Source: Franzmannia pantelleriensis (GTDB lineage: Bacteria; Pseudomonadota; Gammaproteobacteria; Pseudomonadales; Halomonadaceae). Taken from it: DNA of 64,000 nucleotides. The notes under the pieces are model-generated. The model had not been told where the DNA came from. It did not search any database and saw nothing but the letters and a program-made list of their open reading frames with translations. Shown piece after piece: positions 1-64,000 of the stretch. The DNA is taken from NCBI RefSeq assembly GCF_900102875.1, contig NZ_FNGH01000003.1, forward strand, positions 186,001-250,000, given 5' to 3'. A program made the position numbers and the translations under genes. How positions within the stretch are numbered: position 1 is the stretch's first letter; each line of letters starts with the position of its first letter.

Positions 1-9
1 AAGTGTTAC

Positions 10-1698
10 ATGAGCGATACCCCCGAGGATTCCCGACGCCGCCACTCCGCTCCTGTGGTGGATGGCCCCGGCAAGGCGGCCAGCCGCGCCATGCTGCGTG
101 CGGTGGGCTTTACCGACAGTGATTTCACCAAGCCCCAGATAGGTATCGCCTCCACCTGGAGCAACCTCACGCCCTGCAATAGCCATATCGACGCCTTGGC
201 GTGGCGCGCCAGCGACGGTGCCGATGCGGCCGGCGGCAAGGGGGTGATCTTCAACACCATCACCATCTCCGACGGTATCGCCAACGGCACCGAGGGCATG
301 AAGTACTCGCTGGTATCGCGGGAGGTGATTGCCGACTCCATCGAAACCGTAGCCGGCTGCGAGGGCTTCGACGGCCTGGTGGCCATCGGTGGCTGTGACA
401 AGAACATGCCGGGCTGCATGATGGGGCTGGCGCGGCTCGACCGGCCCAGTGTGTTCGTTTACGGCGGCACCATCATGCCCGGCGAAGGCCACACCGATAT
501 CGTTTCGGTGTTCGAGGCCATGGGCGCGCACTCGCGTGGCGATCTCGATCTCATCGAGCTCAAGCAGATCGAGGAGACGGCGATTCCCGGGCCGGGCTCC
601 TGCGGTGGCATGTATACCGCCAACACCATGGCCTCGGCGATCGAGGCGCTGGGCATGAGCCTGCCGGGCAGTTCGGCGCAGAACGCCGTCTCCGAGGCCA
701 AGTCCGCCGACTGCGAGGCCGCTGGCGCCGCGGTGCTGGAGCTGCTGGCACGCGATATCAAGCCCTCTGACATCATGACCCGCAAGGCCTTCGAGAATGC
801 CATCACCGTGGTGATCGCGCTCGGCGGCTCCACCAATGCCGTGCTGCACCTGATCGGCATGGCCAGCACCATTGGCGTCGAGCTGTCGCTCGAGGATTTC
901 ACCGAGATCGGCAAGCGCGTGCCGGTGCTGGCCGACCTGCGCCCCAGCGGCCACTACATGATGAGTGAGCTGGTGGCCATCGGCGGTATCCAGCCGCTGA
1001 TGAAGATACTGCTGGATGCTGGCATGCTGCACGGCGACTGCCTGACCGTGACCGGCAAGACGCTGGCCGAGAACCTCGCCGGGGTGGCGCCTTACCCTGA
1101 CGATCAGCGCATCATTGCCTCTCTCGAGGCGCCGCAGAAGCCCGAGAGCCATTTGCGCATCCTCTACGGCAACCTGGCGCCTCAGGGCGCAGTGGCCAAG
1201 ATCACCGGCAAAGAGGGCACGCGCTTCTCCGGCAGCGCGCGGGTGTTCGGCTCAGAAGAGGAGGCTCAGGCACGTATCAACGACGGCACCGTGGTGGCCG
1301 GCGACGTGGTGGTGATTCGCTATGAGGGGCCCAAGGGTGGCCCAGGGATGCGTGAGATGCTGACCCCTACCTCGGCGATCATGGGCCGCGGCTTGGGCAG
1401 TCAGGTGGCGTTGATCACCGACGGGCGCTTCTCCGGCGGCAGCCACGGCTTCGTGGTCGGGCATGTTGCCCCGGAAGCCTTCGAGGGTGGGCCCCTGGCA
1501 CTGGTCGAGGACGGCGACACCATTACCATCGACGCCGAGGCCGACATCATCGAGGTTGCTCTCTCCGATGAGGAACTGGCGCGTCGGCGCAGTGCCTGGC
1601 AGCAGCCGGCTCCGCGCTACACCCGCGGCGTGCTGGCCAAGTACGCCAGAACGGTGAGTTCGGCATCGCAGGGCGCGGTGACTGACCTGCCCGAGTAA
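10..1698 (+). CDS. ilvD: Dihydroxy-acid dehydratase
   Basis: This enzyme removes water from 2,3-dihydroxy-3-methylvalerate and 2,3-dihydroxyisovalerate, the penultimate step of isoleucine and valine synthesis in the cytosol. The 562-residue protein shows the IlvD/Edd family Fe-S cysteines: Cys56 in TPCNSH, Cys129 in [10 protein letters not shown] and a third in [13 protein letters not shown] near residue 202. Lys131 beside Cys129 is the usual carbamylated, metal-bridging lysine. The length fits the shorter bacterial IlvD class rather than 6-phosphogluconate dehydratase (about 600 residues). The ATG lies nine bases from the window edge, so the ribosome binding site is only partly visible. It converges on the next operon with only five bases between stop codons. 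Confidence 0.95.
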
Positions 1699-1704
1699 TC
1701 GGGC
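1689..1704. terminator. Small hairpin at the ilvD/permease convergence
   Basis: GCCCGA and TCGGGC pair around a GTAA loop, spanning the ilvD stop and touching the stop of the convergent gene. There is no clear T-run, so a role as a bidirectional terminator is only possible. Confidence 0.3.
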
Positions 1705-3185
1705 TAGCAGCTCTGGCGGTTGATGGTGTGCCTCAGCCGCAGGTAGCTGCGTAGCCGCCGGGCGAGGATATCGATGCCGATATTGAGCAGGGCGGTGATC
1801 AGGATCAGCACCATGGCACGGTCGAAGCGGATCTCCTGAATGGCGCTGTCGACGTAGAAGCCGAGGGTGGCGATGCCGAGAATGCCAAGGATGGCAGTCT
1901 CGCGCATGATGATCTCCCAGCGGTAGAACAGCAGCGCCAGGAACGGGCCGTAGACCCGTGGCGCCACTTCATAGGCGTAGCGGTCGAGGCCGTGCGGCGC
2001 GTCCTGGCGCAGCGCGATCTCGTTGCTGCGCCGTCCCACCAGGTGGCCGATGATGGCGCCGTTGTGCAGCGCCAGCGCCACCACTGCCGGCAGCATCGAG
2101 GGTCCCCACAGCTGCAGCAGGATAAAGGCCAGCAGATACTCCGGCGTCGAGCGCATCACCACCAACACCACGTGGCCGGCAGTGCCGCCCAGGCGACCGG
2201 TAAAGTGTCGCGAGATCAACGGGAACAGCGCCATCGCCAGCACCCCGGTGACTACCAGCGCCATCTGGGTCAGCAGCAGGGTGTTCCATATCCCTGGCAG
2301 CGCCTGCTGCACGAACAGATCGCCAAACCACGGCAGCAAACCTTCGAGGCCCTCGCCGCGACGCAGCGGTGCGGGCACGATGTCGTGGCTGAAGAAGCGG
2401 CTGACATTGCTCCATACGATCGGCAGGCCGGTGCCCAGGCAGAAGGGGGCGGCCAACAGGTAGAGCGGCAGCAACCGGGGGCGAACCCATAGCCGCAGGG
2501 TGCCGATCAACACGTAGAACAGGATCAGCAGCGCGCCGACGGTGGCGTAGTGGCCTTGGGCGAAGGCGCCGGCGAGGTGGAACCCCAGGGTGGGCATGCC
2601 GACGAAGCCGATCACCGCACTCGAGCGCAGCCCGCACTCGAGGCGGTAGGCGGTGTAGCTGACCAGATGCGGCCAGGCCTGGCTGATGCGCGCATAGAGC
2701 AGCACCGAGAGATGTCCGGTGCGGCGTGGCAGGATGCGTGCCGGCTCCGGATCGGTCTCGTCGAGGATCTCGGCATAGACCTTGGCAAAGATCCCGGCAT
2801 AGGGGATGGCGATGGCCAGCACCCCGGTAATCGGATGCAGCCCAAAGCTCTGCAGGAAGATCAGCGCCCAGAACAACTCGTGGATGGCACGAATGAAGGC
2901 GCAGAAGGTGCGCACCCAGAGGTGCTGGAAGAGCAGCGCCAACAGCAGTCCTGCCGCCGCCCCCAGCCCCACCCCGACGAAGGCGAAGGCCACGGTGCGC
3001 AGGATCGCTTCGCCGAGGAAATCGACGCTGGAGAAATCGGGCTGAACCAGACCCAGAAACAGTCGCCCGAGTTCCCGCCAGGGTTCGTGAGCGCTGATCT
3101 CGAAGTCACCGAATACCAGGCAGGCCAGGGCCACGGCGATCAGGCCCAGGGTCACGCGGACGGTGGCGGAGAGCGGCATCGACAT
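1704..3185 (-). CDS. PhnE-like ABC permease, two permease domains fused
   Basis: This is the membrane component of a phosphonate/phosphite/selenate-type ABC importer. At 493 residues it is about twice the usual PhnE length and contains two binding-protein-dependent permease domains in tandem, roughly residues 60-245 and 285-485, each with several hydrophobic segments. The protein could therefore form the whole channel as one chain. It is last in a minus-strand operon behind the ATPase (gap nine bases) and the binding protein. Fused double PhnE proteins are known in this superfamily. Substrate is inferred from context only; see the FAD-protein gene upstream. Confidence 0.8.
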   Translation of the reverse strand: MSMPLSATVRVTLGLIAVALACLVFGDFEISAHEPWRELGRLFLGLVQPDFSSVDFLGEAILRTVAFAFVGVGLGAAAGLLLALLFQHLWVRTFCAFIRAIHELFWALIFLQSFGLHPITGVLAIAIPYAGIFAKVYAEILDETDPEPARILPRRTGHLSVLLYARISQAWPHLVSYTAYRLECGLRSSAVIGFVGMPTLGFHLAGAFAQGHYATVGALLILFYVLIGTLRLWVRPRLLPLYLLAAPFCLGTGLPIVWSNVSRFFSHDIVPAPLRRGEGLEGLLPWFGDLFVQQALPGIWNTLLLTQMALVVTGVLAMALFPLISRHFTGRLGGTAGHVVLVVMRSTPEYLLAFILLQLWGPSMLPAVVALALHNGAIIGHLVGRRSNEIALRQDAPHGLDRYAYEVAPRVYGPFLALLFYRWEIIMRETAILGILGIATLGFYVDSAIQEIRFDRAMVLILITALLNIGIDILARRLRSYLRLRHTINRQSC

Positions 3186-3194
3186 GGCGTGGGG

Positions 3195-3848
3195 TCAGTA
3201 GAGTGGCTGGAGGTCGTGGACGCTCAAGCGCTGGCTGGGCTGGTCGATGGCGATCTCGCCGGCCTGGATGCCGATCACACGGGTGCAGTAACGCAGCGCC
3301 AGGTCGAGGTCATGCATCGCCAGCACCGCGGTCGGGTAGCCGTCGGCCAGCGCCTGCATCACGCTGGCGGCCTGGGGGCCGTCGAGGGCCGAGACCGGCT
3401 CGTCGGCGAGCAACACCTGACCGCGTTGATAGAGCACCCGGGCGGCGGCGACACGCTGGCGCTGGCCCCCGGAAAGTTCGCCGCAGGGTATCCAGCACTT
3501 GTCGGCGATGTCGAGGCCCTCGAGCAGCGCCTCGATATCGGCAATATCGCTGCGGCGCGGCCGCATCAGGGTGATCAGGTTGCGCCACCAAGGGTGGCGA
3601 TCCAGGCGCCCCATGTAGACGTTGTGGAACACCGACAGGGTGTCCACCAGCCCCAGCGCCTGGGGCATCAGCGCCACCTCGCGCTGCTGCCACTGCTCAT
3701 ACATCAGCGCCAGCAGCGTCGACTTGCCGGCGCCGCTCTTGCCGACCAGGGCAATCCGCTCACCCGGCGCCAGCGCAAGGCTCAGCGGGCCAAGCACGCG
3801 GGTCTCGCCGTAGGCGGCCTCGGCATCGGTGAGCGCCAGCGGGGTCAT
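3195..3848 (-). CDS. PhnC-like ABC transporter ATPase
   Basis: This is the ATP-hydrolysing subunit for the adjoining importer. The 217-residue protein shows a Walker A motif (GKSGAGKST), the signature [13 protein letters not shown] and a Walker B followed by DEPVSALD. It is shorter than typical PhnC (about 250-270 residues) but has all core motifs. Its start codon overlaps the stop of the binding-protein gene by one base (TGATG), so the two are probably translationally coupled. Confidence 0.85.
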   Translation of the reverse strand: MTPLALTDAEAAYGETRVLGPLSLALAPGERIALVGKSGAGKSTLLALMYEQWQQREVALMPQALGLVDTLSVFHNVYMGRLDRHPWWRNLITLMRPRRSDIADIEALLEGLDIADKCWIPCGELSGGQRQRVAAARVLYQRGQVLLADEPVSALDGPQAASVMQALADGYPTAVLAMHDLDLALRYCTRVIGIQAGEIAIDQPSQRLSVHDLQPLY

Positions 3849-4744
3849 CAGTCGAGCAACTCCAGCTGGCGGGCGACGTCGAGGATCTCCCGGTAGTCGT
3901 CGTTCGTGGCGGGAATGAATCCGCTGCGGGGGAAGCTCGCCAGCAGCTCGGGGTCGTCCATGTCGAGCAGCGCTTGCTGCAGGCGCTCGGTGAAGCCCTC
4001 ACCGAAGCGCTCGTCGACGTCGCCGCGTACCGTCCACTGGTAGTCAGGGTAGGGCGGGCTCTCCCAGATCACCTGCACGCGCTCGAGATCGATAGTGCCG
4101 GCCTCGAGTTCGTTCTCCCATGCCTTGTAGCTGACCACGCCGGCTTGATAGGCACCGGACTGCACCACCGAGATGGTGCGGCTGTGGTTGCCGCTGAAGC
4201 CGACTCGGGCGAACAGTTCGTCCGGCGAGCTACCGAGGTGTTCGCGCAGGAAGTACTCCGGCAGCAGGCGCCCGGAGGTGGAGCTCTGGGAGCCGAAGCT
4301 GAAGGTCAGGCCGCGCAGCCCCTCGGGGGCGGTGTCGCCGCTGTGCGGTTCGAGCCCGCTCTGGTGGTTGGCGATGAAATAGCTCTTGTACTCGGGGTCT
4401 TCGACCCCCTGGGCGATGGCCCTGGAGCCGGGCACCCGTTCGCGGGCCTGAACGCCGGTGAAGCCACCGAACCAGGCCAGCTGTACCTGGTTGTTGCGGA
4501 AGGCGGTGACCGAGGCGGCATAGGAGGTCACAGGAATGAAGCGCACCTCGATCTCGAGCTCGTCGGCGAGGTAGTCGGCCACCGCCTGGAAACGCTGCTG
4601 GAGGCGCGTTTCATCCTCGTCGGGGATGGCGGTGAAGACCAGGGTGTTGGCGGCGGCCAGCGGTGCGCCCAGCAGGGCTATCAGCAGGGCCAGGCTAGCA
4701 CTGCCGGCGAGCATCGGGCGACGCAGCATAGAGGGGCGTTCCAT
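3848..4744 (-). CDS. PhnD-like periplasmic oxyanion-binding protein (putative selenate type)
   Basis: This exported protein captures the substrate for the PhnCE-like transporter. An N-terminal signal peptide (hydrophobic run after LRRPM, cleaved near AAANT) is followed by a PhnD-type fold with motifs such as WFGGFTGVQA and GLRGLTFSFGSQSSTSGRL, which correspond to the anion-binding loop of phosphonate-family binding proteins. The 298-residue length is normal. Family members of this clade have been annotated as putative selenate-binding proteins because they sit beside selenium genes; here the neighbour is an Nterm_to_SelD-type flavoprotein. Phosphite or phosphonate remain possible. The start could also be the internal Met six codons in. 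Confidence 0.75.
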   Translation of the reverse strand: MERPSMLRRPMLAGSASLALLIALLGAPLAAANTLVFTAIPDEDETRLQQRFQAVADYLADELEIEVRFIPVTSYAASVTAFRNNQVQLAWFGGFTGVQARERVPGSRAIAQGVEDPEYKSYFIANHQSGLEPHSGDTAPEGLRGLTFSFGSQSSTSGRLLPEYFLREHLGSSPDELFARVGFSGNHSRTISVVQSGAYQAGVVSYKAWENELEAGTIDLERVQVIWESPPYPDYQWTVRGDVDERFGEGFTERLQQALLDMDDPELLASFPRSGFIPATNDDYREILDVARQLELLD

Positions 4745-4807
4745 GTCGGGCTATCCATTCTAGTTGTGGACCAGGAAGGTCCGCATGATAGCAGATTGGC
4801 GTATCGC

Positions 4808-5956
4808 TTATGGCGCTGTTAGCGGTGGCCGGTAGCGGGCCATGAAACGACGGTCGATGCGATCCTTCCAGCGCCATACCCAGTCGCCGGACCAGCTCCA
4901 GGGGCCGCGGGAGGCCACGGCATAGCGGTCGCCGGTACTGATCAGCGCGAGATGCCGGCGCTGCGGGCGGTAGCGGGCCAGCGGCCGGTCGTGGAGGCTG
5001 GCGCGGAGGTTGTCGGCAAGCGCCGGCCCCTGGCGCACGGCGTGTACCCCGGCTTTCTCGCGGCGGTAGTTGACCATGGACGCGATGTCGCCGGCGGCGA
5101 ATACGTGGGGGTGGCTGATGCTGGCCAGGTGGTCGTCGACACGGATGAAGCCGGCGCCGTCCAACGCCAGACCGGTATCGGCCAGCCACGCGGCGGCGCC
5201 GGCCTGGGTCGCCCACAGCAGCTCATTGTAAGCCAGCGTGCGGCCGTCGGCGGTGTGCAACTGGTCGGCATCGACGCTGACCACCTCGGCATCGCTGTGT
5301 AGCGCGACGCCGCGGCGTGTCAGCAGACGGGAAAAATGGCGCTGCACGCGGGCATTGTGGGTAGCCAGTGGGCGTGGACCACGGGTCACCAGGCAGAAGC
5401 GCAGCAGACCGTCGGGCACGCCGCGCTCCCGGCATAGATGTTGAAGACGCTGCTGCATGGCCAGCAGTACCTCCACACCGCCGGCGCCGCCGCCGACCAT
5501 CATGATGGTCTTGCGGACCGGGCGCTGTTGCAGGCGCTCGAGAAGTGCCAGCCAGCGCGCGTTGAGCCCGTCGATGGGCTTGAGCGGCGTGGCGTGCTCG
5601 GCGGCGCCGGGCACGCTGGTCAACTGTGGCGAGGCACCGATATTCAGCGACAGACGGTCGTAGGTCAGCGGCGAGTGGTCATGGGGAATCACCCGCTGGG
5701 CAGCGAGGTCGAGGCCATCGACGCTGTCGCGCAGGAAGCGCGCACCGGCGGCTTCGGCCAATGGCACGAGGTCGATATGCACGTCATCGAACGCATAGTG
5801 CCCGGCGAGATAGCCGGGCAGCATGCCAGAGTAGGGCGTAAAGCGGTCGCGACTGATCAGGGTCAGGCGTACATCGGGCTCGGGAGCCAGCGCAAAGCGA
5901 CGCAGGACTTCGACGTGACTGTGACCGCCCCCCACCAGCAGCAGCTCGCGGGCCAT
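4808..5956 (-). CDS. FAD-dependent pyridine nucleotide-disulfide oxidoreductase, Nterm_to_SelD type
   Basis: This 382-residue flavoprotein resembles type II NADH dehydrogenases. The N-terminal FAD motif LLVGGGHSHVEVLRRFA, the segment RFTPYSGMLPGYLAGHY, a second dinucleotide motif MMVGGGAGGVEVLLAMQ near residue 155 and the FAD motif VFAAGDIASM near residue 290 are all present. HSHVEVLR and the YSGMLPG segment are hallmarks, as I know the family, of the domain fused to selenophosphate synthetase in some bacteria; here it is free-standing and no selD is in the window. It reads in the same direction as the PhnCDE-like operon (63-base gap) and its start abuts the stop of the HTH gene. The electron acceptor is unknown. 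Confidence 0.8.
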   Translation of the reverse strand: MARELLLVGGGHSHVEVLRRFALAPEPDVRLTLISRDRFTPYSGMLPGYLAGHYAFDDVHIDLVPLAEAAGARFLRDSVDGLDLAAQRVIPHDHSPLTYDRLSLNIGASPQLTSVPGAAEHATPLKPIDGLNARWLALLERLQQRPVRKTIMMVGGGAGGVEVLLAMQQRLQHLCRERGVPDGLLRFCLVTRGPRPLATHNARVQRHFSRLLTRRGVALHSDAEVVSVDADQLHTADGRTLAYNELLWATQAGAAAWLADTGLALDGAGFIRVDDHLASISHPHVFAAGDIASMVNYRREKAGVHAVRQGPALADNLRASLHDRPLARYRPQRRHLALISTGDRYAVASRGPWSWSGDWVWRWKDRIDRRFMARYRPPLTAP

Positions 5957-6226
5957 CTAGGTCTCGTCTTCGACGCTATGGCGAAGGGTTTCCAGTTCTT
6001 CGACGGAAAAGTGCTCGATCTTGCCGGCCAGCAGGTCGCTGAGGCGCTGGGTGGGGATGCCGGCGCGCTGGGCTATCTCGCGGTTGGGCAGGTCTGATAG
6101 GGCGATGCGACGGGTGACGACGCGCATCAGGCGGGAACGTTTCTCGAGTTCCCGGACGTCCAGGTCGGGTGCCGCTGGCGAAGGCTCGCGCAGGTCCCAA
6201 CCGGTCGTTAATCGTGCCGTGCTCAT
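5957..6226 (-). CDS. Small XRE-like helix-turn-helix protein
   Basis: This 89-residue protein ends with a helix-turn-helix-like segment, LPNREIAQRAGIPTQRLSDLLAGK, followed by IEHFSVEELETL, as in short XRE-family regulators and antitoxin-like proteins. A good ribosome binding site (GGAG) precedes the ATG. Its stop codon directly abuts the start of the FAD oxidoreductase, so it is likely the first gene of the minus-strand selenium-type operon and may regulate it. No toxin partner is next to it, so an antitoxin role is unsupported. Confidence 0.7.
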   Translation of the reverse strand: MSTARLTTGWDLREPSPAAPDLDVRELEKRSRLMRVVTRRIALSDLPNREIAQRAGIPTQRLSDLLAGKIEHFSVEELETLRHSVEDET

Positions 6227-6390
6227 GGGGCTCCGTTGGCTTGGCTTGCGACCTGCTCAGGATGCAAGGTTTTGCGACAATCTTCCAGCGCTTCTCGGAG
6301 ATTTTTTTACCCTGCGCAGACCTGCCTGGCGAGAGCGCGTAGACTGCCCCAAACGGCCTCATTTATTGCCTTGAACATCAGGATCTTGCA

Positions 6391-6930
6391 ATGGCGCTCA
6401 GCGCGACCCCCTATAAAGTGAACCTGTCGCTCACCGACCTGGACCGCGACGTCTATGCCACCGAGCGCTTCACCGTGGCCCGGCATCCATCAGAAACCGA
6501 GATACGCATGGCGGTGCGGCTGTTGGCCCATGCGCTGTGGTATGACGAGACGTTGGCCTTTGGGCGCGGACTGTCGGATGTCGACGAGCCGGCGCTGTGG
6601 CAGAAGAGTCTCGATGGCCGGGTGTTGCACTGGATAGAGGTCGGCCTTCCCGATGCGGATCGCCTGACCTGGTGCTCGCGTCGCGCCGAGCGGGTCTCGC
6701 TGCTCGCCTACGGCAAGGTCGACGCCTGGGCGTCGCGGGTGCTTGCCACGGCCGAGGCATTGGCCAATGTGCACGTGGCGAGCCTGCCCGAGGCGCCGCT
6801 GGCGGCGCTGGCCGAGGACCTGCCGCGCAGCATCGACTGGGCGGTGATGATCAGCGAGGGCACGCTCTATGTGACCGACGGTGGCGGTCAGCATGAGTTA
6901 ATCCCGACCTGGTTGAGCGGCGAACGTTGA
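6391..6930 (+). CDS. yaeQ: YaeQ family protein
   Basis: The 179-residue protein matches YaeQ, a conserved proteobacterial protein with a PD-(D/E)XK nuclease-like fold and no firmly established activity. Recognisable family segments are the start (ALSATPYKVNLSLTDLDR), TERFTVARHPSETE and LTWCSRRAERVSLLAYG. It is monocistronic and divergent from the HTH gene, with a 164-base shared upstream region. Length and sequence are ordinary for the family. Confidence 0.92.
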   Translation: MALSATPYKVNLSLTDLDRDVYATERFTVARHPSETEIRMAVRLLAHALWYDETLAFGRGLSDVDEPALWQKSLDGRVLHWIEVGLPDADRLTWCSRRAERVSLLAYGKVDAWASRVLATAEALANVHVASLPEAPLAALAEDLPRSIDWAVMISEGTLYVTDGGGQHELIPTWLSGER

Positions 6931-7101
6931 ATAGAGGGCATATCCTGTCGCGCCAGGCAATGGTGAAATTGTCGTTGTAGTCACCCAGACTACTGACGTG
7001 CTAGGTTTTTCAGGAGTGCGGCCGCCCACTGTTCAGATGCAATACGAGGCGGATCGCCAACAATCATAACGAACGTCAGGTTTCACGACCGGAGGAAGTC
7101 C

Positions 7102-8061
7102 ATGCGCACTATCAAATATGCAGTTGCCGCTTCGCTGCTGGCCACCGCCCCGCTGGCCGCAGCTCAGCAGCTGTCCATCGCCACCGGCGGCACCGGTGGG
7201 GTCTATTACCCGATCGGCGGCGGTTTTGCCGAGATGATCAACGACCATATCGAAGGCGCCGACGCCACCGCCGAAGTGACCGGCGCCTCGGTGGAGAACA
7301 TGGGCCTGATCATGCGCGGCGATGCCGACCTGGCCCTGGCACTGGCCGATACCGTCTACCAGGCCTATAACGGCACCGGCGATTTCGAAGAGCGCCAGAT
7401 CGAGAACATCCGCGCCCTGGCGTCGGTGTACCCCAATGCCGTGCAGCTGGTGACCCTGGCCGACTCCGATATCGAGTCACTGGCCGATCTGGAAGGCAAG
7501 CGCGTCTCCGTGGGTGCCCCGGGCAGCGGTACCGAGCTCAACGCTCGTGCCCTGATCGAATCCAACGGCATGAGCTATGACGATTTCAATCCCCAGCGTC
7601 TCAACTTCAACGAGACCGCCGATGCCATCCGCGACGGCGACATCGACGCCGGTTTCTGGAGCGTGGGCCCGCCCACCAGCTCGATCCTCAACCTGGCGGC
7701 GACCCGCGACATTCGTCTGATCGGCTTCTCCGACGAAGAGATCGCCAATGCCCAGGAAAGTGAGCCGGTGTTCGCGCCCTACGAGCTGGCTGCCGGCATG
7801 TACGACGGCATGGACGAAGCGGTGCAGACCATCGGTATCCCCAACGTCCTGGTGGTCAATTCCGACATGGACGAAGAGCTGGCCTACCAGCTGACCAAGC
7901 TGCTGTTCGAGCACACCGACGAGTTGATTGCCGTGCACCCGGCGGCCAACGACACCACCATCGAGTTCACCATGGAATCCACGCCGGTGCCGCTGCATCC
8001 GGGCGCGATTCGCTACTTCGAGGAAGTCGAGGCCGATATCCCGGATCGCCTGCGCCAGTAA
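7102..8061 (+). CDS. TAXI-family TRAP transporter solute-binding protein
   Basis: This periplasmic receptor belongs to the TAXI class of TRAP transporters. The first 22 residues form a signal peptide (cleavage near AAAQQ). The mature start LSIATGGTGGVYYPIGGGFAEMIN is the typical TAXI glycine-rich motif, and GKRVSVGAPGSGTELNARALIE is the second family hallmark. A strong ribosome binding site (GGAGGAA) precedes the ATG. It heads a three-gene unit with the DUF1850 gene and the fused permease. TAXI proteins bind small organic acids such as glutamate or oxoglutarate; the ligand here cannot be read. The preceding 171 bases hold no other gene and should contain the promoter. Confidence 0.93.
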   Translation: MRTIKYAVAASLLATAPLAAAQQLSIATGGTGGVYYPIGGGFAEMINDHIEGADATAEVTGASVENMGLIMRGDADLALALADTVYQAYNGTGDFEERQIENIRALASVYPNAVQLVTLADSDIESLADLEGKRVSVGAPGSGTELNARALIESNGMSYDDFNPQRLNFNETADAIRDGDIDAGFWSVGPPTSSILNLAATRDIRLIGFSDEEIANAQESEPVFAPYELAAGMYDGMDEAVQTIGIPNVLVVNSDMDEELAYQLTKLLFEHTDELIAVHPAANDTTIEFTMESTPVPLHPGAIRYFEEVEADIPDRLRQ

Positions 8062-8096
8062 TTGGGTCGCAGTGACATCCACTGATGTGATGAACG

Positions 8097-8618
8097 ATGC
8101 GCATCGTGCGATTCGGTAACCTGGCAGGGCGGACACTGATGTCCGCCCTGCTGTCGTGTTGCGCCATCCCCATATTAGCGCTAGCAGATAATGCCTCGCA
8201 GCCCGATACCCTGCAGGCGCTGGGCACGGATGGCGAGATTGTCGCCGAGCTTGCGCGGGCGCCCGGCGAGGGCTGGTGCCTGGCGTGGAATCACTCGGTG
8301 CGGCATTTCACGGTGCTCGACTGCTACCGCAATGTCGCAGGTGAGATGCAGCTGGAGCGCAGTCATCAACCCGATTTTGCCGCGGGCCTTGGGCATTCCC
8401 CCGGGCGCGGCGAGCAGGTCTCCGATGGCCAGGGTGGCTATTGGATCAATGATATTCATGAGCCCGTTGCCGACAATCGCTACGCGTTGAGAGTTGGGTC
8501 TCGCGAGGTCGACCATCGCCTGATCTGGGAGGAGGGCGGTGAAACGCACACCTTGAGTCTTAGCGATCAGGCCAGCGGTGAACGGGTCATTTTTCAACTT
8601 ATTACGCTCGATCATTGA
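8097..8618 (+). CDS. DUF1850 domain protein of a TRAP operon
   Basis: This 173-residue protein has an N-terminal hydrophobic signal segment (about residues 15-30) followed by a DUF1850 domain, with the typical elements WCLAWNHSV, LERSHQPDFAAGLGH and a late aspartate/arginine-rich beta region. DUF1850 genes regularly sit between TAXI receptors and fused TRAP permeases, which is exactly the position here, so it is probably an accessory extracytoplasmic part of the transporter. Its biochemical role is unknown. The Met 14 codons downstream (MSALLSCC) is an alternative start. Confidence 0.85.
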   Translation: MRIVRFGNLAGRTLMSALLSCCAIPILALADNASQPDTLQALGTDGEIVAELARAPGEGWCLAWNHSVRHFTVLDCYRNVAGEMQLERSHQPDFAAGLGHSPGRGEQVSDGQGGYWINDIHEPVADNRYALRVGSREVDHRLIWEEGGETHTLSLSDQASGERVIFQLITLDH

Positions 8619-8648
8619 GCGATCCAGACGACGTCTGACGAGGAATCC

Positions 8649-10679
8649 ATGAGCGACTCGACGAGCCCACCGGTGCAGATGCCGGGCGGCAACGCCATCC
8701 AGCCGCGTGCAATACTGTGGTTGATTACCATCGTGGCGGTAGGGCTGTCCCTGTTCCAGCTCTACTCGGCGGGGATCCAGCCGCTGGGGCTGTTCTACCA
8801 GCGCGGGATTCACCTAGCGCTGATCATGACGCTGGCCTTCCTGATCTTTCCGGTCTTCGGCCCCCACCGCAAGCGTGGGGCCATGGGTTGGCTGATCGAC
8901 ATGATATTCCTGGCCGGGGCTGCGGTAACCGGGGGCTACCTGGTGTTTTTCCTCGACGAGATCATCTCGCGGGCCGGGTTCTGGAACGAGACCGATATCC
9001 TGATCGCCTGTATTGCCACCGTGACCGTCCTCGAGGCCAGCCGTCGTGCGGTGGGCTTTGGGATGACACTGATCGGCGTGCTGGCCATCGTCTATGCCTT
9101 CGCCGGGCCGCGTGGCGAGCTGCCATGGTTAGGCCAATGGTTGCCGGGGATTCTCGAACACCGTGGCTATAACCTGGATCGCGTCGCCGGCCAGCTGTAC
9201 CTGGGGCAGGAGGGCATCTTCGGCCTGCCACTGGGCGTGGCGGCGACCTACATCTTCATCTTCGTGCTGTTTGGCGCCTTTCTCGAAAGCACCGGGGCCG
9301 GCAAGTTCTTCATCGACATGGCCTATGCGGCCACCGGTCGCCAGCGCGGCGGGCCTGCCAAGGCCGCGGTCATCGCCTCGGCGGGCATGGGCTCGATCTC
9401 CGGTAGCGCCATCGCCAACGTGGTAACCACCGGTGCCTTCACCATCCCGCTGATGAAGCGCCTCGGCTACAAGCCGCACCAGGCCGGCGGCATCGAGGCT
9501 GCGGCGTCTACCGGTGGCCAGATCATGCCGCCGCTGATGGGTGCCGGCGCCTTCCTAATCGCCGAGTACACCAATACCCCGTATCTTGACGTGGTCAAGG
9601 TCAGCATCCTGCCGGCGATCATGTACTTCGCCACCGTCTATCTGTTCGTGCATATCATCGCCCTCAAGCAGGGCATGCAGGGCATGGCACGCAGCGAGCT
9701 GCCCAAGATGCGCGACGTGATGCGTGACGGCTGGCACTTCCTGCTGCCGTTGGGCGTATTGGTATGGCTGCTGGTGATGAACCTCTCGCCGATGCGGGTG
9801 GGCTTCTACGCGGTGGTCACCATGGTCGCCGTGGCGGTGCTGCGCTATGCGATCTGGTTCCTTTTCGTGGCCCCCCAGCAGGGCCAGAAGGTGACCTTCG
9901 AGAGCATCAAGCGGGTGGTGATCGCTGGCTTTCTCAAGCTGGTCGAGGGCCTCGAGCTCGGCGCGCGCAATGCGGTGGCGGTGTCCATGGCATGTGCCGT
10001 GGCCGGCATCATCGTTGGTGTGGTTGGCCTGACCGGGCTGGGCCTCAAGTTCTCGTCGATGATGATGGCGTTCTCCGGCGGCAACCTGGTGCTGGCGCTG
10101 GTGATGGTGCTGCTGGCCAGCCTGATCCTGGGCATGGGCCTGCCGGTCACCGCCAGCTACATCGTGCTGATCGTGCTGGTCGGCCCGGCGTTGACCGCCG
10201 AGTTTGGCGTGCCGCTGCTGATCGCTCACCTGGTGGTGTTCTGGTACTCCCAGGATTCCAACGTCACGCCACCCATCGCCCTGGCCGGCTTTGCCGGGGC
10301 GGCGATCGCCGGCTCCAAGCCGATGGAAACCGGCTTCCAGGCCTGGAAGTTTGCCAAGGGGCTCTACCTGATCCCGCTGTTCATGGTCTTCAATCCGGAG
10401 ATCATCGTTGGTGGCCCGGTACCGGTGGTGATCTGGAACGGGGTGATCGCGATCTTCGCGCTATGCGCCTTCGCCGCGGCGCTGGAGGGCTATCTGTTTA
10501 CGCGCATGTCGCTGCTGCCGCGGCTGGCCATCGTGCCGTCGATCGTGGCGGTGTTCTACCCCAACCTGATGGCCGAGATTGCCGGGGTGGTGGTGATGGC
10601 ACTGGCGATCGGCGGCAACTGGGTGGCCAGCCGCCGTGAGGCGGCATTGACTGTTCAAGGTGATCAGCGTCGCGCATAG
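8649..10679 (+). CDS. TRAP transporter permease, fused small and large subunits
   Basis: This 676-residue inner-membrane protein joins a four-helix DctQ-like region (about residues 20-130) to a DctM-like region (about 140-640), as is usual for TAXI-type TRAP systems. Family motifs include GSISGSAIANVVTTGAFTIP, EAAASTGGQIMPPLMGAGAF and GLPVTASYIVL. It uses ion gradients, commonly sodium, to import substrate delivered by the TAXI receptor two genes upstream. A ribosome binding site (GAGGAA) precedes the ATG. Confidence 0.93.
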   Translation: MSDSTSPPVQMPGGNAIQPRAILWLITIVAVGLSLFQLYSAGIQPLGLFYQRGIHLALIMTLAFLIFPVFGPHRKRGAMGWLIDMIFLAGAAVTGGYLVFFLDEIISRAGFWNETDILIACIATVTVLEASRRAVGFGMTLIGVLAIVYAFAGPRGELPWLGQWLPGILEHRGYNLDRVAGQLYLGQEGIFGLPLGVAATYIFIFVLFGAFLESTGAGKFFIDMAYAATGRQRGGPAKAAVIASAGMGSISGSAIANVVTTGAFTIPLMKRLGYKPHQAGGIEAAASTGGQIMPPLMGAGAFLIAEYTNTPYLDVVKVSILPAIMYFATVYLFVHIIALKQGMQGMARSELPKMRDVMRDGWHFLLPLGVLVWLLVMNLSPMRVGFYAVVTMVAVAVLRYAIWFLFVAPQQGQKVTFESIKRVVIAGFLKLVEGLELGARNAVAVSMACAVAGIIVGVVGLTGLGLKFSSMMMAFSGGNLVLALVMVLLASLILGMGLPVTASYIVLIVLVGPALTAEFGVPLLIAHLVVFWYSQDSNVTPPIALAGFAGAAIAGSKPMETGFQAWKFAKGLYLIPLFMVFNPEIIVGGPVPVVIWNGVIAIFALCAFAAALEGYLFTRMSLLPRLAIVPSIVAVFYPNLMAEIAGVVVMALAIGGNWVASRREAALTVQGDQRRA

Positions 10680-10688
10680 CGAAGGACG

Positions 10689-10782
10689 CCGGGGGCAGGC
10701 CGAAGAGGAGGTTCTACGCCATGGATGGCGTAGGTAGCGCCCAGGGATGGTTTACAGCGCCTCCTCGTAGGCCTGCCCCCGG
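10689..10782. repeat. Dispersed structured repeat, family 1, copy A
   Basis: This element fills most of the space between the TRAP permease and purE. The outer arms CCGGGGGCAGGCC (10689-10701) and GGCCTGCCCCCGG (10770-10782) pair perfectly. A second stem is GAGGAGG/CCTCCTC (10705-10711 with 10760-10766). An inner hairpin is CTACGCCA/TGGCGTAG around TGGA (10714-10733). Between the inner hairpin and the right arm lies a core, GTAGCGCCCAGGGATGG followed by TTTACAGCGCC, that is nearly identical to copy B at 26221-26249. Arms differ between copies while pairing is kept. The rest of this 228-base gap holds another small GC hairpin near 10841-10860 and presumably the purE promoter. Confidence 0.8.
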
Positions 10783-10907
10783 ATCAGTCCGGAGCGGTGC
10801 GGCCTACCAATGTGGCAGGCCTGCCCGCTTGGTCAAGATGACGGCGCCTACGGGCGCCGTTAGAATACCTGCCCTTCGCATTTCAGCGTCACTTCCGGGA
10901 GCCATAG

Positions 10908-11417
10908 ATGCCATCCAATCAGCAGCCACGCGTAGGCGTGATCATGGGGTCCAAGTCCGACTGGCCGGTGATGGAGCATGCGGTGGCCATGCTCGAGCGT
11001 CTCGGCGTGGCCTGCGAGACCAAGGTGGTCTCCGCCCACCGCACCCCCGACCTGCTGTTCGACTACGCCAAGAGTGCCGCCGAGCGTGGCCTGCAGGTGA
11101 TCGTCGCCGGCGCCGGCGGCGCCGCCCACCTGCCGGGGATGGTTGCCTCCCAGACGCCGCTGCCGGTGCTGGGCGTACCCGTCGAGTCCAAATCGCTCAA
11201 GGGCCTCGACTCGCTGCTGTCGATCGCCCAGATGCCGGGCGGTATCGCCGTTGGCACCCTGGCCATCGGCAAGGCCGGTGCCACCAATGCTGGTCTGCTG
11301 GCGGCGCAGATCGTCGCTCTGCAGGACGCCAAGGTGCGCGAGGCAGTAGAGGCCTTCCGCGCCGAACAGACCCAGGCGGTGCTCGACCATCCCGATCCCC
11401 GATCGGACGCGCAGTGA
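10908..11417 (+). CDS. purE: N5-carboxyaminoimidazole ribonucleotide mutase
   Basis: PurE moves the carboxyl group of N5-CAIR to carbon 4 to give CAIR in purine synthesis. The 169-residue class I protein shows [14 protein letters not shown] at the nucleotide phosphate site, SAHRTPD and the catalytic-histidine region [19 protein letters not shown] ribosome binding site precedes the ATG. It is followed at once by purK, the enzyme that makes its substrate, in the usual purEK operon order. Confidence 0.96.
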
Positions 11418-11427
11418 GGTGACCCAG

Positions 11428-12540
11428 ATGAACATAGGCGTACTCGGAGCCGGCCAGCTGGGCCGCATGCTGGCGCTGGCCGGCTACCCCCTGGCCAACC
11501 GCTTCACTTTCCTCGATACCACTGGCCACCCCAGCGCCGGGATCGGCGACGTGATGATCGATACCGATAGGAAGCACCTCGACAGCTTTCTGGAACAGGT
11601 TGATCTCGTCACCTATGAGTTCGAGCACCTGCCGGTATCGCTGGTGCAGGCCATCGAGGAGGTCAAGCCGGTCTACCCCTCCAGCGAGGCGATCCGCGTG
11701 TGCCAGAACCGCGCCGAGGAGAAGGCGTTGTTCGACCGGCTGGGCATCCCCACGCCGGCCTATCGTCTGGTGGAGCACGCCGATGAACTGGAAACGGCGG
11801 CTCGCGAGCTGGGCTGCCCGGTGGTCGCCAAGTCGGTCACCGAAGGCTACGACGGCAAGGGGCAGGCGGTACTCCGCGATCCCGCCGAGGCGCACGACGC
11901 CTGGCGTGCGATTGGTCATCCACGGCTGATCGTCGAGGCCTTCGTCGACTTCGTGCGTGAAGTCTCGATCATCGCCGTACGTGGTCGCGACGGCGAGGTA
12001 GTGTTCTATCCCATGGCCGAGAACCAGCACGAGGATGGCATCCTGCGCTACTCCATCGCACCGATGCCGGACCTCGACGACGCTGTGCAGCAGACCGCCG
12101 ACGGCTATATCCGCGCGCTGCTCGACGAGCTCGACTACGTGGGCGTGCTGACCCTGGAGCTGTTCCAGACTCGCGACGGGGGGCTTCTGGCCAACGAGAT
12201 GGCCCCTAGGGTGCACAACTCCGGCCACTGGAGCATGGACGGCGCAGTCACCAGCCAGTTCGAGAATCATCTGCGCGCCATTCAGGGCCTGCCGCTGGGC
12301 GATACCGCCGCGCGCCTGCCGACCTGCATGGTCAATGTGATCGGCCGCGAAGGCGATCCCGCCGAGATCCTGGCAATCCCCGATGCCCACCTGCATCGCT
12401 ACGACAAGGCCGAGCGCGCCGGCCGCAAGCTGGCCCATGTCAATCTGGTCGCGCCGACCCACGCCGAGCTGCTGGCCAAGGTGCGCGCCTGCGCCGCCCT
12501 GCTGCCCGATGCCCCGGCGCCGCGCTTCAGCTTCGAGTAG
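11428..12540 (+). CDS. purK: N5-carboxyaminoimidazole ribonucleotide synthase
   Basis: PurK carboxylates AIR with ATP and bicarbonate to N5-CAIR. The ATP-grasp protein of 370 residues begins MNIGVLGAGQLGRMLALAGYP and contains ATP-grasp segments VVAKSVTEGYDGKGQ and EVSIIAVRGRDG, and the late family block NEMAPRVHNSGHWSMDGA. I place the start at the ATG because a GAGGTG ribosome binding site lies just upstream; a GTG nine bases earlier is in frame but overlaps that site. It ends three bases before the convergent LysR gene. Confidence 0.95.
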   Translation: MNIGVLGAGQLGRMLALAGYPLANRFTFLDTTGHPSAGIGDVMIDTDRKHLDSFLEQVDLVTYEFEHLPVSLVQAIEEVKPVYPSSEAIRVCQNRAEEKALFDRLGIPTPAYRLVEHADELETAARELGCPVVAKSVTEGYDGKGQAVLRDPAEAHDAWRAIGHPRLIVEAFVDFVREVSIIAVRGRDGEVVFYPMAENQHEDGILRYSIAPMPDLDDAVQQTADGYIRALLDELDYVGVLTLELFQTRDGGLLANEMAPRVHNSGHWSMDGAVTSQFENHLRAIQGLPLGDTAARLPTCMVNVIGREGDPAEILAIPDAHLHRYDKAERAGRKLAHVNLVAPTHAELLAKVRACAALLPDAPAPRFSFE

Positions 12541-12543
12541 CGC

Positions 12544-13464
12544 CTACTGCACCTGCCGCCCGGCCTCACCGAGCAGCCGCCTCAGCCAGCGCTGGGGTGG
12601 CGCCTGGTGGCTGCGTTCGTGCCACAGCTGGTAGAAGCGCATCGGCGGGAAATCGATCGGTGCGGGCAGGATGCTCAGCGGCAGCAGGTTGGCGTAGAAG
12701 CGTGCGAAATGACGACTGGTGGTGAACACCAGGTCGCTGTCCGGCAGCAGATAGGGCGCCAGGGTGAACGACTGCACCTCGACCACCGCGTTGCGGCGCT
12801 CGCGCAGGCTGGCCAGCTGACTGTCGATCAGCCCACGCTGGCTCATCGAATAGGGCAGCGGCACCACGTGGCGGGCGGCCAGGTACTGCTCGCGGCTCAT
12901 GCCGCGACGTGCCAGCGGGTGGCGCGATGACACCAGGCACACGATCTCATCCTCCAGCAGCATCGACAGGTGCATGCGCTCCGGTGGCTCGGGCCAGTTG
13001 CCGATCACCACGTCCAGCTCGCCCTCGGCCAGCGCGCTCTCCACGTCGAATTCCGGTCCCAGCGCCTGAATCTCCAGCTGCGCCTGCGGTGCCTCACGGC
13101 AGAAACGGGCCACAGCGGTGGTCATGAAGACCGGCGCCAGGTAGTCGGGGGCGCCGAGGCGGAAACGCTGGCGGCTGTCGAAGGGGCTGAACGCTTCCGG
13201 CGGCCGGGTCAGCTTGTCGAGAGCGGCCAGCGCCGCCTGGGCATCGGGCAGCAGTTGCAGGGCGCGCTCGGTGGGCACCATGCCGCCTTTCTCCCTGACC
13301 AGCAGGGCGTCGTCGAAGGTCTCGCGCAGTTTGCGCAGCGCGGCGCTGATCGCGGGCTGCGACTGGTGCAACCGCAGCGCGGTTCGCGACACGCTGCGTT
13401 CCGCGATCAGCAAGCACAGCACACGCAATAGATAGGGGTCGAGGGATGCCTGGCGAGACGTCAT
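12544..13464 (-). CDS. LysR-family transcriptional regulator
   Basis: This 306-residue LysR protein has an N-terminal winged helix-turn-helix (about residues 8-65, with HQSQPAISAALRKLRETFDDALLVRE) and a periplasmic-binding-protein-like effector domain from about residue 95. It is divergent from the Tsx-like porin gene and probably controls it and itself; a perfect dyad lies in its leader at 13478-13491. The effector cannot be told from the sequence. Confidence 0.9.
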   Translation of the reverse strand: MTSRQASLDPYLLRVLCLLIAERSVSRTALRLHQSQPAISAALRKLRETFDDALLVREKGGMVPTERALQLLPDAQAALAALDKLTRPPEAFSPFDSRQRFRLGAPDYLAPVFMTTAVARFCREAPQAQLEIQALGPEFDVESALAEGELDVVIGNWPEPPERMHLSMLLEDEIVCLVSSRHPLARRGMSREQYLAARHVVPLPYSMSQRGLIDSQLASLRERRNAVVEVQSFTLAPYLLPDSDLVFTTSRHFARFYANLLPLSILPAPIDFPPMRFYQLWHERSHQAPPQRWLRRLLGEAGRQVQ

Positions 13465-13477
13465 GTCGGCTCCGTGT

Positions 13478-13491
13478 TGACCTGTTGGTCA
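13478..13491. promoter_or_regulatory. Dyad between LysR gene and porin gene
   Basis: TGACC-TGTT-GGTCA is a perfect inverted repeat, 14 bases upstream of the LysR start codon and 126 bases upstream of the porin. It resembles a LysR-type box (T, about 11-12 bases, A) and is a candidate autoregulatory operator. Confidence 0.4.
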
Positions 13492-13616
13492 TACTGTTTC
13501 TTTTATAAGTGGTATTGAAGTATATCGGTTTTCATCTTCTCTGGCGTCCCTAGACTGGGGCGGGTGCAGCGCGACTGCATCCACGACAACGACAAGACGC
13601 TGGAGATGCTTTTCCG

Positions 13617-14474
13617 ATGAATCACGCAAGCTTTTTTCATACTGCTGCTGGCCTGGCGCTGGTGTTCACGCTGGGGACTCAGGCTCAGGCCGCCACCTGG
13701 AGCGATACGTCGATCGGCTACCGCTACGGCAGCGATTTCACCGAGCCCAACAACCCCAAGGATGTCAGCAAGCATATCCTCAACCTGAGCCATGCCAGCG
13801 GCTACTCGCGTGGCCAGAATTTTTTCAGTCTCGACCTGCTGCAGTCAGACGGCAACGATCCGGCGGCGGGGAGCGAAAGCGGCGCCACCGAGGCCTATCT
13901 GGTCTATCGCCACCAGCTGCACTACGGCAAGCTGTTCGGCGAGCCGCTGGCGTTCGGGCCGGTGGGCGATGTGGCGTTGACTGGCGGTTTCGATCTCAAT
14001 ACCAAGAACACTGCCTTTGCGCCGCGCAAGCGCCAGGTGGTGCTGGGGCCGACCCTCAAGTTCGATCTGCCGCGCGGCTTTCTCGACGTCAGCCTGTTCT
14101 TCAGCCGCGAGTGGAACCACTGCGGCCAGGTCTGTGACAACGCCGGCGTCGATAACCGCATCAGCTTCGACCCTTACTATCAGCTCAATATTGCCTGGAG
14201 CGTGCCCTTCGATGCCGGTGCGATGCCAATGAAATTCCAGGGGTTCTACAACCTCAACGGTAGCAAGGGCGAAGACTATTTCGGCAACGATACCGCTACC
14301 GAGCAGCTGCTGCGCAGCGCGCTGATGCTGGATGCGGGGCAGCTGGCATGGGGGGAGAGCAACCAGCTGTGGGCCGGGGTCGGCTATGAGTACTGGCGCA
14401 ACAAGTTCGGCAATCAGAATGTGCCCGGGGTGGATACCGACGCGCTGACCGTCAACCTCGAATGGCACTTCTGA
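13617..14474 (+). CDS. Tsx/OmpK-like outer membrane channel protein
   Basis: This 285-residue protein has a cleavable signal peptide (about residues 1-25, ending QAQAA) and then a beta-rich sequence that begins TWSDTSIGYRYGSDFTEP and ends in a terminal phenylalanine (VNLEWHF), as expected for an outer membrane barrel. It resembles the nucleoside-specific channel (Tsx/OmpK) family. Two cysteines in CGQVCDNAG could form a loop disulfide. It is followed by a good terminator and is divergent from a LysR gene. Nucleoside transport is a family-level inference. Confidence 0.75.
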   Translation: MNHASFFHTAAGLALVFTLGTQAQAATWSDTSIGYRYGSDFTEPNNPKDVSKHILNLSHASGYSRGQNFFSLDLLQSDGNDPAAGSESGATEAYLVYRHQLHYGKLFGEPLAFGPVGDVALTGGFDLNTKNTAFAPRKRQVVLGPTLKFDLPRGFLDVSLFFSREWNHCGQVCDNAGVDNRISFDPYYQLNIAWSVPFDAGAMPMKFQGFYNLNGSKGEDYFGNDTATEQLLRSALMLDAGQLAWGESNQLWAGVGYEYWRNKFGNQNVPGVDTDALTVNLEWHF

Positions 14475-14510
14475 TCCTGCTCTGAGCCGATGTTTCGATC
14501 GCGTGGTTGG

Positions 14511-14533
14511 CCGCCCGACGGGGCGGTCTTTTT
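14511..14533 (+). terminator. Rho-independent terminator after porin gene
   Basis: CCGCCC and GGGCGG pair around GACG and are followed by TCTTTTT, a classical intrinsic terminator 37 bases after the porin stop codon. Confidence 0.85.
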
Positions 14534-14562
14534 GTGGGTGCGATGGTGGGCAGATACGCCGG

Positions 14563-14588
14563 GGCCACCGGCTGTATGGCCGGTGGCC
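14563..14588. terminator. Second hairpin in porin/phoX convergent gap
   Basis: GGCCACCGGC and GCCGGTGGCC form a perfect ten-base stem with a six-base loop just beyond the phoX stop. There is no T-run on either side, so termination for phoX is a guess. Confidence 0.4.
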
Positions 14589-14608
14589 CTTGGGGCTCAG
14601 GGGATCGC

Positions 14609-16633
14609 TCAGGCGCCGATGATACCGCCGTCCTCGCGGGTGATGACCAGGGTGGCGGAGCGGGGGATGGCGCTGCCGCCGTCCGGCCAGTGGCTAACCA
14701 GGTCGCCTGCCGCGAAGGCGTCGGCGTCGGTGGTGGCCCCCGGGTGCTGTACGTTGACGAACATGGTGCGCTGGTCCGGGGTGGTGATCACGCCGGTGAT
14801 CTCCTGGCCCACGGGGCCGGTGAGGAAGCGCTTGATCTCACCGGTCTCGGGATTGGCCGCCAGCATCTGATTGTTGCCGAACACTTCATAGATACCGCTG
14901 TTCATCACCGATTCGCTGATGTCGGTCTGAATCCACACGCGGCGGTCCGGGTCGATCCACAGGCCGTCGGGGTTGGCGAAGATGGATTCCTGGTCCAGCG
15001 GCTCGCCGGCTAGGTCACGGCTGTCGTCCTGGTCGCCGGCCAGCACGAACAGGTCCCAGGCGAAGCGGGTGCCGGCATGGCTGTCCTCTTCCTGCCAGCG
15101 CACGATCTGGCCGAAGCTGTTCTCGGCGCGCGGGTTGACGGCATCGGTCTGGCTCTCCTCGCGCTGGGTGTTGTTGGTCAGGGTGAAGTAGACCTGGCCG
15201 GTGGCGGGATCCACCGCTCCCCACTCGGGGCGATCCATCTTGGTGGCGCCGGCCTGGTCGGCGGCGCTGCGGGTATTGACCAGGATATCGGCCAGGTCGG
15301 CGAAGCCGTTCTCCGGGGTCAGGCCGTTCTCACCCGGGGCCAGCGCCAGCCACTCGCCGCTGCCGTCATCGTTGAATCTCGCCACATATAGGGTGCCTTC
15401 GTCGAGCAGTGAACCGTCGGCCGTGGCGGCCTCGAAGGGGCGCGCCGAGACGAACTTGTAGATGTATTCGAAGCGCGCGTCGTCGCCAGAGTAGGCCACG
15501 ACCGGCTGGCCCTCCACCGCCGGCGCGAAGATCACCCCCTCGTGGGCGAAGCGACCCAGATGGGTGCGCTTGATCGGCGTGGAGGCTGGGTCCATGGGGT
15601 CGATCTCGACCATCCAGCCAAAGGCATGGGGCTCGTTGCGGTAGTCCTCGCTGGCGGAGGCGCCGCGGACGCTGGCGTCGAAGCGCACATACTCGTCGGC
15701 GCCACTGGCCGCACGGTGCCATTGATAGCGACCGCTGTCGCGGGTCTCGATGCCGTAGCGCGCCTGGCGACGGTCGATCTCGACATCGCTGTTGGCGAAG
15801 TAGCCGGCCCAGTTCTCCTCGGCGGCCAGGTAGGTGTTCCATGGGGTGACGCCGTGGGCGCAGTTGTTGAGGGTGCCGCGGGTCATTGTGCCGTCCGGGC
15901 TGTATTGGGTCACCAAGTGCTCGGTGCCGGCGACCGGCCCGGCCAGGCGCATTGGCGTCAGGCCGGTGATGCGGCGGTTGTGGACGTCCTCGACCACTTG
16001 CCACTGGCCCTGGTCGTCAGCACGCACGCGCACCACGCTTACGCCGTGGGCGTTGAGCTCCTTGAGTACCTGGTCGTCGTCGCGGCTGCCATCCTCGTTC
16101 TGCGGGAAGCCGCTGCGGTCCAGGGCCAGTCCGGCCGCGGCGGCGTGCAGGAAGCGCGGCTCGATGTACTCGTGGTTCATCACCAGCAGGCCGTCACGGG
16201 CGCTACCCTGCAGCGGGAAGAAGTGCATGCCGTCGTGGTGGCTACCGACCTGGTGGGCCTGATCCTCACCGCTGGCGGAGAGCGAGTAGGCCGGCATGTG
16301 GCCACTGATGGGGGTGCCCATGGGCAGCATGGCGTGTACCCGGTAACCGTCGGGCACGACGACGGTGTCGGCGGCGCTGGTGGGAATTGCCTGGAAGCCG
16401 AGACTGGGGGCGGCGGCTGCCTCGCCGGCAAAGGCCGAGGAGAATGGCAGACGAGTGGCCATGGCACCGGCGATAAAAGTGGCCAGGCTGCCGCGCAGCA
16501 TGCTGCGCCGGCTGAGGCGGGTCTCCAGGATATCGCCGAAATAGCGGTTGTGGGATCGATTGCTGAGTGGCTCGTCGCCGTCGGCGAGAATCGGATCGAC
16601 CGCGCCGGGTCGCTGCGGGTGTTTCATGGCCAT
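14609..16633 (-). CDS. phoX: PhoX-type alkaline phosphatase (DUF839), Tat-exported
   Basis: PhoX is a calcium/iron-dependent periplasmic phosphomonoesterase that frees phosphate from organic esters. The 674-residue protein carries a twin-arginine signal (SRRSMLRGSLATFIAGAM, about residues 40-57) after an unusual long N-terminal extension typical of the family. Family blocks include ATRLPFSSAFAG, NNCAHGVTPWNTYLAAEENW, RYGIETRDSGRYQWHR and DRPEWGAVDPATGQVYFTL. Two start Mets (MAMKH) are nearly equivalent. It is divergent from the ferric-reductase-like operon. No clear Pho box was recognised upstream. Confidence 0.9.
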   Translation of the reverse strand: MAMKHPQRPGAVDPILADGDEPLSNRSHNRYFGDILETRLSRRSMLRGSLATFIAGAMATRLPFSSAFAGEAAAAPSLGFQAIPTSAADTVVVPDGYRVHAMLPMGTPISGHMPAYSLSASGEDQAHQVGSHHDGMHFFPLQGSARDGLLVMNHEYIEPRFLHAAAAGLALDRSGFPQNEDGSRDDDQVLKELNAHGVSVVRVRADDQGQWQVVEDVHNRRITGLTPMRLAGPVAGTEHLVTQYSPDGTMTRGTLNNCAHGVTPWNTYLAAEENWAGYFANSDVEIDRRQARYGIETRDSGRYQWHRAASGADEYVRFDASVRGASASEDYRNEPHAFGWMVEIDPMDPASTPIKRTHLGRFAHEGVIFAPAVEGQPVVAYSGDDARFEYIYKFVSARPFEAATADGSLLDEGTLYVARFNDDGSGEWLALAPGENGLTPENGFADLADILVNTRSAADQAGATKMDRPEWGAVDPATGQVYFTLTNNTQREESQTDAVNPRAENSFGQIVRWQEEDSHAGTRFAWDLFVLAGDQDDSRDLAGEPLDQESIFANPDGLWIDPDRRVWIQTDISESVMNSGIYEVFGNNQMLAANPETGEIKRFLTGPVGQEITGVITTPDQRTMFVNVQHPGATTDADAFAAGDLVSHWPDGGSAIPRSATLVITREDGGIIGA

Positions 16634-16717
16634 GTCTCCTCATAGGAAGCGAGAGGCCATTGTTGGCAGTCTCGATGACATTAGCATGACCTTATGATGT
16701 CATTTTGGGGGCATCGG

Positions 16718-16731
16718 TTGACATGGATCAA
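16718..16731. promoter_or_regulatory. FNR/Anr-like box
   Basis: TTGAC-ATGG-ATCAA matches the CRP/FNR-family consensus TTGAT-N4-ATCAA with one change. It is centred about 80 bases upstream of the start codon of the flavocytochrome gene and about 90 bases from phoX on the other side, a plausible distance for activation of the former. Oxygen- or nitric-oxide-dependent control is inferred. Confidence 0.5.
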
Positions 16732-16803
16732 GTCACGCCGGGTCTGCCCTTGCGCCACATCGCATCTCGTCGACACTGAAGGTCATGCTGACGAGGAGTG
16801 CCT

Positions 16804-18096
16804 ATGCCGTTGCGTCTCTACCGCGGCGATCTGCTGCTGATCGCCGTACTGCTACTGCCGCTGGCGATTGCCGCGCCGCGACTGGGTGGACCGCCGGGAG
16901 AGGCGGCGGCACTGCTTGGTTGGGTAGGGCGCGTCGGCGGTATCCTGGGGCTTGCCATGCTGCTGGTGACCGCGGCCTTGAGCATTCGGCTGCCGGGATT
17001 CGACCGCTGGTTCGGCGGACTCGACCGGCTCTGGTGGTTGCACCGCCTGCTTGGCTTTGGCGCCTTTATTCTGATCATGCTGCACGTCCTGGCCCTCGGC
17101 CTGGCGCGGGTGCCGGCCGGCCTCGAGGTGGCGGTACTGACGCTGTTCCCGCCGCTGTCGCAGCTGGCATTGTGGAGCGGCTGGCTGGCCTGGCTGGCGA
17201 TGGTGATCTTCCTGGCGCCGACCTTCCAGTTCTTCGGCCGGCTCGACTACCAGCGCTGGAAGCGCCTGCATCTGCTGTCGGCCGCCGCCTTGTTGCTGGC
17301 GCTGGGGCATGCGCTGCCGCTGGCGGGGGAGACCTGGCCGTGGTGGCTGCTCGGTGCGCTGGGTATGGCGGCCATGGTATGGCGCAAGCTGCTGTCGCCG
17401 TCGCTGGCTCGCCACCCTTACCGGGTGGAGAGTGTCGCGCCGCTGGCCCGAGGTGTGGTGGAAATTGCGCTGCGCCCGGAGGGCCGCGGGCTCCGCTATC
17501 GCCCCGGCCAGTTCGTCTACCTTACCCCGCTCGACGAGTCGCTGACGGCGGGACGCGGCGAGGAACACCCCTACACCATCGCCTCGGCCCCGGACGACCC
17601 TTTACTGAGGCTCGGCATCAAGGACCTCGGCGATGCCAGCCATGCCCTGCAGACCGTCAGTGTGGGCAGTCGGGCGATGCTCGAAGGGCCTTACGGCGAC
17701 TTCTTCGCCGTGGACTATGCTCAGCGAGACGCGCTATGGCTCGGCGGCGGCATCGGCATCACACCATTCGTCAGCGCAGCCAGGGGAATGGCTGCTGAAG
17801 ATGAAGGACGTCATGCCCAGCTGTTCTACCTGGCCAACGGCCCCGACCGTGCCTACTACCTCGATGAGCTCACTCGCTGTGCCGAGGACGTCGAGCGCTT
17901 GACGGTGACCGCCCACTTCTACCGTGAACAAGGCCCGCTCAGCGAGGCCTTCCTGCGACACCACTGCCCGGACTACGTCGACCGCGAGATCTACCTGTGC
18001 GGCCCGCCGGGCATGATCAGCCACCTGCGTGACCTGCTCGCCGCCCAGGGCGTGCCGGCATTGCGCATCCACTGCGAGGTCTTCGACTTCCTATGA
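16804..18096 (+). CDS. Ferric-reductase-like transmembrane flavocytochrome (NOX/FRE type)
   Basis: This 430-residue protein combines a six-helix heme-binding membrane domain (about residues 8-195) with a cytosolic ferredoxin-reductase module. The four likely heme ligands are His80 and His94 in one pair of helix positions and His156 and His169 in the next, with the 13-14 residue spacing of two stacked b hemes. FAD binding is shown by YRPGQFVYL and HPYTIASAP, NAD(P)H binding by LGGGIGITPF and YLCGPPGM. It should move electrons from cytosolic NAD(P)H across the membrane. The ATG is chosen because GAGGAG lies five bases upstream; the in-frame GTG six bases earlier overlaps that site. It overlaps the next gene by four bases. 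Confidence 0.85.
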   Translation: MPLRLYRGDLLLIAVLLLPLAIAAPRLGGPPGEAAALLGWVGRVGGILGLAMLLVTAALSIRLPGFDRWFGGLDRLWWLHRLLGFGAFILIMLHVLALGLARVPAGLEVAVLTLFPPLSQLALWSGWLAWLAMVIFLAPTFQFFGRLDYQRWKRLHLLSAAALLLALGHALPLAGETWPWWLLGALGMAAMVWRKLLSPSLARHPYRVESVAPLARGVVEIALRPEGRGLRYRPGQFVYLTPLDESLTAGRGEEHPYTIASAPDDPLLRLGIKDLGDASHALQTVSVGSRAMLEGPYGDFFAVDYAQRDALWLGGGIGITPFVSAARGMAAEDEGRHAQLFYLANGPDRAYYLDELTRCAEDVERLTVTAHFYREQGPLSEAFLRHHCPDYVDREIYLCGPPGMISHLRDLLAAQGVPALRIHCEVFDFL

Positions 18097-18938
18097 ACAA
18101 GATTGCCTATAGCGCATTCATCGCCTTCCTGGCCAGTATCGGCACCTTGGTGTCGGTGCAGGCGCTCTCCTCGGACGAGGCCGACGATAGCAGTGAAGCG
18201 CGCGATATCACCCTCGATGAGCTGGCCGAACATGCCAGCGCCGAGAGCTGTTGGAAAGCCATCCACGGTGGCGTCTACGACATCACGGATTACATCCCCG
18301 ATCACCCCACCGAAGAGGAGGTGATCCTCGAATGGTGCGGACGAGAATCCAGCGAGGCGTGGGACAACAAGCGCCCCGGGCGGCCGCATAGCCCGGCCGC
18401 TGAGCGCCAACTGGAGGACTATCGCATCGGTAGGCTGGTCGACGACCAGGGCGAACCGCTGGAACGCGCCGAGGCCGCCGAGCCGCCCAGCCAGGCGGAA
18501 GATCAGCCGATGGAGCAAGAAGCGGCGGACACCGCGCCGTCACCCGCTGAGGACCTGCGCTTGCATAGGGCCATGCTGGGCCAGCCTATGGATGGCCACT
18601 ACCGCGGCGTGTTCACCGATCGCGGCGAGATTCAGGTCAATATCACCTTCGATCTGCGCGATGGCCACCTGACCGAGGTGAATTTCCGCCACCTCGCCTA
18701 CCGCGGCGTCGACTACCTGACGCTGGAGGAGGACGAAGATCTGTATCCGGTGATGGTGCAGCATCGACGCATCACCGAATGGCTGGAGGGCGAGCCCTTG
18801 ACCTCGATCTTCGCTCTTTACGAGCCCGAGCGCGTGGTCGAAGAGGTAGACGGTTTCAGCGGCGCCACCCTGCGCGGCGCCAAGGTGATTTCGGCGATGC
18901 GCGACGGCCTCAACCGCGGGGTATACAGCTGGCCCTAG
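18093..18938 (+). CDS. Exported cytochrome b5-like / FMN-binding domain protein
   Basis: The 281-residue protein has an N-terminal signal or anchor segment (residues 4-24), a cytochrome b5-like domain (about 38-117) and an FMN-binding domain (about 165-275), joined by an acidic, proline-rich linker. Likely axial heme ligands are His71 in DHPTEEE and His99 in PHSPAA, followed by the family ending LEDYRIGRL. The C-terminal motif DGFSGAT (Thr259) is the site to which ApbE attaches FMN covalently in related domains. The start overlaps the flavocytochrome stop (ATGA), so the two are coupled and the pair probably works as a transmembrane electron relay. No apbE is in the window. The terminal acceptor is unknown. 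Confidence 0.8.
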   Translation: MNKIAYSAFIAFLASIGTLVSVQALSSDEADDSSEARDITLDELAEHASAESCWKAIHGGVYDITDYIPDHPTEEEVILEWCGRESSEAWDNKRPGRPHSPAAERQLEDYRIGRLVDDQGEPLERAEAAEPPSQAEDQPMEQEAADTAPSPAEDLRLHRAMLGQPMDGHYRGVFTDRGEIQVNITFDLRDGHLTEVNFRHLAYRGVDYLTLEEDEDLYPVMVQHRRITEWLEGEPLTSIFALYEPERVVEEVDGFSGATLRGAKVISAMRDGLNRGVYSWP

Positions 18939-18953
18939 GAGCGCGTTAGGCCA

Positions 18954-19151
18954 CTAGGCTTTGTACGAAAAGTCGGCGAGCGAAGGTCAGGGCTAGGCCC
19001 GTTCCCGACGGGCCAACGCACTTCCCACATCCATGTGGGTCGCAAAGCAAAAATCGGCGAAAAAGCGGAGTTTACGGGGTGTAAATGAGCATTTTGAGCC
19101 GATTTTTAACGCCGCATGGCCGAGCGCAGGCAGTTTTCGTACAAAGCCTAG
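18954..19151. repeat. Inverted-repeat-bounded element, family 2, long copy
   Basis: An 18-base perfect inverted repeat, CTAGGCTTTGTACGAAAA at the left and its complement at 19134-19151, encloses a set of further hairpins: GGCCCG/CGGGCC (18996-19014), CCCACAT/ATGTGGG (19024-19039) and AAAAATCGGC/GCCGATTTTT (19049-19107). The ends recur in a short copy at 24663-24714. The last bases supply the stop codon of the TraX-like gene. It could be a MITE-like non-autonomous transposon or a structured intergenic element; no transposase is recognisable inside. It accounts for nearly the whole gap between the two flanking genes. Confidence 0.8.
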
Positions 19152-19960
19152 CCGAGCGGCCAGCTCGCGGCGCCTATAACCCATAGCCATATGGCGATCA
19201 ACGCAAAGTGGCCGGGATACCAGGCCAGCCATAGCCGGCGAGGCATCAGCATGCCGAGCCGCGGCACGCGCTGGGCGGCGCCGGCGGCGAGCAGCAGCAC
19301 TGCGATGCAGGTGGCGACGGTGAACGACTTGGCCATGTCCGAGGCGTTCATCTGACCCGCCACCCACAGCACCGGCAGCGCCGCGGCGGCCGCCAGCAGG
19401 CGTTCCGGCAGGCTATGACCGGCCTGACTGAGATGGTGCATGGCGAACATCAACAGCGGAATCAGCAGCAGGCCGTTGTGGCCGTACTCGACCCAGTGAC
19501 CCAGCAGGTACCAGCAGACCAGCACCGCTGTAGCCCCCAGGGCTGTCCAGTGCGCGGCCAGCTCACCGCGCTGCTGGCGGTCCGCCAGTTCACGCAGCCA
19601 GGCGCCGCCGGCGAGCCCTGCCGCCAGCGTGAAGCAGACGTTGAGGATCAAGGCGTCCGAGGCCCGCGGCATCATCATGTAGGGTAACTGGGCAGCGAGC
19701 CCGATGATCAGGATGCGCCGCGCATAGCGCTGTGGATCGCGGGTGTTGAATAGCCCGTGCCAAGCGACCATGGCGGCGAACAGCGGAAAGGCGATGCGGC
19801 CAATGGACGAACCGGCCCAGTCGAGCTGCCAGCTGTCGGGCAGCACGTAGCGGGTCAGGTGGTCGATACTCATGGTTGCCAGGGCCAGCCATTGGCCCCA
19901 GGCGGTCCAGGTCGAGGTAGGGCGAAACGTGTCAGGGGCGGCGCTTGCCGTTGCGCTCAT
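19148..19960 (-). CDS. TraX family membrane protein
   Basis: This polytopic membrane protein of about 270 residues belongs to the TraX family (PF05857), which includes the F-plasmid pilin acetylase but is mostly chromosomal and of unknown role. The family hallmark WLALATMSIDHLTRYVLP occurs near the N-terminus, and SSIGRIAFPLFAAMVAWHG follows. I start at the ATG preceded by GGAGG, which also removes an overlap with the upstream gene; the open frame continues 25 codons further up. The stop codon lies inside the terminal bases of the family 2 repeat, so the element may have redefined the C-terminus. There are no other conjugation genes nearby. Confidence 0.8.
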   Translation of the reverse strand: MSATASAAPDTFRPTSTWTAWGQWLALATMSIDHLTRYVLPDSWQLDWAGSSIGRIAFPLFAAMVAWHGLFNTRDPQRYARRILIIGLAAQLPYMMMPRASDALILNVCFTLAAGLAGGAWLRELADRQQRGELAAHWTALGATAVLVCWYLLGHWVEYGHNGLLLIPLLMFAMHHLSQAGHSLPERLLAAAAALPVLWVAGQMNASDMAKSFTVATCIAVLLLAAGAAQRVPRLGMLMPRRLWLAWYPGHFALIAIWLWVIGAASWPLG

Positions 19961-19997
19961 CGTTACCTCCGGGTTGTAGCGATGAAGCAGTGGATTG

Positions 19998-20408
19998 TCA
20001 GGCGTCTGGCCTGGGCCGATAGCGGTCGTCATCATACACGGCCATGGGCTCGCTCCTCACGTCCTCGACCCAACTGGGTGGCTTGAGGTAGCTCCAGGCG
20101 GCACGCACCTGACCGCTCGGATCGGCTATCGCCAGCCGGCGGCGGCGATAGCCGTCGCGCTCATTGACCCGCTCCAGTCGGTCGAGTTCATCCAGGGTCG
20201 GCGCATCGACCCGGTAGAGTTCACCCTGGACCTTGAGGCCCTTGCCCTGGGCATCTACCAGTACCGGTGAGAAGCGTGGGCCGTTGAGTACCAGTGGAAA
20301 GGGCTCGCAGGTCACGGCGAGGTCTAGGAATTCTGCCTCGCCGAGGTAGCCGGCATGGTTGGCGAAGCCGCGCTTGAGGGTGCCGTACACGAAAAGTAGA
20401 TGGGGCAT
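19998..20408 (-). CDS. Gamma-glutamylcyclotransferase-like protein (AIG2/YtfP family)
   Basis: The 136-residue protein starts LLFVYGTLKRGFANH, the YGTL motif of the gamma-glutamylcyclotransferase fold, and includes the acidic segment LDELDRLERVNERDGYRRRR with the expected catalytic glutamate. Enzymes of this fold release 5-oxoproline from gamma-glutamyl amines or peptides; the substrate here is unknown. It is transcribed with the TraX-like gene (37-base gap). Interestingly, the next cluster is predicted to make gamma-glutamyl compounds, but it is on the other strand and no link is shown. Confidence 0.85.
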   Translation of the reverse strand: MPHLLFVYGTLKRGFANHAGYLGEAEFLDLAVTCEPFPLVLNGPRFSPVLVDAQGKGLKVQGELYRVDAPTLDELDRLERVNERDGYRRRRLAIADPSGQVRAAWSYLKPPSWVEDVRSEPMAVYDDDRYRPRPDA

Positions 20409-20503
20409 GGGATCCTCCCGGTCAGGCTGGGCCTGGTCGTCCTGACAGGATAGTCTGATGCTGGAGAGACAGGGTCAAGGACAGCTCATTCAAGGACACT
20501 GGG

Positions 20504-21463
20504 ATGCGCAGCGGTTTCGGGTTCGATCTACGCAGCATGGAAATCTTCGTCGAGACCCTGGAGCAGGGCAGCCAGAGCGCCGCCGCGCGGCGCCTGGGGC
20601 TCAAGCAGTCGTCGGTGTCCCAGAGTCTTGCCACCCTCGAGGAGGGCCTCGGCGTCAGCCTGTTCAAGCGCAATGCGCGACCGCTGGAGCCGACGACGGC
20701 CGGGCGCTTCTTCTATGACCGCGCCAGACGGCTGCTCGATGAGGCGCGCAGCACCCGCCGTGAACTGGTCTCCGGAGCCCTTGGCCAGCTGCATCAGGTG
20801 CGCCTGGCGCTGGTCGACTCGCTGGCCACGGCGGTTGGCCAGCCGCTGATCGAGCTGATCAGGCGGCACACCCGCGACTACACCCTGACCACCGGGCTGT
20901 CGCACATGCACAGTCACGCCCTGCTGACCCGGCATGTCGATATCATCGTCTCCGACGATCGCCTGGAGAACTACGACGGCCTCGAGCGTCACGCGGTACT
21001 GCGCGAGCCCTTCGTGCTGGTGGCGCCGGTCAGCTGGTCGGGGCCGCTCGACAACCTGCGCTGGCTGGCCCGCCAGCTCGACTTCGTGCGCTATACGCCG
21101 CAGTCGCTGATCGGCCAGGCCATCGAGCGCCATCTGCGCCTCAATCAGCTTGAGCTGCCGGCGCGCCTGCACCTCGACAACACCTTCGCCGTGCTACGCC
21201 TGGTCAGCGCCGGGGCCGGCTGGACCATCACCACGCCGCTATGCCTCTTCCAGGCCGGCCTCGACACCCTGCAGGTGCGAGTGGCGCCGCTACCGATACC
21301 CTCCCTGCAGCGTGAGCTGACGCTGGTTGCACGTCGCGACGAGCTCGGCGACCTGCCTGCCCAGTTGGCCCGTGATGCCCGCCGGCTGTTGGAACTGCGC
21401 TTCCGTCAGGAGCTCGAGCGCGGCCTGCCGTGGCTCTCCTCCGAGGTCTCTACCCAGCCCTGA
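20504..21463 (+). CDS. LysR-family regulator next to TRAP operon
   Basis: The 319-residue protein has a LysR winged helix-turn-helix at residues 6-65 (RRLGLKQSSVSQSLATLEEGLGVSLFKR) and a periplasmic-binding-type effector domain. It reads in the same direction as the dctQMP-like genes that begin 154 bases downstream. A dyad with LysR-box geometry lies in that gap. It is the likely regulator of the TRAP transporter and perhaps of the downstream catabolic genes. Confidence 0.9.
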   Translation: MRSGFGFDLRSMEIFVETLEQGSQSAAARRLGLKQSSVSQSLATLEEGLGVSLFKRNARPLEPTTAGRFFYDRARRLLDEARSTRRELVSGALGQLHQVRLALVDSLATAVGQPLIELIRRHTRDYTLTTGLSHMHSHALLTRHVDIIVSDDRLENYDGLERHAVLREPFVLVAPVSWSGPLDNLRWLARQLDFVRYTPQSLIGQAIERHLRLNQLELPARLHLDNTFAVLRLVSAGAGWTITTPLCLFQAGLDTLQVRVAPLPIPSLQRELTLVARRDELGDLPAQLARDARRLLELRFRQELERGLPWLSSEVSTQP

Positions 21464-21504
21464 GTTGGCGCATCGCATCCTGCCGAGTGCGCTTAAGGCG
21501 TGCA

Positions 21505-21523
21505 CTATCGATTTTTTCGATAG
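21505..21523. promoter_or_regulatory. LysR-type operator candidate upstream of dctQMP genes
   Basis: CTATCGA-TTTTT-TCGATAG is a perfect dyad containing the T-N11-A arrangement (T21508 to A21520) recognised by LysR proteins. It lies 42 bases after the LysR gene and about 95 bases before the TRAP small-subunit start, so it probably controls the TRAP operon. Confidence 0.5.
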
Positions 21524-21617
21524 TAACGGCGTCGGTGCGACCGATGCTCTTTGCCAGATCGTGAATCCGCGTCCAAGACTGATAGCCATTCGATGTGCGA
21601 CGCGGGATTGCCACCCA

Positions 21618-22145
21618 ATGCCAACAACAATATGCGTCTATGTCCGCTGGGTAGAGCGCCTCAACCGTGGGGTGGGGCGGCTGGTGATGTACATAATCTT
21701 CATCATGATGGGGCTGCTGCTGTACGCCTCGTTTTCGCGCTCGGTGCTCAATGCGCCGCTGCTGTGGGGCGTGGAGATGTCGCAATTCATGCTGGCCAGC
21801 TACTACCTGCTGGGCGGCGCCTACGCCATGCAGATGGGCGCGCATGTGCGCATGGACCTGTTCTATAGCCGCTGGTCGCCGCGCACTCAGGCAGCGGTGG
21901 ATGCCGTTACCATCGTGTTTCTGATCATCTTCCTGGTCACCCTGCTACTGGGTGGTATCTCCAGCACCCAGTACGCGCTGGAGTATGGGCAGCGTAACCA
22001 CTCCTCCTGGGCGCCGCCGCTGGCGCCGATCAAGCTGATCATGTGCTTCGGCATCTTGCTGATGCTGCTGCAGGCCTTCGCCACCTTCTTTCGTGATCTC
22101 GGCGCGGCGCTGGGGCGCCCCATCGACGCGGAGGGCGAGGCATGA
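21618..22145 (+). CDS. TRAP transporter small permease (DctQ family)
   Basis: The 175-residue inner-membrane protein has four hydrophobic helices and the DctQ features YIIFIMMGLLLYASFSRSVLNAP, GVEMSQFMLASYYLLGGAYAM and HVRMDLFY. It pairs with the large permease, whose start overlaps its stop (ATGA). The start is placed at the ATG six codons before RWVERLNRG; the ribosome binding site there is weak and the Met at MYIIFIMMG cannot be excluded. Confidence 0.88.
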   Translation: MPTTICVYVRWVERLNRGVGRLVMYIIFIMMGLLLYASFSRSVLNAPLLWGVEMSQFMLASYYLLGGAYAMQMGAHVRMDLFYSRWSPRTQAAVDAVTIVFLIIFLVTLLLGGISSTQYALEYGQRNHSSWAPPLAPIKLIMCFGILLMLLQAFATFFRDLGAALGRPIDAEGEA

Positions 22146-23461
22146 GCTACGAGATGATCGCGTTGCTGATGTTCTCGACCATGATGCTGCTGCTGCTGAC
22201 CGGCCAGCGGGTGTTCGGGGTGATCGGTTTCGTCGGCGCCGCCGCGGCGCTGCTGCTGTGGGGCGACGGCGGGGTGGAGATGCCGTTCAACGCCAGCTTC
22301 GTGCTGATGAACTGGTACCCGCTGCTGACCCTGCCGCTGTTCGTGTTCATGGGCTATATGCTCTCCGAGTCGGGCATTGCCGGCGATCTCTACGAGATGT
22401 TTCACGTCTGGATGGGCTCGCTGAAGGGCGGGCTGGCGATCGGCACCATCGGCCTGATGGTCGTGGTCTCGGCGATGAACGGCCTGAGCGTGGCGGGTAT
22501 GGCGATCGGCGCCAGCATCGCATTGCCCGAACTGCTGCGCCGCGGCTACGACAAGATCATGGTCACCGGGGTGATTCAAGCGGGCAGCTCATTGGGCATC
22601 CTGGTGCCGCCCAGCGTGGTGCTGGTGCTCTACGGCATGATCGCTCGCCAGCCGGTCGGCAAGCTGTGGCTGGCCGGAGCCATTCCCGGCTTGATCCTGG
22701 CGGCGATGTTCGTGATCTATATCGTGGTGCGCTGCCGGCTGCAGCCGAGCCTGGGCCCGGCGCTGCCCGTCGAGGAGCGCACCATGAGCCTGGGTGCCAA
22801 GCTCAAGCTGTTGAGCGCCGGTATCCTGCCGCTGCTGATCTTCTTCTCGATGACCGGGCTGTTCCTGATGGGCGTCACCAGCCTGGTGGAGAGCGCTGCC
22901 TACGGCGCCTTCGCCGCCACCCTGGCGGCGCTGGTCAAGGGGCGCCTGACCCGAGCGGTGATCGAGGTCACAGTGCGCCGCACCCTGGGCATCAGCTGCA
23001 TGTTCATGTGGATCATTCTGGCTGCGCTGTGCTTCGGCGCGGTGTTCGACGGTCTCGGCGCGGTGCGTGCCATCGAGAACGTGTTCCTCGACCGCATGGG
23101 GCTCGGCCCCTGGGAGATCCTGCTGATGATGCAGCTCTCCTACATCCTGATGGGCATGTTCCTCGACGACACCGCGATGCTGGTGATCGTCGCGCCACTC
23201 TACGTGCCGCTGGTGGTGAGCCTGGGCTTCGACCCGGTGTGGTACGGGGTGCTCTACACCATCACCGTGCAGATCGCCTACATGACGCCGCCGTTCGGCT
23301 ACAACCTGTTCTTGATGCGCGCCATGGCACCTCCCGAGGTGACGCTGATGGACATCTACCGCAGCGTCTGGCCGTTCGTGGCGATCATGGTGCTGGGGCT
23401 AGGACTGATCACCGCCTTTCCGCAGCTGGCGCTGTGGCTACCGGAGCTCTACTACGGCTGA
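22142..23461 (+). CDS. TRAP transporter large permease (DctM family)
   Basis: This 439-residue protein with about twelve membrane segments is the ion-coupled channel subunit. DctM hallmarks are TLPLFVFMGYMLSESGIAGDL, MNGLSVAGMAIGASIALPELLRRGYDK and QAGSSLGILVPPSVVLVLYG, plus DTAMLVIVAPLYVPLV toward the end. It overlaps the small subunit by four bases. The receptor gene follows after 95 bases that hold no gene. Confidence 0.93.
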   Translation: MSYEMIALLMFSTMMLLLLTGQRVFGVIGFVGAAAALLLWGDGGVEMPFNASFVLMNWYPLLTLPLFVFMGYMLSESGIAGDLYEMFHVWMGSLKGGLAIGTIGLMVVVSAMNGLSVAGMAIGASIALPELLRRGYDKIMVTGVIQAGSSLGILVPPSVVLVLYGMIARQPVGKLWLAGAIPGLILAAMFVIYIVVRCRLQPSLGPALPVEERTMSLGAKLKLLSAGILPLLIFFSMTGLFLMGVTSLVESAAYGAFAATLAALVKGRLTRAVIEVTVRRTLGISCMFMWIILAALCFGAVFDGLGAVRAIENVFLDRMGLGPWEILLMMQLSYILMGMFLDDTAMLVIVAPLYVPLVVSLGFDPVWYGVLYTITVQIAYMTPPFGYNLFLMRAMAPPEVTLMDIYRSVWPFVAIMVLGLGLITAFPQLALWLPELYYG

Positions 23462-23556
23462 GAGGCGAGTATGCCCGGCGACGGGCAAGGAAGTAGCAAG
23501 TAGGGAAGCATGAACGCGATGTAGTGGTAACAACAACAATCCATGGGAGACATATC

Positions 23557-24618
23557 ATGACCGATCGCAACAGGCGTAATTTCCTCAAGAAGGCCGGGGT
23601 GGCCACGGCCGCCACGGTGGGCGCGGCTACCGTGGGGGCGCCCTATGTGCATGCCCAGTCGAGCCCAATCCGCTGGCGCATGCAGACCTACGCCGGTCCG
23701 GCGCTGGCGGCCCACGTCATCAAGCCCTCCATCGATGCCTTCAACAAGGCGGCCAACGGCGAGATGGAGATCGAACTCTATTACGCCGACCAGCTGGTGC
23801 CTACCGGGGAGCTGTTCCGGGCCATGCAGCGCGGCACCATCGATGCGGTGCAGAGCGACGATGACTCCATCGCCGCGCCGGTGGATGTCTCGGTGTTCGG
23901 CGGCTACTTCCCGTTTGCCTCGCGCTACAGCCTCGACGTGCCGGCGCTGTTCAATCACTACGGGCTCAAGGAGATCTGGGAGGAGGCCTACGCCGAGGTC
24001 GACGGCGTGACCTGGCTGGGTGCCGGCGCCTGGGACCCCTGCAACTTCGTGACCCGCGAGCCGATCCGCAGCCTCGAGGACCTGCGCGGCAAGCGCGTCT
24101 TCACCTTCCCCACCGCTGGGCGCTTCCTGAGTCGCTTCGGCGTGGTACCGGTGACCCTGCCGTGGGAGGACATCGAAGTCGCCATGCAGACCCGTGAACT
24201 CGATGGCATCGCCTGGGCCGGTATCACCGAGGCCTATACCGTCGGCTGGGCGGACGTCGCCAACTACTACTTGACCAACAACATCTCCGGGGCCTGGGCC
24301 GGTTCCTACTTCGCCAACAGTGACCGCTGGAACGAGGTGCCCGAGCACCTGCAGACGCTGTTCAAGCTGTGCATGGACAATTCGCACTACTACCGGCAGC
24401 ACTGGTACTGGTGGGGCGAGGCGCACTATCGCACCACCGGTGGCAAGCTCGAGCTCACCTCGATCCCCGAAGAGGAGTGGCAAACGCTGGAGGATGCGGC
24501 GCTGGAGTTCTGGGACGAGATCGCCGAACAGAGCGAGCGCAGCGCCAAGGTGGTGCAGATCCTCAAGGATTATCGTCAGACCATGCAGCAGGCAGGGCCT
24601 CCCTACCGCTACAGTTGA
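23557..24618 (+). CDS. TRAP transporter substrate-binding protein (DctP family), Tat-exported
   Basis: The 353-residue receptor has a twin-arginine signal (RNRRNFLKKAG, residues 4-14) and then a DctP fold (about 38-340). At the position where most DctP proteins have the carboxylate-binding arginine (family pattern GxKxR), this protein reads GKRVFTF, with Phe182 in that place by my alignment. This suggests that the ligand is not a simple carboxylate. The start is set by GGGAGA upstream and by the signal peptide. A strong hairpin follows the stop codon. Gene order and orientation link it to the ligase-dehydrogenase genes downstream. Confidence 0.9.
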   Translation: MTDRNRRNFLKKAGVATAATVGAATVGAPYVHAQSSPIRWRMQTYAGPALAAHVIKPSIDAFNKAANGEMEIELYYADQLVPTGELFRAMQRGTIDAVQSDDDSIAAPVDVSVFGGYFPFASRYSLDVPALFNHYGLKEIWEEAYAEVDGVTWLGAGAWDPCNFVTREPIRSLEDLRGKRVFTFPTAGRFLSRFGVVPVTLPWEDIEVAMQTRELDGIAWAGITEAYTVGWADVANYYLTNNISGAWAGSYFANSDRWNEVPEHLQTLFKLCMDNSHYYRQHWYWWGEAHYRTTGGKLELTSIPEEEWQTLEDAALEFWDEIAEQSERSAKVVQILKDYRQTMQQAGPPYRYS

Positions 24619-24626
24619 GGCATGTC

Positions 24627-24649
24627 CGGGGCGGGCACTGCCCGCCCCG
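24627..24649 (+). terminator. Hairpin after TRAP receptor gene
   Basis: CGGGGCGGG and CCCGCCCCG pair perfectly around CACTG, nine bases after the stop codon. There is no T-run, but the stem is strong enough to slow transcription or protect the mRNA end. Confidence 0.5.
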
Positions 24650-24662
24650 CATACCTGCTGCC

Positions 24663-24714
24663 TAGGCTTTGTACGAAAAGTCGGCGAGCGCGGACATTTT
24701 TCGTACAGAGCCTA
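24663..24714. repeat. Inverted-repeat element, family 2, short copy
   Basis: TAGGCTTTGTACGAAAA at the left end and TTTTCGTACAGAGCCTA at the right pair with one mismatch. The left end continues GTCGGCGAGCG exactly as in the long copy at 18954, but the middle is missing, leaving 52 bases. It lies between the TRAP receptor gene and the ligase gene and could act as a hairpin terminator there. Confidence 0.8.
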
Positions 24715-24743
24715 ACGACCGTTGGCCCACTAAGGAAGTTGCC

Positions 24744-26123
24744 ATGAGTCAATTATCACCCCGACACATCACCAGCGCCGATGATGCCCGACGCCTGGTC
24801 GAGGAGCGCGGCCTGACCCACGTCAAGGTCGGGATGTTCGACATGGACGGCGTGATGCTCGGCAAGTACATGCGTCGCGACAAGTTTTTCCACGCCCTGG
24901 ACGAGGGCTTCGCGTTCTGCGACGTAGTGCTGGGCTGGGACAGCAAGGACGAGCTCTACGACAACGTCAAGTACACCGGCTGGCATACCGGCTACCCGGA
25001 CGCCCAGCTACGCATCGTCCCCGAGAGCTGCCGCGAGGTGCCAGCGGAGGGCGATATGCTGCTGTTTCTCGCCGAGTTCAGCGGTAAGGCCGAGGCGATC
25101 TGCCCGCGTGGGCTGCTGCGGCGGGTACTCGATCAGGCCAGCGCGATGGGCTTCAACGCCCATGGCTCGCTGGAGTACGAGTTCTTCATGTTCCGCGAGA
25201 CCCCCGAATCGATCCGCGAGAAGGGCTTTCGCAACCTGACCCCGCTGACGCCGGACATGATGGGCTACTCGATGCTGCGAAGCTCGGTGCACGCCGAGCT
25301 CTATCATGAACTGCTGGCGCTATCCGAAGCCATGGACTTCCCCATCGAGGGGCTGCACACCGAAACCGGCCCCGGGGTGCTCGAGGCGGCCATCGGCGTC
25401 GACGGTGCGCTGGCGGCCGGCGACAAGGGCGCGCTGTTCAAGACGTTCACCAAGGTGTGGGCGCAGCGCCGCGGCCTGATGGCCACTTTCATGGCCAAGT
25501 GGTCGCCGGACTATCCCGGCCAGAGCGGCCATATTCATCTGTCGTTGACCCACACCGACAGCGGCGACTCGGCGTTCTTCGATGCCGACAAGCCCTATGG
25601 CATGAGCGATATACAGCGCCACTTCGTGGCCGGTCAGCAGCAGCTGATGCCCGAGTTTCTGGCCATGTTCGCGCCGACCATCAACAGCTACACGCGGCTG
25701 ATCCCCGGCTTCTGGGCACCTACCGAGGCAACCTGGGGGGTCGAGAACCGCACCACGGCGCTGCGGGTGATTCCCGGCAGCGCCAAGTCGCAGCGCGTTG
25801 AGTATCGACTCGGCAGCGCCGATGCCAACCCTTACCTGGCGCTGGCCGCGGCCATCGCTGCGGGCCTGTACGGCATTCAGCAACGCCTCGAGCCGGACGA
25901 GCAGGTACGCGGCAACGCCTACGAACTCGACCACCCCGAGCACCAGGCGCTGCCGCGTACCCTGTGGGAAGCTGCCCAGCGCCTCAAGGCATCGCAACCG
26001 GCTCGGGCGCTGTTCGGCGACGACTTCGTCGAGCACTTCGCGGCGACCCGGGAGTGGGAGGAGCGCGAGTTCCGACGCCATATTACTGATTGGGAGTTAG
26101 ACCGCTATTTCGAGATTATTTGA
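24744..26123 (+). CDS. Glutamine synthetase-family gamma-glutamyl-amine ligase
   Basis: This 459-residue protein is a GlnA-fold enzyme but not housekeeping glutamine synthetase. Metal and nucleotide residues are conserved: Glu144 and Glu146 in LEYEFF, Glu207 and Glu214 in HTETGPGVLEAAIG, His263 in SGHIHLS, and the glutamate/ATP arginine region ENRTTALRVIPG. Relatives such as PuuA and IpuC join glutamate to amines. Its place among a transporter, two dehydrogenases and an amidotransferase suggests the first step of an amine degradation path. The start is set by AAGGAAG upstream; the family 2 short repeat precedes it. The amine is not readable from sequence. Confidence 0.85.
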   Translation: MSQLSPRHITSADDARRLVEERGLTHVKVGMFDMDGVMLGKYMRRDKFFHALDEGFAFCDVVLGWDSKDELYDNVKYTGWHTGYPDAQLRIVPESCREVPAEGDMLLFLAEFSGKAEAICPRGLLRRVLDQASAMGFNAHGSLEYEFFMFRETPESIREKGFRNLTPLTPDMMGYSMLRSSVHAELYHELLALSEAMDFPIEGLHTETGPGVLEAAIGVDGALAAGDKGALFKTFTKVWAQRRGLMATFMAKWSPDYPGQSGHIHLSLTHTDSGDSAFFDADKPYGMSDIQRHFVAGQQQLMPEFLAMFAPTINSYTRLIPGFWAPTEATWGVENRTTALRVIPGSAKSQRVEYRLGSADANPYLALAAAIAAGLYGIQQRLEPDEQVRGNAYELDHPEHQALPRTLWEAAQRLKASQPARALFGDDFVEHFAATREWEEREFRRHITDWELDRYFEII

Positions 26124-26180
26124 GCTCGCTCAGTGCTCACCTTGGTCGTACTGGTTGGCAGAACGATGAGCGGCGTCGGG

Positions 26181-26265
26181 GACAGGGCAAAGCGGGGGTC
26201 TTCTTCCAGGGAAGGAAGAAGTAGCGTCCAGGGAGGGATTCACAGCGCCCCCGCGGTGGCCTGTC
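26181..26265. repeat. Dispersed structured repeat, family 1, copy B
   Basis: This copy sits between the ligase and aldehyde dehydrogenase genes. Stems are GACAGG/CCTGTC (26181-26186 with 26260-26265), GCGGGGG/CCCCCGC (26192-26198 with 26248-26254) and the inner hairpin CTTCTTCC/GGAAGAAG (26200-26221). The core from 26221 reads GTAGCGTCCAGGGAGGG then ATTCACAGCGCC, close to copy A. The stem bases differ from copy A but pairing is preserved. Confidence 0.8.
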
Positions 26266-26354
26266 GCCGGATAAGCCGCGGGCCGGCTGCCTGGCGGCGT
26301 CGGGAAGCAGCGAACTGAGCCTTGTCACTCGTTACTGGAAGGAAAGAGACGCGT

Positions 26355-27740
26355 ATGCCCACACAGAAAACGATATCTCCCGTCGACGGCTCGGTCTATG
26401 TCGAGCGGGAGCTGGCCGATCCGGCGCAGATCGAGGCGGCGTTGTCGCGGGCGGCCAGCGCTCAGCGCAGCTGGCGCGACGTATCGATCGCCGAGCGTGC
26501 GCGCTACTGCTCGGCGATGGTCGATGCCTTCGTCGCCCGGCGCGATGAGCTCGCCACCGAGCTGACCTGGCAGATGGGCCGTCCGATCAGCGCCGCGGGT
26601 GGCGAAATCGGCGGCTTCGAGGAGCGCGCCAGGGGCATGATCGGCCTAGCCGAGGCAGCGCTGGCGCCAGTTCGGCTAGCCGACAAACCGGGCTTTACCC
26701 GCTATATCACCCGCGAGCCGCTGGGCGTGTCGTTCATCGTCGCGCCGTGGAATTTTCCTTTCATGACCGCAGTGAATGCCATCGTGCCGGCGATCATGGC
26801 CGGCAATACGGTGATTCTCAAACACTCCGCCCAGACCCCGCTGTGCGCCGAGCGCATCCAGCAGGCCTTCGATGCCGCGGGCCTGCCCGAGGGGGTGTTC
26901 CAACACCTGCACCTGTCGCATGCGGCCACCGAACAGCTGATCCGCGACCGGCGCGTCGACCACGTCTCCTTCACCGGCTCGGTGGCCGGCGGCGCGATGG
27001 TCGAGCGCAACGCCGCCGGCCGCTTCATTGCTACCGGCCTGGAACTGGGTGGCAAGGACCCGGCCTATATTCGCGCTGACGTGGATCTCGACGCAGCGGT
27101 GGAAGGCGTGATGGACGGCGCCTTCTTCAATTCGGGGCAGAGCTGCTGCGGCATCGAACGCATCTACGTCGACCAGGCGATCTTCGACGCCTTCGTCGAG
27201 CGTGCGGTGGCCTGGGTCAGGCAGCTCAGACTGGGCAACCCCAGCGACCCCGCCACCACCCTTGGCCCGCTGGTGCGCCCGGCGGCGGCGGATTTCGTGC
27301 GCGGCCAGATCGAGGAGGCGGTGGCCGGCGGCGCCAGGGCGTGGATCGATCCCGGCGACTATCCGCTCTCGGTGCCGGGTAGCGCCTACCTGGCGCCGCA
27401 GATACTCACCGGGGTCGACCACTCGATGCGGGTCATGCACGAAGAGAGTTTCGGGCCGGTGGTCGGCATCATGCCGGTGGCCTCCGACGACGAAGCGGTG
27501 ACGCTGATGAACGACAGTGCCTTCGGACTGACCGCGGCGGTGTTTACCCGCGACATGGCGGCCGGCGAGCGGCTGGCGCAGCGCCTCGAGGCGGGCACGG
27601 TGTTCACCAACCGCTGCGACTACCTCGACCCCGAACTGGCCTGGACCGGCGTCAAGCAGTCGGGGCGCGGCTGTTCGCTGTCACGGCTCGGTTACGAGAC
27701 ACTGACCCGGCCCAAGTCCTTTCACCTCAAACATGCCTAG
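26355..27740 (+). CDS. NAD(P)-dependent aldehyde dehydrogenase
   Basis: The 461-residue protein has the aldehyde dehydrogenase fold with IVAPWNFPFMTAVN (cofactor site, residues 128-141), general base Glu230 in GLELGGKDP and catalytic Cys264 in NSGQSCCGIERIYV. It probably oxidises the aldehyde made by the alcohol dehydrogenase that follows it. A GGAAGGAAAGAG ribosome binding region precedes the chosen ATG. It is nine bases upstream of the alcohol dehydrogenase gene, so the two are surely in one operon. Confidence 0.92.
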   Translation: MPTQKTISPVDGSVYVERELADPAQIEAALSRAASAQRSWRDVSIAERARYCSAMVDAFVARRDELATELTWQMGRPISAAGGEIGGFEERARGMIGLAEAALAPVRLADKPGFTRYITREPLGVSFIVAPWNFPFMTAVNAIVPAIMAGNTVILKHSAQTPLCAERIQQAFDAAGLPEGVFQHLHLSHAATEQLIRDRRVDHVSFTGSVAGGAMVERNAAGRFIATGLELGGKDPAYIRADVDLDAAVEGVMDGAFFNSGQSCCGIERIYVDQAIFDAFVERAVAWVRQLRLGNPSDPATTLGPLVRPAAADFVRGQIEEAVAGGARAWIDPGDYPLSVPGSAYLAPQILTGVDHSMRVMHEESFGPVVGIMPVASDDEAVTLMNDSAFGLTAAVFTRDMAAGERLAQRLEAGTVFTNRCDYLDPELAWTGVKQSGRGCSLSRLGYETLTRPKSFHLKHA

Positions 27741-27749
27741 GAGTCGCCA

Positions 27750-28931
27750 ATGAGCCAGGATATGAGCCAGTTCCATATGGGCTGGAACTACCCCGCCAAT
27801 ATTCTTACCGGTGTCGGGCGCATCCGCGAGCTGCCTGAGGCATGCCAGGCGCTGGGGATGAAGGCGCCGCTGCTGATCACCGATCCCGGGCTTGCCAATC
27901 TGCCCATGGTGCGCGACATCGTGCTGGCCTGTCACGACAGCGGCCTGGGCATCGCCGTGTTCAGCGAGATCAAGGGCAACCCCACCGGCAAGAATGTGCT
28001 CGATGGGATGGCCGCCTTCCGTGACGGCGGTCACGACGGCGTGATCGCCTTCGGCGGTGGCTCTGGTCTCGACGCCGCCAAAGCGGTGGCGCTGATGGCC
28101 AACCAGCGCGAAGGCTTGTCGCTGTGGTCGCTGGAGGACGTCGGTGACAACTGGAAGAACGCCGATGGCGATGCCATCGCGCCCATCGTGGCGGTACCCA
28201 CTACCGCCGGCACCGGCTCTGAGGTAGGGCGCGCCTCGGTGATCACCGACGAGGTCGAGCACGTCAAGCGGATCATCTTCCACCCCGGCATGGTGCCGGC
28301 TACGGTAATACTCGACCCGGAGCTGACTGCCGGCCTGCCGCCCACGATCACTGCCGCCACCGGCATGGATGCCCTCTCCCACTGCCTCGAGGCGTGGTGC
28401 TCACCGCTCTATCACCCCATGGCCGAGGGCATCGCCGTGGAGGGCATGCGGAGGGTCTGCCACTACTTGCCGCGTGCCTACGCCGACGGTAGCGATCTCG
28501 AGGCACGCATGAACATGCTGGTAGCCTCGAGCATGGGCGCCACCGCTTTCCAGCGCGGCCTCGGCGCGATGCACGCCCTGGCGCATCCGCTGGGGGCGCT
28601 GTACGACGCCCATCACGGCACGCTCAATGCGATTCTGATGCCCTATGTGCTGCGCGCCAACGAGCAGGCGATTGGCGAGCAGATGGTGCGCCTCGGGCGC
28701 TACCTCGACCTGCGCCAGCCAGGCACCGCGACGGTGATCGACTGGGTGTTGGAAATGCGCCAGCGGCTGGCGATTCCGCATACACTGGCCGAGCTCAAGA
28801 TGGATACCCAGCAGGCCGACAAGGTGGGGCAGATGGCGGTGGCCGATCCCTCGTCGGGTACCAATCCGATCGCTTTCGATGCCGGCCAGTATCGCGACAT
28901 CTTCGTCGCAGCGGTGGAGGGGCGTCTTTGA
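27750..28931 (+). CDS. Iron-containing (group III) alcohol dehydrogenase
   Basis: The 393-residue protein has the dinucleotide motif FGGGSGLDAAKAVAL (about residues 95-109), the cofactor segment PTTAGTGSEVGRASVI, and the metal ligands of the family: Asp and His in GMDALSHCLEAW and two His in HALAHPLGALYDAHHG. It would oxidise a primary alcohol to an aldehyde or work in reverse. Between an aldehyde dehydrogenase and an amidotransferase it may act on a gamma-glutamylated amino alcohol. The exact substrate is inference. Confidence 0.92.
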   Translation: MSQDMSQFHMGWNYPANILTGVGRIRELPEACQALGMKAPLLITDPGLANLPMVRDIVLACHDSGLGIAVFSEIKGNPTGKNVLDGMAAFRDGGHDGVIAFGGGSGLDAAKAVALMANQREGLSLWSLEDVGDNWKNADGDAIAPIVAVPTTAGTGSEVGRASVITDEVEHVKRIIFHPGMVPATVILDPELTAGLPPTITAATGMDALSHCLEAWCSPLYHPMAEGIAVEGMRRVCHYLPRAYADGSDLEARMNMLVASSMGATAFQRGLGAMHALAHPLGALYDAHHGTLNAILMPYVLRANEQAIGEQMVRLGRYLDLRQPGTATVIDWVLEMRQRLAIPHTLAELKMDTQQADKVGQMAVADPSSGTNPIAFDAGQYRDIFVAAVEGRL

Positions 28932-28991
28932 GCGATAGCTGCCAACTTGGCATAAGATATGGCGCCAGACTTGGAAAGAGGAGGCCGGGCC

Positions 28992-29711
28992 ATGCGCATA
29001 GGACTGCTGCAGTGTGACGATGTGGCGCCTGAGTTGATCGAGACTCACGGCAACTACCCGGCGATGTTCGAAGCGCTGTTCAAGCGCGTTGATCCGAGTC
29101 TAGAGTTTCGCGTGTGGCGCTGCCTCGACGGCGAGATTCCCGACAACGTGGACGCCGCCGACGCCTGGTTGACCACCGGCTCCAAGTTCGGCGTCAACGA
29201 CGGCTTGCCATGGGTCGATGCGCTGTGCGACTTCGTGCGCGAGCTATGGGACGCCGGCAAGCCGCTGGTCGGGGTCTGTTTCGGTCATCAGTTGATCGCC
29301 AAGGCGCTGGGCGGCGAGGTGGTGAAGAGTCCGCGAGGCTGGGGGGTGGGCATGTCGTTCAACTGCGTCAATGCCCGCACCGAATGGATGCAGCCGTGGC
29401 AGCCCAATCTCGATCTGCTGGTCAGCCACCAGGACCAGGTCGAGCGGCTACCGCCGGAGGCCCGTGTGCTGGCCGGCAGCGACTTCTGCCCTTACTACCT
29501 GATGCAGGTCGGCGAGCACTTCCTTGGCGTACAGGGGCACCCCGAGTTCAATAAGCCCTACTCCCATGACCTGATGCAGCTACGCTGCGACCTGGTCGGG
29601 GCGGCGAGGGTCGCCGAGGGACTCGATTCACTGTCAGCCCCGCTGGATGCCGAGCTGACCGTGCGCTGGATCTTGAACTTCATGCGGCGTGCGTTACGTT
29701 CGAGCGACTAA
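28992..29711 (+). CDS. Class I glutamine amidotransferase-like hydrolase
   Basis: The 239-residue protein is a free-standing class I amidotransferase domain with the full triad: Cys96 in GVCFGHQ, His183 and Glu185 in GHPEF. Free-standing members include PuuD-like gamma-glutamyl-amide hydrolases, which fits a final step releasing glutamate in this cluster. A GAGGAGG ribosome binding site supports the start. Its last codons (29637-29685) are duplicated exactly at 32355-32403, where a degraded second 3' end remains. The C-terminus (RRALRSSD) differs from the remnant (QQAR), so the gene end was probably remodelled when the neighbouring island arrived. Confidence 0.88.
   Translation: MRIGLLQCDDVAPELIETHGNYPAMFEALFKRVDPSLEFRVWRCLDGEIPDNVDAADAWLTTGSKFGVNDGLPWVDALCDFVRELWDAGKPLVGVCFGHQLIAKALGGEVVKSPRGWGVGMSFNCVNARTEWMQPWQPNLDLLVSHQDQVERLPPEARVLAGSDFCPYYLMQVGEHFLGVQGHPEFNKPYSHDLMQLRCDLVGAARVAEGLDSLSAPLDAELTVRWILNFMRRALRSSD
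29637..29685 (+). repeat. Direct repeat, left copy (amidotransferase 3' end)
   Basis: A 49-base stretch within the amidotransferase gene is identical to 32355-32403. The two copies bracket the AT-richer island. Flanking codons differ but still encode related residues. Confidence 0.9.
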
Positions 29712-29860
29712 GCAGCTCAAATAACCAGCAGCTATGGTAGGTTAAAGATCAATGCGCTCATAAAGCGAGCAGAAAGGAATAACGCCTGTCTCCGGGTGGC
29801 AGTTGACATATTCAGATGCAGTCCCGGAGGTAAGCAAACAAACCTCATGCCTCGGCGGTC

Positions 29861-30333
29861 TCAAGTTCCAAGCGCAACGCTATTGAATGGTGCTCGAATC
29901 GAGATGGATTTCTTGAGTAGCCCGGCGTAAACCTCCAACAGCGTTCGCCAGTCCAGTTCCTTGAGCGGCTGTATAGTCAGGGATTCGGCGATCTCGTCGA
30001 GTTCTTGCCTGATGTGGACCGATAGGTCCGTGCCCTTTGGCAGGTACCGACGCAACAGCCCATTGCTGTTGAGGGGACGGCCATCCGCGTGGACCCACGC
30101 TGTCATGGGCTGCGCGGGTCAGAGAAGTAGATAGCGGTGCCGGCCTTCTGAGTAATCTCGGCATGCTTCACCTTTTCCCTGCCTTGGTCGTACGTCATGG
30201 ACAGGTGTTCCGATCCTTCCTGAGCTAGCCGGGAGGCATGCCGCTGTATAATGGCTCGGATAGCGTAGTGCGCCCACATCAACATGATGGCAGCTCGTAC
30301 TTCAGCAGTAAGGTGGCGGCAGCAGTGAGCCAT
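29861..30333 (-). pseudogene. Degenerate IS30-family transposase remnant
   Basis: Reading on the minus strand, an N-terminal helix-turn-helix scrap (HLTAEVRAAIMLMW) is joined directly to the IS30 catalytic region (SMTYDQGREKVKHAEIT, AIYFSDPRSP, NGLLRRYLPKGTDLSVH), so most of the middle is deleted. Where IS30 proteins have SPWQRGS, the tryptophan codon has become TGA (30103-30105), and a frameshift then moves the C-terminal part to another frame. The end SVALGT resembles the usual CVALTT. No terminal inverted repeats were recognised. This dead element marks the left part of the island. The flanking 29712-29860 and 30334-30469 hold no gene I can support. Confidence 0.8.
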
Positions 30334-30469
30334 GGCAATACCATACCGAATGGGTCGGGTGTTTCACTTTGTCATTGAGACCGCTGATGTTTTTGGCGTG
30401 GTGAATGGCTTACAGCTGTAAGCTATTTCTTACATTATTTTTATAAAATATACTACAAGTTGAGGTGCT

Positions 30470-31426
30470 GTGAAGACATGCCAGTGTCACACTTTTAGCA
30501 GTATCATTCGTTTCAGCATAGTTGCCGGTACTGGACTAACGGCTGTAGACTGTGTGAGGTCGTTGGTAAAAAAGGGTTGCCAATCTATCCATTGGTTCTC
30601 TAGGAGCGGCTATGTTCCTACAGTCATATCACGACAGGCAAAATATGAGCCGGAGGTTTTTACCTGGGATAAAATTAAGAGTGAATTGAACAAGAGGGAG
30701 CGTGGAGAGCGGCTTTCAAGAATTGTTAGCCTGCTTCGCCGAGAAGTGGCGTATATGCGAAATCCAGAAATACTCAAAGCTGATGAATTGAGAGCGAAAG
30801 GTGATCTAAGTGGCTACTGGGATTATCTTATAGATCGTGCAGATAAGTCAGATTTACCGTTCCAAGACACATTGTCATCTACAAGATATTTCGCTCACAA
30901 AATTTGGCTGAAGCTAAGCGAGAAGGAGTGTTTAGAGTTTCAGAAGAGCTTTGGTGCTTTCTGGGCATGCTGGCGTCATCCTATCCCTATGGACGTGGTG
31001 GAAGAGTTGAATGTCTATGCTAAGGAAGGGCGTCTGCAGCTGCATCGGCCAGTCGCGCCGATAAAAATCAAAGGCGGAAAATATATTCTTGAAACTTCTC
31101 GCAAGAAGATATGCGCTGATGCGCTTATAGATGGGACGGGCGGGGTGGGTGGTGTGAAGGATGTGAAGTCCACCTTAATAAGAAATCTCTTGGTGCGAGG
31201 TTTGGCTATGGAACATCCATGTGGTGGGCTGAAAGTTGATGGATTGACTTATGGCCTGCAAAGCAAATTGAGAAACTCAGGAATTTATTGTTTGGGGCCG
31301 CTGGCTAAAGGTTCTCTTTTCTCTACTAATGCGTTCTGGTTTAACTCACTGTGCGCCTCTAACTTGGCTCACTATTTGGCAATAGAGATTAGATTTTCCT
31401 CTTTCGAGGAGGGGTGCCGGCAATGA
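30470..31426 (+). CDS. N-terminally truncated FAD/NAD(P)-binding oxidoreductase
   Basis: The 318-residue frame begins near IVAGTGLTAVDCVRSLVKKG, which is normally the second dinucleotide motif about 150 residues into FAD/NAD(P)-binding proteins of the HpyO-like/NAD_binding_9 type. The expected first FAD motif (GGGxSG) is absent. The C-terminal family blocks ALIDGTGG and GIYCLGPLAKGSLFSTNAFW are intact. The GTG start has a poorly spaced ribosome binding site. Base composition and codon use are clearly AT-richer than in surrounding genes, pointing to transfer. It is coupled to the next gene by an ATGA overlap. It is probably a 5'-deleted relic, though a shortened active form is possible. Confidence 0.65.
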   Translation: MKTCQCHTFSSIIRFSIVAGTGLTAVDCVRSLVKKGCQSIHWFSRSGYVPTVISRQAKYEPEVFTWDKIKSELNKRERGERLSRIVSLLRREVAYMRNPEILKADELRAKGDLSGYWDYLIDRADKSDLPFQDTLSSTRYFAHKIWLKLSEKECLEFQKSFGAFWACWRHPIPMDVVEELNVYAKEGRLQLHRPVAPIKIKGGKYILETSRKKICADALIDGTGGVGGVKDVKSTLIRNLLVRGLAMEHPCGGLKVDGLTYGLQSKLRNSGIYCLGPLAKGSLFSTNAFWFNSLCASNLAHYLAIEIRFSSFEEGCRQ

Positions 31427-32292
31427 GCATAATGCAGCCATTTTTTTACGTGCTAGGCGGCATGCTGTTAGGACGTTTTTTTCCACAAGCTAAAGCGCTG
31501 CTTTCAAAGCTTCTGATCAGGATTTTTATACCGTATGTGATTGTGTATAACCTTTTGACGTACCAGCCTGGTACAGCAGAGGTTGCGATATTTGGGTTCG
31601 TTTTCTGTGTTTTATTATATTTTTTGGCAGGTCTCATCTGGCGTGATCGTATCACTGCTTTGTCCTTTAGTTATCTCAATATTGGCTGGCTTGGCCTGCC
31701 GCTTGCTATAGCAGTTTTCGGTGATGAAGCGAGTCGAATTATCATCGCGGCTTATATTGGTAGTTCCGTATTTGGGAACATTGCCTCTTCTACAGCGCTT
31801 CAGCCAGAAGCTCACTGGGGTATGTCGATGGTGCGTGCTCTGAAGGCCCCTCCCGTGCTGGCTGTTCTGGCTGGATTGTCTTTGCAACTAGTGCCATTTG
31901 GTTCTGATCTGAACATAATAGCCGTAGGGTATGAGGCGGCTAAACAGTTAATGTCAATTGCTGGGATGGCTGTGCTTGGAATGTGGTTATACAGCTCCAA
32001 AGTTACTCTTGGTGATCTTCGTGCATCGATTCCTGTTGCATGTCTTCGTGCGCTGGCAGGTGGTGCGATAGTTGCTGGGTTTCTTTGGGTAAGCTGGCGC
32101 TTGGGGATAGATGTTGTCACTGACAATGCCTTGGCGCTGTTCATTCTCCCGCTGCTCCCTCCTGCAGCTAACATTGTCGTACTGGAAACTTACTTCCGAG
32201 GCACAGGCGAGTCTGCAAGATTCGTAGCAAGCGGCACTTTGATTTCACTGGGAGTGATAACGCTGATACTGCTGATGGTTCCACTTTTCTAG
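31423..32292 (+). CDS. AEC family transporter (auxin efflux carrier-like)
   Basis: The 289-residue membrane protein has about ten hydrophobic segments in the two-bundle AEC pattern, starting MSIMQPFFYVLGGMLLGRFFPQ and including SYLNIGWLGLPLAIAVFGDEA and LPLLPPAANIVVLETYF, a typical C-terminal block. Such carriers export or exchange small organic acids such as malate. GAGGAGGGG upstream supports this ATG over an in-frame GTG nine bases earlier. It shares the low-GC character of the upstream gene and belongs to the island. Confidence 0.85.
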   Translation: MSIMQPFFYVLGGMLLGRFFPQAKALLSKLLIRIFIPYVIVYNLLTYQPGTAEVAIFGFVFCVLLYFLAGLIWRDRITALSFSYLNIGWLGLPLAIAVFGDEASRIIIAAYIGSSVFGNIASSTALQPEAHWGMSMVRALKAPPVLAVLAGLSLQLVPFGSDLNIIAVGYEAAKQLMSIAGMAVLGMWLYSSKVTLGDLRASIPVACLRALAGGAIVAGFLWVSWRLGIDVVTDNALALFILPLLPPAANIVVLETYFRGTGESARFVASGTLISLGVITLILLMVPLF

Positions 32293-32306
32293 CTTACCTG
32301 TGAGTC

Positions 32307-32417
32307 GAATTAGCCAGCGAGACACGGGGCGACGAAGGGCTCGACGCCTTGAACGCCCCGCTGGATGCCGAGCTGACCGTGCGCTGGATCTTGAACTTCA
32401 TGCAGCAGGCTCGCTAA
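32307..32417 (+). pseudogene. 3' remnant of a second amidotransferase gene
   Basis: In one frame this segment encodes LASETRGDEGLDALNAP, then the same residues as the amidotransferase C-terminus (LDAELTVRWILNFM), then QQAR and a stop. It aligns with the last 36 or so codons of the gene at 28992-29711. No start or catalytic region precedes it; the AEC gene ends 14 bases upstream. It marks the right junction of the island. Confidence 0.85.
32355..32403 (+). repeat. Direct repeat, right copy
   Basis: This is identical over 49 bases to 29637-29685 and lies inside the amidotransferase remnant. Because synonymous and replacement changes flank the identical block, the two copies are not a fresh target-site duplication. 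Confidence 0.9.
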
Positions 32418-32426
32418 GCTCGCGGC

Positions 32427-33626
32427 ATGACCGCGAGCGAAACCTGGCAGTGGCCGATGGCCGAGCTCAGCACGGCGACGGCTAACCTGATCCTGCTGGG
32501 TGTGATCCTGAGCGTCAGCATCGGGGTGGATGCGTTGGCCAGGCGTTGGCACCTGCCGCGTATCTCGCTGCTGGTGCTGGTCGGCGTATGCCTGGCACTG
32601 GTGCAGCAGCTGCTGCTGGGGCGCGACGGCAGTGCGCCGCTGGGGGGGATGAGCGAGCCGCTGATCCACCTGGCGCTGGTGCTGGTGTCGTTCCTGCTCG
32701 GCGGCGAGCTGACCCTGGCGCGGCTGCGCCGAAACGGCTGGTTGCTGGTGGTGATCTCGCTGGCCATCGTGTTGAGCGGTGCGCTACTGGTGGGCGTTGG
32801 GCTGTGGCTGCTGGGCTTCCCGCTGGTGGTGGTGGTCGCGTTGGCGGCGATCTCGGTGGCCACCGAGCCGGCGGAAATCAGCGATGAAGTCTATGCCCGT
32901 GGCGATGACCGGTTGCGTGCCCGGCTGTTGATGGGCATGGTCGCCATCGACGATGCCTGGGGTATTCTTTTGTTCGGGCTGGCGATGGCGCTGCTCGGCT
33001 GGCATTTGACCGGCGACGGCAGCCTGGCGCTGGCCTATGCCGGCTGGGAGCTGGGCGGTGCGCTGGTGCTAGGCGCGGCCATCGGCTTGCCAGCCGCCTG
33101 GCTCACCGGCCGCCTGCGACCGGGGGAGCCGACGCAGGTCGAGGCGTTCGCGCTGATCCTGCTGCTGACCGGCTTTTCGACCTGGTTCGACGTTTCGGGC
33201 TTGCTGGCGGCGATGTTTGCTGGGGCGCTGGTGGCCAATTTCTCCTCCCACCATACTCGCTCGTTCCGCCAGATCGAGCATATTGAGTGGCCGTTCCTGG
33301 TGTTCTTCTTCGTGCTCTCCGGGGCTCACGTCGACCTCAGCTATATGGGCGCGGCGCTGTGGCTGACGCTGGCCTACATCGTGCTACGCCTGGCCGGGCG
33401 CTTGATGGGCGGAGCCCTGGGCGTGCAGTTGACCGGGCGAGGGCGCGAGCTACCGCGGGACATCGGCCTGGCGCTCACGCCCCAGGCCGGTATCGCCATG
33501 GGCATGGCGCTGCTGGTGGTGGAACGCTTCCCCGAGCACCGCTCGCTGCTGCTCTCGGCGGTGGTGGCCTCCACCGTGGTCTTCGAAGTGATCGGCCCCT
33601 TCCTGATTCGCCGCGTGCTGCGCTGA
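32427..33626 (+). CDS. Cation:proton antiporter (CPA2-like)
   Basis: The 399-residue membrane protein has about twelve hydrophobic segments and sodium/proton exchanger-type features: an early ISLLVLVGVCLAL segment, ISVATEPAEISDEV in the unwound-helix region, and the paired aspartates VAIDDAWGILLFG that bind the cation. The end AGIAMGMALLVVERFPE is also typical. The usual ATSP-like triplet reads ATEP here. It probably exchanges Na+ or K+ for H+, useful in a halophile. It begins nine bases after the amidotransferase remnant, so ancestrally it likely followed that gene directly. Confidence 0.87.
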   Translation: MTASETWQWPMAELSTATANLILLGVILSVSIGVDALARRWHLPRISLLVLVGVCLALVQQLLLGRDGSAPLGGMSEPLIHLALVLVSFLLGGELTLARLRRNGWLLVVISLAIVLSGALLVGVGLWLLGFPLVVVVALAAISVATEPAEISDEVYARGDDRLRARLLMGMVAIDDAWGILLFGLAMALLGWHLTGDGSLALAYAGWELGGALVLGAAIGLPAAWLTGRLRPGEPTQVEAFALILLLTGFSTWFDVSGLLAAMFAGALVANFSSHHTRSFRQIEHIEWPFLVFFFVLSGAHVDLSYMGAALWLTLAYIVLRLAGRLMGGALGVQLTGRGRELPRDIGLALTPQAGIAMGMALLVVERFPEHRSLLLSAVVASTVVFEVIGPFLIRRVLR

Positions 33627-33633
33627 GCAGTGC

Positions 33634-34773
33634 TCAGTTGACCCGGCGACCCAGTGCCCACACCTCATCGATGGCCCAGCCGCTGTCTGACAGCACCAGC
33701 AGGTCGGCGTCGGCACCTGCCGCCAAACGCCCCTTGTGCGGCAGCTTCAGGGCATCGGCGGCGTTGGTGGCGGCGCAGGGCAGGGCCTGCTCCAACGGGA
33801 TATCGTGGTGGGTGACGCACTCGCCGAGTACCTCGAACAGACTGGCCAGGCGGCCGGGCTTGAGGCCCATGAAGCGGCGCTCGGCATCGAACTGCGGCAG
33901 CGAGGCGTTGGCGTCAGAGGAGAGGCTGACCCGGGCCAGGTCGACGCGGGCGTGGCGAGCGCGAGCCACGGCCTCTGAGGCGGCCACTTCGCCGCCGGCC
34001 AGCAGCTCGTCGGTGGTGCTGGTGGTGAAGTCGATACGCCCACCCTCGCGGGCGAAGCGTAGGCCGTCCTCGAACAGCGCAGCGGTGCGGTTGATATGAG
34101 TAGGGTAGAACTGCGACAGCGGGATGGCGCTGCTGCGCGCGACCTCGCGTAGAGGCTCCAGGTGGCTGGGTGCATCGCCGGTATGAATGAACACGACCCC
34201 CGCCTTACCGGCCAGCAGGCCGGCGGTGCGCGCCTCTGAGGCCAGCCGCGTCAGCTCCTGGGCGGTAGGCTGCGAGCCTCGGTGGTCGCTGATTGCCACT
34301 TCGCCGACGCCGATGAACTCGGGGATGTAGAGAATATCGCTGGCCACCGAATCGGTTAGGGTCACCGGCGGCAGCTGGTAGGAGCCGGTGTAGGCGTAGA
34401 CGCTCAGGCCGGCGGCCATCAGTTCGCGGGCCTTGCCGATCAGGTTGGCGGGGGTCCGGGTCAGCGCATCGGTGCCCAGCGCCGCCACCAGGGTGGTGAC
34501 GCCGGAGGCGAGCGCATCGTCGCGGGTCAGTTCTGCGGTACGGGTGCCAAAGCCGCCTTCGCCGCCGCCGCCGGTGATATGCACCAGCGGATCGACCAGA
34601 CCGGGGATCACCCGGCGACCGCCGAGATCGATTACCTCGACAGCGGCCCCGTCAATGGGCGGGGGCTGTTGTGCATCGGAGATCGCGGCGATGCGTCGGT
34701 CGGCGATCAGCAGGTGGCATAGCCCCAGCGGCTCGGGGGCGTAGAGGCGTGCGTTCTTGAGCAGTGTCAGCAT
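33634..34773 (-). CDS. iadA: Isoaspartyl dipeptidase-like amidohydrolase
   Basis: IadA-type enzymes cleave beta-aspartyl dipeptides from damaged proteins. The 379-residue protein matches the family throughout (GGGGEGGFGTRT, GVTTLVAALGTDA, ISDHRGSQPT, PTHINRT, LSSDANAS). His197, His226 and Asp287 correspond to E. coli metal ligands His201, His230 and Asp285. However, the HxH pair reads LVH (Leu63, His65), and the position of the carboxylated lysine is Glu158. It may be a diverged subfamily with a different metal site. The start is the Met before LTLLKNARL; the frame stays open 21 codons upstream. Confidence 0.85.
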   Translation of the reverse strand: MLTLLKNARLYAPEPLGLCHLLIADRRIAAISDAQQPPPIDGAAVEVIDLGGRRVIPGLVDPLVHITGGGGEGGFGTRTAELTRDDALASGVTTLVAALGTDALTRTPANLIGKARELMAAGLSVYAYTGSYQLPPVTLTDSVASDILYIPEFIGVGEVAISDHRGSQPTAQELTRLASEARTAGLLAGKAGVVFIHTGDAPSHLEPLREVARSSAIPLSQFYPTHINRTAALFEDGLRFAREGGRIDFTTSTTDELLAGGEVAASEAVARARHARVDLARVSLSSDANASLPQFDAERRFMGLKPGRLASLFEVLGECVTHHDIPLEQALPCAATNAADALKLPHKGRLAAGADADLLVLSDSGWAIDEVWALGRRVN

Positions 34774-34797
34774 GGCAGTTCTCTTAGTGGCAGGTAA

Positions 34798-34830
34798 CCT
34801 GCAACGCCGGCCATGGGTCGGCGTTGCAGG
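34798..34830. terminator. Hairpin between binding-protein gene and iadA
   Basis: CCTGCAACGCCG and CGGCGTTGCAGG form a perfect 12-base stem with a nine-base loop, 12 bases beyond the stop of the minus-strand binding-protein gene. No T-run is visible, so it may terminate inefficiently. Confidence 0.55.
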
Positions 34831-34842
34831 GCTCATACGATG

Positions 34843-35640
34843 TTAAAGCTTTACGTCGTAGCTGAAGTAACGCTGCATGATCTCATCATAGGTGCCGTCC
34901 TCCTTGAGTGCCGCCAGGGCCTTGTTGAAGCGCTCGGCCAGCGCCTCGTCGCGGGGGCGGAAGGCGACGCCTACGCCTTGGCCGAAGATATGCTCGGGCT
35001 CCTTGATAAAGTCGCTAATGCGCTGGAAATCGCTGCCGTCGGTGTCGATCTCGATGGCCGCCTCGGCGATCGGGTAGTCCATGAAGGTCAGGTCGAGGCG
35101 CCCGGCGCGCAGATCGGTGACCACGTCGTCGACGCCGGTGTAGCGGCGAATGTCGAGCACGTCGCCGTAAAGCTCAGTGACGTAGTTGTCCTGCAGGGTG
35201 GCGCGCTGCACGCCCACCGTCAGGCCGTCGAGACTGTCACGGTCGTCGATATCGATGTCATGCGCGTGAGTGGTGATCCAGGCGCTGGGGGTGGTGTAGT
35301 ACGGCTCGGAGAACAGCACCCGCTGGGCGCGCTCCTCGGTGATCGCCATCGACGACATGATGGCGTCGTAGTTACGCGCCATCAGGCCGGGGATGATGCC
35401 GTCCCAGTCCTGTTCCACCCAGGTGCAGGTGATGTCGAGATAGTCGCAGACCGCCTCGCCCAGCTCGATCTCGAAGCCGGTGAGCTCGCCGTCGGACTGG
35501 CGGTACATGAAGGGCTCGTAGGGGACATCGACGCCAAGGCGGACCTCGTCGTAATCGCGGGCCTGGACGGTGCCGCTGACCAGAGTGGCGCACAGGGTGG
35601 CGCTCAGAAACAGCGTGGAATAGCGCATGGGAGTCTCCAT
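34843..35640 (-). CDS. Amino-acid ABC transporter binding protein (arginine/ornithine type), copy 1
   Basis: This 265-residue periplasmic protein has a signal peptide (about residues 1-27, ending VQA) and the basic-amino-acid binding fold: YDEVRLGVDVPYEPFMYRQSDGELTGFEIELGEAVC, DGIIPGLMARNYDAIMSSMAITEER and GVQRATLQDNYV. It is one of three tandem homologues downstream of a single permease/ATPase set. Its central ligand region differs most (WITTHAHDIDID versus WFAP in the others), suggesting a different specificity. It has its own long upstream region, so it may be separately expressed. Confidence 0.9.
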   Translation of the reverse strand: METPMRYSTLFLSATLCATLVSGTVQARDYDEVRLGVDVPYEPFMYRQSDGELTGFEIELGEAVCDYLDITCTWVEQDWDGIIPGLMARNYDAIMSSMAITEERAQRVLFSEPYYTTPSAWITTHAHDIDIDDRDSLDGLTVGVQRATLQDNYVTELYGDVLDIRRYTGVDDVVTDLRAGRLDLTFMDYPIAEAAIEIDTDGSDFQRISDFIKEPEHIFGQGVGVAFRPRDEALAERFNKALAALKEDGTYDEIMQRYFSYDVKL

Positions 35641-35810
35641 GGAGTAGATCGCCGCACGTGGCAGCTTGTGATTGTTGGATACGCGTCGGGCTAGTCGCGA
35701 GTGGCGTCAGAAAATGCGCCCTGGATAAGTTCAGGTGCGTCGTTATGTGACGGCATTCGCGGTATCAGGCACAGGGTGCCAAGAGGCCAGAGGGTGGCCG
35801 AAGGGGGGAG

Positions 35811-35885
35811 CTACTCGTCGAACCATTCGCTGAGATAGAAGCTCTCAACGAAACTCGCCTGGACAATCCTGGGGTGGACAGTCAT
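35811..35885 (-). CDS. Candidate 24-codon small ORF
   Basis: A 24-residue frame begins MTVHPRIVQASFVESF and ends SEWFDE, with an AGAGG ribosome binding site nine bases before the ATG. It lies in the 359-base gap (35641-35999) between two binding-protein genes and on the same strand, 170 bases upstream of copy 1. It could be a leader peptide or chance. I recognise no family. The rest of this gap shows no gene; it should contain the promoter of copy 1. Confidence 0.35.
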   Translation of the reverse strand: MTVHPRIVQASFVESFYLSEWFDE

Positions 35886-35999
35886 GGAAGTGAACCTCTA
35901 CAGGTGGCGAAACTACCACGAAAACATGCGTGATCGGGCCGCACCTGTCAAGCACTCCGCCCCACGGCGGCGTCTGACAGACAGGCGCGGTGATTTGGT

Positions 36000-36767
36000 T
36001 TATTCGCTGAAGTAGCGGTCGTGGATCTGGTCGTAGACGCCGCTCTCCTGAAGCTCGGCGAGGGCCGTGTTGAAGCGCTCGGCGAGGGCCTCGTCGCGAG
36101 GGCGGAAGGCGATAGCAATGCCGTCACCAAAGTACTCGTAGGGGTCGCGAATCATCTCGCCGACTACGCGATAGTCGCCGCGCTCGCTGTCGAGCAGGGT
36201 GGTCTTGCCCACCGGGTAGTTGACGAACACCAGGTCGAGACGCCCCGACTCCATGTCGAGCAGCATGTCGTCGGCAGTGGCGTAGCGGCGCACATTGGCC
36301 ACGTCGCCGTAGAAGTCGGTGGCGTAGCTGTCCTGCAGGGTACCGCGTTGGACGCCGAGGGTCAGGCCGTCGAGGGTTTGCTCATTGGGTGTCTCGATAT
36401 CGCTGTCTTGTGGGGCGAACCAGGCCGAGGGAACGGTCAGGTAGGCATCGGAGAACAGCACTTGCTCGCGGCGCTCCTCGTTGATGGTCATCGACGACAT
36501 GATGGCGTCGTAGTTGCGCGCCATCAGACCGGGAATGATGCCGTCCCACTGCTGCTCTATCCATTCGCAGGTGATGCCCATCTGCTCGCACAGCGCGTTA
36601 CCAAGGTCGATGTCGAAGCCGGTCAGTTCACCGTCGGCGGTGCGATACTCCATCGGTTCGTAGGGCACGTCGACGCCGAAGCGTACGTGATCGTAGCTGT
36701 CGCGGGCATGGGCATGGCCGGCGACCAGGGCGGCGCCGAATAGGGTGATGCCAAGAAAGCGGTACAT
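36000..36767 (-). CDS. Amino-acid ABC transporter binding protein (arginine/ornithine type), copy 2
   Basis: The 255-residue protein has a signal peptide ending HAHA and the basic-amino-acid binding fold: YDHVRFGVDVPYEPMEYRTADGELTGFDIDLGNALC and IMSSMTINEERREQVLFSDAYLTVPSAWFAPQ. It is much closer to copy 3 than to copy 1, as from a recent tandem duplication. The start is the Met preceded by AAGGAC. It probably feeds the same permease pair. Confidence 0.9.
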   Translation of the reverse strand: MYRFLGITLFGAALVAGHAHARDSYDHVRFGVDVPYEPMEYRTADGELTGFDIDLGNALCEQMGITCEWIEQQWDGIIPGLMARNYDAIMSSMTINEERREQVLFSDAYLTVPSAWFAPQDSDIETPNEQTLDGLTLGVQRGTLQDSYATDFYGDVANVRRYATADDMLLDMESGRLDLVFVNYPVGKTTLLDSERGDYRVVGEMIRDPYEYFGDGIAIAFRPRDEALAERFNTALAELQESGVYDQIHDRYFSE

Positions 36768-36851
36768 GAAAACGTCCTTGTTGCTGTGCAGATACAGGGG
36801 AGCATCAGCGATCCTGCCTGTGACAGGAGCCGTGGTAAATGCAGGAGGGGA

Positions 36852-36874
36852 CGCTCCCGGCATGGCCGGGAGCG
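36852..36874. terminator. Hairpin between binding-protein copies 2 and 3
   Basis: CGCTCCCGGC and GCCGGGAGCG pair perfectly around a three-base loop, 11 bases beyond the stop of copy 3. Such hairpins often raise expression of a binding protein relative to other operon genes. Confidence 0.55.
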
Positions 36875-36884
36875 CAGGACGGGA

Positions 36885-37655
36885 TTACTCGTCGTCGCCG
36901 AAATAGCGCTCGTAGATCTCGTCGTAGGTACCGTCGTCTTGCAGCGTCGCCAGGGCCTCGTTGAAGCGCTCGGCGAGGGCTTCGTCACGCTGACGGAAGG
37001 CAATGCCGAAGCCGTCGCCGAAGTACTCCTTGGGCTCGGTGATCATCTCGCCGACCACCTTGTAGTCGCGGCTCTCGCTGTCGAGCAGGGTCGATTTGCC
37101 GACCGGGTAGTCGAGGAACACGATATCCAGGCGGCCGGCCTGCATGTCCAGCACCATGTCGTCGGCGGTGGAGTAGCGGCTGACGCTGGCCACGCTGCCG
37201 AACATGTCGGTGGCGTAGTTGTCCTGCAAGGTGCCGCGCTGCACGCCGATGGTCTTGCCGTCGAGGCTGGCTTCGGTGGCGTCCTCAAGCTCGCTATCTG
37301 CCGGCGCGAACCAGGCCGATGGCGGCGTGAAGTAGGGGTCGGAGAACAGCACCGTCTGGCGGCGCTCATCGTTGATGGTCATCGACGACATGATGGCGTC
37401 ATAGTTGCGCGACATCAGGCCGGGGATGATGCCGTCCCACTCCTGCACGATCCACTCGCAGGTGATGCCGATCTCCTCGCACAGGGCGTTACCCAGGTCG
37501 ATATCGAAGCCGGTCAGCTCGCCGTCCGGCGTGCGATACTCCATCGGCTCGTAGGGCACGTCGACGCCGAAGCGCACGTGATCATAGTCGCGGGCCTGGG
37601 CGGTACCGGCCACCAGAGCGGCGCCGAGAATCGAGATAGTGAACAGTTTTTTCAT
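36885..37655 (-). CDS. Amino-acid ABC transporter binding protein (arginine/ornithine type), copy 3
   Basis: The 256-residue protein starts MKKLFTISILGAALVAGTAQA, a standard signal peptide, and continues with the basic-amino-acid binding fold nearly parallel to copy 2 (DIDLGNALCEEIGITCEWIVQEWDG in pieces, SMTINDERRQTVLFSDPYF). It is the copy nearest the permease genes and probably the original AotJ/HisJ-type receptor. It is 133 bases downstream of the permease gene in the minus direction. Confidence 0.9.
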   Translation of the reverse strand: MKKLFTISILGAALVAGTAQARDYDHVRFGVDVPYEPMEYRTPDGELTGFDIDLGNALCEEIGITCEWIVQEWDGIIPGLMSRNYDAIMSSMTINDERRQTVLFSDPYFTPPSAWFAPADSELEDATEASLDGKTIGVQRGTLQDNYATDMFGSVASVSRYSTADDMVLDMQAGRLDIVFLDYPVGKSTLLDSESRDYKVVGEMITEPKEYFGDGFGIAFRQRDEALAERFNEALATLQDDGTYDEIYERYFGDDE

Positions 37656-37788
37656 GGTGCATTTCCCTGTTGTTGTCGGTGTCACCCGAAGGTGAGAACT
37701 CGGCCACATTAGCGCAGCTCGCGACTGGCCGGAAGGGGGAAAGAGACCTTGTCTGGCCAATTTCCCAACGCTCGTTTGACGGCTGGCG

Positions 37789-38511
37789 TCATGCCGGCTT
37801 GAGGTGCGCCAGCAGCCGCTTCTCGAGGAAGCGGAAAAAATACAGGATGGCAAAGGTCAGGCACAGGTAGATCGCCGCCACGAACAGAAACGCTTCGAAG
37901 GGCGCGTAGAAGCGCGCATACACGAAGCGTGCCGCGCCGGTGAGGTCCATCAGCGTGACGACGCTGGCAATCGCGCTGGCGTGGAGCATGAAAATCACCT
38001 CGTTGCCGTAGGCCGGTAGCGCCCGGCGAAAGGCACTGGGCAGGATGATGCGGCGCATCATCAGCGACTGGGACATGCCATAGGCGCGGGCCGCCTCGAT
38101 CTCGCCGCGGGCGGTGGCCTTGATGGCACCGCGAAAGATCTCAGTGGTATAGGCTGCAGTATTGAGAGTGAAGGCGATCAGCGCCGGGTAGAAGGCCTCG
38201 CGCAGTAGCGGCCAGAAAATAGACTCCTGGATGCCGTCCACGAACACCACGCCGTAGTAGATGATGTAGAGCTGGATCAGCAGCGGGGTGCCGCGGAACA
38301 CATAGGTGTAGGCGTAGATCGGCAGGCTGATCCAGCGGTGGCGCGAGCTGCGGCCGATGGCCAGCGGCACTGCCAGCACCAGCCCGGCGAGCAGCGACAG
38401 GAACACCAGCTGGGTGGTCGTCACCAGGCCATCCCAGTAGTAGCTCAGGGTCTGAGGCGTGAAGATCAGGTTGCCTTCGAGCAGCTCGGTGAACCAGGTC
38501 ATGAGTTCCAT
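37789..38511 (-). CDS. Polar amino-acid ABC transporter permease (AotM/HisM type)
   Basis: The 240-residue membrane protein has about five helices and the permease motif region EIEAARAYGMSQSLMMRRIILPSAFRRALPAYGNE, the EAA-like loop that contacts the ATPase. YVFRGTPLLIQLYIIYYG is typical for the arginine/histidine family. The chosen ATG follows the stop of the sister permease almost directly, so the two genes are coupled. Together they make the channel of a histidine/arginine-type importer. Confidence 0.92.
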   Translation of the reverse strand: MELMTWFTELLEGNLIFTPQTLSYYWDGLVTTTQLVFLSLLAGLVLAVPLAIGRSSRHRWISLPIYAYTYVFRGTPLLIQLYIIYYGVVFVDGIQESIFWPLLREAFYPALIAFTLNTAAYTTEIFRGAIKATARGEIEAARAYGMSQSLMMRRIILPSAFRRALPAYGNEVIFMLHASAIASVVTLMDLTGAARFVYARFYAPFEAFLFVAAIYLCLTFAILYFFRFLEKRLLAHLKPA

Positions 38512-38512
38512 G

Positions 38513-39214
38513 TCAGTGCCCTCCGAAGCCGACGTTGTAACGCTTCTGCAGCCGCGCGAAGATCCACTCAGAGACGCTGGCAATGGCCAGATAGATCAAT
38601 GCCACCGGGATCAGGAACACGAACGGCTCATGGGTGGCACGGGACGCCTCGGCGGCCACCCGCACCATGTCAGAGAGGCCGATCACCGAGACCAGCGCGG
38701 TGGTCTTGAGCAGTACCATCCAGTTGTTGGAGAGTCCCGGCAGGGCGTGGCGCATCATCAGCGGAAAACGGATGCGTCGAAAGACCAGCCAGTCGCTCAT
38801 ACCGTAGGCGCGGCCGGCCTCGATCTGGCCTTCATCGACGGCCAGAAAGGCGCCGCGGAAGGTCTCGCCCATGTAGGCGCCGAAGATGAAGCCGATGGTC
38901 AGCACTCCGGCGGCGAAGGCGTTGAGATTGACGTACCAGTCCACCCCGAAGCGATCGTAAAGGGCGTCGGTGGCCACGTTGAGGGCCATCTGTCCGCCAA
39001 AGAACAGCAGCATCATGAGCACCAGATCGGGCACGCCGCGGATCACCGTGGTGTAGAGGGTGGCGATCTTGTGCAGCAGCCAGCTGCGCGACATCTTGGC
39101 ACTGGCGGTGAGTAGCCCCAGTACGATGGCCAGGATCAGCGACAGCAGTGCCAGCTGAATGGTGACCCCGGCGCCTTCGATCAGTCGCGGGCCGTAGCCT
39201 TGCAGGTCAAGCAT
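38513..39214 (-). CDS. Polar amino-acid ABC transporter permease (AotQ/HisQ type)
   Basis: The 233-residue protein has about five helices, with TTVIRGVPDLVLMMLLFFGGQ and the coupling loop QIEAGRAYGMSDWLVFRRIRFPLMMRHALPGLSNNW. It is the partner of the permease next to it and follows the ATPase gene with a 16-base gap on the minus strand. Confidence 0.92.
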   Translation of the reverse strand: MLDLQGYGPRLIEGAGVTIQLALLSLILAIVLGLLTASAKMSRSWLLHKIATLYTTVIRGVPDLVLMMLLFFGGQMALNVATDALYDRFGVDWYVNLNAFAAGVLTIGFIFGAYMGETFRGAFLAVDEGQIEAGRAYGMSDWLVFRRIRFPLMMRHALPGLSNNWMVLLKTTALVSVIGLSDMVRVAAEASRATHEPFVFLIPVALIYLAIASVSEWIFARLQKRYNVGFGGH

Positions 39215-39230
39215 GGTGAGTCTCCCGCGG

Positions 39231-40001
39231 TCAGTACTTGGGCGCCAGGAATTGCTGCAGGCGCGGCGAGCTGGGATTGGTCAGCACGTCCTTGGGCGGG
39301 CCGGCTTCTTCGATCAGCCCTTGGTGCAGATAGATCACCTGGCTGGAGACATCCCGGGCGAAGCTCATCTCATGGGTGACTACCACCATGGTGCGGCCTT
39401 CGGCGGCGAGGTCGCGCATTACCTTGAGCACGTCGCCGACAAGCTCCGGGTCGAGCGCCGAGGTGGGCTCGTCGAACAGCATTACTTCGGGGTCCATGGC
39501 CAGCGCCCGGGCGATCGCCCCGCGCTGCTGCTGGCCGCCCGACATTTGTGCCGGGTAGGCGTTGGCTCGGGCGCTCAGGCCGACCCGCTCGAGCAGCGCA
39601 TGGGCCTGCTCGATGGCTTCTTTCTTGGGCTTGCCGAGCACATGGACGGGGGCTTCGATGATGTTCTCGAGCAGCGTCATATGTGCCCACAGGTTGAAGC
39701 CCTGGAACACCATCGACAGTTTGGCGCGCATGCGCACCACCTGCTTCCAGTCGGCCGGCTCGCGGCCGCGTCGGGTCTGCTTGAAGCGGATCTCTTCGCC
39801 GTGCATCAGCAGGTCGCCCTCATCGGGCTGCTCGAGCAGGTTCATGCAGCGCAGGAAGGTACTCTTGCCGGAGCCGGAGGCGCCGATCAAGGTGATGACG
39901 TCACCCTTGTGGGCCTGCAGCGACAGACCTTTGAGTACCTCGGTATCGCCGAATCGCTTCTTGATATTGCGCGCTTCGAGGGGCATTGGCGTTGCGGCCA
40001 T
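39231..40001 (-). CDS. Polar amino-acid ABC transporter ATPase (AotP/HisP type)
   Basis: The 256-residue ATPase shows Walker A GASGSGKST, Q-loop VFQGFNLWAHMTLLENIIEAP, signature MSGGQQQRGAIARAL, Walker B VMLFDEPTSALDPELV and the switch histidine in VVTHEMSFARDV. The insertion RRGREPADWKQVVRMRAKLSMVFQ in two parts is typical of the HisP/AotP group. The start is set at the ATG giving MAATPMPLEARNIKKRFG; the frame stays open 153 codons upstream without homology. It is the first gene of the transport set after the AstE-like gene. Confidence 0.93.
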   Translation of the reverse strand: MAATPMPLEARNIKKRFGDTEVLKGLSLQAHKGDVITLIGASGSGKSTFLRCMNLLEQPDEGDLLMHGEEIRFKQTRRGREPADWKQVVRMRAKLSMVFQGFNLWAHMTLLENIIEAPVHVLGKPKKEAIEQAHALLERVGLSARANAYPAQMSGGQQQRGAIARALAMDPEVMLFDEPTSALDPELVGDVLKVMRDLAAEGRTMVVVTHEMSFARDVSSQVIYLHQGLIEEAGPPKDVLTNPSSPRLQQFLAPKY

Positions 40002-40215
40002 GACATAAGCTCCAGTACATGGGCTGAGGGCGGGCCCTGATTCAGAGTGGGGTGCGTAAGCGTGGCTGGCGCGAAAAGGGGGCGATTCTAACAGGCCAGC
40101 GCAGCGTGGACAGGGCCGATCTCGGAGCGCTTGATTAGACGTTGGTCTAGGGGTGTCGGGCAAGTGGGCATCGTAAATCTCCAAACTGTTGTTGTAATGT
40201 GGAAAATCGTCTTGC

Positions 40216-41244
40216 TTAGGGCTGCGTTGTCGCGCGTATTTTCTGGCTGGCGGTGTCGCCTGGCGGTGCCTCGCTGGCTTTGACCAGCAGCGCTGCGCGG
40301 GCACCGAGTTCGACCTCGGCGTTGGGGAAAACCACCGCCAGCGGATGCTCACCGACCACGCAGTCGCCGGCAACGGCGTCACGGGCCAGGCGGGTACCGG
40401 GTGTGAACTCTGTGAAGTTGGCCACGTCGTCAGCGAAGCACAGGCAGAAATCGTCTGCATGTCGCATCAGCTCCTGCTCGACGCGGAAAAAGGCCATGTC
40501 CCTGGGGTCGCTGCGTAATGGCTCGCGGCCTTCCAGTAGCGCTTCGAGCATGGTGCGCAGAGGGCGCAGCGCGGCCATATCGTTAGCACCGAAAGGCGCG
40601 ACCCGACCCAGCTCGAGCGTGAATGCCTGGGCGCCATGATAGTGCTTCGAGTAGTGCGAGAAGGTCCAGCTGTGCTGATGCTGATGCAATACCGCCTGCA
40701 TATCCGCTGCCGCGAGCCATTGCCATTGAGCGTGCTCGGTGGTGGCATCGGCGAACGGCTCGACGACGAAACGTGGGTAGCGGCTGTCGCGGATCGCGGT
40801 GTGCAGATCGTAGTGCAGTCGCGGCCGGCCGGCGTGACGCTGGTAGAAGGCGTCGACGCTTGCCATCAGCGTCCGCGCCCGTTCGGGCTCGTCACCGGCA
40901 TCGCTCAGGTCGCGCTGAAACAGCCGATTGAGGTTGGTGCCGATGAAGCGCTGAGACCGGCGGATCGCCGGAATATTGCCGAGCAGGATCAGCAGCGGCG
41001 CGCCGAGCGACAGCTGGCCTGCTTCGAGGCGTGCCAGCAGCTCGCCGACCAGCTCGATGGGAGCGGTCTCGTTGCCGTGGATACCCGCGGAAATCACGCA
41101 GGCGGGCGCCTCAATGGGGCCGCTGTCCGGCAAGAGCTCCAGGATACCGGGGCCGTGGCAGTGATAGCTGCCGCTGGCCAAGTGCCCGCTAAGGCGGGCA
41201 CTGGCGTTGCCGTCCAGGGTCAAGTCGAGCCAGTCGCTCAGCAT
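40216..41244 (-). CDS. Succinylglutamate desuccinylase / AstE-AotO-like zinc hydrolase
   Basis: This 342-residue protein belongs to the AstE/aspartoacylase family of zinc carboxypeptidase-like enzymes. Zinc ligands are visible in SAGIHGNETAPIE (His and Glu) and in YDLHTAIRDS (His), with the substrate arginine region GTNLNRLF. It may hydrolyse N-succinylglutamate in the arginine succinyltransferase pathway. Its position before an arginine-type ABC importer resembles the aot operon of Pseudomonas, where an AstE homologue (AotO) is included. No other ast genes are in the window, so catabolic use is unproven. About 214 bases before the ATPase gene hold no other gene. Confidence 0.82.
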   Translation of the reverse strand: MLSDWLDLTLDGNASARLSGHLASGSYHCHGPGILELLPDSGPIEAPACVISAGIHGNETAPIELVGELLARLEAGQLSLGAPLLILLGNIPAIRRSQRFIGTNLNRLFQRDLSDAGDEPERARTLMASVDAFYQRHAGRPRLHYDLHTAIRDSRYPRFVVEPFADATTEHAQWQWLAAADMQAVLHQHQHSWTFSHYSKHYHGAQAFTLELGRVAPFGANDMAALRPLRTMLEALLEGREPLRSDPRDMAFFRVEQELMRHADDFCLCFADDVANFTEFTPGTRLARDAVAGDCVVGEHPLAVVFPNAEVELGARAALLVKASEAPPGDTASQKIRATTQP

Positions 41245-41372
41245 GCCGTGATCCCTTGTGGTGTGACCGAATTGGCGTCCACCTTCCAAGTCACTGACTG
41301 GTGCGGCAAGCACTCACGTCGAGCTGGTGAAAAACCCGGGTGCCAGAATGAAAACACTGGCCTGGATCAGCG

Positions 41373-41933
41373 CTAAGGGCAGGCCTCGCCGTGTTCCACG
41401 TCGATCAGTTCATCGACGGCAAAGTCGAGGCGCTCGGCGGTATCGCGCAGCTGCTGGTAGGTGGCGTCATCGAGCTCGGGGTCCCGGGCGAGTATCCACA
41501 GGTAGTCGCGGTTGGGGCCGGCTACCAGGGCGTACTGGTAGTCGTCGTCGAGTTCGAGGATGTTGTAACCACCGAAGAAGGGGCCGAAGAAGCTCACCTT
41601 GAGTCGTCCCACGTCCTCGTCATCGACAAAGTAGGCGCGCCCTTCGGCCTCGTCCCACGCCTGCTCCTCGAAGTTGTAGCCGCGGTTGATGACGCGCACG
41701 CCGTCGTCGTCGCGCAGCGAGTAGTCGGCGGTGACGCAGTCAAGGCCACGCTCGAAGGAGTGATCGAGGCGGGCGATCTCGTACCACTTCCCCAGATAGC
41801 GCTCGAGCTCGAAACCGGTGACCGGTTGGGTACCGCTGGGGATGCCGGTGCAGCCAACCAGCAGCAGTGCCGAGGCGGTAGTGGCCACGAGCCAATGCCC
41901 GCGGCGGTCGATGAACGGCTTAATGCTTGGCAT
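41373..41933 (-). CDS. blc: Outer membrane lipocalin (Blc-like lipoprotein)
   Basis: The 186-residue protein has a lipoprotein signal with lipobox LLVGC (cysteine near residue 27) and the lipocalin signature GFELERYLGKWYEIARLDHSFERG split as GKWYEIARLDH. GPFFGGYNILELDDDYQYALVAGPNRDYLWILAR is the conserved barrel end. Blc-type proteins bind lysophospholipids or fatty acids at the outer membrane. AAGGA precedes the chosen ATG, which also gives the correct signal peptide. Confidence 0.92.
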   Translation of the reverse strand: MPSIKPFIDRRGHWLVATTASALLLVGCTGIPSGTQPVTGFELERYLGKWYEIARLDHSFERGLDCVTADYSLRDDDGVRVINRGYNFEEQAWDEAEGRAYFVDDEDVGRLKVSFFGPFFGGYNILELDDDYQYALVAGPNRDYLWILARDPELDDATYQQLRDTAERLDFAVDELIDVEHGEACP

Positions 41934-42104
41934 GGGGTTCCTTCTGGTGGTACCTGAGCTGATGGGAGCGTCGCTCAAGCGGCGGTCTCGCGCTGGGACG
42001 CGTCGATAAAATCGCACTGAGCGGTCGAAATCATTCGCTTTTTCTCATTCACGGCTACGCTATCGTATACCGCATACATCAACCAATGCAGTGAGGTTCA
42101 TGCA

Positions 42105-42704
42105 ATGACCAAGGTACTGGTGCTTTACTACTCCATGTATGGGCATATCGACACCATGGCCAAGGCCGTGGCCGAAGGCGCTGCCCAAGTGGCGGGTGTG
42201 GAAGTGACCGTCAAGCGCGTGCCGGAAACCATGAGCGCCGAGGCATTTGCCAATGCCGGTGGTCAACAGGATAACGATACCCCCGAAGCTGCGCCGAATG
42301 AGCTGGCCGACTACGACGCTATTATCGTCGGCACGCCGACCCGCTTTGGCAACATGGCCGGTCAGATGCGTACCTTCTTCGACCAGACCGGCGGTCTATG
42401 GGCCAAGGGCGCGCTGCGTGGCAAGGTGGCCAGCGTGTTTACCTCGACCGGTACTGGCGGCGGCGACGAGATGACCATCACCTCGACCTGGACCACCTTG
42501 GCTCACCACGGCATGGTGATCGTGCCGATCGGCTACGGTCTCGAGGAGCAGTTCGATATTTCCAAGGTCAGCGGCGGAACGCCCTACGGTGCCGCCACTA
42601 TCGCCGGCGGCGACGGCTCGCGCCAGCCCGACGAGCGCGAGTTGAAGATCGCCCGCTTCCAGGGTGAGCACGTGGCCGGCATCGCCGCCAAGCTGGCGAG
42701 CTGA
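42105..42704 (+). CDS. wrbA: NAD(P)H:quinone oxidoreductase WrbA
   Basis: WrbA is an FMN flavodoxin-like enzyme that reduces quinones by two electrons and limits radical formation. The 199-residue protein starts [18 protein letters not shown], the FMN phosphate loop, and contains [21 protein letters not shown] and [16 protein letters not shown], family hallmarks. It is a single gene followed by a strong hairpin. Confidence 0.95.
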
Positions 42705-42752
42705 TCAAGCCTAACTCAACCCCGTGGCGGCCTCGAGTCGCTGCGGCAAACA

Positions 42753-42782
42753 TGCCCCTGTCAGCTCGCGCTGGCAGGGGCA
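42753..42782. terminator. Bidirectional hairpin after wrbA
   Basis: TGCCCCTGTCAG pairs with CTGGCAGGGGCA with one G-T wobble and a six-base loop, in the convergent space between wrbA and the small membrane-protein gene. Confidence 0.65.
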
Positions 42783-42813
42783 TCGTCGTTTAGTGACTGG
42801 GTGGCGATGAACA

Positions 42814-43164
42814 TCAAGGGGGCGCTGCTAACCGACGCCCTCGCAGCAGGTAGCTGAGCGGATGGAGTATCAGCCAGGCGGGGATGGCCAGGCCAATCAC
42901 TGCCCCGATTAGCGCTACCCAGTCGAAGACGGTGACCACGTAGGCAAGTTGCGAGTTGGTGAAGACGGGTATCCACCACAGCCCGGCGAGGCCCACCGCC
43001 AGTGCCGCCAGGTTGGCAGCCAGGCAACGATAGCCGAAGGTACGGTAGCCGCGTAGGCGAGCGACCAGTTGGATGGTCGCCAGCAGTGCTATCCCGGCAA
43101 CGATAAGCCACAGGAAAGGGGCCAGCGCGTAGATCAGAATGGTCAGTGCACCTTGAATCGTCAT
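42814..43164 (-). CDS. Small integral membrane protein downstream of SQR-like gene
   Basis: The 116-residue protein has four hydrophobic segments (about residues 5-32, 46-66, 74-95 and 97-108) and few charged residues. I recognise no domain with confidence. It begins 12 bases after the stop of the sulfide:quinone-reductase-like gene and is certainly co-transcribed, so it may anchor or pass electrons from that protein or move a sulfur compound. This is context inference only. Confidence 0.7.
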   Translation of the reverse strand: MTIQGALTILIYALAPFLWLIVAGIALLATIQLVARLRGYRTFGYRCLAANLAALAVGLAGLWWIPVFTNSQLAYVVTVFDWVALIGAVIGLAIPAWLILHPLSYLLRGRRLAAPP

Positions 43165-43176
43165 CGTCTGGTTTCC

Positions 43177-44571
43177 TCAGGCCTGGCCTTCCAGCACGGC
43201 GTAGTAGGCTGGCTGCAGCATGCGATCCTTCATCGTCCAGGCCACCCAGGATTCGTCGCGTGGGTCGATAAACGGGAAGGAGGGCAGAAACGCCAGGTCG
43301 TTGTCGTAGCCGAACTCCACCAACATCGCCTTGCCAATGCCGGTAATCATCGGACAGGACGTATAGCCATTGTGGCGTGCCGGCAATGGCTGGTTCTGCA
43401 TCTGGGCCAGCAGGTTGTCCTCCACCACAGGGGCCTGGGCTTTGACGCTGGCGGCGGTCTTGTTGATCGGTGCGCCGATCACGTCGCCGATGCCGAACAC
43501 TTCTGAGTAGCGGTTGTGCTGCAGGGTATGGATGTCGACATCCAGCCACTCGCCGCGAAATGGGCCAGCCTGTGCGATCAGGTCGCTCTCCTTGACGAAA
43601 TCCGGTGCGCTCATGGGGGGCACCACGTGGATGAAGTCGTAGTCGGCGATCACCTTGCGTTGGCCCTCCTCTGAGAATTCCGCCTCGCGTAGCTGATGGT
43701 GGGAGGTGAACTCACTGTCGGGACCGACGAAAACGAATTCTGCCTGACGGGCGCCGGGGTCGATGGCGGAGAGCCGGTAGTGGTGGCGTCGGGTGACACC
43801 CTGGTCGTCGAAGCGCTGCTTGACGAAGTCGTTGACCCAAGGCTGGCTGAATAGCGCCGCGCCGGGGGCCATGAACTCGATCTGGAAGTCATCGCGGTGG
43901 CCGCTGTTCTCCAAACGGGACAGCGTGGTGAACGTCATCTTGAGCGGGGCGCCGGCACACTTCACCGGTGTGGGGGCCGCCGTAAAGATGCCTTTGCCGC
44001 TGCCCTGAGCAATCCACGCGTCGATGGCATCGCGGGTGCGAGTGGCACCCTCGAGGCTGGCATAGACGCTGCCAATACCCTGGGTGCCGACCAGCTCGGG
44101 TGACATCCCGTCGATCAAGTGGTAGTTGAGCTGTAGCCCGGTTGCCACGATCAGGTAGTCATAGTCGAGTGATGATCCATCCTCCAGTTCGACCCGGCGA
44201 TTGGCTGCATCGATGCCGGCGGCAGGCTGGCGAACCCAGAAGACGCCGGCTGGCACGAAACGGGCATTCGGCCGGACGGTCTTGTCGGGGTGCCAGACCC
44301 CGGAGGCAACCAGGGTCCAGCCTGGCTGGTAGTGGTGAATTTCGCGGGGTTCAACGAGCGAAATCCGCGCACCGTCGAGGCGGCGTGACAAGCGATTGGC
44401 CATCGCCATGCCTGCGGCGCCACCGCCGAGGATGACGACGCGCGCGTTAGTGGAGAGTGGCCTGGCGCGAAGGCCAGTAGAGTAGAGTAGGCCTGCGGCG
44501 CCGGCGCTTGCGCTCCACTTGAGGAACTGGCGTCGATCCAGGCGTGATAGGTCGGAGTTGTGTCGAGGCAT
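43177..44571 (-). CDS. Tat-exported sulfide:quinone reductase/flavocytochrome c-like flavoprotein
   Basis: The 464-residue FAD protein has a twin-arginine signal (DRRQFLKWSASAGAAG, residues 12-27), the FAD motif VVILGGGAAGMAMANRLSRR, IVATGLQLNY, the quinone-side block KCAGAPLKM and GIGDVIGAPINKTAASV. Only two cysteines are present, Cys205 and Cys406, matching the redox pair of sulfide:quinone reductases; the third cysteine (SVC in classical enzymes) is Tyr170. It probably oxidises sulfide or related sulfur compounds on the periplasmic side. Upstream lie an AT-rich dyad and an FNR-like box. Flavocytochrome c sulfide dehydrogenase is an alternative, but no cytochrome subunit is adjacent. Confidence 0.82.
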   Translation of the reverse strand: MPRHNSDLSRLDRRQFLKWSASAGAAGLLYSTGLRARPLSTNARVVILGGGAAGMAMANRLSRRLDGARISLVEPREIHHYQPGWTLVASGVWHPDKTVRPNARFVPAGVFWVRQPAAGIDAANRRVELEDGSSLDYDYLIVATGLQLNYHLIDGMSPELVGTQGIGSVYASLEGATRTRDAIDAWIAQGSGKGIFTAAPTPVKCAGAPLKMTFTTLSRLENSGHRDDFQIEFMAPGAALFSQPWVNDFVKQRFDDQGVTRRHHYRLSAIDPGARQAEFVFVGPDSEFTSHHQLREAEFSEEGQRKVIADYDFIHVVPPMSAPDFVKESDLIAQAGPFRGEWLDVDIHTLQHNRYSEVFGIGDVIGAPINKTAASVKAQAPVVEDNLLAQMQNQPLPARHNGYTSCPMITGIGKAMLVEFGYDNDLAFLPSFPFIDPRDESWVAWTMKDRMLQPAYYAVLEGQA

Positions 44572-44611
44572 GGGCGGCGGGTCTCCAGCGGGGTGTTAAC
44601 CAGAGAATTTC

Positions 44612-44629
44612 GGTTATATTCTTATAACC
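44612..44629. promoter_or_regulatory. AT-rich dyad upstream of SQR-like gene
   Basis: GGTTATA-TTCT-TATAACC is a perfect inverted repeat 41 bases before the SQR-like start. AT-rich dyads of this kind are bound by ArsR-type sulfide sensors at other sqr genes; no such regulator is in the window. Confidence 0.5.
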
Positions 44630-44672
44630 TATTGCCTTTTCGCCGCCGCCGCCTGCTGTATTGCGCGTTATG

Positions 44673-44686
44673 TTGACGCAGGTCAA
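44673..44686. promoter_or_regulatory. FNR/Anr/Dnr-like box upstream of SQR-like gene
   Basis: TTGAC-GCAG-GTCAA is a perfect dyad of the CRP/FNR type (GTTGAC...GTCAAC extends it by a base each side), about 108 bases upstream of the SQR-like start and just beyond the stop of the convergently placed neighbour operon. Confidence 0.5.
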
Positions 44687-44707
44687 CTATCCTGTTGCGC
44701 CTAATAG

Positions 44708-45778
44708 TTAGCTGATGCGCTCTGCAATAGCCCTCCCCAGAGTCTCGGTACTGCCCTGGCCGCGAACGTCCGGGGTCAGCACGGCCGGGTCGGCGTCTGC
44801 CAGCACCGCTTCGAAGGCGGTGACGATGGCGTCGGCGGCCTCTTTGTGGCCGAGATGCTCGAGCATCATGGCACCCGACCAGATCTGGCCGATGGGGTTG
44901 GCGATGCCCTTGCCGGCGATATCCGGGGCGCTGCCGTGGACCGGCTCGAACAAGCTCGGGAAGCTGCCCTCGGGGTTGATGTTGGCCGAGGGTGCCACGC
45001 CGATGGTGCCGGTGCAGGCGGGGCCGAGGTCGGAGAGGATGTCGCCGAACAGGTTGCTGGCCACCACTACGTCGAACCAGTCAGGGTGCATGACGAAATT
45101 GGCGGTCAGGATGTCGATATGGAACTTGTCGACGCTGACCTCGGGGTAGTGGCCCGACATGGCCACGACCCGCTCATCCCACCACGGCATGGTGATGGCG
45201 ATGCCGTTGGACTTGGTCGCCGAGGTAAGCTTTTTTCTAGGCCGGCTCTGAGCCAGATCGAAGGCGAACTTGAGTACGCGGTCGGTGCCGTGGCGGGTCA
45301 TCACCGTTTCCTGGATCACCACTTCGCGCTCGGTGCCCTCGAACATCTTGCCGCCGACGCTGGAGTATTCGCCCTCGGTGTTCTCGCGGACCACGTAGAA
45401 GTCGATGTCGCCGGGCTGGCGGTCGGCCAGCGGACTCTTGATGCCGGGCAGCAGCTTACAGGGGCGCAGGTTAATGTACTGGTCGAACTGGCGGCGGAAC
45501 TGCAGCAGCGAACCCCACAGCGAGACGTGGTCGGGCACCGTGTCGGGCCAGCCCACTGCGCCGTAGAAGATGGCATCGAAGTCCTTGAGCTGGTCGAACC
45601 AGTCGTCGGGCATCATCTGGCCGTGCTTGGCGTAGTAGTCGCAGCAGGCAAAATCGAAGTGGGTCAGCTCCAGGTCGATGCCGAAGCGCTTGGCGGCGGC
45701 CTCGAGGGCGCGCAGGCCTTCGGGCATCACTTCGGTGCCGATGCCGTCGCCAGGAATTACCGCAATACGATGGGTCAT
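44708..45778 (-). CDS. Tartrate/D-malate dehydrogenase-type oxidative decarboxylase
   Basis: The 356-residue protein is of the isocitrate/isopropylmalate dehydrogenase fold, closest by eye to TtuC/DmlA. IAVIPGDGIGTEVMPEGLRAL, substrate-loop NLRPCKLLPG and VVRENTEGEYSSVGG, the lysine region SATKSNGI, metal aspartates in DVVVASNLFGDILSDL and FEPVHGSAPDIAGKG are all visible. It oxidises tartrate, D-malate or a related 2-hydroxyacid with NAD and a divalent metal. It follows the dehalogenase gene with a 15-base gap, so the two probably share a transcript. Confidence 0.88.
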   Translation of the reverse strand: MTHRIAVIPGDGIGTEVMPEGLRALEAAAKRFGIDLELTHFDFACCDYYAKHGQMMPDDWFDQLKDFDAIFYGAVGWPDTVPDHVSLWGSLLQFRRQFDQYINLRPCKLLPGIKSPLADRQPGDIDFYVVRENTEGEYSSVGGKMFEGTEREVVIQETVMTRHGTDRVLKFAFDLAQSRPRKKLTSATKSNGIAITMPWWDERVVAMSGHYPEVSVDKFHIDILTANFVMHPDWFDVVVASNLFGDILSDLGPACTGTIGVAPSANINPEGSFPSLFEPVHGSAPDIAGKGIANPIGQIWSGAMMLEHLGHKEAADAIVTAFEAVLADADPAVLTPDVRGQGSTETLGRAIAERIS

Positions 45779-45793
45779 GGTCGAGTCCTTGGG

Positions 45794-46678
45794 TCAGTGG
45801 TGGGTCGTCATGAAACGCAAGAGGTGTTCGAGCAGAGCCGCCGGCGCCTCCTCGGGAATGTAGTGTCCGCACGGCAGGGCTTCGCCCTCGACCATATCGG
45901 CCACCGCGCGCCACTCCGCCAGGGGGTCGAAGCAGCGCTCGATCACGCCGTGTTGGCCCCATAGCACGCTGACCGGGCAGCTAATTCGCCTGCCAGCTTC
46001 GCGGTCGGCACGGTCGTGCTCCAGGTCGATGGTGTTCGAGGCACGGTAGTCCTCGCATAGAGCGTGAGCAGCGCCGGGCTGGGCCAGGCAGCGCTGGTAG
46101 TCGGCGATGACTGCCGGGTCGAAGGCCGCGAGGCTGGCGTGGCGGCCGCCCATGGTGCGGGTGATGTAGTCGGCCGGCGAAGCCTCGATTAACGTCTCCG
46201 GCAGTGGCGCGGGCTGAATCAGGAAGAACCAGTGGAAGTAGGCCGTGGCAAAGGTGCGATCGGTCTGCTCGTACATGGCCAGGGTCGGTGCGATATCGAG
46301 CAGCATCAACTTCTTCACCGCATCGGGATGATCCATCGCCATGCGGTGGGCGACTCGCCCACCGCGGTCGTGGCCGCACACATAGAAGCGCTCGAAGCCC
46401 AGTTCGTGCATCACCGCGACCTGGTCGGCGGCCATGGCACGCTTGCTGTAGTTGGCATGGTCGGGCTCGCCGGCCGGCTTGGAGGAGTCTCCGTAGCCGC
46501 GCAGGTCGCTGGCCACCACCGTGAAGTGAGCGGCCAGCTGCTCGGCGACGCGGTGCCAGATGACATGGTTCTGGGGGTGGCCATGTAGCAGCAGCAGGGC
46601 GGGTCCGCTACCGCCCACCCTGGCGTGGATCCTGTTGGCGCCCAGGGTTATGTCGAGGTGGCGAAAGCCTTGGAACAT
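45794..46678 (-). CDS. Haloacetate (fluoroacetate) dehalogenase-like alpha/beta hydrolase
   Basis: The 294-residue alpha/beta hydrolase keeps every active-site residue of fluoroacetate dehalogenase in register: nucleophile Asp104 in GHDRGGRVAHRM, carboxylate-binding Arg105 and Arg108, acid Asp128, fluoride pocket His149, Trp150 and Tyr211, and base His272 in GHYIPEE. It should convert haloacetates to glycolate, possibly including fluoroacetate. AGGAGG precedes the ATG. It is divergent from a LysR gene and upstream of the tartrate-type dehydrogenase gene. Natural substrate is uncertain. Confidence 0.87.
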   Translation of the reverse strand: MFQGFRHLDITLGANRIHARVGGSGPALLLLHGHPQNHVIWHRVAEQLAAHFTVVASDLRGYGDSSKPAGEPDHANYSKRAMAADQVAVMHELGFERFYVCGHDRGGRVAHRMAMDHPDAVKKLMLLDIAPTLAMYEQTDRTFATAYFHWFFLIQPAPLPETLIEASPADYITRTMGGRHASLAAFDPAVIADYQRCLAQPGAAHALCEDYRASNTIDLEHDRADREAGRRISCPVSVLWGQHGVIERCFDPLAEWRAVADMVEGEALPCGHYIPEEAPAALLEHLLRFMTTHH

Positions 46679-46738
46679 GGTGTGCCTCCTGTTTCCTGAG
46701 CCTAGTCTAGTTCCTATTGCGTGTTCGATAATCAGGGT

Positions 46739-46763
46739 AAAATTCAATGCATTATTGAATTTT
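46739..46763. promoter_or_regulatory. Large AT-rich dyad between dehalogenase and LysR genes
   Basis: AAAATTCAAT and ATTGAATTTT form perfect ten-base arms around GCATT. The dyad lies immediately before the ribosome binding site of the LysR gene and about 60 bases from the dehalogenase start, so it probably serves as operator for both. Confidence 0.6.
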
Positions 46764-46776
46764 GGTGGAGAATAGC

Positions 46777-47709
46777 GTGTCTCAGATGGACGATTTGGCG
46801 TTCTTTCAGCATCTGGCTCGTGCCGGGAGCCTCACCGCTACCGCACGTGAGCTGGGGCTGTCGCTGTCGGCGGTTAGCAAGCGTCTCAAGCAGCTCGAGG
46901 CGCGGCTCGGCGTGCCGCTCGCCCATCGCACCACGCGGCGCCTGACGTTGACTGCCGAGGGCGAACTCTATCTGTCCCGCGGGTCGTTGATTCTCGACGA
47001 GCTGGTGGCCCTGGAAGGGGGGCTGCAGGAGGCGCGTGGTGGCAGCGACCGGGGCCAGCTTTCCGGTCGGCTGAGGGTCAATGCCACCTTCGGCTTCGGG
47101 CGTCGCCACGTAGCGCCGCTGCTCTCGGCCTTCTGCGCCGAGCATGCGCGGCTGGACGGCTGGCTGGAGTTGACCAATTTCCCCCTCAATCTCGGTGACC
47201 ATGGCTTCGATATCGGCATTCGCGTCGGCGAGCCACCGGATTCGCGTTTGGTGGCACGGCGCATTCTCGCCAATCGTCGCGTGCTGTGTGCGGCACCGGC
47301 CTACCTCGACGTCATGCCGCCATTGGCCGCGCCGCACGACCTTAATCGCCACGCCTGTCTGGTGATTCGCGAGAACGACAGCGATTTTCCAGTGTGGCGC
47401 TTCGAGCGCGACGACGATCCACAGGTCGTGCAGTCGGTGAAGGTGAGCGGTCGGTTGGCCAGCAACGACGGTGAGGTGGTCACGCGGCTGGCCCTCGACG
47501 GCCACGGCGTGATGCTGCGCTCATGGTGGGATGTCCACGATCACCTGGCCAGCGGGGCGCTGGTGCCGCTACTGTCCGAGTGGCGTGGGGTGCGCGCGGA
47601 CTTCTATGCGGTCTATGAACAACGCCGTCATGTGCCGGCGCGGATCCGTGCCTTTATCGACCATCTCGAGACCGGCATGGCCGGCCGAGTGCCGGTGCTG
47701 AATGAATAG
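46777..47709 (+). CDS. LysR-family regulator divergent from dehalogenase
   Basis: The 310-residue LysR protein begins with the helix-turn-helix MDDLAFFQHLARAGSLTATARELGLSLSAVSKRLKQLEARLG in overlapping parts and has an effector domain from about residue 92. I choose the GTG start because GGTGGAG sits six bases upstream; the ATG three codons later is possible. It probably controls the divergent dehalogenase-dehydrogenase pair. Confidence 0.88.
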   Translation: MSQMDDLAFFQHLARAGSLTATARELGLSLSAVSKRLKQLEARLGVPLAHRTTRRLTLTAEGELYLSRGSLILDELVALEGGLQEARGGSDRGQLSGRLRVNATFGFGRRHVAPLLSAFCAEHARLDGWLELTNFPLNLGDHGFDIGIRVGEPPDSRLVARRILANRRVLCAAPAYLDVMPPLAAPHDLNRHACLVIRENDSDFPVWRFERDDDPQVVQSVKVSGRLASNDGEVVTRLALDGHGVMLRSWWDVHDHLASGALVPLLSEWRGVRADFYAVYEQRRHVPARIRAFIDHLETGMAGRVPVLNE

Positions 47710-47855
47710 GGAGTGGTTTGTATCAGCTCATGCAATAGCAGAAAGGGGGCTAGAGTTAGCTTGTCTTGGTCATAGGCATCAAATAAATCGTTTGTGCCTG
47801 CCTTGAGCTCGCGCGCAATCTGGAGGCTCAAATACCGACAACGCGCGAGGACAGC

Positions 47856-49370
47856 ATGACACGACCCAACGTACTGGTGCTGATGGCCGATCAGTTGAAT
47901 GGCACGCTTTTCGAGAACGGCCCCGCCGATTTCCTGCACGCGCCCAATCTCAAGAAGCTGGCCGAACGTAGCGTTAATTTCAACAACGCCTATACGCCGA
48001 GTTACCTGTGTGCTCCGGGACGTGCCGCCTTCATGTCGGGGCAGCTGCCTTCGCGCACCGGGGTTTACGACAACGCTGCCGAATTCCGCTCGTCGATCCC
48101 TACCTGGGCGCATCACTTACGTCGCGCCGGCTATGCGACCTGCCTGTCGGGCAAGATGCACTTCGTCGGTCCTGACCAGCTCCACGGTTTCGAATCGCGG
48201 CTGACCACGGATGTATATCCTGCCGACTTCGGCTGGACGCCGGACTACCGCAAGCCGGGTGAGCGTATCGACTGGTGGTACCACAACCTGGGGTCGGTCA
48301 CCGGGGCCGGCGTCGCCGAGATCTCCAATCAGATGGAGTATGACGACGAAGTCGCCTTCCATGCCGAACAGAAGCTATTTGACCTGTCGCGGGGGCATGA
48401 CGATCGGCCCTGGGCGCTGTGCGTCAGCTTTACCCATCCCCACGACCCCTATGTGGCACGGCGCAAGTTCTGGGATCTCTACGCGGACTGTGACAATCTC
48501 GAGCCGACGCAGGGCGCCGTGGCGTTCGACGCATTGGACCCGCACTCGCAGCGAATCTTCGAAGCCAATGATTACACACGTTTCGATATCCAGCCCGAGG
48601 ACGTGCGGCGGGCGCGGCGGGGCTATTTCGCCAATATCTCCTATATCGACGAAAAAGTCGGCTCGATCCTCGACGTGCTGGAACGCACTCGCATGGCCGA
48701 CAACACCATCATCGTGGTGACCTCGGATCACGGCGACATGCTTGGCGAGAAGGGGCTGTGGTTCAAGATGAGCCCCTTCGAAGGCTCCTCGCGAGTACCC
48801 TTGATGATCGCTGCTCCTGGTCTGGCGTCTCGCTCGGTAGACACGCCGGTGTCGATCATCGACGTCAATGCCACCCTGGCCGATCTGGTGGAGATCGACC
48901 TGTCCGAGGTCGCGCCCTGGACCGATGGCCAGTCGTTGCTGACGCTAGCCAATGGCGGGGAGCGCGAGGCGCCGGTCTATCTGGAATATGCTGCCGAGGG
49001 GTCGTATGCACCGCTGGTGACCATTCGCGAAGGCAAATGGAAGTTCAACTACTGCGAGCTCGATCCGCCCCAGCTGTTCGACCTGGACGCCGATCCCGGT
49101 GAGACGCGCAACCTGGCCGAAGTGCCGGACTATGCGCAAGAGCTGGCCACGTTCACCGCCAAGGTGCATGAGCGTTGGGACATGCAGCGCTTCGATGCCG
49201 ACGTGCGCGAGAGTCAGGCCCAGCGCCTCGTCGTCTATGAGGCCCTGCGCAATGGCCACTTCTACCCCTGGGATCATCAGCCGCTACAGGATGCGTCGCA
49301 ACGCTATATGCGCAACCACATGGACCTCAATCAGGTCGAGGCGTCGCAGCGCTTTCCACGCGGTGAGTAG
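47856..49370 (+). CDS. betC: Choline-sulfatase
   Basis: BetC hydrolyses choline-O-sulfate to choline and sulfate, feeding betaine synthesis. The 504-residue sulfatase has RPNVLVLMADQLNGTLF at the metal site, the formylglycine-forming motif in LCAPGRAAFMSGQLPSRTG (cysteine near residue 50), GKMHFVGPDQLHGFE and VVTSDHGDMLGEKGLW. The motif reads CAPGR rather than the common CxPSR, still within the known range. The 146-base upstream gap holds no other gene. A strong terminator follows. Confidence 0.93.
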   Translation: MTRPNVLVLMADQLNGTLFENGPADFLHAPNLKKLAERSVNFNNAYTPSYLCAPGRAAFMSGQLPSRTGVYDNAAEFRSSIPTWAHHLRRAGYATCLSGKMHFVGPDQLHGFESRLTTDVYPADFGWTPDYRKPGERIDWWYHNLGSVTGAGVAEISNQMEYDDEVAFHAEQKLFDLSRGHDDRPWALCVSFTHPHDPYVARRKFWDLYADCDNLEPTQGAVAFDALDPHSQRIFEANDYTRFDIQPEDVRRARRGYFANISYIDEKVGSILDVLERTRMADNTIIVVTSDHGDMLGEKGLWFKMSPFEGSSRVPLMIAAPGLASRSVDTPVSIIDVNATLADLVEIDLSEVAPWTDGQSLLTLANGGEREAPVYLEYAAEGSYAPLVTIREGKWKFNYCELDPPQLFDLDADPGETRNLAEVPDYAQELATFTAKVHERWDMQRFDADVRESQAQRLVVYEALRNGHFYPWDHQPLQDASQRYMRNHMDLNQVEASQRFPRGE

Positions 49371-49406
49371 CAGAGTGTCGCTTGCCAGGGAGGGCGTGAC
49401 GTGGAC

Positions 49407-49435
49407 GACCGATCGGCGCCAAGCGCCGATCGGTC
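49407..49435. terminator. Bidirectional terminator after betC
   Basis: GACCGATCGGCGC and GCGCCGATCGGTC form a perfect 13-base stem with a CAA loop in the convergent space between betC and the binding-protein gene. Confidence 0.75.
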
Positions 49436-49450
49436 AGCCCAACCGCGCGA

Positions 49451-50392
49451 TTACAGATCGAGCGCGGCTTGCACCTGAGGCCAGGCCGGTTCGCCGTCGC
49501 GGTCATTGACGTCGGCGAGCATCGCTTCGACGCGCTCGACGTTATCGCGGATCCACTCGGCGGCCACCTCGTCGAGGTCGCGCTCCTGCTGGCCGTACTC
49601 CTGGATCATCCAGCTCTGCTCCTCGGCGCTGAAGGTGAAGGCCTCGAAGAAGCTGACCAGCTCGGGGTTGGCCTCGGCGAAGTCGCTGCGAAGTATGGTC
49701 AGTACATCGCTTTCGCCGTTGTTCTCGCCGAACAGGTCTTGCGGGTCGTCGAGATAGCGCATTGGCAGTTCGAGGTTCATCCAGTGCGGCGTCCAGCCGA
49801 CCCAAACGATCGCCTCCTCGCGGGATATGGCATCGCGCGCAGCGCTGAGCATGCCCACTTCGCTGGTGTCGACCAGACGCCAGTCGCCGAGGCCCCAGAC
49901 ATCGTCGGCGATCGCTGCCTCGAGGATCTCGCTGGCGGCCGAGCCCGCACCGAAGCCGTGGATCTGGCCGTCGAACTGCTCACGGTTGGCGTCGAGGTCG
50001 GCGAAGCTCTGGATGCCCTGCTCGTAGAGGTACTCGGGGACCGCCAGGGTCATCTGTGCGCCGTCGACGTTGTTGGCCACGGCACGCAGTCGGTCGTCGG
50101 CCTCGCGTGGATCGAACATGTCACGCTGCGCGGGCATCCAGCCCCCCAGGAAGACATCGATGTCACCGCTGTCCATGCCCTGATAGACCACTTGCAGGCC
50201 CAGCTCGTGGGTGCGTGTCTGATAGCCCAGTGGGGCCAGCAGCTGTTCGGCGATCTCGGTCTTGACGGTGATGCCGGGCCAGGCCGGAACGCCGAAGTCG
50301 AGGGTCGCGTCGTCGGCTTGCGTCGGTAGTGCCAGGCCGGCCAGCAAACTGCCGGCAAGTAGTGCACGCGAAGAGGTCAGGGGTGCCGTCAT
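49451..50392 (-). CDS. Betaine/choline/carnitine-type ABC binding protein (OpuAC-like), orphan
   Basis: The 313-residue periplasmic protein has a signal peptide ending near TQADD and a glycine betaine-type binding fold: FGVPAWPGITVKTEIAEQLL, GLQVVYQGMDSGDIDVFLGGWMPAQ and VWVGWTPHWMN, with the several aromatic residues expected for a trimethylammonium cage. No permease or ATPase gene is adjacent, so like CaiX-type receptors it must borrow a transporter core. It follows the gamma-butyrobetaine-type dioxygenase gene by 78 bases, which points to gamma-butyrobetaine or carnitine as ligand; choline is also possible. Confidence 0.85.
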   Translation of the reverse strand: MTAPLTSSRALLAGSLLAGLALPTQADDATLDFGVPAWPGITVKTEIAEQLLAPLGYQTRTHELGLQVVYQGMDSGDIDVFLGGWMPAQRDMFDPREADDRLRAVANNVDGAQMTLAVPEYLYEQGIQSFADLDANREQFDGQIHGFGAGSAASEILEAAIADDVWGLGDWRLVDTSEVGMLSAARDAISREEAIVWVGWTPHWMNLELPMRYLDDPQDLFGENNGESDVLTILRSDFAEANPELVSFFEAFTFSAEEQSWMIQEYGQQERDLDEVAAEWIRDNVERVEAMLADVNDRDGEPAWPQVQAALDL

Positions 50393-50470
50393 GGAGTGTC
50401 TCCTATTGTGATGATGGGTCGATGCCGCGGGCTCATGGGGACGTGCCAGCGGCATCACAGGTGAGTGGCG

Positions 50471-51679
50471 TCAGTGGTGGCGCGCCAGGACGCGCAGCCG
50501 CGATTCGAGCATGTCGCGGTCGAGGTAGGTGCCCTGCAGGTGCCGGGCACCGGTGTTGGGGTCGAAGGCGCGGCGCCCGTGCAGTACGCGGCGGTTGTCG
50601 AAGGCCACCATCTCCCCCGGCGCCAGCGCGAAGTCGAGCTGGTAGCGCGGCGAGTGGAGCAGTGTCCAGAAGTGACGATAGGCCCGGTACCAGTCCGCCA
50701 TCTGCTCGGCGGGGAGACGCAGGGTGTCGCGAATCCAGTTGTTGAAACGGATCTCCACCACCTGGCCACTGGCGTCGCACTCGATGATCGGCGCACGCAC
50801 GGCGATGTCCTGGGTGTCGTCCTGGAAGCGGAAATCGATAGCCAGCTCGCTGAGCAGACGGAAGTGCTCGGGGGCCTGTTGACGCAGCGCTTCGGCGACC
50901 TGAATGCCGTCGGCGAACAGCGATTCACCGCCCTCGGCTTCGTTCTGCAGGCAGTAGAGCAGCTGGATGTCCGGCGGTTGGCGCCAGTTGGGCAGGTCGG
51001 TGTGCAGCGCCAGGCCGATGGCCGTATAGGCGGCGTTGTTAGGGTTGGGCTTGGAGCGCACATCGAAGCGGGCGCCGAAGTTGGTGGGGCGCTGGGGGCC
51101 GATGCGCTCGGCAATCCGGCTGACTTCCTCATCGGCCAGGGGCCCATCCTCCAGCAGCACCAGGCCGTCGCGCAGCAGCGCCTCGAGCCAGGCGGCTTCA
51201 CCATGGGGCGAGAAGACGTCGGCGTGGGCGACTCGGGTTGGAGTGAACGCCTCGCGCCAGGCTTGGCGCAGGGGCAGTGCACTCTCGGCCGGCGCCTCGG
51301 GGCGGCGTTGGTAGAGCCAGCCGGCGGCAAAGTGGCTAAGGTGGCCGTCGGCCCAGCGCAACCACAGGTGGCCGTCCTCGAGGCTCGCCTCGGGAGGCTC
51401 GGTCACGTCATCGAGAGGCAACACCAGACGTTCGCGGGTTTGAGGGTGACGGCAGGCGCCGCAGGCGCAGTGATCGCGCAGCCAGATCAGTGGAAAGCGA
51501 GCCCGCTCGTCATCTTCCCAGCTCAGCTCGACACCTTCGCTGTGCGCGTTCACCTCACGCAGCCGTGGGGTGGCTGGGTAGGGCATCAGCTCGGCCATGT
51601 CCGGCGTGGCGGCGTCGCTCGGCGATTCGGTGTAGAGGCGCGTGGTGCTGTTATCGGGATGAGAGACGGTGCTGTTCAT
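50471..51679 (-). CDS. Gamma-butyrobetaine dioxygenase-like Fe(II)/oxoglutarate oxygenase
   Basis: The 402-residue protein has an N-terminal DUF971-type zinc-binding segment (RDHCACGACRHPQTR, about residues 69-83) followed by a TauD-fold catalytic domain. Iron ligands are His and Asp in LHTDLPNWRQPPD and the distal His in RRVLHGRRAF; the 2-oxoglutarate arginine follows. This domain pair is that of gamma-butyrobetaine and trimethyllysine dioxygenases, which make carnitine or its precursor. It is divergent from a GcvA-like regulator. Confidence 0.87.
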   Translation of the reverse strand: MNSTVSHPDNSTTRLYTESPSDAATPDMAELMPYPATPRLREVNAHSEGVELSWEDDERARFPLIWLRDHCACGACRHPQTRERLVLPLDDVTEPPEASLEDGHLWLRWADGHLSHFAAGWLYQRRPEAPAESALPLRQAWREAFTPTRVAHADVFSPHGEAAWLEALLRDGLVLLEDGPLADEEVSRIAERIGPQRPTNFGARFDVRSKPNPNNAAYTAIGLALHTDLPNWRQPPDIQLLYCLQNEAEGGESLFADGIQVAEALRQQAPEHFRLLSELAIDFRFQDDTQDIAVRAPIIECDASGQVVEIRFNNWIRDTLRLPAEQMADWYRAYRHFWTLLHSPRYQLDFALAPGEMVAFDNRRVLHGRRAFDPNTGARHLQGTYLDRDMLESRLRVLARHH

Positions 51680-51762
51680 CGTAATGCTGGCTGTCCTCTG
51701 TTCAGGCGTGGATGACGCCAAACAGGATGGTGGCTCGCCACAGCAGTGACAAACGATTAATC

Positions 51763-51777
51763 TGGCCTCTGAGGCCA
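51763..51777. promoter_or_regulatory. Dyad between dioxygenase and GcvA-like regulator
   Basis: TGGCCTC-T-GAGGCCA is a perfect dyad 25 bases before the regulator start and 84 bases before the dioxygenase start, a likely LysR-type operator for the divergent pair. Confidence 0.5.
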
Positions 51778-51802
51778 AGAATATCTTATAGCGGACTTTT
51801 TC

Positions 51803-52678
51803 ATGAGCCAGTTGCCCCCGTTATCCTGGCTGCAGGCCTTCGAGGCTGCAGCGCGTACCCTGAGCTTTACCGCCGCAGGTCGCGAACTGGGTGTGACCCA
51901 GGCGGCGATCAGTCAACGCATTCGGCTGCTCGAGGATCGCCTGGGGCACAAGCTGTTCGTCCGTCATCCGCGTAGCCTCAGCCTGACGCCGGCCGGCCAG
52001 GCCTGGCTGCCGAGTATCAACGACGCCTTTACGCGGCTTGGCGAAGGTACTGCCGAGGTGTTCGGCAGTGCCGCGGATCATTCGGTGACGCTGCGCACCA
52101 CGCCGGTGATCCAGCAGAATTGGCTGGCACCGCGCTTGCCGCGGCTGCAGCGCGCGCACCCGCTGATTGCGATACGGCTGGTTAGCGCCATCTGGCCGGA
52201 CGATTTCGGGCCCGAGGGGGCGGATATCGAGATCCGCTACGGCCACGGTGACTGGTCCGGGATGGAGGCCCTGTCGCTGGGGGCGGAGTGGCTGGTGCCG
52301 GTCTGCGCACCGTCCTTGGCGGCACAGCTCAACTCGCCGCGGGACCTCGCCGGCCATACCCTGTTGCATGCGCTGGGGTTCGGCGTGGGTTGGCCGGCCT
52401 GGTTGGAGGGGGCCGGCGTGTCGGGCCTGGAGGCCGAGTGCCGCGCCTTGAGTTGTGACAATCAGGTGATGACCCTGGCGCTGGCCAGCCAGGGGGCGGG
52501 GATTGCCCTGGCGCACCGCCGACTGCTGGCCGAGCGTGACGATCTGGCCATCCCCTTTGGCTATGGCCTGGCCAGCGACGAGCGCTTCTGGCTGGTGCGC
52601 CCTAGCCGCCGCAACATTGGAGAGGATGCCGAGCAGCTATGGCGTTGGCTGTCTGCCGAGCGCGATGTCAGTGACTAG
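51803..52678 (+). CDS. GcvA-like LysR-family regulator
   Basis: The 291-residue protein begins LPPLSWLQAFEAAARTLSFTAAGRELGVTQAAISQRI in parts, the GcvA-type helix-turn-helix, and has an effector domain with HDx-type loops near residue 130 (PDDFGPEGADIEIRYGHGDW). It is divergent from the gamma-butyrobetaine-type dioxygenase gene and probably regulates it. It converges on and overlaps the threonine aldolase gene by 11 bases. Confidence 0.9.
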   Translation: MSQLPPLSWLQAFEAAARTLSFTAAGRELGVTQAAISQRIRLLEDRLGHKLFVRHPRSLSLTPAGQAWLPSINDAFTRLGEGTAEVFGSAADHSVTLRTTPVIQQNWLAPRLPRLQRAHPLIAIRLVSAIWPDDFGPEGADIEIRYGHGDWSGMEALSLGAEWLVPVCAPSLAAQLNSPRDLAGHTLLHALGFGVGWPAWLEGAGVSGLEAECRALSCDNQVMTLALASQGAGIALAHRRLLAERDDLAIPFGYGLASDERFWLVRPSRRNIGEDAEQLWRWLSAERDVSD

Positions 52679-53675
52679 CGAAATACTCGCCGAAGGCCTC
52701 GATCACCGTGTCGATGTCGGCGTCGCTGATATCGCGGTGGACCACGAAGCGGGTGGCGTAGAGCAGCTCGGCCAGAATGCCGCGTGACTTGAGGTGCGCC
52801 ACCAGCGGCTCGCGGTGAGCCTCGGGGAAGTGGGCGAAGAGCATGTTGGTCGCCACCGAGGTCACCTCGACGCCGGGCAGGGCCGCAATGGCCTCGGCAA
52901 GCCGCGCTGCCTTGGCGTGGTCGAGGGCGAGATCATCGACGTGATGGTCGAGGGCGTGGTGGCAGGCGGCGGCCAGCAGGCCCGACTGGCGCATACCGCC
53001 GCCGAGCACCTTGCGCCAGTGGCGCGCCTCGTCGATCAACTGCTGCGAGCCCACCAGCGCCGAGCCTACCGGGGCGCCAAGCCCTTTGGAGAAGCATAGC
53101 GAGACGCTGTCGAAGGGGGCGCAGAGCGTTGCCAGCGACGTGTCGCTGGCTACCGCGGCGTTGAACAGCCGCGCGCCGTCGAGGTGGGTGGCCAGGCCGT
53201 GCTCGCGGGCCAGGTCGGTGGCCGCCTTCACGTAGTCGGCATCCAGCACCTTGCCGCCGATGGTGTTCTCCAGCGCCAGCAGTCGGGTACGGGCGAAGTG
53301 GAAGTCGCGGGGCTTGATGGCGGCGCGGATCTTGTCCAGCGGCAGCGAGCCGTCGGCGGCGTTCTCCAGCGGCTGGGGTTGGATGCTGCCGAGCACGGCG
53401 GCACCGCCACCCTCGTACTTATAGGTGTGGGCCTGCTGGCCGGCAATGTATTCGTCGCCACGCTGGCAGTGGGCCAGCAGCGCGGCCAGGTTGCTCTGGG
53501 TGCCAGAGGGAAAGAACAGCGCGGCGGCCATGCCGGTACGCTCGGCAACGGCGTCCTGGAAGCGCTGCACGCTGGGATCGTCGCCCCAGACATCGTCGCC
53601 CACCGGGGCCTCGGCCATGGCGGCGAGCATCGCCGGGGAAGGGCGGGTCACGGTATCACTACGCAAATCGATCAT
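52668..53675 (-). CDS. ltaE: Low-specificity L-threonine aldolase
   Basis: LtaE is a pyridoxal-phosphate enzyme that splits threonine or allo-threonine to glycine and acetaldehyde and acts on other 3-hydroxy amino acids. The 335-residue protein starts MIDLRSDTVTRPSPAMLAAM, with AEAPVGDDVWGDDPSV, the cofactor aspartate in HLDGARLFNAAV and the Schiff-base lysine in SLCFSKGLGAPVGS. The ATG chosen is the conserved family start; its first 17 bases overlap the MtfA-type gene upstream. Its stop overlaps that of the LysR gene. Because a gamma-butyrobetaine-type dioxygenase is near, a role on hydroxytrimethyllysine is conceivable. Confidence 0.93.
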   Translation of the reverse strand: MIDLRSDTVTRPSPAMLAAMAEAPVGDDVWGDDPSVQRFQDAVAERTGMAAALFFPSGTQSNLAALLAHCQRGDEYIAGQQAHTYKYEGGGAAVLGSIQPQPLENAADGSLPLDKIRAAIKPRDFHFARTRLLALENTIGGKVLDADYVKAATDLAREHGLATHLDGARLFNAAVASDTSLATLCAPFDSVSLCFSKGLGAPVGSALVGSQQLIDEARHWRKVLGGGMRQSGLLAAACHHALDHHVDDLALDHAKAARLAEAIAALPGVEVTSVATNMLFAHFPEAHREPLVAHLKSRGILAELLYATRFVVHRDISDADIDTVIEAFGEYFASH

Positions 53676-54522
53676 CGGTGTCCTCGTGGCGGTGTCGGTC
53701 ATTGTCATAGGCCGCGCCGCGGGCGTCGGGTGGCTGGCGGGACAGCGGATCCTGACGGAAGTAGCGGGCCAGCAGCGTGTAAAGCGCCGGATAGGCGGCC
53801 TCGAGCACATCGGGGGCGCTGAAGAAGTATTCACAGCATACCGCATAGCACTCGCCGGGGTGACTCGCCGCATAGTCGTCGATGGGCGTCTCCTCGTCGC
53901 GCTCGAGGCGCGCCTGCAGGTCGTCCCATACCGCAGTGAATACCCGGTACCACTCGCGCGGGTCCATGTCCCGGGGCAGCGGCGGAAAGCCGTCGATATC
54001 GCTGGCATTGCCCATGTCGAGCTTGTGGGCGAACTCGTGGATCAGCACGTTGAAACCGCTCCACTCGCCGCTCTCCATCAGGTCGGGAAAGGCGACCACC
54101 ACCGGCCCCTGGTAGGAGGTCTCGCCGGCGCGTTCGTCGACGTATTCGTGCATCACGCCGAATTCGTCCATCTCCTCCACCTGGCGCTGGAAGGCCTCGG
54201 GCAGCACCAGCACCTCGTGGACGTTGGCGAAGGCCTCGGCGTGCTCGTCGTCGTGCCAGCCCAGGGTCAGCAGGCAGGCCTGGGCGGCCAGCGCCAGCCG
54301 CGCCGGCAGGTCGAAGTCGGTGGTGGCGGCGAGCTCGGGGTGCAGGGTCAGGCGCTTGGCATGGGCAAAACGCCAGGCGCGCTGGCCGAGACGCTCCGCC
54401 TCGTCGTCAGTCAGTGCATCGAGCAGCGGGATACGCGCCCGGGCCTCGGCCCAGGCGCCATCGGGGAACGGGTGGCGCTGCTCGAACTGCCTGCTGCGCC
54501 AGCGCTTGAGCCGCCCCAGCAT
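53659..54522 (-). CDS. mtfA: MtfA-type zinc peptidase (M90 family)
   Basis: The 287-residue protein matches MtfA, a cytosolic zinc aminopeptidase that binds the repressor Mlc in enterics. The zinc site is NVLIHEFAHKLDMGN, with the third ligand glutamate in CYAVCCEYFFSAPDVLE. N-terminal family blocks WRSRQFEQRHPFPDGAW and LTDDEAERLGQRAWRF are present. It follows the GNAT/nitrilase gene by four bases and overlaps ltaE, so the three are one operon. A regulatory target in this organism is unknown. Confidence 0.9.
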   Translation of the reverse strand: MLGRLKRWRSRQFEQRHPFPDGAWAEARARIPLLDALTDDEAERLGQRAWRFAHAKRLTLHPELAATTDFDLPARLALAAQACLLTLGWHDDEHAEAFANVHEVLVLPEAFQRQVEEMDEFGVMHEYVDERAGETSYQGPVVVAFPDLMESGEWSGFNVLIHEFAHKLDMGNASDIDGFPPLPRDMDPREWYRVFTAVWDDLQARLERDEETPIDDYAASHPGECYAVCCEYFFSAPDVLEAAYPALYTLLARYFRQDPLSRQPPDARGAAYDNDRHRHEDTDDRFA

Positions 54523-54526
54523 GGCG

Positions 54527-56098
54527 TCAGTTGTCCTCCAGGTTGGCGCCGGACTTCCACGACCAGTCGCGCCAGCGCAGGTCGAAGAGATCCTTGCGGC
54601 GGTCCTTGAGGTTGGTCACCGAGCCTTCGCTGCGTACTACCGTGAGACGCGTCAGGTCGAGGTCCGAGAACATGATCATCTCGGTGTTGGGGGTGGTCTC
54701 GGCGAGCACCGCATCGTGGGGGAAGGCGAAGTCCGAGGGCGAGAACACCGACGACTGGGCGTACTGAATGTCGAGGTTCTCGATCGACGGCACGTTGCCG
54801 ACGCTGCCGCACAGCACCACGTAGCACTCGTTTTCGATGGCGCGGGCCTGGGCGCAGTGGCGCACTCGCAGGTAGCCGTTCTTGGTGTCGGTCCAGAACG
54901 GCACGAACAGGATGTCCATGTCCTGGTCGGCGAGCAGGCGCGAGAGCTCGGGGAACTCGACGTCATAGCAGATCTGGATGCCGACGCGGCCGGCATCGGT
55001 GTCGAACACGCGCAGGTCGTCGCCGCCCTCGATCACCCAGTCGCGGCGCTCCTGGGGCGTGATATGCAACTTGGCCTGACGCTCCAGGGTGCCGTCGCGA
55101 TGACACAAATAGGCGATGTTGTAGAGCTTGCCGTCGTCGGCCTCTTCGATCATCGAGCCGGCCACGATGTTGATGTTGTAGGACACCGCCATGCGCGACA
55201 GCTCGGTCTTGAAGCGCTCGGTAAAGCCCGACAGGAAGCGGATCGCGGCCAGCTGGTCCTGCTGGGCGGCACGATCCTGGAGGCCCATCAGCGGGGCGTT
55301 GAACAGCTCCGGAAAGACCGCGAAATCGCTCTGGTAACCCGATAGCGCATCGACAAAGTACTCGATCTGCTGGAGCACGGTCTCTACCGAGTCGAACTCG
55401 CGCATCTGCCACTGCACCGCACCGACGCGCACCTGGGTCTTGCGGCTCTCCAGCACCCGCTCGGCGGGCTCATAAAGGATATTGTTCCACTCCAGCAGGG
55501 TGGCAAAGCCCTGGGATTTCTCATCCTCCGGCAGGTACTTGCGCAGCAGGCGCTTGACCAGGAAGTCGTTGGCCAGCTGGAAGGAGAGGATAGGGTCGTG
55601 GATCTCCTTGCGCGAGACCTTCTCGATGTACTCGGCAGGCGAGAGGTCATCGGCGTGCTGGTGATACTCGGGGATGCGGCCGCCGGCGAGGATCGCCCTC
55701 AGGTTCATCGAGCGGCACAGCTCCTTGCGCGCTTCATACAGGCGCCGGCCCAGGCGGTAGCCGCGATAATCGGGGTCGATCAGCACGTCGAGGCCATACA
55801 TGGCATCACCCTCGGGGTCGTTGAGGATGATCTCACGGTGACCGATCAGGTCGTCGTACTGGTGCGGGTTGGAGAATTCGTCGTAATCCACCAGCGCGGT
55901 GAGCGCCACGCCGACGATGGTCTCGTCATCTTCGATGACGATCTGGCCGTCGGGGAATTCACTGACCAGCTTGTCGATGGTCAGCTTGGGCCAGGCACCG
56001 CCGATGTCGTCGTAGACCTTGTCCATCAGCGCCTTGAGCTGAGGGTAGTCGTCCGCGGTCAGGTTGCGCAGGTTGAGATGCAGATCGTCGAGGGACAT
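54527..56098 (-). CDS. GNAT acetyltransferase / carbon-nitrogen hydrolase fusion
   Basis: The 523-residue protein joins a GNAT domain (about residues 1-200, with DPDYRGYRLGRRLYEARKELC as acetyl-CoA loop) to a nitrilase-superfamily domain (about 220-505). The nitrilase triad is visible: Glu in FAVFPELFNAP, Lys in AKLHITPQERRDW and Cys in GIQICYDVEFPEL. This fusion is a known but uncharacterised bacterial family; an amidase coupled to an acyltransferase can be supposed, with no known substrate. It heads the minus-strand operon with the MtfA and LtaE genes. The 206 bases upstream hold divergent promoters and no gene. Confidence 0.88.
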   Translation of the reverse strand: MSLDDLHLNLRNLTADDYPQLKALMDKVYDDIGGAWPKLTIDKLVSEFPDGQIVIEDDETIVGVALTALVDYDEFSNPHQYDDLIGHREIILNDPEGDAMYGLDVLIDPDYRGYRLGRRLYEARKELCRSMNLRAILAGGRIPEYHQHADDLSPAEYIEKVSRKEIHDPILSFQLANDFLVKRLLRKYLPEDEKSQGFATLLEWNNILYEPAERVLESRKTQVRVGAVQWQMREFDSVETVLQQIEYFVDALSGYQSDFAVFPELFNAPLMGLQDRAAQQDQLAAIRFLSGFTERFKTELSRMAVSYNINIVAGSMIEEADDGKLYNIAYLCHRDGTLERQAKLHITPQERRDWVIEGGDDLRVFDTDAGRVGIQICYDVEFPELSRLLADQDMDILFVPFWTDTKNGYLRVRHCAQARAIENECYVVLCGSVGNVPSIENLDIQYAQSSVFSPSDFAFPHDAVLAETTPNTEMIMFSDLDLTRLTVVRSEGSVTNLKDRRKDLFDLRWRDWSWKSGANLEDN

Positions 56099-56304
56099 GG
56101 GCAGCGAATTCCTGAACGAAAAAAAAGAGCCTGAATTCTAGCATGCGCAAGCGCTGGCGTCGGTCATGGCTGGACCACGGTGCTGTCAAACAACGGTCAT
56201 GATTCGTGGACATAATCCGCACATGACAAGTCGATATCAGCGACTACGCTAGGTTTCATGGGAGCCGTTATGTCCCTTCGCCGCCATTTCACCGCGGGCA
56301 CGCC

Positions 56305-57465
56305 ATGACCAATAACAACCATCAGCGCATTCGCCTCGAGGCGGTGTCCAAACGCTGGGACGACACCACTGCCGTGGACGCCATCTCGTTCGACGTCACG
56401 CCGGGTCAGTTCGTGATCTTGCTTGGCCCCTCGGGCTGCGGCAAGTCGACCACGCTGCGCATGATCGCCGGCCTTGAAGAGGCCTCGGCTGGACGCATCG
56501 AGATCGGCGAGCGCGACGTCACACGCCTGCCGCCGGGCGACCGCGGCCTGAGCATGGTGTTTCAGTCCTACGCACTGTTTCCCCATCTCAGCGTGGCCGA
56601 TAACATCGTGTTCGGCCTGCGCAGCCGCAAGGTACCCAAGGCCGAGCGTCGCGAGCGCTTGGCACGGGTCGCCCAGCTGGTCGATCTCGAGGCCTATCTG
56701 GAACGCAAGCCGGCCCAGCTCTCTGGTGGCCAGCGCCAGCGCGTGGCGCTGGCGCGCTCGATTATCTCCGAACATCCCATCTGCCTGATGGACGAGCCGC
56801 TCTCCAACCTCGATGCCCGCCTGCGCGGCGAGATGCGCCGCGAGATCAAGGCGCTCCAGGCGCGTCTGGGGATGACGGTGATCTACGTCACCCACGATCA
56901 GGTCGAGGCGATGAGCATGGGCGATCGGGTGATCCTGATGCAGGACGGGCGCATCGTCCAGGATGGTGCACCCGACGAACTCTATAGCCGACCCGCCAGT
57001 GCCTTTGCTGCGAGCTTTATCGGTAGCCCGGCGATGAACCTGGTGAAGCTGGCGGCAAGCGACGCTGCGGCGGTCATCGACGGCGAGACCGAGGTGGCGG
57101 TGGCGCCTGCCGCCGCTGCGGGCGGCCAGCTGGGGATTCGCCCCGAGGATATCGAGGTACAGCCCATCGACGGCAGTGGCGTTCCCGCCGAGGTGATCGA
57201 TGAGGAGTACCTCGGCGCCGATACCATCCTGCAGCTCGGCGTGGGCAGCCAGCGGCTGCGCGCGCGCTTGCCCGGCAAGCACTCACTGTCGTCCGGCACC
57301 CGCTGCCGGCTGGCCTGGGCGCCTGAAGCGGCGCATCTATTCGGCGCCGATGGACTGCGTCGCGACGATCTCACCCCAGTGGCGTTTTCCGCGACCGTGG
57401 CTCGCACGGCAGGCAAGGGCGGTGCCGGTGCACCGTCATCGACGGCTGGCAGTACTCATCCGTGA
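56305..57465 (+). CDS. Carbohydrate ABC transporter ATPase (UgpC/MalK-like)
   Basis: The 386-residue protein has Walker [11 protein letters not shown]-loop [18 protein letters not shown], signature [14 protein letters not shown], Walker [16 protein letters not shown] and [15 protein letters not shown], followed by a MalK-type regulatory beta domain (about residues 240-360). It energises the sugar-type importer encoded by the three genes that follow. It is the first gene of that operon. Confidence 0.93.
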
Positions 57466-57497
57466 ACATCCCAACTGTGAAGAACAGGAGTCATCCC

Positions 57498-58781
57498 ATG
57501 CGTGCGCGTCTCTCTTTCCCCCTCACGGCATTGGCTGCCGCCATGCTGAGCGCCGGTCCGGCGCTGGCCGACGACCCCGTCGAGCTGACCATGTACTACC
57601 CCATTGCGGTGGGCGGTGCGCTGACCGATGTGATCGATGAGCTGGTCGACGAGTTTCAGGCCGAGCATCCCGATATCAGCGTCGACGCGATCTACGCCGG
57701 CAACTACGACGACACCCGGGTGCGCGCCATGTCGGCCATCGAGGCCGGCGATGCGCCGCAGCTCTCGGTGCTGTTCTCCATCGATCTCTACGAACTGCTC
57801 GAACAGGACGCCATCGTCGCCTTCGATGATCTACTCGAGACCGACGAGGAGCGCGAGTGGCTCGACAGCTTCTACCCGGGGCTGATGGAGAACGGCCAGG
57901 TGGATGGCCAGACCTACGGCATCCCCTTCCAGCGCTCGACCATCGTGCTCTACTGGAACAAGGACGCTTTCGAGGCCGCCGGGCTCGATCCCGAGACGCC
58001 GCCGGAAACCTGGGACGAGATGGCCGAAATGGCCGCCGCGGTGCGCGAGGCGTCGGGCGGCGACCAGTGGGGCGTGATGGTGCCCTCCACCGGCTATCCC
58101 TACTGGATGTTCCAGGCCTTCGCCTTCCAGAACGGGCATCGGCTGATGAGCGATGACGGCACCGAGGTCTATTTCGACGATCCCGCCGCCATCGAGGCGC
58201 TGGAGTACTGGGTGTCGCTATCTCAGGAGCATGAGGCGATGCCCGACGGCGCCATCGAGTGGGGGACCCTGCGCCAGAACTTCATCGAGCAGTCCACGGC
58301 GATGATGTGGCACACCACCGGCAACCTCACCGCGGTGCGCAACGAGGCCGACTTCGAGTTCGGCGTGGCCATGCTGCCGATGAAGACCCAGCGCGGCAGC
58401 CCCACCGGCGGCGGCAATTTCTATATCTTCAACGACACCACCGAGGAAGAGCAGCGCGCGGCGATGACCTTCATCCGCTGGATGACCGATCCCGAGCGCG
58501 CCGCGGCCTGGTCGATCGAGACCGGCTACATGGGTGTCAGCCCGGACGCCTACGAGACCGAGCTACTGCGTGACTACGTCGAGTCGTTTGCGCCGGCGGC
58601 GGTGGCCCGCGACCAGCTCGAGCACGGCACCGCCGAGCTCTCTACCTACCAGGGCGGGCGCGTGCGCCGGGCGCTGGACAACGCCGTCCAGGCGGCGCTG
58701 ACCGGGCAGATGACACCCGCTGAAGCGCTGGCCCAGGCCCAGCGCGAAGCCGATGGCGCGCTGAGGCGCTACGCTCGCTAG
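57498..58781 (+). CDS. Carbohydrate ABC transporter binding protein (UgpB-like)
   Basis: The 427-residue periplasmic receptor has a signal peptide (residues 1-24, ending ALADD) and the family 1 binding-protein fold: LTMYYPIAVGGALTDVIDELVDEFQAEHPDI in parts, GIPFQRSTIVLYWNKDAF and PTGGGNFYIF. It resembles glycerol-3-phosphate and sugar binding proteins. A CAGGAG site supports the ATG. The nearby sugar-acid dehydratase gene suggests an aldonate or aldarate-related ligand, but this is inference. Confidence 0.9.
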   Translation: MRARLSFPLTALAAAMLSAGPALADDPVELTMYYPIAVGGALTDVIDELVDEFQAEHPDISVDAIYAGNYDDTRVRAMSAIEAGDAPQLSVLFSIDLYELLEQDAIVAFDDLLETDEEREWLDSFYPGLMENGQVDGQTYGIPFQRSTIVLYWNKDAFEAAGLDPETPPETWDEMAEMAAAVREASGGDQWGVMVPSTGYPYWMFQAFAFQNGHRLMSDDGTEVYFDDPAAIEALEYWVSLSQEHEAMPDGAIEWGTLRQNFIEQSTAMMWHTTGNLTAVRNEADFEFGVAMLPMKTQRGSPTGGGNFYIFNDTTEEEQRAAMTFIRWMTDPERAAAWSIETGYMGVSPDAYETELLRDYVESFAPAAVARDQLEHGTAELSTYQGGRVRRALDNAVQAALTGQMTPAEALAQAQREADGALRRYAR

Positions 58782-58792
58782 CCCTCTCGCGA

Positions 58793-58826
58793 CGCCTGGG
58801 CCAGTCGGTCCCGTCTGGCCCAGGCG
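58793..58826 (+). other. Intercistronic hairpin between receptor and permease genes
   Basis: CGCCTGGGCCAG and CTGGCCCAGGCG form a perfect 12-base stem with a ten-base loop, 11 bases after the receptor stop. Such structures protect the upstream mRNA and give more receptor than permease. Confidence 0.65.
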
Positions 58827-58861
58827 ACTTGGTGTAGATCCATCATCGACAAGGAAGGCCC

Positions 58862-59749
58862 ATGGCGGCGATGACTTCATATCGACGCATGCAGCTCTAC
58901 GGCGCGCTGCTGCTGCTACCTGCCGCGGTGCTGCTGGCGACCTTCGCCTACCTGCCGACGATTGCCACGCTGATCAACAGCCTGTTCCTGCCCGGCTTTC
59001 GCGGTGAGCCCGCCGAGTTCGTGGGGCTCGAGAACTATCAGCTGCTGATCGAGGACACTACCTTCTGGCGGGTGGCGCGCAACAACCTGATCTACGCGTT
59101 GGGCACCATCCCTACGTCCATCGCCATTGCCCTGGGCATGGCGCTGTTCGTCAATGCCCGGCTGCCGGGGCGCGGCTTCGTGCGCATGGCCTATTTCACC
59201 CCGACCATCCTGCCGATGATCGCCGCCGCCAACATCTGGATGTTCTTCTACGCGCCGCAGATCGGCCTGTTCAACAAGCTGCTGGGCGCACTGGGTCTGT
59301 CCGGCGTCAACTGGCTGGGGGATCCCAGCGTGGCGCTGACCTCGGTGATCGTGATGACGGTGTGGAAAGAGGCCGGGTTTTTCATGATCTTCTACCTGGC
59401 GGCGCTACAGAGCATTCCGCCGGAGCTCAAGGAGGCCTCGGATCTGGAAGGCACCAGCCGCTGGAGCTTCTTCTGGCGGGTGACTTTCCCGCTGCTGATG
59501 CCGACCACGCTGTTCGTGTTGATCAATGCGCTGATCAATGCCGTGCGGGTGGTGGATCACCTGTTCATCCTCACCAAAGGCGGGCCCAACAACGCCACCA
59601 ACCTGCTGCTCTACTACGTCTACGAGAACGCCTTCTCGTTCTTCGATCGCACCTATGCCGCCACCATCACCGTGGTGATCCTGCTGGTGCTGGCGGTAGT
59701 GGCTACCGTCAAGTTCGCCATTCTCGACCGACGGACCCACTACCAATGA
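58862..59749 (+). CDS. Carbohydrate ABC transporter permease (UgpA-like)
   Basis: The 295-residue protein has six predicted membrane helices and the coupling-loop motif SIPPELKEASDLEGTSRWSFFWRVTFPLLMPT. AAGGAAGG precedes the ATG. It is one half of the channel, with the next gene providing the other half. Confidence 0.93.
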   Translation: MAAMTSYRRMQLYGALLLLPAAVLLATFAYLPTIATLINSLFLPGFRGEPAEFVGLENYQLLIEDTTFWRVARNNLIYALGTIPTSIAIALGMALFVNARLPGRGFVRMAYFTPTILPMIAAANIWMFFYAPQIGLFNKLLGALGLSGVNWLGDPSVALTSVIVMTVWKEAGFFMIFYLAALQSIPPELKEASDLEGTSRWSFFWRVTFPLLMPTTLFVLINALINAVRVVDHLFILTKGGPNNATNLLLYYVYENAFSFFDRTYAATITVVILLVLAVVATVKFAILDRRTHYQ

Positions 59750-59777
59750 GCGCATCATCTCGATACGAGGCGATATC

Positions 59778-60620
59778 ATGAGCCTGCCCACGCTGTCTGC
59801 CGCCAGGGGCGTTGCGCTGCGCGTGCCAAGCCTCGAGACCACCGCCGCCTGGCTGCTGGCAGTCATCTGGATCTTTCCGTTGGTCTACGCGGTGTGGGCG
59901 GCCTTCCACCCGCCGGCGTTCATGGTGCGCTTCGACCTGTTCGCGCCGCTGACCCTGGAAAACTTCGCCAACGCCTGGTCCCAGGCGCCGTTCGCGCGCT
60001 ACTACCTCAACACCTTCCTGTTGGTCACCGGGGTGGTGCTGGCGCAGTTCGTGGTCTGCACCCTGGCGGGCTTCGCCTTTGCGCGCTTCCCGATTCCGGG
60101 CAGGGATATCCTGTTCATGCTGGTGCTGATTCAGCTGTTCGTGTTCCCCGAGGTGCTGATCGTCGAGAACTACCGCATTGCCAGTGGGCTGGGGCTGGTC
60201 GATACCATCACCGGCATCGGGCTGCCCTACGTGGCCAGCGCCTTCGGCATCTTCCTGCTACGCCAGACCTTCAAGACCATTCCCCGCGAGCTCGAGGATG
60301 CCGCCCGGGTCGAGGGCTGCGGCTGGATGGCGATCCTGCTCAAGGTCTACGTACCGCTGGCCAAGCCCACCTACCTGGCCTATGGCCTGGTCTCGATCAG
60401 CCACCACTGGAATAACTTCCTGTGGCCGCTGGTGGTCACCAACTCGGTGGAGAGCCGCCCGCTGACCGTGGGCTTGGGCGTGTTCTCGGCGCCGGAAACC
60501 GGCGTCAACTGGGCCACCGTCAGTGCCGCCACCCTGCTCAGCATCGCCCCGCTGCTGGTCGCTTTCCTGCTCTTCCAGCGCCAGTTCGTGCAGTCGTTCC
60601 TCAGGGCGGGGATACGGTAG
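59778..60620 (+). CDS. Carbohydrate ABC transporter permease (UgpE-like)
   Basis: The 280-residue protein has six membrane helices and the coupling loop TIPRELEDAARVEGCGWMAILLKVYVPLAKPT. It completes the sugar-type importer and ends eight bases before the stop of the convergent LysR gene. Confidence 0.93.
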   Translation: MSLPTLSAARGVALRVPSLETTAAWLLAVIWIFPLVYAVWAAFHPPAFMVRFDLFAPLTLENFANAWSQAPFARYYLNTFLLVTGVVLAQFVVCTLAGFAFARFPIPGRDILFMLVLIQLFVFPEVLIVENYRIASGLGLVDTITGIGLPYVASAFGIFLLRQTFKTIPRELEDAARVEGCGWMAILLKVYVPLAKPTYLAYGLVSISHHWNNFLWPLVVTNSVESRPLTVGLGVFSAPETGVNWATVSAATLLSIAPLLVAFLLFQRQFVQSFLRAGIR

Positions 60621-60627
60621 GCATTCT

Positions 60628-61560
60628 TCATGTTTCCTTCGCCACCTGCCGCAGGCACTCGATCGCTTGCTGACAGGTCGGTGTCTTGATTCTGCCGCGC
60701 AGGGTGATGATCCCCACCGGCGGCAGCTCGATGGGAATCTCCAGCGGCAATATCTTGAGCAAGCCCTGCGCCGCAAAGTGGTGGGCCACGCCGTGGGCGA
60801 GGTAGCCCAGGGCGGGGCGCTGCTGGACGAAGGTCAGGGTGGCGAGGAACGAGGCCGTTTCGATCAGGTCCGCGGGCGGGTTGAGGCCATGCTTGTAGAA
60901 CATCTGGTTGAGCTTGATTCGCGACGATGCCCATGGGGGAGGCACGACCCACGCCAGTTCGGCGATATCGGCCCACTGCGGTGAAGACATGCTGCAGATG
61001 GGGTGCGTCGGGGCGGCGACCACGCACATCGCTTCGTCGTAGATGGCCTGCGTCTCCAGGTCCGGGGCCGCGTAGCCGGGTTCGAGCCGGCCGACCAGCA
61101 GGTCGAGTTCACCCACGCGCAAGCGGGGTAGCAGGCGCTTGAGATCGCCCTCTTCGATCAGCGCGGTGCTATGCGGGGAGCGCGTCTTGAGCAGCTGCAT
61201 GGCGGGAGCCAGCAGGCCCGGCGTTGCCACCACCATGGCGCCGATGCTGACACGACCGGCGGCACCGCTCTCCACCGCGGCGATCTCGTCCTGGGTGCGG
61301 CTGTAGTCGGCTAGTACCGAGCGGGCAAAGCGCACCACCGTATCGCCATAGGCCGTGGGCTCGGTGCCGCGGGTGGAGCGCAGAAACAGCTTGAGGCCGA
61401 ACATGCGCTCTATCTCGGCCAGCATTTTCGACACCGCGGGCTGGGTCAGCGACAGAAAGTCGGCGACGCGGCCGATATGGCGGAACTCATCCAGTGCGAC
61501 CAGCAGCTGCAGATGGCGCAGCTTCAGGTTCGAGCGTAGGACGCGATCGATATCGCTCAT
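60628..61560 (-). CDS. LysR-family regulator (GbpR-like)
   Basis: The 310-residue protein starts with LKLRHLQLLVALDEFRHIGRVADFLSLTQPAVSKMLAEIERMFG in overlapping parts and RSTRGTEPTAYGDTVV, features of the GbpR subgroup that regulates sugar uptake genes in Agrobacterium. It is divergent from the sugar-acid dehydratase gene. Repeated ATGAAG motifs lie in the shared promoter region. It probably senses a sugar acid. Confidence 0.9.
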   Translation of the reverse strand: MSDIDRVLRSNLKLRHLQLLVALDEFRHIGRVADFLSLTQPAVSKMLAEIERMFGLKLFLRSTRGTEPTAYGDTVVRFARSVLADYSRTQDEIAAVESGAAGRVSIGAMVVATPGLLAPAMQLLKTRSPHSTALIEEGDLKRLLPRLRVGELDLLVGRLEPGYAAPDLETQAIYDEAMCVVAAPTHPICSMSSPQWADIAELAWVVPPPWASSRIKLNQMFYKHGLNPPADLIETASFLATLTFVQQRPALGYLAHGVAHHFAAQGLLKILPLEIPIELPPVGIITLRGRIKTPTCQQAIECLRQVAKET

Positions 61561-61577
61561 GAGGGGGCTCTCCCTTT

Positions 61578-61633
61578 CTTCATTCCCTTATGGTTATGAA
61601 GAGAGTCTATTGTTTTATTTTATCGTCATGAAG
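61578..61633. promoter_or_regulatory. Repeated ATGAAG motifs in LysR/dehydratase promoter
   Basis: CTTCAT (61578-61583) faces ATGAAG (61596-61601) as a dyad, and a second ATGAAGAGG copy lies at 61628-61636 in direct orientation, 32 bases on. This recognition-plus-activation-site layout is typical of LysR control regions. Confidence 0.4.
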
Positions 61634-61695
61634 AGGCGGCCCATACTCGACCCACGATTATTACAACGCTCGATGATGGAGTCAGGCCGCTGACC

Positions 61696-63225
61696 ATGGA
61701 AATGTCCCCCCGCACGCTGATTCGGCTACACGCCAACGATAATGTCCTGATCGCCCGCGATGGCGTCGGTCTAGGTCAGTGGCTGCCCGAGCTGGAGGTG
61801 AAATCTCGCGCCCAGGTGCCGGCAGGGCACAAGATCGCTGCCCGCAGGATCGCTGCCGGCGAGTCGGTGAAGAAGTACGACACGGTGATTGGCGCGGCAG
61901 GCCGCGACATCGCCCCCGGGGAGCATGTACACACCCATAACGTCACCCTGACCGAGATCGACCGCGATCCCGCCTTCTGCCAGGGCGTGCGGCCGGTGAC
62001 GTATGTGCCGGAGGCCGAGCGGGCCACCTTCCAGGGCATCGTGCGCCCGGATGGCCGGGTCGGCACGCGCAACTTCATCGGCATTCTCTCCTCGGTGAAC
62101 TGCTCGGCCACGGTGATCAAGCATATCGCCGACCATTTCACCGCGGAGCGGCTGGCCGATTACCCCAACATCGATGGCGTGGTGGCTTTCGCCCAGACCA
62201 GCGGTTGCGGGATGTCTTCGCCCAGCTACCACTTCGACCTGCTGCGGCGCACCCTGGCCGGTTATGCGCGGCACCCCAACTTTGCTGGGGTACTGATCGT
62301 GGGGTTGGGCTGCGAACGCAACCAGGTTTCGGGCCTGGTCGAGTCCCAGGGACTGGAGGTGGGGGCGAACGTGCGCACCCTGGTGATGCAGGAGAGTGGC
62401 GGTACCCGTGAATCCATCGCCGCCGGCATCGCCGCCATCGAGGCGATGCTGCCCGAGGCCAACCGGATCGAGCGCCAGCCGGTGAGTGCCAGCCACCTCA
62501 GCATCGGTCTGCAGTGTGGCGGCTCGGATGGTTTCTCGGGGATCTCGGCCAACCCGGCGCTGGGGGCGGCCATGGATATCCTGGTGCGCCAGGGCGGTAC
62601 CGCGATTCTGTCCGAGACACCCGAGATACATGGCGTCGAGTTCATGCTCACGCGGCGCGCCGTGTCGCCCGAGGTGGGCCAGAAGCTGCTCGACCGCCTG
62701 GCGTGGTGGAAGGCGTACACCCGCGGCCACAGCGGCCAGTTCAACGGTGTAGTGGGACCGGGCAACCAGGCTGGCGGGTTGGCCAACATCGTCGAGAAAT
62801 CCCTGGGGTCGGCGATGAAGGGCGGCACCACGCCACTGCAGGCGGTATACGAATACGCCGAGCCGATCGATGCCAAGGGCTTCGTGTTCATGGACTCGCC
62901 GGGCTACGACCCGGTGTCGGCGACCGGACAGATCGCCAGCGGCGCCAATCTGATCTGCTTTACCACCGGCCGCGGCTCGATGTTCGGCTCCAAACCGGCC
63001 CCCACCATCAAGTTGGCTTCCAATACCGCCATGTTCGAGCGCCTGCGCGAGGACATGGATATCAACTGCGGCCAGGTCATCGACGGCAGCGCCACCATCG
63101 AGGCGATGGGCGAGCAGATCTTCGCGCATATCCTGCGTGTCGCTTCGGGGGAGCGCAGCTGCAGCGAGCGGCTCGGGCTTGGGGATCACGAATTCGTGCC
63201 GTGGCACGTCGGCATCGTCAGCTGA
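61696..63225 (+). CDS. UxaA/GarD-family sugar-acid dehydratase
   Basis: The 509-residue protein combines an N-terminal SAF domain (about residues 8-95) with the altronate/galactarate dehydratase domain. Conserved blocks are VRPDGRVGTRNFIGILSSVNCSATV, QTSGCGMSS, VGLGCERNQVSGL, GLQCGGSDGFSGISANPALG and FTTGRGSMFGSKPAPTIKLASN, several with likely metal-binding cysteines. It dehydrates an aldonate or aldarate to a 2-keto-3-deoxy acid. Whether altronate, galactarate or another acid is used cannot be told. Divergent LysR, upstream importer and downstream semialdehyde dehydrogenase support a sugar-acid pathway. Confidence 0.87.
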   Translation: MEMSPRTLIRLHANDNVLIARDGVGLGQWLPELEVKSRAQVPAGHKIAARRIAAGESVKKYDTVIGAAGRDIAPGEHVHTHNVTLTEIDRDPAFCQGVRPVTYVPEAERATFQGIVRPDGRVGTRNFIGILSSVNCSATVIKHIADHFTAERLADYPNIDGVVAFAQTSGCGMSSPSYHFDLLRRTLAGYARHPNFAGVLIVGLGCERNQVSGLVESQGLEVGANVRTLVMQESGGTRESIAAGIAAIEAMLPEANRIERQPVSASHLSIGLQCGGSDGFSGISANPALGAAMDILVRQGGTAILSETPEIHGVEFMLTRRAVSPEVGQKLLDRLAWWKAYTRGHSGQFNGVVGPGNQAGGLANIVEKSLGSAMKGGTTPLQAVYEYAEPIDAKGFVFMDSPGYDPVSATGQIASGANLICFTTGRGSMFGSKPAPTIKLASNTAMFERLREDMDINCGQVIDGSATIEAMGEQIFAHILRVASGERSCSERLGLGDHEFVPWHVGIVS

Positions 63226-63274
63226 TGGCAACGTCGGCTCACAGAGCGTTAGCCCACAGAGAGGAAGCGTGACA

Positions 63275-64000
63275 ATGACCCTGACGCTGGAACGTGGTGA
63301 CCTGATTCAGTCCCGCAACTATATCGCCGGGCACTGGAGTGCAGCCGCCGATGGAGCGCGCCTGGCGATCTCGAATCCGGCCGATATGCAGCCCATCGCC
63401 GAGGTGCCAGACAGCGGCGCCAATGAGGCACGAGCGGCGGCCGATGCCGCCCACCACGCCTTTGCCGGCTGGCGCGCGACGCCGGCCAAGCGACGCGGCG
63501 AGCTGCTCAAGCGCTGGCACGCCCTGGTAATGGCAAACCAGCAGGATCTGGGGCGCCTGATATCGCTGGAGCAGGGCAAGCCCCTCGCCGAAGGTCAGGG
63601 AGAGGTGGGCTACGCGGCTAGCTATATCGAGTGGTTCGCCGAAGAGGCGCCGCGTATTGCCGGGGAGGTGATTGCGCCGCCGGTCGCCGGGCGACGCATG
63701 CTGGCCGTCAAGGAGCCGGTGGGCGTGGTGGCAGTGGTGACGCCCTGGAACTTTCCGGCGGCGATGATAGCGCGCAAGATCGCGCCGGCTTTGGCGGCAG
63801 GCTGCACGGTGGTGGCCAAGCCCGCCGAGGATACCCCGCTGACCTCGCTGGCGCTGGTGCGTCTGGCCGAAGAGGCCGGTATTCCGCCTGGGGTGATCAA
63901 TATCGTTTGCGCCTCGCGTGGGCGCACACCCGAGGTGGTCGATGCCTGGCTTGAGGATGCCCGGGTGCGCAAGATCAGCTTCACCGGCTCCACCCCGGTG
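63275..64000 (+). CDS. Semialdehyde dehydrogenase (GabD/oxoglutarate semialdehyde type), cut by window end
   Basis: The first 242 codons of an aldehyde dehydrogenase are present: LKRWHALVMANQQDLGRLISLEQGKPLAEGQGEVGYAASYIEWFAEEA in parts and the cofactor segment VVTPWNFPAAMIARKIAPALAAGCTVVAKPAEDTP. EQGKPLAE and the EWFAEEA segment are typical of succinate-semialdehyde and 2-oxoglutarate-semialdehyde dehydrogenases. The catalytic cysteine lies beyond the window. GAGGAAG precedes the ATG. After the sugar-acid dehydratase, the 2-oxoglutarate semialdehyde role is attractive. Confidence 0.9.
   Translation, partial: MTLTLERGDLIQSRNYIAGHWSAAADGARLAISNPADMQPIAEVPDSGANEARAAADAAHHAFAGWRATPAKRRGELLKRWHALVMANQQDLGRLISLEQGKPLAEGQGEVGYAASYIEWFAEEAPRIAGEVIAPPVAGRRMLAVKEPVGVVAVVTPWNFPAAMIARKIAPALAAGCTVVAKPAEDTPLTSLALVRLAEEAGIPPGVINIVCASRGRTPEVVDAWLEDARVRKISFTGSTPV

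Follow-up and report, generated by a model that had tools for sequence, protein, structure and literature searches.

A two-gene unit in the window (the whole 64 kb stretch of DNA analyzed here) encodes a NOX/FRE-type transmembrane flavocytochrome b and a cytochrome b5 protein that probably work together as a low-oxygen, quinone-independent exporter of NAD(P)H electrons across the membrane, with an exchangeable last carrier. The NOX subunit and the b5 domain, not the FMN domain that follows b5 in the window, are the conserved core of the system, a point beyond what the first-pass annotation of this DNA could see. The genome that holds the unit (contig C21) is 4.4 Mb in size and has Halomonas and Billgrantia as its closest named relatives. 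The coordinates of the first-pass annotation were all correct (Table 1), as was its proposal that the genes are translationally coupled: the start codon of gene 2 lies inside the stop of gene 1 in an ATGA overlap at 18093. A ribosome site, GAGGAG, stands just 5' of the gene 1 ATG.

Table 1. Features of the two-gene unit (window positions) and of selected neighborhoods in relatives (locus:positions)
Feature	Position	Strand	Detail
FNR/ANR-type box TTGACATGGATCAA	16718..16731	.	TTGAC-ATGG-ATCAA, 72 nt before NOX start codon
Gene 1, NOX/FRE-type transmembrane flavocytochrome b	16804..18096	+	430 aa; ATG 16804, stop 18096
Gene 2, exported/anchored cytochrome b5 + FMN-binding protein	18093..18938	+	281 aa; ATG 18093
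N-terminal hydrophobic helix of gene 2 protein, residues 5-24, signal or anchor	18105..18164	+	motif AF.AF..S..TL conserved, ten families
Cytochrome b5 domain, residues 39-115	18207..18437	+	axial ligands H71/H99, disulfide pair C53-C82
Divergent FMN_bind domain, residues 151-281	18543..18935	+	predicted FMN attachment at T259 in DGFSGAT
P-type ATPases beside pair	L039:3958-6690, L060:3843-6545, L041:9212-11572, L048:7613-9898
EB_dh + DUF2231-like example	L021:4553-6681		one of 11 Halomonas-group loci

Gene 1 had been described from the window alone as a membrane flavocytochrome with four spaced histidines and FAD and NAD sites, and Pfam domains, fold and conservation all bear this out. The protein matches Ferric_reduct (1.4e-13), FAD_binding_8 (3.8e-8) and NAD_binding_1 (3.2e-10), all above the Pfam thresholds. 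Its best solved relative is Streptococcus pneumoniae SpNOX (8qt6), both by sequence (3e-22) and by predicted fold (Foldseek E 1.6e-22, TM-score 0.77/0.83). Six transmembrane helices and two hemes b are predicted. Across 20 aligned NOX sequences the four histidines are invariant, with spacings of X13 (H80-H94) and X12 (H156-H169), as are H255-P256 and T258 of the FAD site (H255-P-x-T), G315-G-I-G with much of the GGGIGITPF region, and C399-G-P. In the NOX model the histidine pairs fall on helices 3 and 5 (residues 73-101 and 149-173). The subunit thus has the TM3/TM5 histidine pairs for two hemes b and the fused FAD and NAD(P)H domains that are features of the NOX family. It shares with SpNOX the six helices, the bis-heme histidines on helices 3 and 5, the FAD and NAD(P)H domains and the fold (Hajjar et al. 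2017, PMC5676040; PDB 8QT6).

The gene 2 protein contains a b5 domain with two axial histidines, as had been proposed. The Cyt-b5 Pfam match is 1.4e-15, above the cut-off, and H71, H99, C53 and C82 are invariant across the b5 family alignment. The closest structure is cytochrome b558 of Ectothiorhodospira vacuolata (1CXY, E 1.4e-24), with which the domain shares the b5 fold, the cysteine pair and the spacing before the second histidine; both cysteines and both histidines line up. With the fold and both ligands in place, heme binding is predicted. The E. vacuolata protein has reportedly been characterized on its own, as a soluble protein some 90 residues long, and is not known to have a NOX partner or an FMN domain. 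In the AlphaFold model of the gene 2 protein the mean pLDDT is 62 over the b5 part and about 80 over the FMN domain, and because the b5 part is poor the model was used for the FMN domain only.

The earlier description of this protein as exported stands in part: export is supported, but the protein may stay anchored, its N-terminal helix being nearly as conserved as b5. Mean pairwise identity in the gene 2 family, covering ten families of bacteria, is 0.45 in the helix, 0.54 in the b5 domain and 0.19 in the linker. The helix is more conserved than is usual for a disposable signal peptide and reads as a likely membrane anchor that would contact the NOX subunit.

The C-terminal part of the protein had been read as an FMN domain bearing the ApbE target SGAT. 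The residues D253-G-F-S-G-A-T259 are an exact instance of the published flavinylation motif D-x-x-[ST]-G-A-[ST] (PMC12052999), and the motif is present in 16 of 17 aligned FMN-type sequences. The FMN_bind Pfam match (0.0069) is below the gathering score; matches at E<=0.01 were obtained for 10 of 17 family members, the best E in relatives being 8.9e-4. An hhalign comparison of the family profile with bona fide FMN_bind domains, NqrC among them, gave an alignment through the DG.SGAT core (E 6.9e-5, probability 63). In genome G185 a multidomain protein combines domains 44-49% identical to the window FMN domain with classical FMN_bind in one chain. A PDB profile search using the FMN domain gave no significant match. 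The flavinylated SaFMN3 domain (8p2a) appears among the fold matches at a Z of 6.6, which is not distinctive; the fold-match list was rejected as an identification of the domain because IscU and lipoyl-ligase folds score equal Z, so that the structural list alone cannot identify it.

An exported 495-aa protein with four FMN_bind-like domains is encoded about 67 kb from the G185 NOX-b5 pair (L043:6107-7594). A search of a plasmid collection returned one weak match, from Fusobacterium and to the FMN domain only: an exported 162-aa relative in Fusobacterium vincentii (L064:5878-6366), in which EKGGAT replaces DxxSGAT and which is perhaps non-flavinylated.

ApbE is encoded in 10 of 10 FMN-type genomes tested; in the window genome the apbE genes are on contigs C31 and C17, away from the gene pair. 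Its presence is weak evidence, because NqrC (L050) also needs ApbE. Two genomes with b5 (G656 and G416) have neither ApbE nor MtrB, the G656 contig stopping just past b5.

A search for the gene pair across genomes, as the first-pass annotation had suggested, found that NOX and b5 recur as an invariant core in ten gammaproteobacterial families. Of the 27 named Halomonas-group loci, 26 have NOX immediately before b5, and the same order holds in other families. The one exception is an orphan b5 gene (L034:1-581) with 203 bases upstream and no NOX in them. What follows b5 is variable. An FMN tail is present as a single copy in 18 of the 27 Halomonas-group loci and absent from eight (L032-L039), L040 being cut by a contig end and excluded from this count. 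In another family (L042, L044 and L045) b5 is followed by FMN domains that belong to a different FMN_bind type and number from one to four, and further families have b5 alone. The pair is uncommon: with the window genome counted, matches were found in 8 of 294 genomes sampled from the order and in 7 of 369 from the class, two of these seven (G653 and G387) being other b5 proteins.

The genes beside the window pair encode PhoX and TraX. In the Halomonas group, neighboring PhoX, TraX, TRAP transporter and purE/purK genes represent local synteny only. Downstream of the unit, at window positions 18957-19148, is a hairpin of about 192 bases with AGGCTTTGTACGAAAA ends and a folding z-score of -7.3; a 50-base mini copy lies at 24664-24713, there are four exact arms in the genome, and the element looks MITE-like. 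P-type ATPase genes adjoin the pair in four separate contexts (Table 1), two being Ca-like and two Cu-type. Near the copper ATPase of G094, genes for a Met-rich repeat protein and a small unassigned protein flank the pair (L041:5729-6358 and 8801-9199).

In six relatives (L047, L048, L052, L059, L060 and L061) the b5-only form of the pair adjoins genes for an MtrB/PioB porin and for MtrA, whose CXXCH motifs number exactly ten. These genomes span four families and two orders. The L047 decaheme cytochrome matches chain A of PDB 6R2Q, which we take to be the Shewanella MtrABC structure, at 3.8e-60. On one strand the gene order is NOX-b5-mtrA-mtrB in L047 and mtrA-mtrB-NOX-b5 in L048; in L052, L060 and L061 the pair and mtrAB are convergent, and in L059 they are two genes apart. 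Such recurring adjacency in differing arrangements points to function more than to coincidence or mere descent. The MtrAB-linked stretches read showed no additional multiheme cytochrome. In the NOX tree, a 100/100 branch divides the MtrAB-linked forms from the FMN-linked ones; the "b5 only" labels of L040 and L053 in this tree are unreliable (the contigs end in or just behind b5), and the placement of L054 and L055, whose branches are long, is unsure. MtrB/PioB is present in the six MtrAB-linked relatives and in G094, and absent from the window genome and its four congeners. As none of the tested Halomonas genomes encodes MtrB, the Halomonas acceptor cannot be deduced from the MtrAB case.

The FNR-type box noted upstream of the unit is the sole exact match to TTGAYNNNNATCAA in the 64 kb window, where 0.08 would be expected, and it is kept in relatives. 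Of 40 NOX upstream regions, 17 contain a match to TTGATNNNNATCAA of at least 9/10, compared with 0.9% of 200-base background windows, and 27 contain one of at least 8/10, compared with 7.4%; the upstream regions are related sequences, and the box was seen separately in three families. L052, L059 and L060 have FNR boxes before NOX-b5 and separately before mtrAB (the latter scoring 9-10/10), and in L048 and L039 a box heads the operon. The search for FNR boxes was negative at L047, L041, L054, L055 and L061. An Fnr that scores above the NCBIfam cut-off is encoded in the window genome, and FNR control of the gene pair is likely on this evidence.

The pair might instead be a dedicated donor to one periplasmic reductase (for methionine sulfoxide, an EB_dh-type heme protein or another), in the manner of MsrPQ, with the FMN domain docking there. 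MsrQ is indeed a known relative (PMC8238504), and at 11 Halomonas-group loci genes for EB_dh (PF09459, 1.9e-51) and a DUF2231-like membrane protein diverge from NOX over the FNR-box promoter. However, EB_dh is absent beside the window pair, where PhoX is found instead, and beside the non-Halomonas loci read. The first-pass annotation had suggested looking for linked reductases, but no general neighboring reductase gene is conserved across the Halomonas-group loci; no reductase is linked across families, whereas MtrAB is. The occurrence in relatives of the b5-only form beside MtrA/MtrB under FNR boxes favors electron export over one dedicated reductase, and we consider the latter unlikely.

Assimilatory ferric reduction, giving Fe(II) for uptake, would suit the Ferric_reduct domain of gene 1, and iron transporters do occur in some MsrQ-like flavinylation clusters (PMC8238504). 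We regard this as very unlikely, since no iron transporter or TonB receptor was recognized among the neighbors read, the box looked for and present in the promoter is of the FNR type, and the MtrAB linkage favors respiratory or overflow export. Least probable of the alternatives is a superoxide-producing NOX with the b5-FMN protein as accessory subunit: SpNOX is the nearest solved relative in both sequence and fold, but an enzyme that reduces O2 directly would hardly be expected to have an invariant b5 partner coupled to it in translation, the FNR box implies expression without oxygen, and the MtrAB linkage also argues against it. SpNOX itself reduces O2 directly and is not known to have a coupled b5 or FMN partner.

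The preferred reading, an exporter of NAD(P)H electrons, is consistent with the protein families, the structures and the relatives, and retains the transmembrane relay that had been proposed at the outset. Cytosolic NAD(P)H, probably NADH rather than NADPH, would reduce the FAD of the NOX-type subunit, and electrons would then cross the membrane by way of two hemes b held by H80/H94/H156/H169. At the outer face a membrane-tethered b5, its heme held by H71 and H99, would accept them and pass them to the last carrier. In the Halomonas group this carrier would be FMN on T259, attached by ApbE to a domain fused to b5; in other families it would be the decaheme/porin conduit MtrA/MtrB. The quinone pool would be bypassed, and NAD(P)+ would be regenerated by discharge to a periplasmic or extracellular acceptor. 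The relay itself is well supported by protein anatomy, with a putative direction and order of transfer, and a role in anaerobic electron export is supported by the MtrAB and FNR evidence from relatives.

A comparison with described systems places the pair among several partial likenesses. MsrPQ resembles it in that a PF01794 heme membrane protein hands electrons to a periplasmic partner, but no MsrP gene lies beside the pair and the second gene encodes a b5-FMN protein. To our knowledge MsrQ itself has no fused FAD/NAD domain. The pair also resembles the "MsrQ-like" clusters, in which PF01794 proteins, often with NAD domains, occur with FMN-binding proteins (Meheust et al. 2021, eLife, PMC8238504). 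Here too the PF01794 membrane cytochrome, which in those clusters often has a PF00175 NAD domain, is encoded beside an extracytosolic protein predicted to bind FMN. The systems differ in that an exported b5 is the invariant partner in the present family, apbE lies outside the cluster (its presence within it being typical of those systems but not obligatory), and the FMN domain has diverged and is missing from part of the family. The same authors proposed that flavinylated and cytochrome modules are interchangeable (PMC8238504).

The adjacency of six relatives to MtrA and MtrB homologues relates the pair to MtrCAB, PioAB and MtoAB. The inner-membrane partners named for MtrCAB, which are CymA, NetBCD and MtoC, are quinone-linked (Baker et al. 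2022, PMC8805035), whereas a NOX-b5 input would start at NAD(P)H; the window genome also differs in having no MtrB. The b5 component goes unmentioned in the main text of PMC8238504. Literature searches on b5 with ferric reductase and FMN, or on b5 with MtrB, likewise found no description of the pair, of its b5 component or of a NOX-fed MtrAB, in agreement with the first-pass annotation; subscription journals and supplements were outside their scope, and an earlier mention is possible.

More tentatively, NOX-b5 may be a stand-alone, quinone-independent input module of anaerobic electron export that directly couples cytosolic NAD(P)H to the outer carrier present in each lineage, whether ApbE-attached FMN tails of one to several domains or the outer-membrane conduit MtrAB. 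If this is true, porin-cytochrome conduits would have a second way in, NOX-b5, in addition to quinol dehydrogenases such as CymA. Known pathways of the MtrAB type take their electrons from quinol. An input of the NOX type would allow NAD(P)H to be discharged across the envelope with neither quinone nor proton pump, and this altered energetic logic would be relevant to anaerobic survival and to bioelectrochemical engineering. The family would also offer a natural comparison, in two small genes, of how flavin and multiheme carriers swap behind one donor.
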